This document shows positions 1 through 25,734 of a DNA stretch of 25,734 bases, piece by piece. The notes beneath the pieces are model-generated. The model was not told where the DNA came from and searched no databases. It saw only the letters and a program-made list of their open reading frames with translations. Made by a program: the position numbers and the translations under genes. Source of the stretch: a virus; the IMG/VR virus record IMGVR_UViG_3300031456_000017, positions 1 to 25,734 of that record. The stretch is one strand, 5' to 3'. Each line of letters starts with the position of its first letter. The first letter of the stretch is position 1.

Positions 1-199
1 AAAAAATAATTTCCTTCCGATGACTCTTGACAAAGTGGCTCGGTCACAGAGGGTGGGGGGAGCCTCCATGATCAACTGGGCCACGACCGGCTCGTGATAG
101 AGGCGCAGGTCATGCGTGCCCAATCTGGATCTTTTCCGCCGCTCCGGCCACGCTGAGTAGCGGCCACGGGGTGAGGCACTCTGCTGGTAAGATGGCAAC
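1..199. other. Non-coding leader upstream of HNH/terminase genes
   Basis: No convincing gene is visible here. Two mini-frames exist (69-98, 9 codons; 114-158, 14 codons) but both are too short to support. The first bases are A/T-rich. A TTGACA hexamer at 27-32 has no matching -10 at normal spacing. A small imperfect dyad lies at 146-165 (CGCT/AGCG with flanking GGC/GCC). In many cos-type phages the packaging site lies just upstream of the terminase genes, so this leader is a candidate for cos/pac, but no known cos sequence was recognised. Confidence 0.4.
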
Positions 200-200
200 G
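185..200 (+). promoter_or_regulatory. Extended -10 promoter, possible leaderless start
   Basis: TGG-TAAGAT at 185-193 fits the extended -10 pattern TGN-TANNNT. The usual start point, about 7 bases after the hexamer, falls on the G of a GTG codon at 200. That is the geometry of leaderless transcripts, which are common in actinobacteria. No good -35 is seen about 17 bases upstream (165-170 is CACGGG), as is common for extended -10 promoters. No Shine-Dalgarno precedes the GTG. Promoter activity is inferred from motif and spacing only. Confidence 0.4.
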
Positions 201-252
201 TGACCCCGCCCAGGATCTGTGAGTACTGCGGCGTCCCGGTTCGCCGAAAGTC
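200..252 (+). other. N-terminal zinc-motif coding fragment of HNH gene, out of frame
   Basis: Reading from GTG 200 gives an N-terminus with a CEYC (C-x2-C) knuckle and basic residues (GVPVRRK). This frame then runs out of phase with the HNH gene. The HNH frame just upstream of its first ATG (from about 250) encodes VCPAAECRKSFNRDR, the natural second half of the finger. Joining the two at AAA/AAG (247-250) gives C-x2-C-x8-C-x4-C followed directly by the HNH protein. Either one A was lost from an A-run, a -1 ribosomal slip occurs there, or the sequence carries an error. Confidence 0.5.
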
Positions 253-294
253 TGCCCGGCGGCCGAGTGCCGGAAGTCGTTCAACCGGGACCGC

Positions 295-690
295 ATGCGC
301 GGCTACCAGCGACAATGGGCCGCCGAATCTCGGGCCAACGGCGAGCGGCTGCCGAAGTGGAAGACCACCGAAGAGCTGACCGAGCTAAAGAAGAAACAGT
401 CCTGGAGCCCATCTTCCCCCGAGATGAAGAAGGACGGTTGGCAGCGTCGGCGCGCCCAGAAGCTCGAAGCCCCCACCGAGAACTTCCGCCACGAGGAGAT
501 CTACCGCCGTGACGGTTGGGTCTGCCAACTGTGCAAGAAGAAGGTCGACAAGAAGCTGACGTACCCCGACGACATGAGCGCGAGCCTCGATCACAAGAAG
601 CCGCTGAGTCGGGGAGGTCATCACACCCGCGCGAATGTCCAGCTTGCTCACCTGAAGTGCAATCTGGCGAAGGGAGCCCGATATGGCTGA
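295..690 (+). CDS. HNH endonuclease
   Basis: A 131-residue protein with the beta-beta-alpha-metal HNH nuclease core. A CxxC knuckle (C77, C80) precedes LDHKKPLSRGGHHTRANVQL: D99-H100 is the catalytic pair, N114 the central Asn and H119 the metal ligand, followed by C122. Small HNH proteins beside terminase genes are widespread in phages and assist cos cleavage and packaging in HK97-type systems. That role is inferred here from position. ATG 295 has no Shine-Dalgarno in front of it, and the coding sense continues upstream in this frame to about 250, where it appears to join an N-terminal zinc knuckle in another frame. 295 is therefore the first in-frame ATG but may not be the true start. The 3' end overlaps the small terminase gene by 8 bases. 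Confidence 0.85.
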   Translation: MRGYQRQWAAESRANGERLPKWKTTEELTELKKKQSWSPSSPEMKKDGWQRRRAQKLEAPTENFRHEEIYRRDGWVCQLCKKKVDKKLTYPDDMSASLDHKKPLSRGGHHTRANVQLAHLKCNLAKGARYG

Positions 691-1042
691 GAAGCCGAAG
701 CCGCCGCCGAAGCTGGGAGACCGGGCACTCGGTCTCTGGGCCGGCATCACGGCCAAGTACGCGCTGCGGGTCGATGAGCTCTACGTGCTGGAGTCGGCGT
801 GCCGTGAGATTGATCTGATTGACGCGATGGTCGAGCGGCAGAAGTCGGAAGACTTGATCGGGGTCGGCTCGATGGGGCAGCCCGTCGCCGCGCCGCTGGT
901 TTCCGAGTTGCGTCAGCACCGCACCACGTTCGCCAATCTGATGAAGCAGCTGAAGCTCCCCGATGAGGATGGCCGCGCCGATTCGGCCGCGAGCGAGCAG
1001 GCCCGCAAGGCAGCCAACGCCCGGTGGGGTCGCTCGGGCTGA
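683..1042 (+). CDS. terS: Terminase small subunit
   Basis: A 119-residue protein beginning MAEKPKPPPKLGDRALGLW, with an AAGGGAG-like ribosome site (669-675) 7 bases before the ATG. The basic, proline-rich N-terminus, the central helical stretch (YVLESACREIDLIDAMVE) and the PLVSELRQHRTTFANLMKQL segment are typical of actinophage small terminases of the P27-like type. The C-terminus is Ala/Arg-rich (ASEQARKAANARWG). Small terminases form a ring that recognises the packaging site and hands DNA to the large subunit. The gene lies between the HNH gene (8-base overlap) and terL, whose ATG shares one base with this stop. The assignment rests on family resemblance, length and position; no catalytic motif is expected. 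Confidence 0.85.
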   Translation: MAEKPKPPPKLGDRALGLWAGITAKYALRVDELYVLESACREIDLIDAMVERQKSEDLIGVGSMGQPVAAPLVSELRQHRTTFANLMKQLKLPDEDGRADSAASEQARKAANARWGRSG

Positions 1043-2817
1043 TGGCTGGCCTCCTGGTCACCACCAGTGGGATCAGCGAGCGTGAGCGACTCGCCGAAAT
1101 CGAGTCCTGGTACCGCCATGAGCTGAGTCAACCGGTCACCCTGCCGAAGTACCGCTTCGAGCCGGTGCGGATCGGGCCGACCTGGCAGACCGAGAAGATC
1201 AAGGGCAAGCGCCACTGGGTGATTCCGGAGCGGTCGCTGGGCTGGGAAGCGCTGACGTTCTGCGGTCGATGGCTGCAGGTCACCCGCGATGTGCCGTGGC
1301 GGTTCACCCTGGAGCAGGCCCGCTGGGTGCTGAACTGGTACTCGGTTGAGCCCGACGGCAGTTGGACTTGGCGCGACGCGGTCTTCCAGCGGCTGAAGGG
1401 CCACGGCAAGGACCCGCTCGGTGCCTGCCTGGCGATGTTCGAGCTGATCGGACCATGCCGGGTCGGTGACTGGGTGGCCGGCAACCCGGTCGGGACGGAC
1501 TTTCCGGAAGCGTGGATCCAGACCGCCGCCGTCTCGCTGGAGCAGACGAAGAACACGATGCGCCTGCTGCCCGGCATGGTCACCGAGGAGGCCAAGAAGG
1601 GCTTCCACATCCAGGTGGCCAAGGAGCAGGTCTACGCGCTGCAGGGCACTCGGTTCATGCAAGCCGTCACCTCCAGCCCGACCACTCTCGAAGGCGCTCG
1701 GGCCAGTTTCGTGCTGCTCAACGAGACGCACCACTGGATGTCGAACAACGACGGCCACGACATGGCGGACGTGATCGAGCGGAACGCGACCAAGAGCCCC
1801 GGCGGCGCCGCGCGGACGGTGCGGATCACGAACGCCTACGAGCCGGGCATGGATTCGGTGGCCGAGCGCGACCGGGAAGCCTACGAAAAGGCGATCTCCG
1901 ACGACCTCGGCGGCTCGATCGGCCTGCTCTACGACTCGCTCGAAGCGGCCCCGACCGCGCCGCTGACCGCCGAAGACGCACCCGAGGTGATCAATACGAT
2001 CCGAGGCGACTCGACGTGGCTGCACATCCCGTCGATCGTCTCTTCGATTCTCGACACTCGTAACCCGCCGAGCCGTAGTCGCCGATTCTGGTACAACCAG
2101 ATCAACGCGGCCGAGGACGCCTGGATGTCCCCGCAGGAGTGGGACGCCATCGCCGCGCCGAATCAGCTCGTGCTCCCCGACGAAGCGATCGTGGCGTTCT
2201 TCGACGGCTCGAAGTCGGAGGACTCGACCGCGCTGGTTGGATGTCGCGTCACCGACGGCCACGTGTTCCGGATCAACTCCTGGTCGAAGCCGCCCGGCGA
2301 GCGAGGCAAGGGCTGGATCGTCGACCGCGACCAGGTGGACGAGGCCGTCCAGTCGATGTTCGAGTCGTACAAGGTCAGAGCCTTCTTCGCGGACCCCTCC
2401 GATACCCGGGACGACGAAGGCGAGCGGTTCTGGGAGCCGATGATCGACGACTGGCATCAGCGCTTCGGGCCCCGACTGGAGGTCTGGCCGATGATGTCCG
2501 GCGAGCGGAAGCACTCGATCAGCTGGGACATGCGATCCCGCGAACGCACGTCGCTGTTCACCATCGCCGCGCAGCGTTTCGTGACCGAGGTGCAGGACGG
2601 CCGGTTCACCCACGACGGCAGCCGGTCGATGCGCGCGCACGTCCTCAATGCCCGCCGCCGCCCGAACGAATGGGGCGTCTCGCTGGGCAAGGAGAACCGC
2701 GACTCTAAGCGCAAGATCGACATGGCGGTGTGTGCCGTCGGAGCTCGCATGGTCCGTCGGGTCCTGCTGAACAAGACCACAAGCACGGTCAAGCCCCGCT
2801 CCGGCAAAGTTTGGTGA
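1042..2817 (+). CDS. terL: Terminase large subunit (ATPase and nuclease)
   Basis: A 591-residue packaging motor that powers DNA translocation into the prohead and cuts DNA at start and end. The ATPase domain has a variant Walker A, GHGKD (residues 120-124, Asp in place of Ser/Thr), and Walker B VLLNETHHW with E228. The RNase-H-like nuclease domain shows the three expected acidic positions: D388 (FFDGSKSEDS), D451 (FFADPSD) and D560 (KIDMAV). Length is normal for the family. I chose ATG 1042, which overlaps the terS stop as TGATG. A GTG at 1024 is in frame but would lie deeper inside terS. The gene ends just before an AAGGAG ribosome site that serves a small downstream gene. Confidence 0.95.
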   Translation: MAGLLVTTSGISERERLAEIESWYRHELSQPVTLPKYRFEPVRIGPTWQTEKIKGKRHWVIPERSLGWEALTFCGRWLQVTRDVPWRFTLEQARWVLNWYSVEPDGSWTWRDAVFQRLKGHGKDPLGACLAMFELIGPCRVGDWVAGNPVGTDFPEAWIQTAAVSLEQTKNTMRLLPGMVTEEAKKGFHIQVAKEQVYALQGTRFMQAVTSSPTTLEGARASFVLLNETHHWMSNNDGHDMADVIERNATKSPGGAARTVRITNAYEPGMDSVAERDREAYEKAISDDLGGSIGLLYDSLEAAPTAPLTAEDAPEVINTIRGDSTWLHIPSIVSSILDTRNPPSRSRRFWYNQINAAEDAWMSPQEWDAIAAPNQLVLPDEAIVAFFDGSKSEDSTALVGCRVTDGHVFRINSWSKPPGERGKGWIVDRDQVDEAVQSMFESYKVRAFFADPSDTRDDEGERFWEPMIDDWHQRFGPRLEVWPMMSGERKHSISWDMRSRERTSLFTIAAQRFVTEVQDGRFTHDGSRSMRAHVLNARRRPNEWGVSLGKENRDSKRKIDMAVCAVGARMVRRVLLNKTTSTVKPRSGKVW

Positions 2818-2830
2818 AGGAGACTCCCCC

Positions 2831-2938
2831 ATGCAGTCAGTCCTCGAATTCGGAGGGTCGGTGATCAACGCGGCCGTCTTCGTCTACCTGGCCGACGAGC
2901 TCACCACGCTCCTACGCACCCTCCGCAGCTACCTGTGA
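2831..2938 (+). CDS. 35-residue hydrophobic protein, unknown function
   Basis: A short gene whose ATG follows a strong GAAGGAGA ribosome site (2816-2823) by 7 bases and whose stop overlaps the next gene's GTG as GTGA. Those two signals are the main reason to believe it. The product starts MQSVLEFGGSVINAAVFVYL. Residues about 10-29 are mostly hydrophobic, though interrupted by Asp and Glu, so it could be a short membrane or amphipathic peptide. The C-terminus carries two Arg (LLRTLRSYL). It has no recognised family. Position between terL and a secreted protein, in the same operon, suggests an envelope-related role (inference). Confidence 0.6.
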   Translation: MQSVLEFGGSVINAAVFVYLADELTTLLRTLRSYL

Positions 2939-3606
2939 AGCGCTGGCTGCTCGGCCCGCTCGTTGTCGTGGCGCTGCTGGCTCTGACCGCCCCCGCGCTG
3001 GCCGGATCCTGGCACCGAGACCACCGTCATGATGATCATGCTCGAGCACATAATGCCTGGTCAGAGGCCCGTTGGGACGACAGCGACGAGTCTGATTACG
3101 ACGATGAGGACAGCTCCGATGATGAGGATTCTGACTCGGAGGACGAAGACTCGGCCGACTCCAGTGACTCCCCGGTGGTGGTCGATCCGGCGCCCGTGGT
3201 CACCGGCTCCGAGAAGAGCATCCAGGCCGAGCTGACCGGCTACTCCTACCAGGACAACACGCCACCCGGCAGCGCGGACATCTGCTGCCCGCAGCTGCAC
3301 CAGAAGGCCGGCGGCCAGGGCACCTACGAGGACCCGATCACGACCGCCGTGGCCTCCAGCTCGTTCCCGCCTGGCACCCGGTTCTACGTCCCGCCGATCA
3401 AGCGCTACGTGATCGTCGAGGACTCGGGCGCCAGCGACGGACAGAACCACCTGGACATCTGGGTCGGCGGCCAGGGACACAGCAAGGGCGACTCCGACGC
3501 CTGCATGAACTCCTTCACCGGCAGCCACCAGATCATCCAGAACCCCGGCCCCGACCACCCTGTCACCGCAGGCGAGCTCACCACGGCCGGCGGATGCAAG
3601 ATCTGA
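2935..3606 (+). CDS. Secreted acidic protein with double-psi beta-barrel-like domain
   Basis: A 223-residue predicted exported protein. Residues 1-23 form a classic signal peptide: KR n-region, Leu/Val core and an ALA|G cleavage site. A His/Arg-rich stretch (27-39) is followed by a very acidic Asp/Ser/Glu tract (about 48-79) and a Pro/Val linker. Residues about 95-223 resemble RlpA/expansin-type double-psi beta-barrels and 3D domains: TGYSYQDNTPPG, AGGQGTYEDPITTAVAS, PPGTRFYVPP, then VEDSG...HLDIWVGG with D163, D168 and D174. Four Cys (117, 118, 190, 221) may form disulfides outside the cell. Some relatives of this fold act on cell wall; others inhibit papain-like proteases. The GTG start overlaps the upstream stop. 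This is not a known packaging or virion protein, so moron-type cargo is likely. Confidence 0.7.
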   Translation: MKRWLLGPLVVVALLALTAPALAGSWHRDHRHDDHARAHNAWSEARWDDSDESDYDDEDSSDDEDSDSEDEDSADSSDSPVVVDPAPVVTGSEKSIQAELTGYSYQDNTPPGSADICCPQLHQKAGGQGTYEDPITTAVASSSFPPGTRFYVPPIKRYVIVEDSGASDGQNHLDIWVGGQGHSKGDSDACMNSFTGSHQIIQNPGPDHPVTAGELTTAGGCKI

Positions 3607-3686
3607 TCAACATCCTCATCTCAGCTCCCTGGGCCATCGCCGCCGTACTCACCGGTGAGTGGCTCGTCAACCAATTCCGGAGGTAA
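3594..3686 (+). CDS. 30-residue single-span membrane protein, unknown function
   Basis: A tiny gene whose ATG lies inside the last codons of the secreted-protein gene (13-base overlap). Its TAA falls directly after the GGAGG used by the next gene. The product begins MQDLINILISAPWAIAAVLT and ends GEWLVNQFRR: one continuous hydrophobic segment of about 20 residues with a short basic tail, so N-out/C-in membrane insertion is plausible. There is no ribosome site of the usual form, so translational coupling is assumed. It resembles the small membrane peptides often found in actinophage late operons. Function is unknown; it may be a partner or anchor for the neighbouring envelope proteins. Confidence 0.5.
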   Translation: MQDLINILISAPWAIAAVLTGEWLVNQFRR

Positions 3687-3694
3687 TCCCCGCG

Positions 3695-4672
3695 ATGACT
3701 GTCCCCGTGCTGAATGGCCACCGCCTCGGCCGCAAGGCCTACGACCGCACCAAGCCGAACGTGATGCTGCGCCGGCTGCGCACCGCGACGCTGACCCCGC
3801 CACCGCAGAGCGACTGGTGGTGCGACGCGATGGCCACCATGGCGCTGAACGACCGGATCGGCGACTGCACCATGGCGGACCAGGCCCACTCGCTGACCGG
3901 GCTGCAGTTCTACGGCCAGGCCAAAACTATCGTGGTGCCGGACTCCGAGGTGCTCAAGGGCTACTCGGCGATCAGCGGCTACGACCCGAAGACCGGCCGC
4001 AACGACAACGGCGCGACGCTGCAGGACGCCTTCGGCTACGCGCGCAAGACCGGCTTCGTGGTCGCCGGCGCCACCTACCGCACCGAGGCCTTCGCGCAGC
4101 TCGACGCGATCGACTCGCGCGGCAACGTCGACTGGGACCTGATCAAGGTTGGCATCGACTCGTTCGGTGGCGCCTCGATCGGCATGATCTTCCCAGACTT
4201 CGCCATGGACGACTTCGACGCCGGCCGGACCTGGGACTACAACCCCCGCAAGCGCTACCGCGAGTCCGGCGGGCACGACGTGCGGCTGGTCGGCTTCGGT
4301 GGCTCGGGCCTCGGCGCCTACATCGACTGCGCGACGTGGGGCCGCAAGCAGCGCATGACCGTCGCGTTCGCCGAGAAGTTCATTGAGGAGTACTGGGTCC
4401 ACGGCGAGAAGGACTGGCAGCGCGCCGACGGCACCGTCCCCAACGGTATCGACGCCGACTCGGCGAAGGCGCAGTTCATCGCGCTGACCGGCGAGACCGG
4501 CGACCCGGGCTGGGACTCCCCCGACGTACCCCCGGTAGTTGTGCCGCCGATCGACCCGCCGCCTCCGGTCACCGAGGACGCGGACGCCCAGCTGGCCGAC
4601 GCCTACGACCGCACGCCGATCACCGAGTTCTCGACCGCGTTCAACATCTGGCGCGCCGGTAAGGGACTCTGA
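3695..4672 (+). CDS. Papain/C39-like cysteine peptidase family protein
   Basis: A 325-residue protein with the landmarks of a papain-fold peptidase: LNDRIGDCTMA places Cys58 at a helix start as nucleophile, GGHDVRLVGF supplies His194, and CATWG (T214-W215-G216) sits where papain-like enzymes have NSWG. Related bacterial and phage proteins show the same GDC, GGH and TWG order. A Pro-rich linker (about 279-292) leads to a short C-terminal tail. No signal peptide is visible. Substrate is unknown; candidates are cell-wall peptides, a host protein or phage proteins. ATG 3695 follows GGAGG at 3679-3683; an in-frame GTG at 3659 lies upstream of that site and is less likely. It is not a typical prohead protease and lies apart from the capsid genes. 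Confidence 0.65.
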   Translation: MTVPVLNGHRLGRKAYDRTKPNVMLRRLRTATLTPPPQSDWWCDAMATMALNDRIGDCTMADQAHSLTGLQFYGQAKTIVVPDSEVLKGYSAISGYDPKTGRNDNGATLQDAFGYARKTGFVVAGATYRTEAFAQLDAIDSRGNVDWDLIKVGIDSFGGASIGMIFPDFAMDDFDAGRTWDYNPRKRYRESGGHDVRLVGFGGSGLGAYIDCATWGRKQRMTVAFAEKFIEEYWVHGEKDWQRADGTVPNGIDADSAKAQFIALTGETGDPGWDSPDVPPVVVPPIDPPPPVTEDADAQLADAYDRTPITEFSTAFNIWRAGKGL

Positions 4673-4674
4673 TC

Positions 4675-4791
4675 ATGACGGGACTGTTCCGGTGGCTCGG
4701 CGACTGGCGCCGGCGTCGCGCCGAGCTCCGGAACAGTCCCGGTCGCCAGCTGCGCCGCGCCGCACTCCAACGACGTAAGGATCCGAAGTGA
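4675..4791 (+). CDS. 38-residue Arg-rich protein, unknown function
   Basis: A short gene with AAGGGA (4661-4666) 8 bases before ATG, ending in a GTGA overlap with the portal start. The product begins MTGLFRWLGDWRRRRAELRN and remains strongly basic (about 12 Arg), so nucleic-acid or membrane-surface binding is possible. The reading frame lies over a large perfect inverted repeat (4680-4740), so the sequence may be kept for its RNA/DNA structure rather than the peptide. The translation signals favour a real gene, but the evidence is only moderate. Confidence 0.45.
   Translation: MTGLFRWLGDWRRRRAELRNSPGRQLRRAALQRRKDPK
4680..4740. repeat. 61-base inverted repeat (13 bp + 8 bp perfect stems)
   Basis: GGGACTGTTCCGG (4680-4692) and CCGGAACAGTCCC (4728-4740) are perfect reverse complements. 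Just inside, GCTCGGCG (4695-4702) and CGCCGAGC (4719-4726) pair perfectly, separated from the outer stem by a 2x1 internal loop. The apical loop is 16 bases. Neither side has a T-run, so it is not a standard intrinsic terminator. It could be an mRNA processing or stabilising hairpin upstream of the portal gene, or a protein-binding or recombination site. Confidence 0.8.
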
Positions 4792-6341
4792 CGACGCTGA
4801 GCGGCCTCTCTGAGCTGTCCGAGATCGTGCAGGACGTGCTGCTACCCAAGCACCGCCAGGAGTGCACGCGGCTGCACTGGATCGACCGCTGGTACCGCTG
4901 GAAGCACGAGCCGGTACCGCTGCCCCGCAAGGCGTCGACCGAGCTGCGCGCGCTGGCGAAGCTGTCGCAGACCCCGTGGCTCGGGCTGGTCGTGACCTCG
5001 ACGGCGCAGTGCCTGTTCGTGGACGGCTACCGCAGCGCGCTCGACCCGGTCGGGGACCCGGCGGAGGTCAACGCGCAGTTGCAGCGCAGTCCCGACGACC
5101 CGATCCCGCCGGTGGTGGACAAGCCGATCGTCCCCGAGGGGCCGTGGCGGATCTGGATGGCCAATCAGATGGACAAGCGGCAGGCGGCGCTGCACCGCGC
5201 GGCGCTGGCCTACGGCTACTCCTACTCCACTGTGCTGCCCGGCGAGGACTTCACCGGGGAGGTCATGCCGGTGATCCGGGGCAAGAGCCCCCGCAAGTTC
5301 TACGCCGTCTACGAAGACCCGGCGTTCGACGACTGGCCCGAGTACGCCCTCGAAGAGCTCGACAACGACGGCTCGATCCAGCGGTTTAAGGTGTTCGACG
5401 ACCAGAACGTCTACACCGTGCGGCTGTCCTCGAAGAACAGCACGGGCACCGGCGACAAGCCGCGCTTCGAGCTGGAGGACACCGAGCGGCACGGCGCCGG
5501 AGTCTGTCCCGTGGTGCGCTACGCCAACGAGCTGGATCTCGACGGCAGGACTCCGGGCGAGGTCGAGCCGCACATCGCACTGGCCCGGCGGATCAACAAG
5601 ACCAGCTACGACCGGCTGCTCGTGCAGCACTTCAACAGCTGGAAGATCCGCTGGATCGCGGGCATGGCCGAACCGGACAGCGAGGAGTCGGCAACCCGGG
5701 CGAAGCTGAAGCTCGCGCAGGACGACTTCCTGATCGCGGCCGACGCCGACACCAAGTTCGGCTCGTTCCCGGAGACCGGCCTGGGCGGCTTCATCGAGGC
5801 ACACGAAGCCGACGTCGAAGCGCTCGCCGCCGTCACCCAGACCCCGACGCATGAGCTCACCGGCAAGATGGTCAACCTCTCGGCGGAAGCGCTGGCCGCC
5901 GCGCGCGCGAGCCAGAGCCAGAAGGTCGACGAGCGCAAGCGCAGCTTCGGTGGATCGCACACCCAGTCGCTGCGCCTCGCCAGCTCGTACCTCGGCGATG
6001 AGAAGCACGCCAAGGACATCACTGGCCGGGTGACCTGGCAGGACACCTCGATCCGCTCGATCGCTCAAGCCGTCGATGCGCTGGGCAAGGCCGCGACGAT
6101 GCTGCACGTGCCGGATGAGGCGCTCTGGGGCCGCATCCCCGGCGTCGAGAAGTCCGATGTCGAAGAGTGGAAGCGCATGGCGAAGCTACAGGACCCCCTG
6201 GAGCAGATGCAGTCCAACCTCGATCGACAGGCCGAGGCGCAGAAGCTCGCGTCGAAGGGCGTGCCGGGCGATCAGTCGAGCTCCGCGAACGGCACCGCGC
6301 CGAAGCCGAAGGCGTCTGTCACCGCGAAGCCGGCGGGCTGA
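4788..6341 (+). CDS. Portal protein (SPP1 gp6-like)
   Basis: A 517-residue portal, the dodecameric ring at one capsid vertex through which DNA enters and leaves and to which terminase and connector proteins dock. The N-terminal helical region, the wing segment (PWLGLVVTSTAQCLFVDGYR), the KINKTSYDRLLVQH-type helix around residues 265-290 and the clip/crown pattern VEALAAVTQTPTHELTGK with LSAEALAAARASQSQKVDERK match gp6-like actinophage portals. The C-terminus is charged and low-complexity. GTG 4788 overlaps the upstream stop (GTGA). The stop shares a base with the MuF ATG (TGATG), implying translational coupling and defined stoichiometry. Confidence 0.93.
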   Translation: MTTLSGLSELSEIVQDVLLPKHRQECTRLHWIDRWYRWKHEPVPLPRKASTELRALAKLSQTPWLGLVVTSTAQCLFVDGYRSALDPVGDPAEVNAQLQRSPDDPIPPVVDKPIVPEGPWRIWMANQMDKRQAALHRAALAYGYSYSTVLPGEDFTGEVMPVIRGKSPRKFYAVYEDPAFDDWPEYALEELDNDGSIQRFKVFDDQNVYTVRLSSKNSTGTGDKPRFELEDTERHGAGVCPVVRYANELDLDGRTPGEVEPHIALARRINKTSYDRLLVQHFNSWKIRWIAGMAEPDSEESATRAKLKLAQDDFLIAADADTKFGSFPETGLGGFIEAHEADVEALAAVTQTPTHELTGKMVNLSAEALAAARASQSQKVDERKRSFGGSHTQSLRLASSYLGDEKHAKDITGRVTWQDTSIRSIAQAVDALGKAATMLHVPDEALWGRIPGVEKSDVEEWKRMAKLQDPLEQMQSNLDRQAEAQKLASKGVPGDQSSSANGTAPKPKASVTAKPAG

Positions 6342-7267
6342 TGGCGAGCACCGAGGACGGTCGCCGACTGACCGAGACGCACCGCCTCGCGCAGGTCGAG
6401 CTCCAGGCTCAGTTCCTCCGGGAGTTCATCCCGACGTGGCGGCTGATGAGCTGGGTCAAGATCGACGAGGTGTCGCAGGCCTGGCTCGCGGCGGTCATGC
6501 CGATCATCAGGAAGTGGCGCCAGGAGTCCGCTGACGTCGCGGAATCGTATTACGACCGGTACCGTAAGGTAGAAGTACCACGATCATCTACGACGGCGCC
6601 TCCGGTCGAGTTCCTGCATGCTCCCGAGGTACGTGGTCACCGCGAGCCAGACTCTCCTGTCGTCGACCTCAACGAACGTCGTCGATCACGGACGCGGATC
6701 AGGCTGCCGGAGGACCGGGACCAGAGCGGTTGGGTCACGCCTAAGATCGACTGGTCGCAGTACGACGACTCGGCGCTGAAGGCGCTGCGCGGCGCCGGCC
6801 CGAATTACCTCAAGCAGCAGGCCGGGCGCGGCGAGACCGAGCAGCGCGCCATGGCCAAGGGGCTGCAGGTCGTCTCCGGTACCGGGGTCAAGCAGGTGCT
6901 CGACGGCGGCCGGGACACGATCTTGGAACTGATTCGCTCCGATCCCTCGGTCACCCGCTACATCCGCGTGACCGACGGCGACCCGTGCGCGTTCTGCGCG
7001 ATGCTGGCCAGCCGGGGCCCGGTCTACGAGACCGCCGAGTCGGGCGGCTTCCTCGCGCACCCCTCGTGTGCCTGCACCGCCGAGCCAGTGGTCGTGGCCG
7101 GCGGCGCGTGGCCCGGTCAGGCCGCCTACTACAAGCGACTCTGGCGCGCGAACATCGAGAACCGCTACTCCGGCCGGGACGCGATCAACGCCTGGCGCCG
7201 TCTCTACACCGACCTGCAGCGGGAGACGAAGCGCCAGTCGTTGGCCTCTGACCAGCGGCTGGCTTAG
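6341..7267 (+). CDS. MuF-like minor capsid protein
   Basis: A 308-residue MuF-type protein, usually co-packaged with the portal and in some phages involved in capsid maturation. The N-terminal half is helical; residues about 75-125 form an Arg/Pro-rich linker of lower G+C (about 53% over 6541-6600 by hand count). The conserved C-terminal core carries CAFC (C216, C219) and HPSCAC (H240, C243, C245), a likely zinc-binding cluster typical of actinophage MuF proteins. The ATG at 6341 overlaps the portal stop; longer in-frame extensions run inside portal and are rejected. The stop TAG overlaps the stop of the antisense nuclease gene by 3 bases (tail-to-tail). Confidence 0.88.
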   Translation: MASTEDGRRLTETHRLAQVELQAQFLREFIPTWRLMSWVKIDEVSQAWLAAVMPIIRKWRQESADVAESYYDRYRKVEVPRSSTTAPPVEFLHAPEVRGHREPDSPVVDLNERRRSRTRIRLPEDRDQSGWVTPKIDWSQYDDSALKALRGAGPNYLKQQAGRGETEQRAMAKGLQVVSGTGVKQVLDGGRDTILELIRSDPSVTRYIRVTDGDPCAFCAMLASRGPVYETAESGGFLAHPSCACTAEPVVVAGGAWPGQAAYYKRLWRANIENRYSGRDAINAWRRLYTDLQRETKRQSLASDQRLA

Positions 7268-7887
7268 CACCAGATATGGCGCCGGCAGAACCGCGACTTG
7301 TGGTTGTCGCCGTGCGGGATCGGCACCGGGATGTAGGTGTGATCGTCGCTCGGAGCTGACGCCACCACCGCGCCGGCACAGTTACGGCCGCCCGAATCGA
7401 GGCTGCGCAGGTTGGCCACGTACTCGGGGCTGGCGTCGTTCTTCCCGGCGTACACCGCTGTGTGGTCGTAGGTGACCATCAGCTCGCCGAAGTCACCGCC
7501 AGCGACCCGCACGTAGCGCAGCAGCCGACCATAGCGATCCTTGTCCGGAGCACCCGGCTGCGAGCGCAACGACACGCCATCGGTCAGCAGCAGCTCGGCG
7601 GTCGCCTTGGCCTCCGCGCCGCCGACCGTCGACATCTCGCAGGAGTCGATGCCGAGCACCCGGATCCGCTGACCGGTGTCGATGTCGAACGTGTCGCCGT
7701 CGATCACCTTCGTCACCGTGCGGTTCGCCTCGTCCACGTTGAAGCCGGGCCCGTAGGCGATTCGCTCGGCGGGCGTCATCTCCTGCTCAGCGCTGTGCGC
7801 GGCAACGGATACGACCGGGCGCTCGGAACTGCCGCAGCCGGCGACCACGAAGGCCACCACCGCAACGCCGAGCCACATTTTTCTCAT
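7264..7887 (-). CDS. Staphylococcal-nuclease-like lipoprotein
   Basis: A 207-residue protein on the opposite strand to all its neighbours. The N-terminus MRKMWLGVAVVAFVVAGC is a lipoprotein signal with lipobox VAGC (lipidated C18), so the mature protein should sit on the outer face of the membrane. Residues about 57-165 are a thermonuclease (SNc) domain with all key positions: VIDGDTF (D63), RIRVLGID (R76, D81), E84 and DRYGRLLRYV (R121). It should be a Ca-dependent DNA/RNA nuclease. The His/Cys-rich C-terminus (NHKSRFCRRHIWC) is unusual. Start is ATG at 7887; no Shine-Dalgarno is seen, and CATCCT ends 7 bases upstream, compatible with a weak leaderless promoter. The opposite orientation and non-virion function mark it as a moron. 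Confidence 0.88.
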   Translation of the reverse strand: MRKMWLGVAVVAFVVAGCGSSERPVVSVAAHSAEQEMTPAERIAYGPGFNVDEANRTVTKVIDGDTFDIDTGQRIRVLGIDSCEMSTVGGAEAKATAELLLTDGVSLRSQPGAPDKDRYGRLLRYVRVAGGDFGELMVTYDHTAVYAGKNDASPEYVANLRSLDSGGRNCAGAVVASAPSDDHTYIPVPIPHGDNHKSRFCRRHIWC

Positions 7888-7984
7888 GGCTCGAAGGATG
7901 CCACAGATTGAGGCATTACCACAAGTGTCCCGAGTCACCCGCGTCTCGGGTTGCCCGCAACGGGATGAACAGGGAGAAGCCGCA
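7888..7984. promoter_or_regulatory. Divergent intergenic region between nuclease and scaffold genes
   Basis: This 97-base gap should hold the promoter of the antisense nuclease gene. It contains two adjacent dyads, CCCGAG (7929-7934)/CTCGGG (7945-7950) and CCCG (7954-7957)/CGGG (7961-7964), neither followed by a T-run. On the minus strand TTGTGG and CATCCT are 18 bases apart and end 7 bases before the ATG: a weak promoter match. The AGGGAGAAG ribosome site of scaffold is at 7971-7979. Confidence 0.35.
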
Positions 7985-8599
7985 ATGGCTGAGCGCGACG
8001 AGAACGACAGCACCGAGAACGACGGCACCAAGGACGAAGGCACCGACAGCAAGACTGGCACCGCCGCTGGTTCGAACGGCGACGGCGCTGGCACCGAAGG
8101 CACGGGAGCGGCGGGCGGGTCCGGAACGGATGACGTCAAGGTCGATACCGAGGCCGAGAAGTGGAAGAAGCTGTCCCGCCAGAACGAGAAGAACCTGCGT
8201 GACGCACAGAAGAAGATCGACGAGTTCGAGAACAAAGCTCTGACCGAGTCGCAGCGCCTGGAAAAGGAGCGCGACGGGTACAGGAGTACCGCCGAATCGG
8301 CATCCTCGCAGCTCAAGCACATGAACGTCGCCATCGAGCACGCACCGGAGCACGCCACGCTCGCCCAGCTGCGCAAAGTAGCGAAGCGGCTACGCGGAGA
8401 CTCCGATGACGATCTTGAGGCAGACGCCAAGGAACTCTGGGCCGACTTCGCGCCCGCTCCCAGTTCCGAGGGCGCTCCGAAGTCTGGATCCGTTGTCGGC
8501 AAGCCCAAGGAACGACTCAAGGGCGGCGCGGACCCCGACGAAGCCGTCGATGAGATGAACCCCGCGAAGATCGTGGCGAACATCCCAAGGGCGCGCTGA
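7985..8599 (+). CDS. Capsid scaffolding protein
   Basis: A 204-residue acidic, low-complexity protein placed directly before the major capsid gene. Residues 1-52 are rich in Asp/Glu/Thr/Gly; about 53-115 form a strong coiled coil (EKWKKLSRQNEKNLRDAQKK and following heptads). The C-terminal part ends in a basic/acid mix with DEMNPAKIVANIPRAR, likely the coat-binding tail. This layout is typical of siphovirus scaffolds, which guide coat assembly and then leave the prohead. ATG 7985 has a strong AGGGAGAAG site. An in-frame ATG at 7886 exists but lacks a ribosome site and would cross the divergent promoter region. Confidence 0.88.
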   Translation: MAERDENDSTENDGTKDEGTDSKTGTAAGSNGDGAGTEGTGAAGGSGTDDVKVDTEAEKWKKLSRQNEKNLRDAQKKIDEFENKALTESQRLEKERDGYRSTAESASSQLKHMNVAIEHAPEHATLAQLRKVAKRLRGDSDDDLEADAKELWADFAPAPSSEGAPKSGSVVGKPKERLKGGADPDEAVDEMNPAKIVANIPRAR

Positions 8600-8611
8600 G
8601 AACACCGCAAC

Positions 8612-8655
8612 GGCTGTAGCCACGGCCGGCTCGCGGTTCTTACTCCCCGAGAACC
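8612..8655 (+). promoter_or_regulatory. Leader hairpins before major capsid gene
   Basis: Two short dyads lie in the 71-base gap before the capsid start: GGCT (8612-8615)/AGCC (8618-8621), and GGTTCT (8635-8640)/AGAACC (8650-8655) with a 9-base loop. The second ends just before CTAGGAGG, the strongest ribosome site in the region. They may affect mRNA stability or translation of the capsid gene; no function is shown by sequence alone. Confidence 0.3.
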
Positions 8656-8670
8656 CTAGGAGGTTCAGTC

Positions 8671-9924
8671 GTGGCTAACAGCTACCTGAAGGCAGAGAAG
8701 ATCGCGGCCACCGCGCTCGGCCTTCTGCAGCGCGAGATCGTGCTGCCCGGACTCGTGTGGAAGGACGCCGGCGGTTCGTTCGTCGGTGCCGCCGGCGACA
8801 CGATCACCATGCGCGTGCCCGCCCGTACGCAGGCCCGCTCCCGCACGCTGCGGGGCGCTCGCGGACTCGCGTCCGAGGGCACCGGCATCATCCAGATGGA
8901 TGAACTGACCGAGCACAGCGTCGACGTGACGCTGGACGAGGCCATCTACTCCGCGATCCCGGTCACCGATGAGGAGCTCACGCTCGACATCAACGACTTC
9001 GCGGCACAGATCCTCGCTCCGCAGGTGCGTGCCGTCGCCGAGGGCCTGGAGAACAAGCTGGCCGCCGAGATGGTGGGCGCCACCTACGCCAACACGGTGA
9101 CCATCCCCCGCGCCAAGCTGGCCGGCACCAACACCGACAGCTCGAACACCTACGACGTGTTCCGTGGACTGGCCCAGGTCCGCAAGTACATGAACGTCTC
9201 CAACCTGCCGCAGAACGACCGCATCATCGTGGTCGGGGCGGACATGGAGGAAGCGTTTTTGAACGACCCGCACCTGAACCGCTTCGATGGTTCCGGTGAC
9301 TCGGGCCCCGGCTCGGCGCTGCGGGACGCGACCCTCGGACGCATCGCCGGCTTCAACCAGGTGATCGTCAGCAACGCACTGCCGGCCGCCTTCGGTGTCG
9401 CGTTCCACCGCACCGCCTTCGTGCTGAACCTCCAGGCTCCGGTTGTTCCGAGCGGCGTGCCGTTCGGCTCGAACCAGAGCTTCGAGGGTCTGGCGATGCG
9501 GTACATCAGGGACTACGACTTCCGGAACGTGCAGGACCGGGGCATGGTCGACCTGTACTGCGGCACCAACACCGTCGTTGACGGCCTGGTGTCCGAGGTT
9601 CAGACCCTGACCCCGACCGGCACGATCTCGGGTGGCACCTTCACCCTGACTTGCCGTGGGTACACCACGTCGGCGCTGCCTTTCAACGCCACCGCCGCTG
9701 CCATCGCCGCCGCGCTGAGCGCCCTCCCGGGTGTCTTCGCCACGGCGACCGGTGGGCCGATCAGCACCACGGCGGTCGTGGTCACGTTCACCGACTCTGG
9801 CGATGTTGCCCAGCTGGTTGTGAACAGCTCCCTGACCGGCACCTCGCCGGTCGTCACGCCCACCACCACCACGAGCGGCGCGCCCACCTTCGTGCGGGCC
9901 ATCAAGCTGGCTCTGGCTGCCTGA
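8671..9924 (+). CDS. Major capsid protein (P22-coat type) with C-terminal decoration-like domain
   Basis: A 417-residue coat protein. Residues 1 to about 305 match the P22 coat/gene 5 family of HK97-fold proteins: N-terminal helix (KAEKIAATALGLLQREIVLP), TITMRVPARTQARSRTLRG, VDVTLDEAIYSAIPVTDEE, then a spine-like helix and the A-domain region with FRNVQDRGMVDLYCGT. From E309 on, a separate beta-rich domain begins (EVQTLTPTG, GGTFTLT, FNATAAAIAAAL, VVVTFTDSG, TTTTSG); the same domain ends the tail tube protein. GTG 8671 follows CTAGGAGG by 8 bases. A strong hairpin follows the stop. Confidence 0.92.
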   Translation: MANSYLKAEKIAATALGLLQREIVLPGLVWKDAGGSFVGAAGDTITMRVPARTQARSRTLRGARGLASEGTGIIQMDELTEHSVDVTLDEAIYSAIPVTDEELTLDINDFAAQILAPQVRAVAEGLENKLAAEMVGATYANTVTIPRAKLAGTNTDSSNTYDVFRGLAQVRKYMNVSNLPQNDRIIVVGADMEEAFLNDPHLNRFDGSGDSGPGSALRDATLGRIAGFNQVIVSNALPAAFGVAFHRTAFVLNLQAPVVPSGVPFGSNQSFEGLAMRYIRDYDFRNVQDRGMVDLYCGTNTVVDGLVSEVQTLTPTGTISGGTFTLTCRGYTTSALPFNATAAAIAAALSALPGVFATATGGPISTTAVVVTFTDSGDVAQLVVNSSLTGTSPVVTPTTTTSGAPTFVRAIKLALAA

Positions 9925-9930
9925 GTTGTA

Positions 9931-9963
9931 GCTGCCGGCCGCTCGAATCGAGTGGCCGGCAGC
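9931..9963 (+). terminator. Strong hairpin after major capsid gene
   Basis: GCTGCCGGCC (9931-9940) pairs perfectly with GGCCGGCAGC (9954-9963). Inside, a G-T pair and CTCG/CGAG extend the stem to 15 pairs closed by an AAT loop. The stop of the capsid gene is 6 bases upstream. Only a short, weak T-tract follows (TTCT), so partial termination or 3'-end protection of capsid mRNA is more likely than complete termination. Downstream genes are collinear and probably need read-through. Confidence 0.7.
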
Positions 9964-9991
9964 TTCTACCTGCTCGGAGGAGGTGAATTAC

Positions 9992-10276
9992 ATGTCGTAC
10001 GAATTCAAGGTTGAACAGTTCGTGGTCGGCACCACTCCGGTAAAGATCTTGGACGGATTTCTAGCTCCAGAAGGCGCGACGGTCTCCATTCGCTCCACGG
10101 GCAGTGCTATCGGCCTCGGGGGGTCAACCGTGACTAAGGCGGCCGGCTGGGACCCGAGCAACGAGCCTTCGGCGTATCACTTGACGGCTTACGAACCGGC
10201 GGACCTCTACGCAGTTACCGCTTCTGGAACGGCCACAGTCACGGTGCTCCATCACGTCTCTGAGGAAGTCTCGTGA
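9992..10276 (+). CDS. Small beta-rich protein after capsid, unknown function
   Basis: A 94-residue protein with a very strong GGAGGAGG ribosome site (9976-9983). It starts MSYEFKVEQFVVGTTPVKIL and shows alternating hydrophobic residues of a beta-sandwich (ATVSIRSTGSAIGLGG, LYAVTASGTATVTVLHHV). Similar short proteins often follow the capsid gene in actinophages and may be decoration or head-completion proteins, but I cannot assign one. G+C is about 60% over 260 bases by hand count, lower than flanking genes by eye, with different codon choices (GAA, GTT, TCT), a mild hint of separate origin. The stop overlaps the next GTG (GTGA). Confidence 0.75.
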   Translation: MSYEFKVEQFVVGTTPVKILDGFLAPEGATVSIRSTGSAIGLGGSTVTKAAGWDPSNEPSAYHLTAYEPADLYAVTASGTATVTVLHHVSEEVS

Positions 10277-10761
10277 CTGATGTGAATCTCCCCCCGCTGG
10301 CGACTGTCCACGATCTCGAACTGCGGATGAAGCGGACTTTCGACACGAACGACGATCTGAACGAGGCGGAATCGGCGCTCGACGAAGCGTCGGAGATCGT
10401 CCGCGAGGAATCCCGCAACACCTGGGTCTCGCCGGAAGACTCGACGATCGTCACCGCGCCTCGAATCGTCAAGATCATCGTTCTGCGGGTGGCCGAGCGG
10501 AAGCTTCGCAACCCCGACGGCCTGAGCTCCGAAACCGCTGGCGACTACTCGTATCAGCGCAACGGAGTCGGCCCGGACGGCGGCTTGTACCTGACTCCCT
10601 GGGAAGTCCAGGTGCTGCACCGCCAGGCCGGCATGACCGGTCTCTGGACGCAGCCGGTCACTCGCGGGGACACCTACTGCGACCGGGTCTTCTTGGAGGA
10701 CTCGTTCGGCTGCGAGCTGTTCCCGGTCGGCGACGTCGGCGTCTTCCCGTACTACGACTGA
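10273..10761 (+). CDS. Head-tail connector (adaptor) protein
   Basis: A 162-residue protein in the position of gp6/gp15-type adaptors, which form the ring below the portal. The N-terminal half is helical (ATVHDLELRMKRTFDTNDDL, ESALDEASEIVREESR), followed by VTAPRIVKIIVLRVAERKLRNP, a pattern typical of these adaptors. The C-terminal half is loop-rich with DYSYQRNGVGPDGGLYLT and aromatic end FPYYD. GTG 10273 overlaps the upstream stop. Assignment is from helical pattern, gene order and length. Confidence 0.78.
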   Translation: MTDVNLPPLATVHDLELRMKRTFDTNDDLNEAESALDEASEIVREESRNTWVSPEDSTIVTAPRIVKIIVLRVAERKLRNPDGLSSETAGDYSYQRNGVGPDGGLYLTPWEVQVLHRQAGMTGLWTQPVTRGDTYCDRVFLEDSFGCELFPVGDVGVFPYYD

Positions 10762-10777
10762 AGGCGGTGGGCGAGTC

Positions 10778-11149
10778 GTGGCTTTGACCAGCAGCGGACC
10801 GCACACCGTCACGATCTACGTGCAGGAAGAGACGACCGACTACCAGGGCAACCCGGTCAAGCGGCCGAGCACTACCGGCGTGGTGGTCAGGGGTTGCTGG
10901 ATGCAGCCACTGGCCAGCACGCGGGGCGCCTTCGCCGCCCGGAAGGTCGACGCCGGTCAGGACGAGTCGGTGGCCTGCAAGTTCATCTGCTCGCCGGCCA
11001 GCGCGCCACTGGGTTGGTGGTCTCGCGTCGAGTGGTTCGACCCGGACCTGGGTCGACTGCGCAAGTTCGCGGTGCTCGGCGGCCCGATGCCGCGCAACTT
11101 CTCGGCCGCCACCAACCACCTGTCCTGCACCCTCCAGGAGATCCTCTGA
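10778..11149 (+). CDS. Head-tail stopper-like protein
   Basis: A 123-residue beta-rich protein in the slot of stopper proteins that close the connector after packaging. It reads HTVTIYVQEETTDYQGNP, GVVVRGCWMQPL, then WWSRVEWFDPDLGRLRKFAVLGGP: beta strands around a turn, as in SPP1 gp16-like stoppers. GTG 10778 is preceded by AAGGCGGTGGG. The stop shares one base with the next ATG (TGATG). Function is inferred mainly from order in the head-tail block. Confidence 0.7.
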   Translation: MALTSSGPHTVTIYVQEETTDYQGNPVKRPSTTGVVVRGCWMQPLASTRGAFAARKVDAGQDESVACKFICSPASAPLGWWSRVEWFDPDLGRLRKFAVLGGPMPRNFSAATNHLSCTLQEIL

Positions 11150-11472
11150 TGGCCAAGGTCAAGTTCGCCTGGGGTCCGGGGATGAACGCCCGGAAGTGCA
11201 ACAGGGTCGCGGCGTATCACAAGGAAACCGGCTTCGCGCTGAAGCGGGCCTCCAACGAGCTGTACGCCCGCGCGCGACGCAAGCTCGCGGCACACCACCA
11301 CTCCGGTGACGCCGAGATCTCGCTGACGCACGGCAAGCTCGACTACTTCGTCAACCTCGACGACAAGCATCGTGCCGGCGGCCCGGCGGCGGCGGCCATC
11401 GAGTTCGGCCACGTCGCCAAGAACGGCCGCTTCATCGAAGGCGCTCACGCGCTGACCGGCGGGCTGCGGTGA
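11149..11472 (+). CDS. Neck protein, DUF5403-like
   Basis: A 107-residue basic protein. The helical N-terminus (TGFALKRASNELYARARRKL), the beta segment ISLTHGKLDYFVNLDD and the end AAAAIEFGHVAKNGRFIEGA resemble DUF5403 proteins of actinophages, which occupy the HK97-gp10-like neck/tail-completion slot between stopper and tail terminator. ATG 11149 overlaps the upstream stop; the longer open frame upstream lies within the stopper gene and is rejected. The GTGA junction with the next gene indicates coupled translation. Confidence 0.75.
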   Translation: MAKVKFAWGPGMNARKCNRVAAYHKETGFALKRASNELYARARRKLAAHHHSGDAEISLTHGKLDYFVNLDDKHRAGGPAAAAIEFGHVAKNGRFIEGAHALTGGLR

Positions 11473-11951
11473 GGTCAGAGGCAGGTCGTGCCGCCCCGTT
11501 CGTGGATGGCATGGGCGTGCAGCTCTGGATCTTGCGCAACACGCTCGCCGACATGCGCGAGGCGGAAGGGCTGCGGCCGGTTGAGGTGATGTCCAACCTC
11601 AACGACGAGCTCTCCAACCACATCCCACTGGTCAAGATCCAACGCACCGGCGGCGCGAGCGACCATCCCCGGTTCACCACCCAGTTCTGGATGAACTACC
11701 AGGTCTGGTGCGACGCCGAGCCGAGCCGGGACTGGGACCCGCGCCAGGCGACCTTCGAGCTGGCCAACCAGGTAGCCCGATCCCTCGTGATCGCCACCGA
11801 GAACCAGATCGTCACCCCGTACGGATCTATCGCCAAGTGGCGCGAGTCGACCGGGTTCCGTCAGTTCGACGACCCGGACCTTCCGCACATTTCGAGGCAG
11901 GTCGCCACCTACGACTTGCTGATTCGAAACCTCAGAACCCCGCGTTCCTGA
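11469..11951 (+). CDS. Tail terminator protein
   Basis: A 160-residue protein just upstream of the tail tube gene, the normal place of tail terminators, which cap the tube and join it to the head. It has a helix near the N-terminus (LWILRNTLADMREAEG), then IPLVKIQRTGGASDHPRFTT and FWMNYQVWCDAEPSRDWDPR followed by a helix (FELANQVARSLVIA), matching the alpha-beta pattern of the family (lambda gpU/SPP1 gp17 type). GTG start overlaps the upstream stop by 4 bases. A 63-base gap with a GAGAGGA site precedes the tube gene. Confidence 0.75.
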   Translation: MRSEAGRAAPFVDGMGVQLWILRNTLADMREAEGLRPVEVMSNLNDELSNHIPLVKIQRTGGASDHPRFTTQFWMNYQVWCDAEPSRDWDPRQATFELANQVARSLVIATENQIVTPYGSIAKWRESTGFRQFDDPDLPHISRQVATYDLLIRNLRTPRS

Positions 11952-12014
11952 TCCATCCATCCGACCCGGTGCCGCGCTCTCCGGGATGTGTCTGCTCCCC
12001 TGAGAGGACTGACC

Positions 12015-12872
12015 ATGGCTCTCGATGATGCCGCAGTCATCATCCCCGGTACCGGTTACGTGTTCGTCGCGCCGGCCGGAACCGCTGCCCCCGCAAGCAA
12101 GACCGACCCCGGCTCCCCGTGGCGCGATCTCGGCCACACGTCGATTGACGACGGTCTGACGATCACCAAGGACGGTGGCGACAGCAACATCCTCGGCACC
12201 TGGCGTAACCCGGCCCTCCGGGACCGCCGCGACCCGGTGGTGTTCGCCCTGACGATCCACCTGCTGCAGCTGTCCAACGACACGCTGAGCATGTACTTCG
12301 GCGTCGGCGACACCACGGTCGACGGGGTGTTCGGTGTCGCGCTGATCCCGACCCCGGTCGAGCTGGCGATGTTCGTCCGCATCGTCGATGGCGCCAACGA
12401 GATGCAGGTCTACCTGCCCAAGGTCTCGGTCGGCTCCGATGACGACGTCGAGGTCGATGTCGAGAACTTCCTCGCCTTCCCGGTGCGCGCCACGATCCTG
12501 GGCATCACCGGTTCGGCGCTGATGGAGTTCTACGGCGACGACCTGGGCCTGCGTACCGCCGAGGTGCAGTCACTGGCCATCACCGGCGTCCCCACCGGCG
12601 GCACGTTCACGCTGACCCTCGACGGCGACACCACGGCGGCCATCGCCTACAACGCGGCGGCCTCGGCTGTGCAGTCCGCGCTGCGGCTCCTGGACACCCC
12701 GTTCGCCGACGGCGTCGTCTGCTCCGGCGGCGCGCTGCCGGCAGTCCCGGTCGTGATCACGTTCGCTGCCGATCTGGCGGACAACAACGCGCCGTTGATG
12801 ACCGCGACCGGTTCCTTCACCGGTGGCACCTCCCCGGCCGCTGCGGTCACCACGACCACGCCCGGCTCCTGA
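12015..12872 (+). CDS. Major tail (tube) protein with C-terminal decoration-like domain
   Basis: A 285-residue tube protein that polymerises around the tape measure. Residues 1 to about 178 form the tube core (GTGYVFVAPAGTAAP, WRDLGHTSIDDGLTITKDGG, ALTIHLLQLSNDTLSMYFG, MQVYLPKVSVGSDDDVEVDV, FPVRATILGITGSALMEFYG), a standard actinophage tube pattern. Residues 183-285 are an added beta domain (EVQSLAITGVPTGGTFTLT, IAYNAAASAVQSALRLL, PVVITFAADLADN, TTTTPGS), homologous to the end of the capsid protein. ATG 12015 follows GAGAGGA (12002-12008). A 13-bp perfect hairpin follows the stop. Confidence 0.9.
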   Translation: MALDDAAVIIPGTGYVFVAPAGTAAPASKTDPGSPWRDLGHTSIDDGLTITKDGGDSNILGTWRNPALRDRRDPVVFALTIHLLQLSNDTLSMYFGVGDTTVDGVFGVALIPTPVELAMFVRIVDGANEMQVYLPKVSVGSDDDVEVDVENFLAFPVRATILGITGSALMEFYGDDLGLRTAEVQSLAITGVPTGGTFTLTLDGDTTAAIAYNAAASAVQSALRLLDTPFADGVVCSGGALPAVPVVITFAADLADNNAPLMTATGSFTGGTSPAAAVTTTTPGS

Positions 12873-12877
12873 TCAAG

Positions 12878-12920
12878 TTGAGAGGCGGCGTGAACCGCGC
12901 GGGGACGCGCCGCCTCTCAA
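12878..12920 (+). terminator. Strong hairpin after tail tube gene
   Basis: TTGAGAGGCGGCG (12878-12890) pairs perfectly with CGCCGCCTCTCAA (12908-12920), with a 17-base G/C-rich loop. It starts 6 bases after the tube stop. Only CTTCTAC follows (12924-12930), so a weak terminator or 3'-end stabiliser is likely. The hairpin after the capsid gene is also followed by CTTCTAC (9963-9969). Confidence 0.65.
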
Positions 12921-12966
12921 CGCCTTCTACTCACCCCGCGCAATCTGTGAAGGAGACCCCGCGCTG

Positions 12967-13542
12967 ATGACCTACTACCCCACCGACATGCGCTACAACC
13001 AGTCCCTGCCGATGCAGCTGCCGGCGCCTGAGCCTGAGGTCGGTAACCCGATCCGCCGAGGCGACACCGTGACCACCATCGACCCACTGGGCAACGTCAT
13101 CCCCGAACATGGCGGCTACACCGTCGCGCCGGGCCTCGCCGCGCAGGCCGCCAAGGAAGCCGAAGGCCCGAAGCCGGGCGTCAGTGACGTGATCGCCAAC
13201 GAGGCTGAGCCGCCGCAGTTCCCCGCCGGGTGCCCGGAGTTCCGCCCACTGCACCGTCTCGGGTTCCTGGAGAAGGCACAGGCGTTTGAGCTCTACGACG
13301 TCGTGGCGAAGACCAGCGCCGAAATGGGGTCGGCGAAGAAGGGCGACCAGATCGACGGTCAGCGGGCGGCGGCCTACTACCGGCTGCTTGCCAAGATCGA
13401 CGAGTTCCTGCTCTTCGTGGCCATCGACAAGGCGGCATACGAGCGCTGGGAAGGCCGTACCAACGAGACCCTGTTCGGCCAGGCGTGGGGTGCGTACCAA
13501 GGGAGCGCGCAGCCGGGGGAAGCCGCCAGCTCGTCCAGCTGA
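12967..13542 (+). CDS. Tail assembly chaperone, short product (gpG-like)
   Basis: A 191-residue protein between tube and tape measure genes. The Pro-rich N-terminal part (to about 90) is followed by a helical core (KAQAFELYDVVAKTSAEMG, YYRLLAKIDEFLLFVAIDKA, YERWEGRTNETLFGQAWGAY) like actinophage tail assembly chaperones. ATG 12967 follows GAAGGAGA (12949-12956). Near the 3' end a slippery heptamer GGGGGAA (13515-13521) lies in the correct phase for -1 frameshifting into the overlapping frame. The short form is made when ribosomes do not slip. Confidence 0.87.
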   Translation: MTYYPTDMRYNQSLPMQLPAPEPEVGNPIRRGDTVTTIDPLGNVIPEHGGYTVAPGLAAQAAKEAEGPKPGVSDVIANEAEPPQFPAGCPEFRPLHRLGFLEKAQAFELYDVVAKTSAEMGSAKKGDQIDGQRAAAYYRLLAKIDEFLLFVAIDKAAYERWEGRTNETLFGQAWGAYQGSAQPGEAASSSS

Positions 13543-13937
13543 TCGACGACCACGGCCCGGCGGTCCTCGCGGATCTGCTCCGTTACTACGGCGTGGATCT
13601 ACGAGACCTCTGGCGTGACGGCACCGACCTCACGCCTCGGTACGTGTTCTGGCTGGTCGAGCACCTACCCGCCGACTCCGCGACGTACGCCGCGATGAAG
13701 GGCGGCGCCGAGTACCGGCCCTGGACGATCGAGACGTACCTACTCGCTCAGGCGGTCAACCTGCTGGCTGGCGCTAATCACCAACGCGCTGGAAAGCGGA
13801 TGCGCAGGGCGCCTGTTCAGCCGCCGAAGCCCAAGGCCACGCCGGAGCGGCAGAAGAAGCGTGGTCGAGTCGTACGTGTCTCGGACATGAACGCCCGCCG
13901 CGCTCTGGCCATGCAGATCAACGAGTCCAGCAAGTAA
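12967..13937 (+). CDS. Tail assembly chaperone, -1 frameshift fusion (gpGT-like)
   Basis: The fusion joins 12967-13521 with 13521-13937 for 323 residues; after GGG GAA the ribosome continues with AGC CGC CAG. The second part reads LVQLIDDHGPAVLADLLRYY, VFWLVEHLPADSATYAAMKG, then a basic tail (PPKPKATPERQKKRGRVVRV). The second frame has no convincing independent start or ribosome site and sits where lambda gpGT-type products are encoded. Such fusions coat and load the tape measure before tube growth and do not end up in the virion. Confidence 0.85.
13515..13521 (+). promoter_or_regulatory. -1 ribosomal frameshift slippery site
   Basis: GGGGGAA, read in the zero frame as G-GGG-GAA, lies 19 bases before the short product's stop (13540-13542) and inside its overlap with the downstream frame. 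GGGGGAA is a recurrent slippery sequence in actinophage chaperone genes. Peptide continuity and frame change (+1 to +0 phase of the window) fit a single -1 slip. Confidence 0.8.
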
Positions 13938-13958
13938 CTGACCGGGAGGGGTTCTTCT

Positions 13959-16900
13959 GTGAGCAGCCCCGGCGGTCAGGAGGTCGCACGGATCTCGGTC
14001 CGAGTTTTACCGGACACGAGCGGATTTGCGCAGAAGCTCAAGTCTGAGCTCTCGAAGATCAACGAGCAAGTCGTCGTCGAGGTCAACTTCGACATCGACG
14101 TCGCCGGCCTGATCGCCGCGCTCGAATCACTGAAGTTGCCCAAGGTCGTTGTCCCGGTCGACTTCGAGGACGTCCGCGACGCCAAGATCCAGGTGGGCGC
14201 CGACACCACGACCGCCAAGACTGAGGTCGACAAGACGGTTGCCGAGACCAACGCCAAGAAGGCGACGGTCAAGGTAGAGGCCGATACCAAGGCGTTCGAG
14301 AAGATCAAGCTCGAAGCGCTGATGAACAACGTCACGCTGAAGGCGAAGCTCGAAGCGGACACCACGGCGTTTCTCGCGCAGGTCGAAACGGCCAAGCTTG
14401 CGGCGGAGAAAATCGGCCACGTCAAGATCAAGCTGGAGACCGACCGCACCTGGCTCGCCACGATGGCCAATGAGGTCGAGAACGTCGCCGGCAAGGTCTC
14501 CGGGCTGCTGGGCTCCGCGATGAGCGGAGTCGCTTCGATCGGCGGCACCCTCGCGGGCAACTGGGAGAAGATCTCCGGCACGGTCTCCAGCGTCGCCGGT
14601 GGGGTCCTGACCATCGCGGGGTACACGGCGGCCGGGATCGGCATTGTCGACGTGCTCGCGGCGGCCTGGGGACTGGTCTCGACCGCTGTGCTCGCGGTGC
14701 CGGCCGCCATCGCCTTGATCGGTGCCCCGATCGGTGCCATCGCGCTCGGCATGGACGGGATCAAGAAGGCGGCCAAGACCTTGGAGCCGGCCTTCAAGTC
14801 GCTGAAGACGGCGGTCTCCGACACCTTTGCCAAGCAGCTTGTGCCGGCGTTCAACACCCTGAAGGCCGTGATGCCCACGGTGCAGACGGGCATGGTGGGC
14901 ATCGCCTCGGCGCTCTCGACGATGGCGCAGGGCCTGGCGAAGTTCCTCGCCTCCGCGCAGGGCACCTCGCTGATCGCTACGACGCTCGCCAACGTGAAGC
15001 AGGCGCTGCTCGGCATTCAGCCCGGCATCACCGGCCTGGTCGATGGCTTCCTGCGACTGACCGCCACCAAGTCGGCGTTCGACGCGCTGTCCAAGGTGAT
15101 CAACACCGTGGGCACCGGCTTCGATGCCATGGTCAACAACCTGGCGCGGGTCGACACGCTCGACCAGGCGTTCCAAGGTCTCGGCGACGTGGTCTCCTCG
15201 CTCGCGCAGGGCTTTCTCGACCTGCTGGAGAACGGGGTCAAGGCCTTCTCCGGCATGGCGCCCGGCCTCGACTCCTTCGTGCAGTCGGTGACCAAGTTCT
15301 TCAACAAGTTCGACTGGAAGAAGATCGGTTCCGACATCGGTGGGGCCTTCAAGGGCATCGGCGATGCGATCAAGAACGTGCCGCAGTCGACCATCGATGC
15401 CATCGCCAAGGGGTTCTCCGACCTCAACAAGACGATGAACGACCCGGGTGTGCAGCTGTTCATCCAGGACGTCATCAGCCTGATTCCCTCGGCGATCCAG
15501 CTGGTAAATGATCTTGTCTCCGCCTTCGGCACCATGGAGACGATCGACCAGACGGTGCAGACGGCGATGCAAGGCGCGCACGATGCCATCGCCAACTGGT
15601 CGACGACGACCGAGGCCGACATCCAGGGCTGGGTGCAGCGGACGCACGACGCCATCGCCAGCTGGTCGACCACCGCCGACGCCTCGCTTCAGACCGGCCT
15701 GCAGTCGATGCACGACTCGATCGCTCAGTGGTCGACCGATACCGAGACGACGATTCAGACCTGGGTGCAGTCGACGCACGACTCGATCGCCACCTGGTCA
15801 GACGGCCTCGACGCGTCGATCAACGGCGGTCTGCAGGCGATGAACGACGCGATCACCACTTGGTCGACCGATACCGAGGCGACGATCCAGGGCTGGGTGC
15901 AGTCGACGCACGACTCGATCGCCAGCTGGTCCCAAGGCCTGGACACCGACATCAACACCGGGCTGCAGGCGGTGCACGACTCGATCGCGCAGTGGTCGAC
16001 CGATACCGACGCCACGATCCAGGCCTGGGCGCAGGGCACGCACGACAAGATCGTTGCCTGGTCCGACGGACTCGACGCCGATATCAACGGTGGCCTGACA
16101 AAGGCAAACGAATCGATCACCAAGTGGTCGCAGGACACCGACAAGACGATCAACGACTGGGCACAGTCGACCCACGACAAGATCGCCGAGTGGGCCAAGG
16201 GCGTGCTCGCGGACATCAAGTCGGGGCTCTCGGGGCTACCTGGCCTGGTAGAGAGCCTGTTCGGCAAGACCGCGCCCGCCGCCGCCAAGGGGCTGGGCGG
16301 CACCTCGACGGCGGTAGGCACCGAGATGAAGGTGGTCAACGCCGCCTTCACCACCCCACTCGACGCACTGCCCGGAGACGTCGACACCTCGATGACCGGG
16401 GTCGACACCGCGATCACCGGACCACTCGACCCGGTCGCCGCTCAGGTCGCCGCGTCGATGACCGGGATCTCGGGCGCCGTGTCCACCGGCCTCACTCCGA
16501 TCCCTGGACTGTTCGCTACGGCATTCACCGGTCTCGGTGTGAGCGCGACCGCCGGAATGCTGTCCATCCAGCAGTCGGTGAACACAGGCTTCGTCGGGAT
16601 TCAGGCCGCTTTCACCGCCGGATTCGCGCTGCTGACGACCAACGTCGCAGTCGCGTTCACCAACCTCGCCGCTCTGGTCGTGACGCCCGGAATGTTGGCC
16701 ATGCAACTGGCCGTGACGACCGGCTTCGTCGGCATCCAGGCAGCCTTCACCGCCGGGTTCGCGCTGCTGACGACCAACGTCGCGCTGTCGTTCACCAACC
16801 TGGCCGCGCTCGTCGTCACCCCGGGCATGCTGGCCATGCAGTTGGCGGTCACGACCGGCTTCGTCGGGATTCAGGCCGCTTTCACTGCCGGCTTCGCACT

Positions 16901-17906
16901 CCTGACCACCAACGCGGCCCTGGCGTTCACTAACCTCGCGGCGCTCGTTGTGACCCCCGGAATGCTGGCCATGCAGTTGGCGGTGACCACCGGGTTCATC
17001 GGTATCCAGGCCGCCTTCACCGCCGGCTTCGCGCTGCTGACTACCAACGTGGCGCTGGCGTTCGTCAACCTCGCCACGTTGGTCGTGACCCCCGGAATGC
17101 TGGCCATGGCACTGGCGGTCACCACCGGGTTCATCGCTATTCAGCTAGCCTTCACGACCGGTTTCGCATTGCTGACCACCTCGATCGCACTGGCCTTCAC
17201 CAACATCGCCACGCTGGTTGTGACGCCCGGCATGCTGGCCATGCAGCAGGCCGTGACCACCGGATTCATCGGCATCAACGCCGCTATGGTCGCCGGAATG
17301 GCTGGCCTCGCAGCAGCTGTTACCGCCGGCCAGCAGCCGATCGTCGATGCCTTCGTCGCCATGGCCAACGCGGTACTCGACGTCTGCGACATGTTGATCG
17401 ACGCCATGACCACGGTCGGCAACAACATGATGATCTCTCTGGCGAACGCGATCATCGCCGGAGAGTCGACGGTGGTCAACGCCATCGCCCAGGTGATCGC
17501 GGCGGCTATCGCCATGGCCACCTCGATGCTCGGCATCGCGTCACCCTCGAAGGTGTCCGGCGAGTGGGGCGACATGACCGTCGCCGGCTTCGCCAACAGC
17601 GTGCTCGCGGGCAAGAACACCGTGGTCAGCGCCATGGAGTCCACCTTCGGCGCGGCCGTCGATGCCGGTCAGGCGGTTGTCGATGCGGGGGTCGCCGGCG
17701 TCGGTGGCGCGATGCAGGAGATGGCGTGGGTCGCCACCACGAACAAGGCGCTCTCGACGACCTCCAACGATGAGCTGCAGTCCGGCTCCGGAGTCACGAA
17801 CGTCTGGAACATCTCCGCGCTGCCCTCGGCCACCGCAGCGCAGCTGGCCAACCAAGTCGTCTACCAGACCAAGTACGCGCGCAAGGGTGTCCACAGTGGG
17901 AGGTAG
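13959..17906 (+). CDS. Tail tape measure protein
   Basis: A 1315-residue tape measure, the longest gene here; its length sets tail length and it is ejected into the host with DNA. Order of parts: N-terminal beta/coiled region (KVEADTK, KAKLEADTTAF), hydrophobic membrane-like segments around residues 210-265, helical centre, ten exact 22-residue Trp-containing repeats (541-760), a stretch with ASMTGISGAVSTG-like elements, five 45-residue hydrophobic repeats plus a partial sixth (867 to about 1111), then a C-terminal region with MLGIASPSKVSGEWG, the SPSK motif common in tape measures. GTG 13959 follows GGGAGGGG (13944-13951). No lytic transglycosylase or peptidase domain was recognised. Confidence 0.94.
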   Translation: MSSPGGQEVARISVRVLPDTSGFAQKLKSELSKINEQVVVEVNFDIDVAGLIAALESLKLPKVVVPVDFEDVRDAKIQVGADTTTAKTEVDKTVAETNAKKATVKVEADTKAFEKIKLEALMNNVTLKAKLEADTTAFLAQVETAKLAAEKIGHVKIKLETDRTWLATMANEVENVAGKVSGLLGSAMSGVASIGGTLAGNWEKISGTVSSVAGGVLTIAGYTAAGIGIVDVLAAAWGLVSTAVLAVPAAIALIGAPIGAIALGMDGIKKAAKTLEPAFKSLKTAVSDTFAKQLVPAFNTLKAVMPTVQTGMVGIASALSTMAQGLAKFLASAQGTSLIATTLANVKQALLGIQPGITGLVDGFLRLTATKSAFDALSKVINTVGTGFDAMVNNLARVDTLDQAFQGLGDVVSSLAQGFLDLLENGVKAFSGMAPGLDSFVQSVTKFFNKFDWKKIGSDIGGAFKGIGDAIKNVPQSTIDAIAKGFSDLNKTMNDPGVQLFIQDVISLIPSAIQLVNDLVSAFGTMETIDQTVQTAMQGAHDAIANWSTTTEADIQGWVQRTHDAIASWSTTADASLQTGLQSMHDSIAQWSTDTETTIQTWVQSTHDSIATWSDGLDASINGGLQAMNDAITTWSTDTEATIQGWVQSTHDSIASWSQGLDTDINTGLQAVHDSIAQWSTDTDATIQAWAQGTHDKIVAWSDGLDADINGGLTKANESITKWSQDTDKTINDWAQSTHDKIAEWAKGVLADIKSGLSGLPGLVESLFGKTAPAAAKGLGGTSTAVGTEMKVVNAAFTTPLDALPGDVDTSMTGVDTAITGPLDPVAAQVAASMTGISGAVSTGLTPIPGLFATAFTGLGVSATAGMLSIQQSVNTGFVGIQAAFTAGFALLTTNVAVAFTNLAALVVTPGMLAMQLAVTTGFVGIQAAFTAGFALLTTNVALSFTNLAALVVTPGMLAMQLAVTTGFVGIQAAFTAGFALLTTNAALAFTNLAALVVTPGMLAMQLAVTTGFIGIQAAFTAGFALLTTNVALAFVNLATLVVTPGMLAMALAVTTGFIAIQLAFTTGFALLTTSIALAFTNIATLVVTPGMLAMQQAVTTGFIGINAAMVAGMAGLAAAVTAGQQPIVDAFVAMANAVLDVCDMLIDAMTTVGNNMMISLANAIIAGESTVVNAIAQVIAAAIAMATSMLGIASPSKVSGEWGDMTVAGFANSVLAGKNTVVSAMESTFGAAVDAGQAVVDAGVAGVGGAMQEMAWVATTNKALSTTSNDELQSGSGVTNVWNISALPSATAAQLANQVVYQTKYARKGVHSGR
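15579..16238 (+). repeat. Ten 66-bp tandem repeats in tape measure gene
   Basis: Each unit encodes 22 residues starting with HD or N(D/E) and containing (S/A)I..W(S/A), for example HDSIAQWSTDTETTIQTWVQ. Unit starts are at 15579, 15645, 15711, 15777, 15843, 15909, 15975, 16041, 16107 and 16173, with no insertion or deletion. Units alternate in type (W-Q-T against GL-Q), so the real period may be 132 bp, five times. Confidence 0.9.
16557..17290 (+). repeat. 135-bp tandem repeats in tape measure gene (five plus partial)
   Basis: Units begin at 16557, 16692, 16827, 16962, 17097 and 17232 (partial). Each encodes 45 residues beginning ML(A/S)(M/I)Q and containing TTGF(V/I)GIQAAFTAGFALL, then VVTPG before the next unit. 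The register is exact. Units are alike at DNA level but carry many synonymous changes, which points to old duplication with purifying selection. Confidence 0.9.
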
Positions 17907-17908
17907 GC

Positions 17909-18817
17909 ATGCAGCTTGAGCTCCCCGAGTTGGGTTACGAACTCGACGGCGACACACCCAACGGCTTCGTCTTCGGCATGGAGACCCCGTACGTCATCAC
18001 CAACATCGACTACGGCACCGCCGACTTCGCCAACAACGACATCCCGGCACCGCGCTCCGACGGGCTGCTGTTCGGCCGCGACTTCGTGGGCGGCCCGTCG
18101 TTCCTGCTCGACGTGGCGATCATCCCGGACTACCCGGTCCCCGGCAACGGCATCGAGGCCACTGACCTCTGGGGCAAGTTCAAGAGCCGCTGGCGCAACG
18201 ACAAGGCACGGCTCACCCCGGGATACGCCTCGCTGCTGCGCCTGTCGCGCAACGGCCGGGTGCGTCGGGTCTACGGCCGCACCCGTCAGTGCACCGCTCA
18301 GCCGGAGAAGGACGTCAACGGTTGGTGGATTGCCGGCGCCCAGTTCCAGGCCATGGACGACTACTTCTACTCCGACGAAGAGCGCACCAACACCGTCTCG
18401 ATCGTGCCACCCGGAGCCGGCGGCTACCTCGTGCCGCCGGACGACCCGTGGACCTCGATCGGGGTCAGCTACGAACCGGGCGTCGTGCACCTCGGCGGCA
18501 CCGATCCGGCGTGGATGTGCTTCATGTTCCGGGGCCCGATCACCCGCCCGGTTGTGGAAGTTGTCGGGCACTGGGCGATCGGTCTCAACGTCACGCTGCG
18601 CGAGGGCGAGTGGATTGGTATCGACCCCCGCCCCTGGTCGCGCGGCGTGCGCACGAGCTCTGGCTTCGATCTCGGTGGCGCGCTGCTGCCCGGTTCCCCG
18701 GTGCTGTCCGCCGTGAAGTTGGACCCGGGCAGCTACGAGATCGTGCTGCGCGGCCAGGACGAAACGGGAACGGCAAACATGACCGTCGCCTGGCGCGAAA
18801 CCTTCTCCTCGATCTGA
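17909..18817 (+). CDS. Distal tail (Dit-like) protein
   Basis: A 302-residue protein directly after the tape measure, the standard place of the distal tail protein that links tube to tip. The N-terminal part (YVITNIDYGTADFANNDIPA, RSDGLLFGRDFVGGPSFLLD) and the following GRTRQC.../GWWIAGAQFQAMDDYFYSDE are typical of actinophage Dit-like minor tail proteins. The C-terminal part is a beta-rich domain (GPITRPVVEVVGHWAIGLNV, SYEIVLRGQDETGTANMTV) resembling the galectin-like half of Dit. ATG 17909 follows GGGAGGT. Confidence 0.82.
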   Translation: MQLELPELGYELDGDTPNGFVFGMETPYVITNIDYGTADFANNDIPAPRSDGLLFGRDFVGGPSFLLDVAIIPDYPVPGNGIEATDLWGKFKSRWRNDKARLTPGYASLLRLSRNGRVRRVYGRTRQCTAQPEKDVNGWWIAGAQFQAMDDYFYSDEERTNTVSIVPPGAGGYLVPPDDPWTSIGVSYEPGVVHLGGTDPAWMCFMFRGPITRPVVEVVGHWAIGLNVTLREGEWIGIDPRPWSRGVRTSSGFDLGGALLPGSPVLSAVKLDPGSYEIVLRGQDETGTANMTVAWRETFSSI

Positions 18818-18829
18818 GAGGCACACCTT

Positions 18830-19882
18830 ATGAGCTGGGATGACGGTGTCCCCTGGGCTATCGGCGGCGGCAGCGCTATGCCCCCCGAGATCCTGCGCCT
18901 GCTCGCCTGGGCGGCGCTCGGTGGCCAGGAAGGCGTGTTCGCCAGCTCGGACCTGCGGATCCAGGCGTTGGAAACTCCGGGCACCTCGATCCGCGCGATG
19001 CCGGGCGCCTGCTCGGTTGGCAACCGCGCGCTGAACGCCTCCAAGGAGTTGTACATGGGGCGGCTGTTCAGCCAAGACGTCGTGGCGATCTCCCCGACCA
19101 GCGGAACCGGGCGCTCGGACCTGATCGTCGTGCAGATCGAGAACCCCTACATCTCCGGCGAGCCGTGGCAGATCCCCGCCGATCCGGCGAACGGGCCGTA
19201 TATCTTCACCCGCGTCATTTCGAACGTCGCCGCCACGGTGAAGTCGGTCAAGGATCTGAACCTCGGCATCTCGGCGATCACCCTCGCGCGCATCGACATC
19301 CCGCCGTCGACCGGCACGATCATCCAGTCGATGATCAAGGACTTGCGCACCGTGGTCAACCCGATGACCGGTGCCGTGCAGCCGCCCGACGACGGTGGCG
19401 ACGGCGACGACGGCGACCCGGTGGTGGTGTGCCCCGGTGGCGATGACGACGACGGCGACCCCGACGGAGACGATCCGCTGGAGTCCACTCAGACGTCCTT
19501 CGTGGCGTGGCCGTTCACCGGCAACACCGACATCGCGGTTCCGAGCTGGGCGAACTTCGCCGATGTCACGGTCACGGTGGTCGGAGCGCTTGTGCAGAAC
19601 ACCGGCGGTGGTGACTTCGGGGGGCTGTTCGGCATTATCCGGCTGATCTTCGGGGGCATCGCTCAGGAAGAGCAGTCCTTCGCCTGTAACACCGAGGGCC
19701 GCCAAGACCTGCTCTGGCAGAAGACGAACATGCCGGTCCCCGCTGATCAGCGCGGTACCACGCAGCACTTCCACCTGACTCACAAGATGCTCTCCGGTCT
19801 CGGCGCGGGCCGGTTGCTTTCGACCAGGTCGACCCGGATCAGGTTCGACATCAAGTTCAAGCAGCGTCCAGGAGTCGATTAA
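18830..19882 (+). CDS. Minor tail protein
   Basis: A 350-residue protein between the Dit-like gene and small tail genes. The N-terminal half (LLAWAALGGQEGVFASSDLR, LETPGTSIRAMPGACSVGNR, GRSDLIVVQIENPYISGEPW) resembles actinophage minor tail proteins thought to form the upper baseplate. A Gly/Asp linker (about 184-216, many DGDD steps) could bind calcium and separates it from a C-terminal beta domain (FVAWPFTGNTDIAVPSWANF to the end) that looks like a receptor or carbohydrate-binding head. ATG 18830 has GAGAGG at 18816-18821. The stop overlaps the next ATG (TAATG). Confidence 0.72.
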   Translation: MSWDDGVPWAIGGGSAMPPEILRLLAWAALGGQEGVFASSDLRIQALETPGTSIRAMPGACSVGNRALNASKELYMGRLFSQDVVAISPTSGTGRSDLIVVQIENPYISGEPWQIPADPANGPYIFTRVISNVAATVKSVKDLNLGISAITLARIDIPPSTGTIIQSMIKDLRTVVNPMTGAVQPPDDGGDGDDGDPVVVCPGGDDDDGDPDGDDPLESTQTSFVAWPFTGNTDIAVPSWANFADVTVTVVGALVQNTGGGDFGGLFGIIRLIFGGIAQEEQSFACNTEGRQDLLWQKTNMPVPADQRGTTQHFHLTHKMLSGLGAGRLLSTRSTRIRFDIKFKQRPGVD

Positions 19883-20232
19883 TGACCAGCTACTCACTGC
19901 CCGCGCGCAACAAGGTTGTCGACTCGCTCGGTGTCAACGGCGGAGCCGACTGGTACTCGCTACACACCGGCGACCCCGGCACCACCGGCGCCAACGAGCT
20001 GGCCGGCTGTCCCCGCAAGACGACCACGTACCCGGCTGCGAGCGCCGGCGAGGCGACCAACGGCGGTGTGCTGTTCGATGTGCCGGCCGGGTCCACGGTC
20101 AACTTCTTCGCGCGCTGGTCGGCCAGCACCGCCGGCACCTTCCTGCTCGGCGGCCCGCTGCCGGCTACCGAGGTGTTCGGCGTGGCGGGTCAGTACCAGC
20201 TGAGCAACAAGATCGTCCAGGGCGCGAGCTGA
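19882..20232 (+). CDS. Small tail-fibre-like protein
   Basis: A 116-residue protein beginning MTSYSLPARNKVVDSLGVNG and containing WYSLHTGDPGTTGANELAG, a signature of a common short actinophage tail protein family. The rest is beta-rich and Gly/Ala-rich (GVLFDVPAGSTVNFFARWSA, TFLLGGPLPATEVFG). It lies in the minor tail block and its ATG shares a base with the previous stop. The exact location in the virion is not known from sequence. Confidence 0.7.
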   Translation: MTSYSLPARNKVVDSLGVNGGADWYSLHTGDPGTTGANELAGCPRKTTTYPAASAGEATNGGVLFDVPAGSTVNFFARWSASTAGTFLLGGPLPATEVFGVAGQYQLSNKIVQGAS

Positions 20233-20234
20233 GC

Positions 20235-20516
20235 ATGGGTGCGCTGGATCGCAGCCCCAAGAGCAACTGGGTCGAGCGCGCCGGCGGCCTGCCCAGTTAC
20301 ATCGAACGTATCGCCGTCCACTTACACGCCGAGAGCGGCATGGACATCAGTCGTGCCATCGCCACCGCTGTCAACGCCGCGAAGCGCATGTGCCTGACCG
20401 GAGATCTCAACTGGCCGGGCCTGCAGCACGTCAATCCCGGATCTCGGGCCGAGGCATGCGCGGCGGTCGCGGAGTGGAACGCCAAGCGGGCGGTATCGCA
20501 CACGAAGAAGGGGTAA
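20235..20516 (+). CDS. Conserved small phage protein, unknown function
   Basis: A 93-residue, mainly helical protein: KSNWVERAGGLPSYIERIAV, DISRAIATAVNAAKRMCLTG, HVNPGSRAEACAAVAEWNAK. I recognise this pattern from short proteins in many actinophage tail regions and as internal segments of other phage proteins, but know no proven function. It starts 3 bases after the previous stop with no clear ribosome site, so translation is probably coupled. It ends AAGAAGGGG, which is also the ribosome site of the next gene. Confidence 0.7.
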   Translation: MGALDRSPKSNWVERAGGLPSYIERIAVHLHAESGMDISRAIATAVNAAKRMCLTGDLNWPGLQHVNPGSRAEACAAVAEWNAKRAVSHTKKG

Positions 20517-20519
20517 CCG

Positions 20520-23030
20520 GTGGCGCTCAGGCTGTACCTCACCACCGAAGCCGCTCCTTACACGCCGCCGAACATCCGGGGCACGTGGACCGACGCCGCG
20601 CTGACCGGGGCCAACCACCTGGCGCGCCGCAAGGTCGGTACCGGCACCACGGCGGTCAAGGCGGAGACGTCGAGCTCGGCGTCGTGGGCGGTGCTGCTGC
20701 GGCGGTTCATCAGCGACCCGGTCAACAACCCCGGGACGCTCAGCGGGGCTTTCACCCTGGTCGCCGGCTGGCTCGAAGCGAACGCCGCCGCGAACATGGT
20801 GACCCGGATCCACATGTACGTCACCGCCGGCAACACCGCCACGGTGCGCGGCACGTTGACCGCTCTGGCGCTGGACGGCAGCACCGAGTTCCCGGTCACC
20901 GGATTCGGCACCGGTGCCGCCGGCGTGCAGCTGACCGGCACCTGCAGCTCCGTCGCGGTGCAGGTCGGTGACCGCGTCGTGCTGGAGATCGGCTACAAGG
21001 CCGCGAACACCGTGACGACCAGCTACGCCGGCACGCTCTACTACGGCGGAGTCGCGGCCGACCTGACCAACAACGACCGCAACGTCACCACGCGGCCGGG
21101 CTGGGTCGAATTCGCGCACACCTCGTTCCATGACGCCTTCGACATTCCGTTCCGCTCCGGCAACACCGTCACGACGGTCGGCGTCACGCAGGTGGCCTGG
21201 GATCCGAGCAAGGTCAAGACGGTCACCACGACCACCACCTTGCACGCCGGCGTGTCGACCCCGAAGGCATACAAGGTCGCGCGCACCGTCACCGGCAACA
21301 TCCGCCCGCCCGGTCGCCCACCTGTCGGTGTCCCGGAGACCGGCACCGTCACCACCGGCTCGACCAAGCACTTCGGCGGCACCGTGACGCAGACTCCGAA
21401 GCCCACCATGCCCAGCTCAGCGGCACGTGTGGCAGACCACGACGCGCTGTCCATCACCGACCGCACCTCGCTCAAGGGCGTGCCGTACGCGTACATCCAG
21501 GGCGAGTACCACGACGTGTCGCCGCCGAACGCGGACCTGCTGACCCAGACCCGGCCGCCGCAGCCGCAGAAGCCGGTGCGCTTCATCGCCCAAGACATCA
21601 GGACGCACAGATTCTTGAGCTACGAGCTGCCACTGGTCGACGTCTCCATCACCTGGCAGCTCTCCGGGCCCGGCGCGCTGACCGCGAAGCTGCACCCGGA
21701 GTCCCCGACGCTCCAAGAGCTCGGCATCACCGCCTGGGCGACCTGGATCCACGTCGACCAGGACGGTCAGCTGCTCGGCTCGTTCATCCTGCAGCCGGCG
21801 CGCATCGACGGTGAGGACTATTCCGTCGAGGGTCTCGGCTTCTCCGGCTACGCCCAGGGTGTCCCGTATTTCGGCTGGGACGACTACGTGGCCACCGATG
21901 CCGCTGACGTGATGCGCCGGATCTGGAATCACCTGGAGTCCTACCCGGACGCGCGGCTCGGCGTGCAGCTGACCAACACCATGAGCAACCTGCTGCTCGG
22001 CATCCCGGCCACCCAGAAGCTGACCGACGAAGGCTTCCTGGTCTGGGACGAGCAGAATCAAACCGAGGAGAAGCCGCCGACCCGGGAGCTGGCCGAGGGC
22101 GAAGAAATCACCATCACCGGCCATCAGTTCGACGCCAACCCGTCGACCGCGCCGTTCGCCCCGGACTTCCCTGACCTGCTGGTCACCTATAACGATGGCG
22201 CCATCTATCGCTTTCACCCCGAGATGGTGGATGCGGTGCCGTACACCCTCGCCTGGTTCAACGACACCGACGCCGGGCAGGAGTTCGACAACCTGGCCCG
22301 GACCGCGAAGATGGAGTACCGCGAAGTCACGTTCTGGGACCAGGACCCGACGCACGACATCTCGGTCATCCCGAAGCCGCGCCGCAGCCTGGAGCTCGCG
22401 TACCCGCGCCTGGGTCGCAAGCGCTACGAGCTGCGGATCGCCCAGGACGAGAACCTGCTGGCCGCGATCCCCCTGGAGGAGTCCGCCGGCGCGCAGGGCT
22501 ACGCCTCGCAGATCCTGGCGCGTGGCGCGGGCGAGGGTCGGGAAGCACTGCGGGCCTACTACGGCAACGCCGACCCCAAGCGGATCCGCCGAGTCGGCAT
22601 CGTCAAGGACGGCACCCTGTTCACGCCGCAGCAGATGTCCGCGCTCGCCCGGGACGAACTGTTGCGCCGGCTTGCGGCGATCACCATCGGCACCGTCGTG
22701 CTCAAGGACTGGCACCCCAACGCGCCGCTCGGATCGTTCATGGTCGGCGACGAGTTCCTGATCACTGGCTACATCCCGTGGGCCGGCTACGTGGAGTTCT
22801 GGCACCGGGTTGTCGCCTACACCTGGGAGCCGGCCAAGAACACGATCACCTGCACCACGCGTCGCTCCGAGCAGTTCGCCTACGGCAAGCCGATCCCCGA
22901 CCCGCAGCCGGTGGCGAAGATCCCGGCGCTGACCTGGGCGGAGATCGACGACGACCAGGCGATCATCCCGGACCTGAACAAGACGCCCGACCCGTTCGAC
23001 CCGGGCGTCCCGCCGCATGAGCCGATCTGA
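20520..23030 (+). CDS. Minor tail protein: N-terminal beta domain fused to gp37-like hub
   Basis: An 836-residue protein of two modules. Residues 1 to about 235 form a jelly-roll-like domain (LRLYLTTEAAPYTPPNIRGTW, GAFTLVAGWLEANAAANMVT, VQVGDRVVLEIGYKA) common in host-facing actinophage proteins. A Thr/Pro-rich linker (about 215-345) follows. Residues about 365-836 resemble the siphovirus ReqiPepy6 gp37-like tail protein (HRFLSYELPLVDVSITWQLS, GAYCOP-free hub core with TWIHVDQDGQLLGSFILQPA, late TYNDGAIYRF and EEYAG-like turns), a baseplate hub. No peptidase motif was recognised. GTG 20520 follows AAGAAGGGG. Confidence 0.75.
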   Translation: MALRLYLTTEAAPYTPPNIRGTWTDAALTGANHLARRKVGTGTTAVKAETSSSASWAVLLRRFISDPVNNPGTLSGAFTLVAGWLEANAAANMVTRIHMYVTAGNTATVRGTLTALALDGSTEFPVTGFGTGAAGVQLTGTCSSVAVQVGDRVVLEIGYKAANTVTTSYAGTLYYGGVAADLTNNDRNVTTRPGWVEFAHTSFHDAFDIPFRSGNTVTTVGVTQVAWDPSKVKTVTTTTTLHAGVSTPKAYKVARTVTGNIRPPGRPPVGVPETGTVTTGSTKHFGGTVTQTPKPTMPSSAARVADHDALSITDRTSLKGVPYAYIQGEYHDVSPPNADLLTQTRPPQPQKPVRFIAQDIRTHRFLSYELPLVDVSITWQLSGPGALTAKLHPESPTLQELGITAWATWIHVDQDGQLLGSFILQPARIDGEDYSVEGLGFSGYAQGVPYFGWDDYVATDAADVMRRIWNHLESYPDARLGVQLTNTMSNLLLGIPATQKLTDEGFLVWDEQNQTEEKPPTRELAEGEEITITGHQFDANPSTAPFAPDFPDLLVTYNDGAIYRFHPEMVDAVPYTLAWFNDTDAGQEFDNLARTAKMEYREVTFWDQDPTHDISVIPKPRRSLELAYPRLGRKRYELRIAQDENLLAAIPLEESAGAQGYASQILARGAGEGREALRAYYGNADPKRIRRVGIVKDGTLFTPQQMSALARDELLRRLAAITIGTVVLKDWHPNAPLGSFMVGDEFLITGYIPWAGYVEFWHRVVAYTWEPAKNTITCTTRRSEQFAYGKPIPDPQPVAKIPALTWAEIDDDQAIIPDLNKTPDPFDPGVPPHEPI

Positions 23031-23042
23031 GGGGGCTGAACG

Positions 23043-24767
23043 ATGACCTCTCCTGTCGCCGGAGCTGACGACCGCGCGCTTGCTCTCATGGGCAACCAGA
23101 TCGCCGAGCAGCAGCGTCAGATCGACCTGATCAACATGGGGCAGAACCAGAGCTCCCTGGGCTTCAGCTCGATCGAGAACGGCAGCCTGGTGGTCTACGA
23201 CGCGGACGGCAACGTGCGCAACGTGATCGGCAAGCAGGACGACGGCAGCTACGTCGGCGGCGCCTCACCCATCGCGCTCGACCCGCCGGAGATCCCGAAC
23301 CCACCGACCGTCACCGGCGGCTTCGGCACGCTGAAGGTGGCCAGCAACGGCAGCACCGATCCGCCGTGGCCACGCAGCTTCTCGCACGTCAACGTCTACC
23401 TGAGCTCGGGCACCGGTGTCGGTGACGACCCGATCACCCCCGGCGTCATCGTCGGCACGATCATCGGATCCACCAACTCGGTCTTCATCATCTCCGGACT
23501 GGACCCGAAGCCGTACCGGGTCTGGTTGACCAGCGTCGGCATCGATACCGCCGAGTCGCAGCCTTCGCAAGCGGTCACGGCCAGCCCGGTGCAGGTGGTC
23601 GGCAAAGACATCCTCGACGGGGCGATCGAGGAGCTGCACCTCAAGGACGACGCGGTCACCGCCGCGAAGCTCGCCGCGAACTCGGTCGGCACCATCCAGA
23701 TCCAGGGCGAGTCGATCGACGTCACGAAGCTGGCGGACGGCTCGGTCGACGGCGAGAAGATCGTGGCCAACGCGATCGGGGTCGGGCACCTGGCCGCCGC
23801 CTCGGTCACTTCGTTCGCCATCGCGGCCGACGCGATCCAGGCTAACCACATCGCCGCCGACCAGATCCAGGCTGAGCACCTTGCGGTCGGGTCGGTCACC
23901 GCCGGTGCGATCCTCGCGCTGAGCATCCAGGCCGACGCGCTCGCCGCGAACTCCATCACCGCCGGGAAGCTCGCCGCCGGCGCGGTCACCGCCGACAAGC
24001 TGCAGGCCGACATCGTCATCGCCAACGCGACCTTCGAGACCGGCAGCAGCGGCCGGCGTGTGGTCATCTCGGGCCCGGGCAACGAGATCCGCTTCTTCCC
24101 GCAGCTCAACGAGAACGCCTACGGCCGCATCTACTCCTACGTCAGCGACACCTACCCGGACGACGTCAACATCGAAATGCGCGCGATCGACTCGGATGAG
24201 GTGAACGTCCAGCCGCGCATGGTGCTCACCCCCGACACGATCTTCGCGGGGCTGACCGACCGGGGCGATGACACCATCAACCGGGGCGGCTACATGGACC
24301 TCGAAGAGTCGATCGCCGCCATCGGAACCAAGAACGCGGTCACCGGCGCGCCGGAACAGGGCATCTTCTTCGCGGCGGACGACGGCATCAAGCTGCGCGG
24401 CTTCTTCCCCAACTTCAGGGGCACCGACGGCACCGAGGCGATCGTCTTCGTCGGCTGGACGATCCAGAACACGAGCTCGACCGGCTACATCACCGGCGCC
24501 GGCGTCAATTTCACCGTGCCCCGCACGCTGCCCTACGTACCCATCGTGTCGGCCTCGGTCAACAACCGCGACGAAGGCGGAGGCACCGCAATTGACCCGA
24601 TCTCTACCCGCGACGTGCTGGCCATGAACACCACCGTGCACATCGAGAACCTGTTCGGCCTGAACACCGGCAACGCCGTGCGGCCCAACCTCAAGGTCGG
24701 CATGCGGATGCTGCTCGTGTCGCTGAACGAGATCCTCGCCGACGCGGTCGCGGGGCAGGGCTCATGA
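23043..24767 (+). CDS. Tail fibre / minor tail protein with decapeptide repeat shaft
   Basis: A 574-residue protein. The N-terminus has a coiled-coil start (MGNQIAEQQRQIDLINMGQN) and GSLVVYDADGNVRNVIGKQD, a common actinophage fibre element. A fibronectin-like domain spans about 78-185. Residues 186-325 are fourteen 10-residue repeats with hydrophobics every fifth residue, a likely beta-helix shaft. The C-terminal region (about 335-574) carries beta segments and a probable receptor-binding head ending in NLKVGMRMLLVSLNEILADA. ATG 23043; the stop overlaps the next ATG (ATGA). Confidence 0.8.
   Translation: MTSPVAGADDRALALMGNQIAEQQRQIDLINMGQNQSSLGFSSIENGSLVVYDADGNVRNVIGKQDDGSYVGGASPIALDPPEIPNPPTVTGGFGTLKVASNGSTDPPWPRSFSHVNVYLSSGTGVGDDPITPGVIVGTIIGSTNSVFIISGLDPKPYRVWLTSVGIDTAESQPSQAVTASPVQVVGKDILDGAIEELHLKDDAVTAAKLAANSVGTIQIQGESIDVTKLADGSVDGEKIVANAIGVGHLAAASVTSFAIAADAIQANHIAADQIQAEHLAVGSVTAGAILALSIQADALAANSITAGKLAAGAVTADKLQADIVIANATFETGSSGRRVVISGPGNEIRFFPQLNENAYGRIYSYVSDTYPDDVNIEMRAIDSDEVNVQPRMVLTPDTIFAGLTDRGDDTINRGGYMDLEESIAAIGTKNAVTGAPEQGIFFAADDGIKLRGFFPNFRGTDGTEAIVFVGWTIQNTSSTGYITGAGVNFTVPRTLPYVPIVSASVNNRDEGGGTAIDPISTRDVLAMNTTVHIENLFGLNTGNAVRPNLKVGMRMLLVSLNEILADAVAGQGS
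23598..24017 (+). repeat. Fourteen 30-bp (10-residue) repeats in fibre gene
   Basis: Units run without a gap from VGKDILDGAI to TADKLQADIV, for example QANHIAADQI and QAEHLAVGSV. Positions 5 and 10 of every unit are Ile, Leu or Val (units such as TAGAILALSI also obey this), so the true unit is 5 residues, 28 times. The repeat is visible in protein more than in DNA. Confidence 0.8.
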
Positions 24768-25501
24768 GCGACGTCACCGACGACCTGGTGGTCCACCACG
24801 TTGAGCTGTCCACGGTCAACTCGGACCCGCTCTACGTGGCCACCCTCGGCGTCGGCTCGCTACTGGACGACCCGACGATCCCGGCGCTCAAGGTCGAGAT
24901 CATGCCGACCGACGTGTTCGAGAGCCGCGCGGCCGAGTACGGCATCGACCCCGAGTCCGACGGCGGCTGGGACGACATCTTCCACCTGGTCTTCGCACCG
25001 CCGGGCGAGGTCGACTCGGTCGCCACGCAGCTGGTCGACCCGGACCACCTGTTCAACGCGCCGACGATCGAGCACGCGCGCAAGGCGAAGATGCGCAAGA
25101 TCCGCAAGGCGATGGGTGCTCGCCGGCTGTACGGGGCCCCCGGCGTCAGCGACCACCGCATCCTGGTCGGCGAGGCGACGCGCATGCTCACCTCCGAGGC
25201 TGAAGATCCGCTGGAGTTCATCAAGCGCACCGCTCCGATGTCGATGGAGCACATCGCGGTGAAGGCCGAGAACATCCGCCGGATCCGCCACCAGTTCAAG
25301 ACGCGCCGGCTCGGTCTCGACCCGCACCGGGCCTACACGCCCTCGGAGCTCGAAGCGCACGCCAAGAAGCGCGCGATGAAGAAGGCACCGACCCGGGAGA
25401 GCGCCGATCAGCTGGCGATCCGGCTGCTCGGCGCGCCGCTGGACGACACCCGTGGTGACCGGTTGCCGCCGCGCTTCGGCTCCCCGTCGAAGTACCTGTA
25501 A
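24764..25501 (+). CDS. Conserved phage protein after tail fibre, unknown function
   Basis: A 245-residue protein coupled to the fibre gene by an ATGA overlap. The N-terminal part is acidic and beta-like (VVHHVELSTVNSDPLYVATL, IEMPTD-like segment, WDDIFHLVFAPPGEVDSVAT). The C-terminal part is strongly basic and helical (ARKAKMRKIRKAMGARRLYG, ENIRRIRHQFKTRRLGL, AHAKKRAMKKAPTRESADQL) and ends PRFGSPSKYL. It ends the collinear tail block, so tail assembly or fibre attachment is likely, but no domain is recognised. The charge split suggests nucleic-acid or acidic-partner binding by the C-terminal half. Confidence 0.7.
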   Translation: MSDVTDDLVVHHVELSTVNSDPLYVATLGVGSLLDDPTIPALKVEIMPTDVFESRAAEYGIDPESDGGWDDIFHLVFAPPGEVDSVATQLVDPDHLFNAPTIEHARKAKMRKIRKAMGARRLYGAPGVSDHRILVGEATRMLTSEAEDPLEFIKRTAPMSMEHIAVKAENIRRIRHQFKTRRLGLDPHRAYTPSELEAHAKKRAMKKAPTRESADQLAIRLLGAPLDDTRGDRLPPRFGSPSKYL

Positions 25502-25603
25502 CCGCGCCTCGGAGATCGTTCCCCTGTAAAATGATGTTGGTCTCGCCCGCCGCGCCCGGTGCCGATTTCGACTAGTGCCGTGGCTTGGTAGAGGGGGTGA
25601 GGT
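25502..25603 (+). promoter_or_regulatory. Gap with -10-like TAAAAT before membrane-protein gene
   Basis: A 102-base gap after the tail block, one of the few in the window. It holds TAAAAT (25527-25532), an A/T-rich island in G+C-rich DNA that fits a -10 box; no TTGACA-like -35 is seen 17 bases upstream. A 14-codon frame (25531-25575) overlaps it but has no good ribosome site. The AGAGGGGGTGAGG site at 25590-25602 serves the gene at 25604. A promoter for the lysis or early-late boundary genes is plausible. Confidence 0.35.
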
Positions 25604-25734
25604 GTGCTCTCGAAGTCTGTCCTCAACGCGATAGCTCTCGTCATCACCGGCGTGTGGACGCTCTCCTTTCTGGCCCAGTTCATCCCCGCGTTCGAGTACA
25701 AGCCGGACCCACAGATCAACCTGATCTTCGGCAC
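25604..25734 (+). CDS. Membrane protein, partial at window end
   Basis: The first 43 codons of a gene that runs off the right edge. GTG 25604 follows a strong AGAGGGGGTGAGG site. The product begins with a short basic start (LSKS), then a hydrophobic span (VLNAIALVITGVWTLSFLAQ) and FIPAFEYKPDPQINLIFG. Small membrane proteins of this kind stand right after the tail genes in many actinophages and are sometimes holins or lysis-associated, but the remainder is needed to judge. Confidence 0.7.
   Translation, partial: MLSKSVLNAIALVITGVWTLSFLAQFIPAFEYKPDPQINLIFG

Follow-up and report, generated by a model that had tools for sequence, protein, structure and literature searches.

A putative exported nuclease gene in an antisense slot of the head operon of uncultivated actinobacteriophages

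What does a nuclease gene do on the opposite strand of a phage head operon, and does it belong there? The question is posed by an IMG/VR virus record, 25,734 bases long, that is called the window here. The gene, P0001, lies among those for portal, MuF, scaffold, and a coat protein like that of P22 (Table 1). Judged by its sequence, P0001 is a real and conserved phage nuclease gene with export signals, of a kind (mobile-element-encoded secreted nuclease, or moron) that is already known. The less expected parts of the finding are the exchangeable antisense slot in which it lies and the Cys tail that its product shares with other proteins.

Table 1. Coordinates of features at the nuclease locus of the window.
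Feature	Position	Strand	Basis or remark
MuF-like head maturation protein, convergent neighbour	6341..7267	+	phrog_193, E = 7e-52
Interlocked stops TTAG (MuF TAG on +, SNase TAA on -)	7264..7267	.	sequence
Putative exported SNase-domain lipoprotein gene P0001, 207 aa	7264..7887	-	sequence, Pfam, PHROG, PDB, and Foldseek matches
C-terminal Cys/basic tail NHKSRFCRRHIWC	7264..7305	-	same motif on other apparently exported actinobacterial/actinophage proteins
SNase core, ~residues 56-165	7393..7722	-	holds D63, D65, R76, D81, S82, E84, R121, and conserved C83
Predicted signal peptide with lipobox VAG-C18, residues 1-18	7834..7887	-	sequence
Promoter-like motif GCCTCAANNTGTGGCAT, overlapping CATCCT -10-like element, ATG 7 nt on	7898..7914	-	sequence; exact copies in closest relative
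Head scaffolding protein, divergent neighbour	7985..8599	+	phrog_1793, E = 2e-7
Major head protein, P22-coat-like	8671..9924	+	Pfam and PHROG searches

The nuclease and its export signals

P0001 consists, in order, of a short basic N-terminus, a hydrophobic segment, the lipobox VAG-C18, an SNase domain, and a Cys/basic tail ending in CRRHIWC. Aligned with staphylococcal nuclease, D63 corresponds to D19, D65 to D21, R76 to R35, D81 to D40, E84 to E43, and R121 to R87, and S82 stands at the position of T41, a conservative change. The catalytic set D65, R76, D81, S82, E84, and R121, together with D63, was invariant across nine homologues. This bears out the preliminary description of an intact active site (D63, R76, D81, E84, R121), with the amendment that the metal ligand D65 (D21) was missing from its list and that D63 is the counterpart of D19. 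Two further residues, C83 and C170, the latter just past the SNase core, were likewise invariant, which would fit disulphide bonding outside the cytoplasm.

The Pfam SNase match (18.8 bits) fell under the 21-bit cutoff; PHROG nuclease families matched P0001 at E = 2e-10, and the family profile aligned with staphylococcal nuclease in the PDB (E = 8e-8). In the AF2 model the core was mostly at pLDDT 85-94 (68.9 overall), and all 50 Foldseek matches shown for this model were SNases, the best at E ~1e-8 with a TM score (target) of ~0.7. Catalytic residues and a predicted OB-fold core place P0001 in the staphylococcal nuclease superfamily. With the staphylococcal nuclease/thermonuclease family itself (PF00565, PDB 1SNC; Foldseek E ~1e-8, ~25% identity) it shares the OB-fold core and the full catalytic set, but it differs in the Ser at T41, a conserved Cys at P42, the extra C170, the Cys tail, and in being phage-borne. 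Its codon-position GC was in line with other window genes. Megablast found no close relatives among cultured phages, and protein matches were only to distant thermonucleases. The thermonucleases of Aeribacillus phage AP45 and Anoxybacillus phage A403, both phages with integrase and repressor genes, likewise combine a TM/linker region with an SNase domain, but are encoded near integrase and repressor, carry a C-terminal excalibur-like domain, and are ~30% identical.

A lipobox ([LVI][ASTVI][GAS]C within the N-terminal signal), the mark of a bacterial lipoprotein, was present in the window protein (VAG-C18), for which lipidation is predicted, and in two relatives, L002 (LVSC) and L004 (LTGC). 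The remaining seven of the ten nucleases found at this position have other signal or TM types, and by inspection all ten begin with a signal peptide or an N-terminal TM segment. Export thus appears to be conserved but lipidation does not, so the lipobox-anchored nuclease described earlier holds for the window protein and not for the family.

The antisense slot and its occupants

Homologues of P0001 were found in nine other IMG/VR contigs (L002-L008, L019 (= L094), and L093) at 44-83% identity, and 9/9 have the nuclease on the opposite strand, between MuF and scaffold. L095 and L096, also viral homologues, are not part of any such head module. Across the clade, an antisense gene occupied this slot in 17 distinct contigs, ten with the nuclease and seven with non-nuclease cargo: an anchor, linker, and the same Cys tail without SNase in L010 (whose MuF is 75% identical to that of the window) and L011/L012, an anchor only in L016, small membrane proteins in L013-L015, and an anchored Rv1352/Rv1906c domain in L021. 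Because these seven relatives hold other membrane or exported proteins at the same position, we regard it as a clade-specific slot for apparently exported cargo, with the nuclease as its commonest occupant. Given the range of cargo, the position may serve genes that modify the surface of the infected host, and the nuclease may be dispensable for phage growth, since L010, L011, and other slot relatives do without SNase.

The stop codons of SNase (TAA, 7264-7266) and MuF (TAG, 7265-7267) overlap as TTAG, as had been reported, and an identical 4-nt overlap was found in 14 of the 17 slot genes. In a survey of MuF relatives, the MuF-to-MCP distance exceeded 1000 nt in the slot clade vs. ~590-855 nt in the others. 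L018/L022, L020, and L023 have a small rightward gene in place of the antisense one, and no antisense gene was present at the slot in four cultured relatives. The slot gene is thus inserted between conserved genes and absent from relatives, as expected of a moron. The moron-like antisense position between MuF and scaffold proposed in the preliminary description therefore stands, but the gene is fixed in the clade and is not a recent insertion. What emerges is that a phage clade appears to use one constant place, antisense within the head operon, to keep and exchange exported host-modifying genes.

Between the window and its closest relative, L002, dN/dS was 0.153 for the nuclease, 0.154 for MCP, 0.219 for MuF, 0.247 for portal, and 0.340 for scaffold; purifying selection on the nuclease equals that on the major capsid protein in this comparison. 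The L006-L007 pair gave a nuclease dN/dS of 0.90 at low divergence, which indicates weak constraint, and constraint on the slot nuclease may vary among members. Since relatives such as L010 and L011/L012 retain anchor and tail without the nuclease, and L016 the anchor alone, the nuclease could be passenger cargo, with selection acting on the anchor/tail platform, e.g. for envelope remodelling. We consider this improbable: slot genes that have SNase show invariant residues in the active site and a low dN/dS, and the slot nuclease of L005 has the SNase domain but no tail.

The search for cellular homologues covered 84,980 species, with one genome per species. Its 18 top-ranking loci (L097-L114) all came from Actinomycetospora or Pseudonocardia, save one Acidobacteria MAG, and after them the E-value dropped from 2e-24 to 9e-18. 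These putatively exported SNases share with the phage proteins the LGIDSCE signature, a lipobox (in many) or signal anchor, a low-complexity linker and, in some, a YCARKWWC tail; they differ in that their retrieved flanks hold no phage head genes and that several have an excalibur-like domain at the C-terminus in place of the tail. In the tree, phage and cellular copies are intermingled, without support. Multiple independent acquisitions of the slot nuclease were considered and not adopted, the tree lacking resolution and a single origin not being rejected (p-AU = 0.347). The clade is one of uncultivated actinobacteriophages, the window phage is placed with soil actinobacteria, and a Pseudonocardiaceae host for the slot-clade phages can reasonably be supposed. 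In a search for Pseudonocardiaceae prophages with the slot, 64/297 genomes had a related portal, and none of the 11 head regions read had an occupied slot.

The exported SNases of Actinomycetospora and Pseudonocardia, many of them lipoproteins, are the nearest cellular relatives of P0001, as would be expected had a host lipoprotein gene been captured recently and by chance, with no role for the phage. Such a capture is highly improbable: it is contradicted by the slot survey, with the gene at one position in ten contigs at 44-83% identity and a conserved stop overlap, by the strong purifying selection seen in dN/dS, and by the slot nucleases' single origin not being rejected (p-AU 0.35).

Upstream motif and C-terminal tail

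Upstream of the start codon, the window and L002 have a block in common, GCCTCAANNTGTGGCAT leading into CATnCT, and the ATG follows 7 nt on, an arrangement from which the nuclease mRNA would be predicted to start leaderless. The record of L002 (G001) contains three exact copies of GCCTCAANNTGTGGCAT vs. 7e-5 expected, at the nuclease gene, upstream of a pair of genes for a membrane protein and a lipoprotein, and upstream of a gene for a small protein of 71 aa; L004 has a version with 3 mismatches. Because the motif recurs before the membrane protein/lipoprotein pair, the data are consistent with control of the nuclease independently of the head operon. As to the expected promoter of its own, the gene has a promoter-like sequence. 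A scan found no standard sigma-70 promoter at the nuclease gene, the motif being off the consensus, and no useful terminator at its 3' end. The slot promoters of L012, L013, and L015 showed no clear recurrence in their own genomes. As a strict dyad operator the motif is weak (16, 14, 12, and 10 of 19 symmetric positions), and it is therefore termed promoter-like only. Nor did it behave as a widely shared operator, its occurrence in 57 IMG/VR contigs being about the chance level. The extra copies in G001, at 36027 (-) and 40591 (+), outline a small putative regulon of the membrane protein/lipoprotein pair and the 71-aa protein, which is possibly DNA-binding.

The tail motif (F/Y)CxR(R/K/H)xWC is so far confined to proteins of actinobacteria and actinophages that appear to be exported. 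When 200 Pseudonocardiaceae and 297 class-level genomes were screened with a degenerate DNA pattern, ten distinct proteins with a true stop came out, all with lipobox, signal, or TM N-termini (by eye) and with SNase, PASTA-like, or linker-only bodies; this is a small sample in which export was read off the sequence and not called with a predictor, and several SNase members are mutually related. Two other matches, L211 and L212, look like chance. Tails on differing architectures (SNase, PASTA-like, linker-only) occur at window 7264-7305, L010:4682-4969, L011:4603-4989, and L214:2288-2560, and in L219, L227, and L235.

The tail of L093 matched DUF7199/phrog_439 at 5e-5, the window itself only at 0.03 and 0.007. 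A 23-aa tail query gave weak matches, the best at ~8e-3, in ~700 Mycobacterium phage records, and the two proteins examined among these were small with signal-like or TM N-termini. Small secreted proteins of Mycobacterium cluster A phages (DUF7199/phrog_439) have a very similar tail, e.g. GKSRFCRKHWFC in Puppy gp80; they differ in having no nuclease domain and in belonging to leftward genes near the immunity repressor. RefSeq names these cluster A proteins (L214:2288-2560, L215:1312-1584) 'recombination directionality factor', a doubtful label given the signal-peptide-like N-terminus of the sequence examined.

We tentatively propose, as a possibility that we hold with considerable doubt, that the slot proteins are modular (anchor, exchangeable domain, Cys tail) and that (F/Y)CxR(R/K/H)xWC-COOH acts as a signal, so far undescribed, for surface retention or wall binding. 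Both exported proteins of actinobacteria (SNase, PASTA-like) and proteins of actinophages would have it, among the latter small secreted ones of several hundred Mycobacterium phages, and phages might thereby equip the host surface with nucleases and other cargo that are regulated together. The shared tail offers a way into the many secreted proteins of actinophages that are still uncharacterised.

Possible roles of the nuclease

We hypothesize, at about an even chance, that P0001 is an accessory gene of the lysogenic-conversion type, whose tethered nuclease would destroy DNA at the host surface. This reading is favoured because the SNase residues are complete, the fold is that of an SNase, export signals are present, the slot is conserved, dN/dS is low, the promoter-like motif recurs, and relatives without SNase have membrane or exported cargo. 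The gene would be transcribed leftward from its own promoter, probably while the rightward late operon is silent; late transcripts heading for scaffold and capsid would read through it in antisense. Its product would be exported and lipidated at C18, and its Ca-dependent SNase domain would be held outside the cytoplasmic membrane. There it could degrade DNA that reaches the host surface or is set free close to it. In this way it may keep foreign DNA from being taken up (by transformation, possibly also as rival genomes) and allow nucleotides to be recycled. Catalysis, timing, a temperate lifestyle, and a benefit of the nuclease are all what we infer.

Against lysogenic conversion stand the lack of an integrase in the L002 record, the absence of a slot prophage from the 11 head regions, the non-sigma-70 motif, and the L006-L007 dN/dS of 0.90. 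No lysogeny genes were recognised in the window, which is a structural-gene fragment, and the 53.7 kb record of L002 gave no integrase match to PF00589 or PF00239; within the slot clade a serine recombinase occurred only in the record of L015 (G004), whose slot cargo is not a nuclease. To our knowledge, natural competence is not established for Pseudonocardiaceae hosts, which also counts against this reading.

Prophage-borne Dns, Dns2, Dns3, and YokF and the ICE-borne IdeA lower transformation (PMC4774983, PMC10893306), and the reductions by prophage- or ICE-borne DNases amount to one to three orders of magnitude (PMC4774983). The Campylobacter Dns proteins are prophage-borne DNases that act on exogenous DNA (PMC10893306). 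Campylobacter Dns/Dns2/Dns3, B. subtilis YokF, and V. cholerae IdeA are, like P0001, mobile-element-borne DNases, but they belong to other hosts and other element positions, and the likeness rests on analogy. In prophages, a gene lying antisense to the lytic genes is typically an accessory locus (PMC7067206). The TM/SNase/excalibur-like genes of the Aeribacillus and Anoxybacillus phages, with repressor and integrase close by, are a further precedent for the favoured reading.

A tethered nuclease might also cut competing phage genomes as they cross wall and membrane. Surface location and a DNA substrate would fit such superinfection exclusion, and the slot cargo of relatives includes small membrane proteins, a sort often used for it. 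We nevertheless hold it unlikely. Phage DNA normally enters through tail and channel, where it is little exposed, the only PADLOC match was a generic SNase+LTD model, and a literature search yielded no direct experimental precedent for an SNase lipoprotein in this role. Destroying exogenous DNA and blocking transformation, not exclusion, is the best-documented role of secreted prophage DNases (PMC4774983, PMC10893306).

A role in the lytic cycle is conceivable as well, by nucleotide scavenging or by clearing host or extracellular DNA around infected or lysing cells, which would ease the spread of virions. SNases are robust extracellular DNases, and the gene is kept under capsid-like constraint in phages that may not be temperate. 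The antisense position in the late operon disfavours late expression, however, and a lysis product needs no membrane anchor; we consider this role quite unlikely. If the function favoured here, destruction of DNA at the host surface, were confirmed, it would tie actinophages to how DNA uptake or competition between phages is controlled at the cell surface.

Some other genes drew attention. Between terminase and portal (window 2935-3606) lies a gene for a secreted-looking protein of 223 aa with an acidic linker and a weak 3D-domain match, conserved in L002 and L004 (53-75%). G001 has, at 39036-40586 (L242:3036-4586), a second ORF that resembles a terminase large subunit (phrog_38) and differs from the terminase beside the portal, which is of the phrog_9 type. 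Finally, the major capsid and major tail (11988-12872) proteins of the window have a homologous C-terminal domain (~45-53% identity in cross-matches), and the capsid copy of this domain matches PHROG tail families.

Follow-up and report, generated by a model that had tools for sequence, protein, structure and literature searches.

A module shared by the coat and tail tube proteins of an actinophage-like siphovirus, probably a mobile display domain of the Bxb1 type

The stretch analysed here, called the window, is the complete IMG/VR record IMGVR_UViG_3300031456_000017 (25.7 kb; 25,734 nucleotides), which is probably itself a fragment. Two of its structural genes carry the features considered below.

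8671..9924, + strand: major capsid (coat) protein, 417 aa; body residues 1-305, matching PF11651 P22_CoatProtein (E 9.6e-15)
9592..9885, + strand: shared module in the coat protein, residues 308-405, between the body and its last strand; matches the tube module by BLASTP
9886..9921, + strand: final strand of the coat body, TFVRAIKLALAA, residues 406-417; its FVRA(V/I)K is kept in relatives with or without the module
12015..12872, + strand: tail tube protein, 285 aa; body residues 1-180, matching PF25681 Phage_TTP_17 (E 2.5e-50)
12555..12869, + strand: shared module in the tube protein, residues 181-285, a C-terminal extension; structural match to the Bxb1 major capsid protein

The tube reading frame is open from a GTG at 11988 and most likely starts at the ATG at 12015. 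Searches against PHROG assigned the coat to phrog_283 (major head protein, E 3.5e-55) and the tube to phrog_117 (major tail protein, E 9e-45). The nearest solved structure to the coat body is the Douge gp8 MCP (E 4.2e-56), and the Douge capsid was also the best match of the coat model (VIA Z 21.0), in a comparison that matched the body and did not treat the module separately. The Pfam assignments, P22_CoatProtein (HK97-type) for the coat and Phage_TTP_17 for the tube, place the two bodies in unrelated families, as a preliminary description of this DNA had held.

The same description regarded the module as C-terminal in both proteins. This is right for the tube, where relatives lacking the module end a few residues past the body. 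The coat module is inserted and does not form a C-terminal domain, because a conserved last strand (FVRAIKLALA), predicted by AlphaFold at residues 406-415, comes after it. Coat relatives without the module retain the residues that flank its site: in these proteins (e.g. L032, L034, L039, L043 and L045) D or DG leads by way of a short acidic linker to FVRAVK or FVRAIK and the protein end, and in module-bearing coats the module is placed between DG and FVRAVK. The codon of residue E309, where the coat module had been said to begin, lies at 9595-9597 and not at 9598.

Several lines of evidence show that coat and tube carry the same domain of about 100 residues. Their distal regions align by BLASTP over 106 residues with 42% identity and 58% positives (E 5e-10), and the motifs that had been picked out by eye are present in this alignment. 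A profile built from tube modules only gave the coat module 59.9 bits, far above the 8.5 bits reached by the best of 1000 coat-module shuffles. A search of the other window ORFs with the module profile found no further copy. Both modules are in frame without an alternative stop, so every coat and every tube subunit should carry one, in agreement with the earlier expectation.

Structure prediction, proposed as a check when the likeness was first noticed, gave the same arrangement for both modules. AlphaFold models were made of the full-length coat (37 homologues) and the full-length tube (26 tube rows and a further 26 of the module only). The coat module consists of strands at residues 308-316 and 321-328, a helix at 342-350 and strands at 357-361, 369-373, 383-389 and 394-402. 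The tube module has strands at 183-190 and 195-202, a helix at 216-224 and strands at 234-238, 246-250, 263-269 and 275-282. The order of two strands, helix and four strands is thus common to the two, with nearly equal lengths, and in both models a helix of 9 residues separates strand 2 from strand 3. In the coat module block-mean pLDDT was mostly 84-94, with a single block at 71; the tube module reached 92-98 apart from one block at 70 and the last at 78. A PDB search superposed tube residues 180-284 with two solved structures: the Bxb1 major capsid protein at residues 305-397 (Z 11.9, rmsd 2.1 A over 91 residues, 32% identity) and the minor capsid protein gp22 of Patience at residues 101-187 (Z 10.9, 2.1 A over 86 residues). 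That a tube module should match the capsid module of another phage, Bxb1, is direct evidence for a shared module. Membership of an Ig-like family (Big_1, Big_2, FN3 or I-set) was considered and rejected at the level of sequence: neither coat nor tube matched any Ig-like Pfam family at E up to 10, in a search where the MiniMac tube control matched Big_2 at 8.8e-11. An NCBIfam search likewise gave no match.

Among close relatives the module can be missing from one of the proteins or from both while the body is intact. This distribution indicates an addition to two proteins whose folds are unrelated, as proposed earlier. The relatives were gathered with module- or coat-based queries and their frequencies are therefore biased; with this reservation, the coat carries the module in 28 of 39 coat relatives. 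Where both states could be read (33 coat relatives), 13 have it on both proteins, 10 on the coat only, 10 on neither and none on the tube only. Homologous prophage-like loci lie mostly in Actinomycetota. On the coat-body tree the coat module requires at least 8 changes and the tube module at least 2. A test of correlated gain on this tree found two pairs in agreement, none against and three uninformative, and it did not reach significance because only five independent pairs were available. Homologous coats exist in three states, with no module, with the shared module or with Big_2, and in the named phages compared from the coat-homologous set coat and tube are in matching state; Streptomyces phage Attoomi, for example, has neither module nor Big_2, with a capsid of 304 aa and a tube of 188 aa. 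Since many relatives do without the module, any benefit that it brings must be conditional.

How the two copies arose can be approached through the module tree, in which carriers are intermixed. The window coat module groups with the coat modules of relatives (support 100/95) and the tube module with tube modules (100/94). Separate captures by coat and tube are the favoured reading of these sequences. The alternative is a recent copying within the phage lineage, which the presence of both copies in one genome would fit. It is opposed by the best tree, which separates coat from tube modules, and by the identities, 42% between the window's own coat and tube modules against 91% between the coat modules of the window and of its relative L003. 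A tree in which coat and tube modules from the window, L003 and L004 fall together loses 19.8 log units against the best tree, yet the AU test does not reject it (p 0.165); separate capture is accordingly preferred but unproven, and we consider recent copying unlikely.

The sharing of a module between head and tail has already been published for related phages, as has most of the interpretation first given for this window; in view of the Pope, Freeman and Douge papers neither is new. Capsid and tail subunits with common extensions were described in LeBron, with earlier work cited for Wildcat and Bxb1 (Pope 2011). The closest parallel is mycobacteriophage Bxb1 (PDB 9d9w, 9d93), whose capsid and tube extensions are 47% identical (Freeman 2021, PMC8704799). 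Both can be deleted and both are strongly immunogenic, preliminary structural data place the capsid extension outside the shell, and the function was stated as unknown in 2021 (PMC8704799). The likeness to the window is one of sequence homology (profile A1 matches gp23 at E 3e-48, gp14 at E 9.6e-9 and gp19 at E 7.3e-7) and of arrangement: Bxb1 has one module each on capsid gp14 and tube gp19, the predicted fold of the window tube module matches that of the Bxb1 capsid module, and the tube bodies are homologous, with PF25681 in both. Each virus has a capsid and a tube copy, and close relatives of the window can lack the module. The capsid bodies differ, however, that of Bxb1 being PF05065 Phage_capsid with a C-terminal module and the window coat being of the P22_CoatProtein type with the module before the last strand, and Bxb1 has several further copies on the gp23 tail-tip cage where the window has no extra copy. 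We note that the product line of gp14 in the Bxb1 record (L126, NC_002656, Bxb1p14, 4658-5851) reads 'major tail protein', an annotation error, as the record's own note and the solved structure identify the capsid subunit.

In the cluster L mycobacteriophages Douge, LeBron and MiniMac coat and tube also carry one common surface domain, and the coat body is homologous to that of the window; in MiniMac the capsid domain has 51% identity to the tube domain over 67 residues. Here the domain is Big_2 (MiniMac tube E 8.8e-11; capsid E 0.0016, below the cut-off) and does not match the window module profile. Its attachment differs too, the MiniMac Big_2 domain coming after the final coat strand (FVRAVELQL), in the same order as in the Douge alignment, whereas the window module precedes that strand. 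The Ig-like domains on the Douge coat and tube bind M. smegmatis and not E. coli; they also bind LAM/AM and alpha-glucan fragments, with 919 domains per virion (Douge 2025, PMC13033339). The extra domain of Patience gp22 (PDB 8giu) superposes on the window tube module, but its carrier is a separate decoration-type protein and the sequence similarity is marginal (E 0.14). Ig-like domains elsewhere (Fraser et al. 2006; lambda gpV, T5 pb6, SPP1 gp17.1*) resemble the window module in lying at the end of tube proteins, where such domains face outward and weak binding of cell-surface carbohydrate has been proposed (PMC8718954). They have Ig, FN3 or Big folds, in contrast to the window module, with its predicted helix after the second strand and its lack of a Big or Ig match in Pfam. 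What is new here is the same module family on a different shell protein, a P22-type coat, at a different attachment point. New also are the coats with no module, the shared module or Big_2, the patchiness among relatives and the unrelated capsid, tube, sheath and decoration carriers.

These carriers were typed in the best 80 loci of an IMG/VR scan with the module profile, together with the loci found earlier. Among the matches listed, the module is borne by the P22-type coat, the phrog_117 tube and at least about 33 other body clusters, a number of which are small or untyped. Tube carriers in this set belong to phrog_117, 476, 792 and 2491 and to the minor-tail/tube family phrog_290 (PF18906), and other typed carriers comprise the tail sheath phrog_23, the head decoration protein phrog_3583 and, as a weak match, the head-tail adaptor phrog_442. 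The capsid-protein carriers are P22-type (phrog_283), phrog_777 and the PF05065 type of Bxb1, whose tail-tip cage also carries the family. A true sheath carrier (L049:3915-6584, phrog_23) has three module copies in its N-terminal half; three other candidate sheaths (L017, L021 and L026) were rejected as divergent tail tubes of phrog_476. The core pattern is conserved across more than 80 module copies. An artificial consensus module found no match in the phage collection by tblastn, a search in which a natural module does match.

Pairing of head and tail recurs outside the P22-type set. In phages with a phrog_2491 tube, where the capsid is of the lambda-E type (PF03864) in the 3 typed, the module count is exactly two in all 7 of the 7 checkable records, the tube carrying one copy and the other lying within the phrog_3583 head decoration protein. 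Nocardia and Pseudonocardia loci have paired module proteins of about 500-840 aa and about 370 aa, typed by size only. The P22-type and lambda-E-type sets obey a strict rule by which a tube module implies a head module, but Microbacterium phage Gina breaks it, having the module on its tube (phrog_792) and no detectable head module on other ORFs within the 18 kb examined. This tail-only case and the ten coat-only cases mean that display on both proteins is not required. Large module proteins occur in Planctomycetota, with ORFs ranging from about 600 to over 2700 residues and one to six or more copies each (L146, L148, L152, L154, L167, L168, L182, L190 and L193).

Taken together, we think it probable that this actinophage-like siphovirus carries a mobile, non-essential display module of the Bxb1 type on its coat and tube, with weak multivalent attachment as its most likely job. 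The coat module would sit on a loop just ahead of the last body strand and the tube module at the C-terminus, so outward projection from every capsomer and tube subunit is to be expected. The module would lie outside the assembly machinery. For this phage we infer the projection and a probable copy number of several hundred over the virion surface, made up of 415 on the head if T=7 and those of the tube. Such copies could make multivalent weak contacts with the host surface or with nearby surface polymers, and the whole virion might stick or slide until the tail tip meets its receptor. That the module is adhesive in this phage, and that it is non-essential here, we infer, the first by analogy with Douge and the second from Bxb1. 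Glycan binding, which had been proposed for this window at first, would in particular be an extrapolation from the Big_2-type domains of Douge, which are unrelated and of a different family.

Two other accounts of the module seem to us improbable. Decoration proteins often stabilise capsids, and the fold of the module is also seen in accessory proteins bound to the capsid (Patience gp22 and the phrog_3583 decoration proteins), as would suit modules that clamp adjacent subunits and so stabilise head and tail. Many homologous coats and tubes lack the module, however, it is used on heads and tails alike despite their different neighbours, and the 'peanut-like' extra domain of Patience is absent from the otherwise similar minor capsid protein of Adjutor. 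The viability of Bxb1 deletions on both proteins (PMC8704799) makes stabilisation, which had been suggested for this window, less likely. With no greater probability, the module could be a promiscuous domain without a selected common function, spread by illegitimate recombination and tolerated at exposed loops and ends, as its very patchy distribution with many gains or losses, the mixing of carriers in the module tree and its dispensability in Bxb1 (PMC8704799) might suggest; against this, its typed carriers are virion surface components and not random phage proteins (in a sample picked by module score), the core pattern has been kept, and the pairing of head and tail recurs.

Weak multivalent attachment thus remains our preferred reading of the module, and if it is adhesive the head would take part in host finding. 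One may speculate, and we do so with some doubt, that lineages with a tail module usually show the same family on whichever head protein is exposed, be it the capsid or a decoration protein, the families (the shared module or Big_2) being swapped pairwise. If this were true, the entire virion surface would be selected as an adhesive coat. A single coat body found with no module, the shared module or Big_2 offers a natural comparison set for the benefit of a coated virion. More generally, a little-studied module resolved in Bxb1 is now placed more widely, on unrelated capsid, tube, sheath and decoration proteins and in large planctomycete proteins.

Three other genes of the window deserve mention. 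Between the terminase-like and portal genes, 2935-3606 (+ strand) encodes a secreted protein that includes an acidic linker and matches a 3D domain weakly (E 0.0038, below the cut-off). At 7264-7887, running against the structural operon on the - strand, lies a short gene for a predicted lipoprotein (lipobox VAGCGSS), whose weak match to staphylococcal nuclease (SNase, E 0.0024) falls below the Pfam cut-off; the gene may be cargo of the phage. Within the tape measure gene (13959-17906, + strand) are two tandem arrays, at 15572-16187 and 16547-17284, with units of 132 bp and 135 bp.
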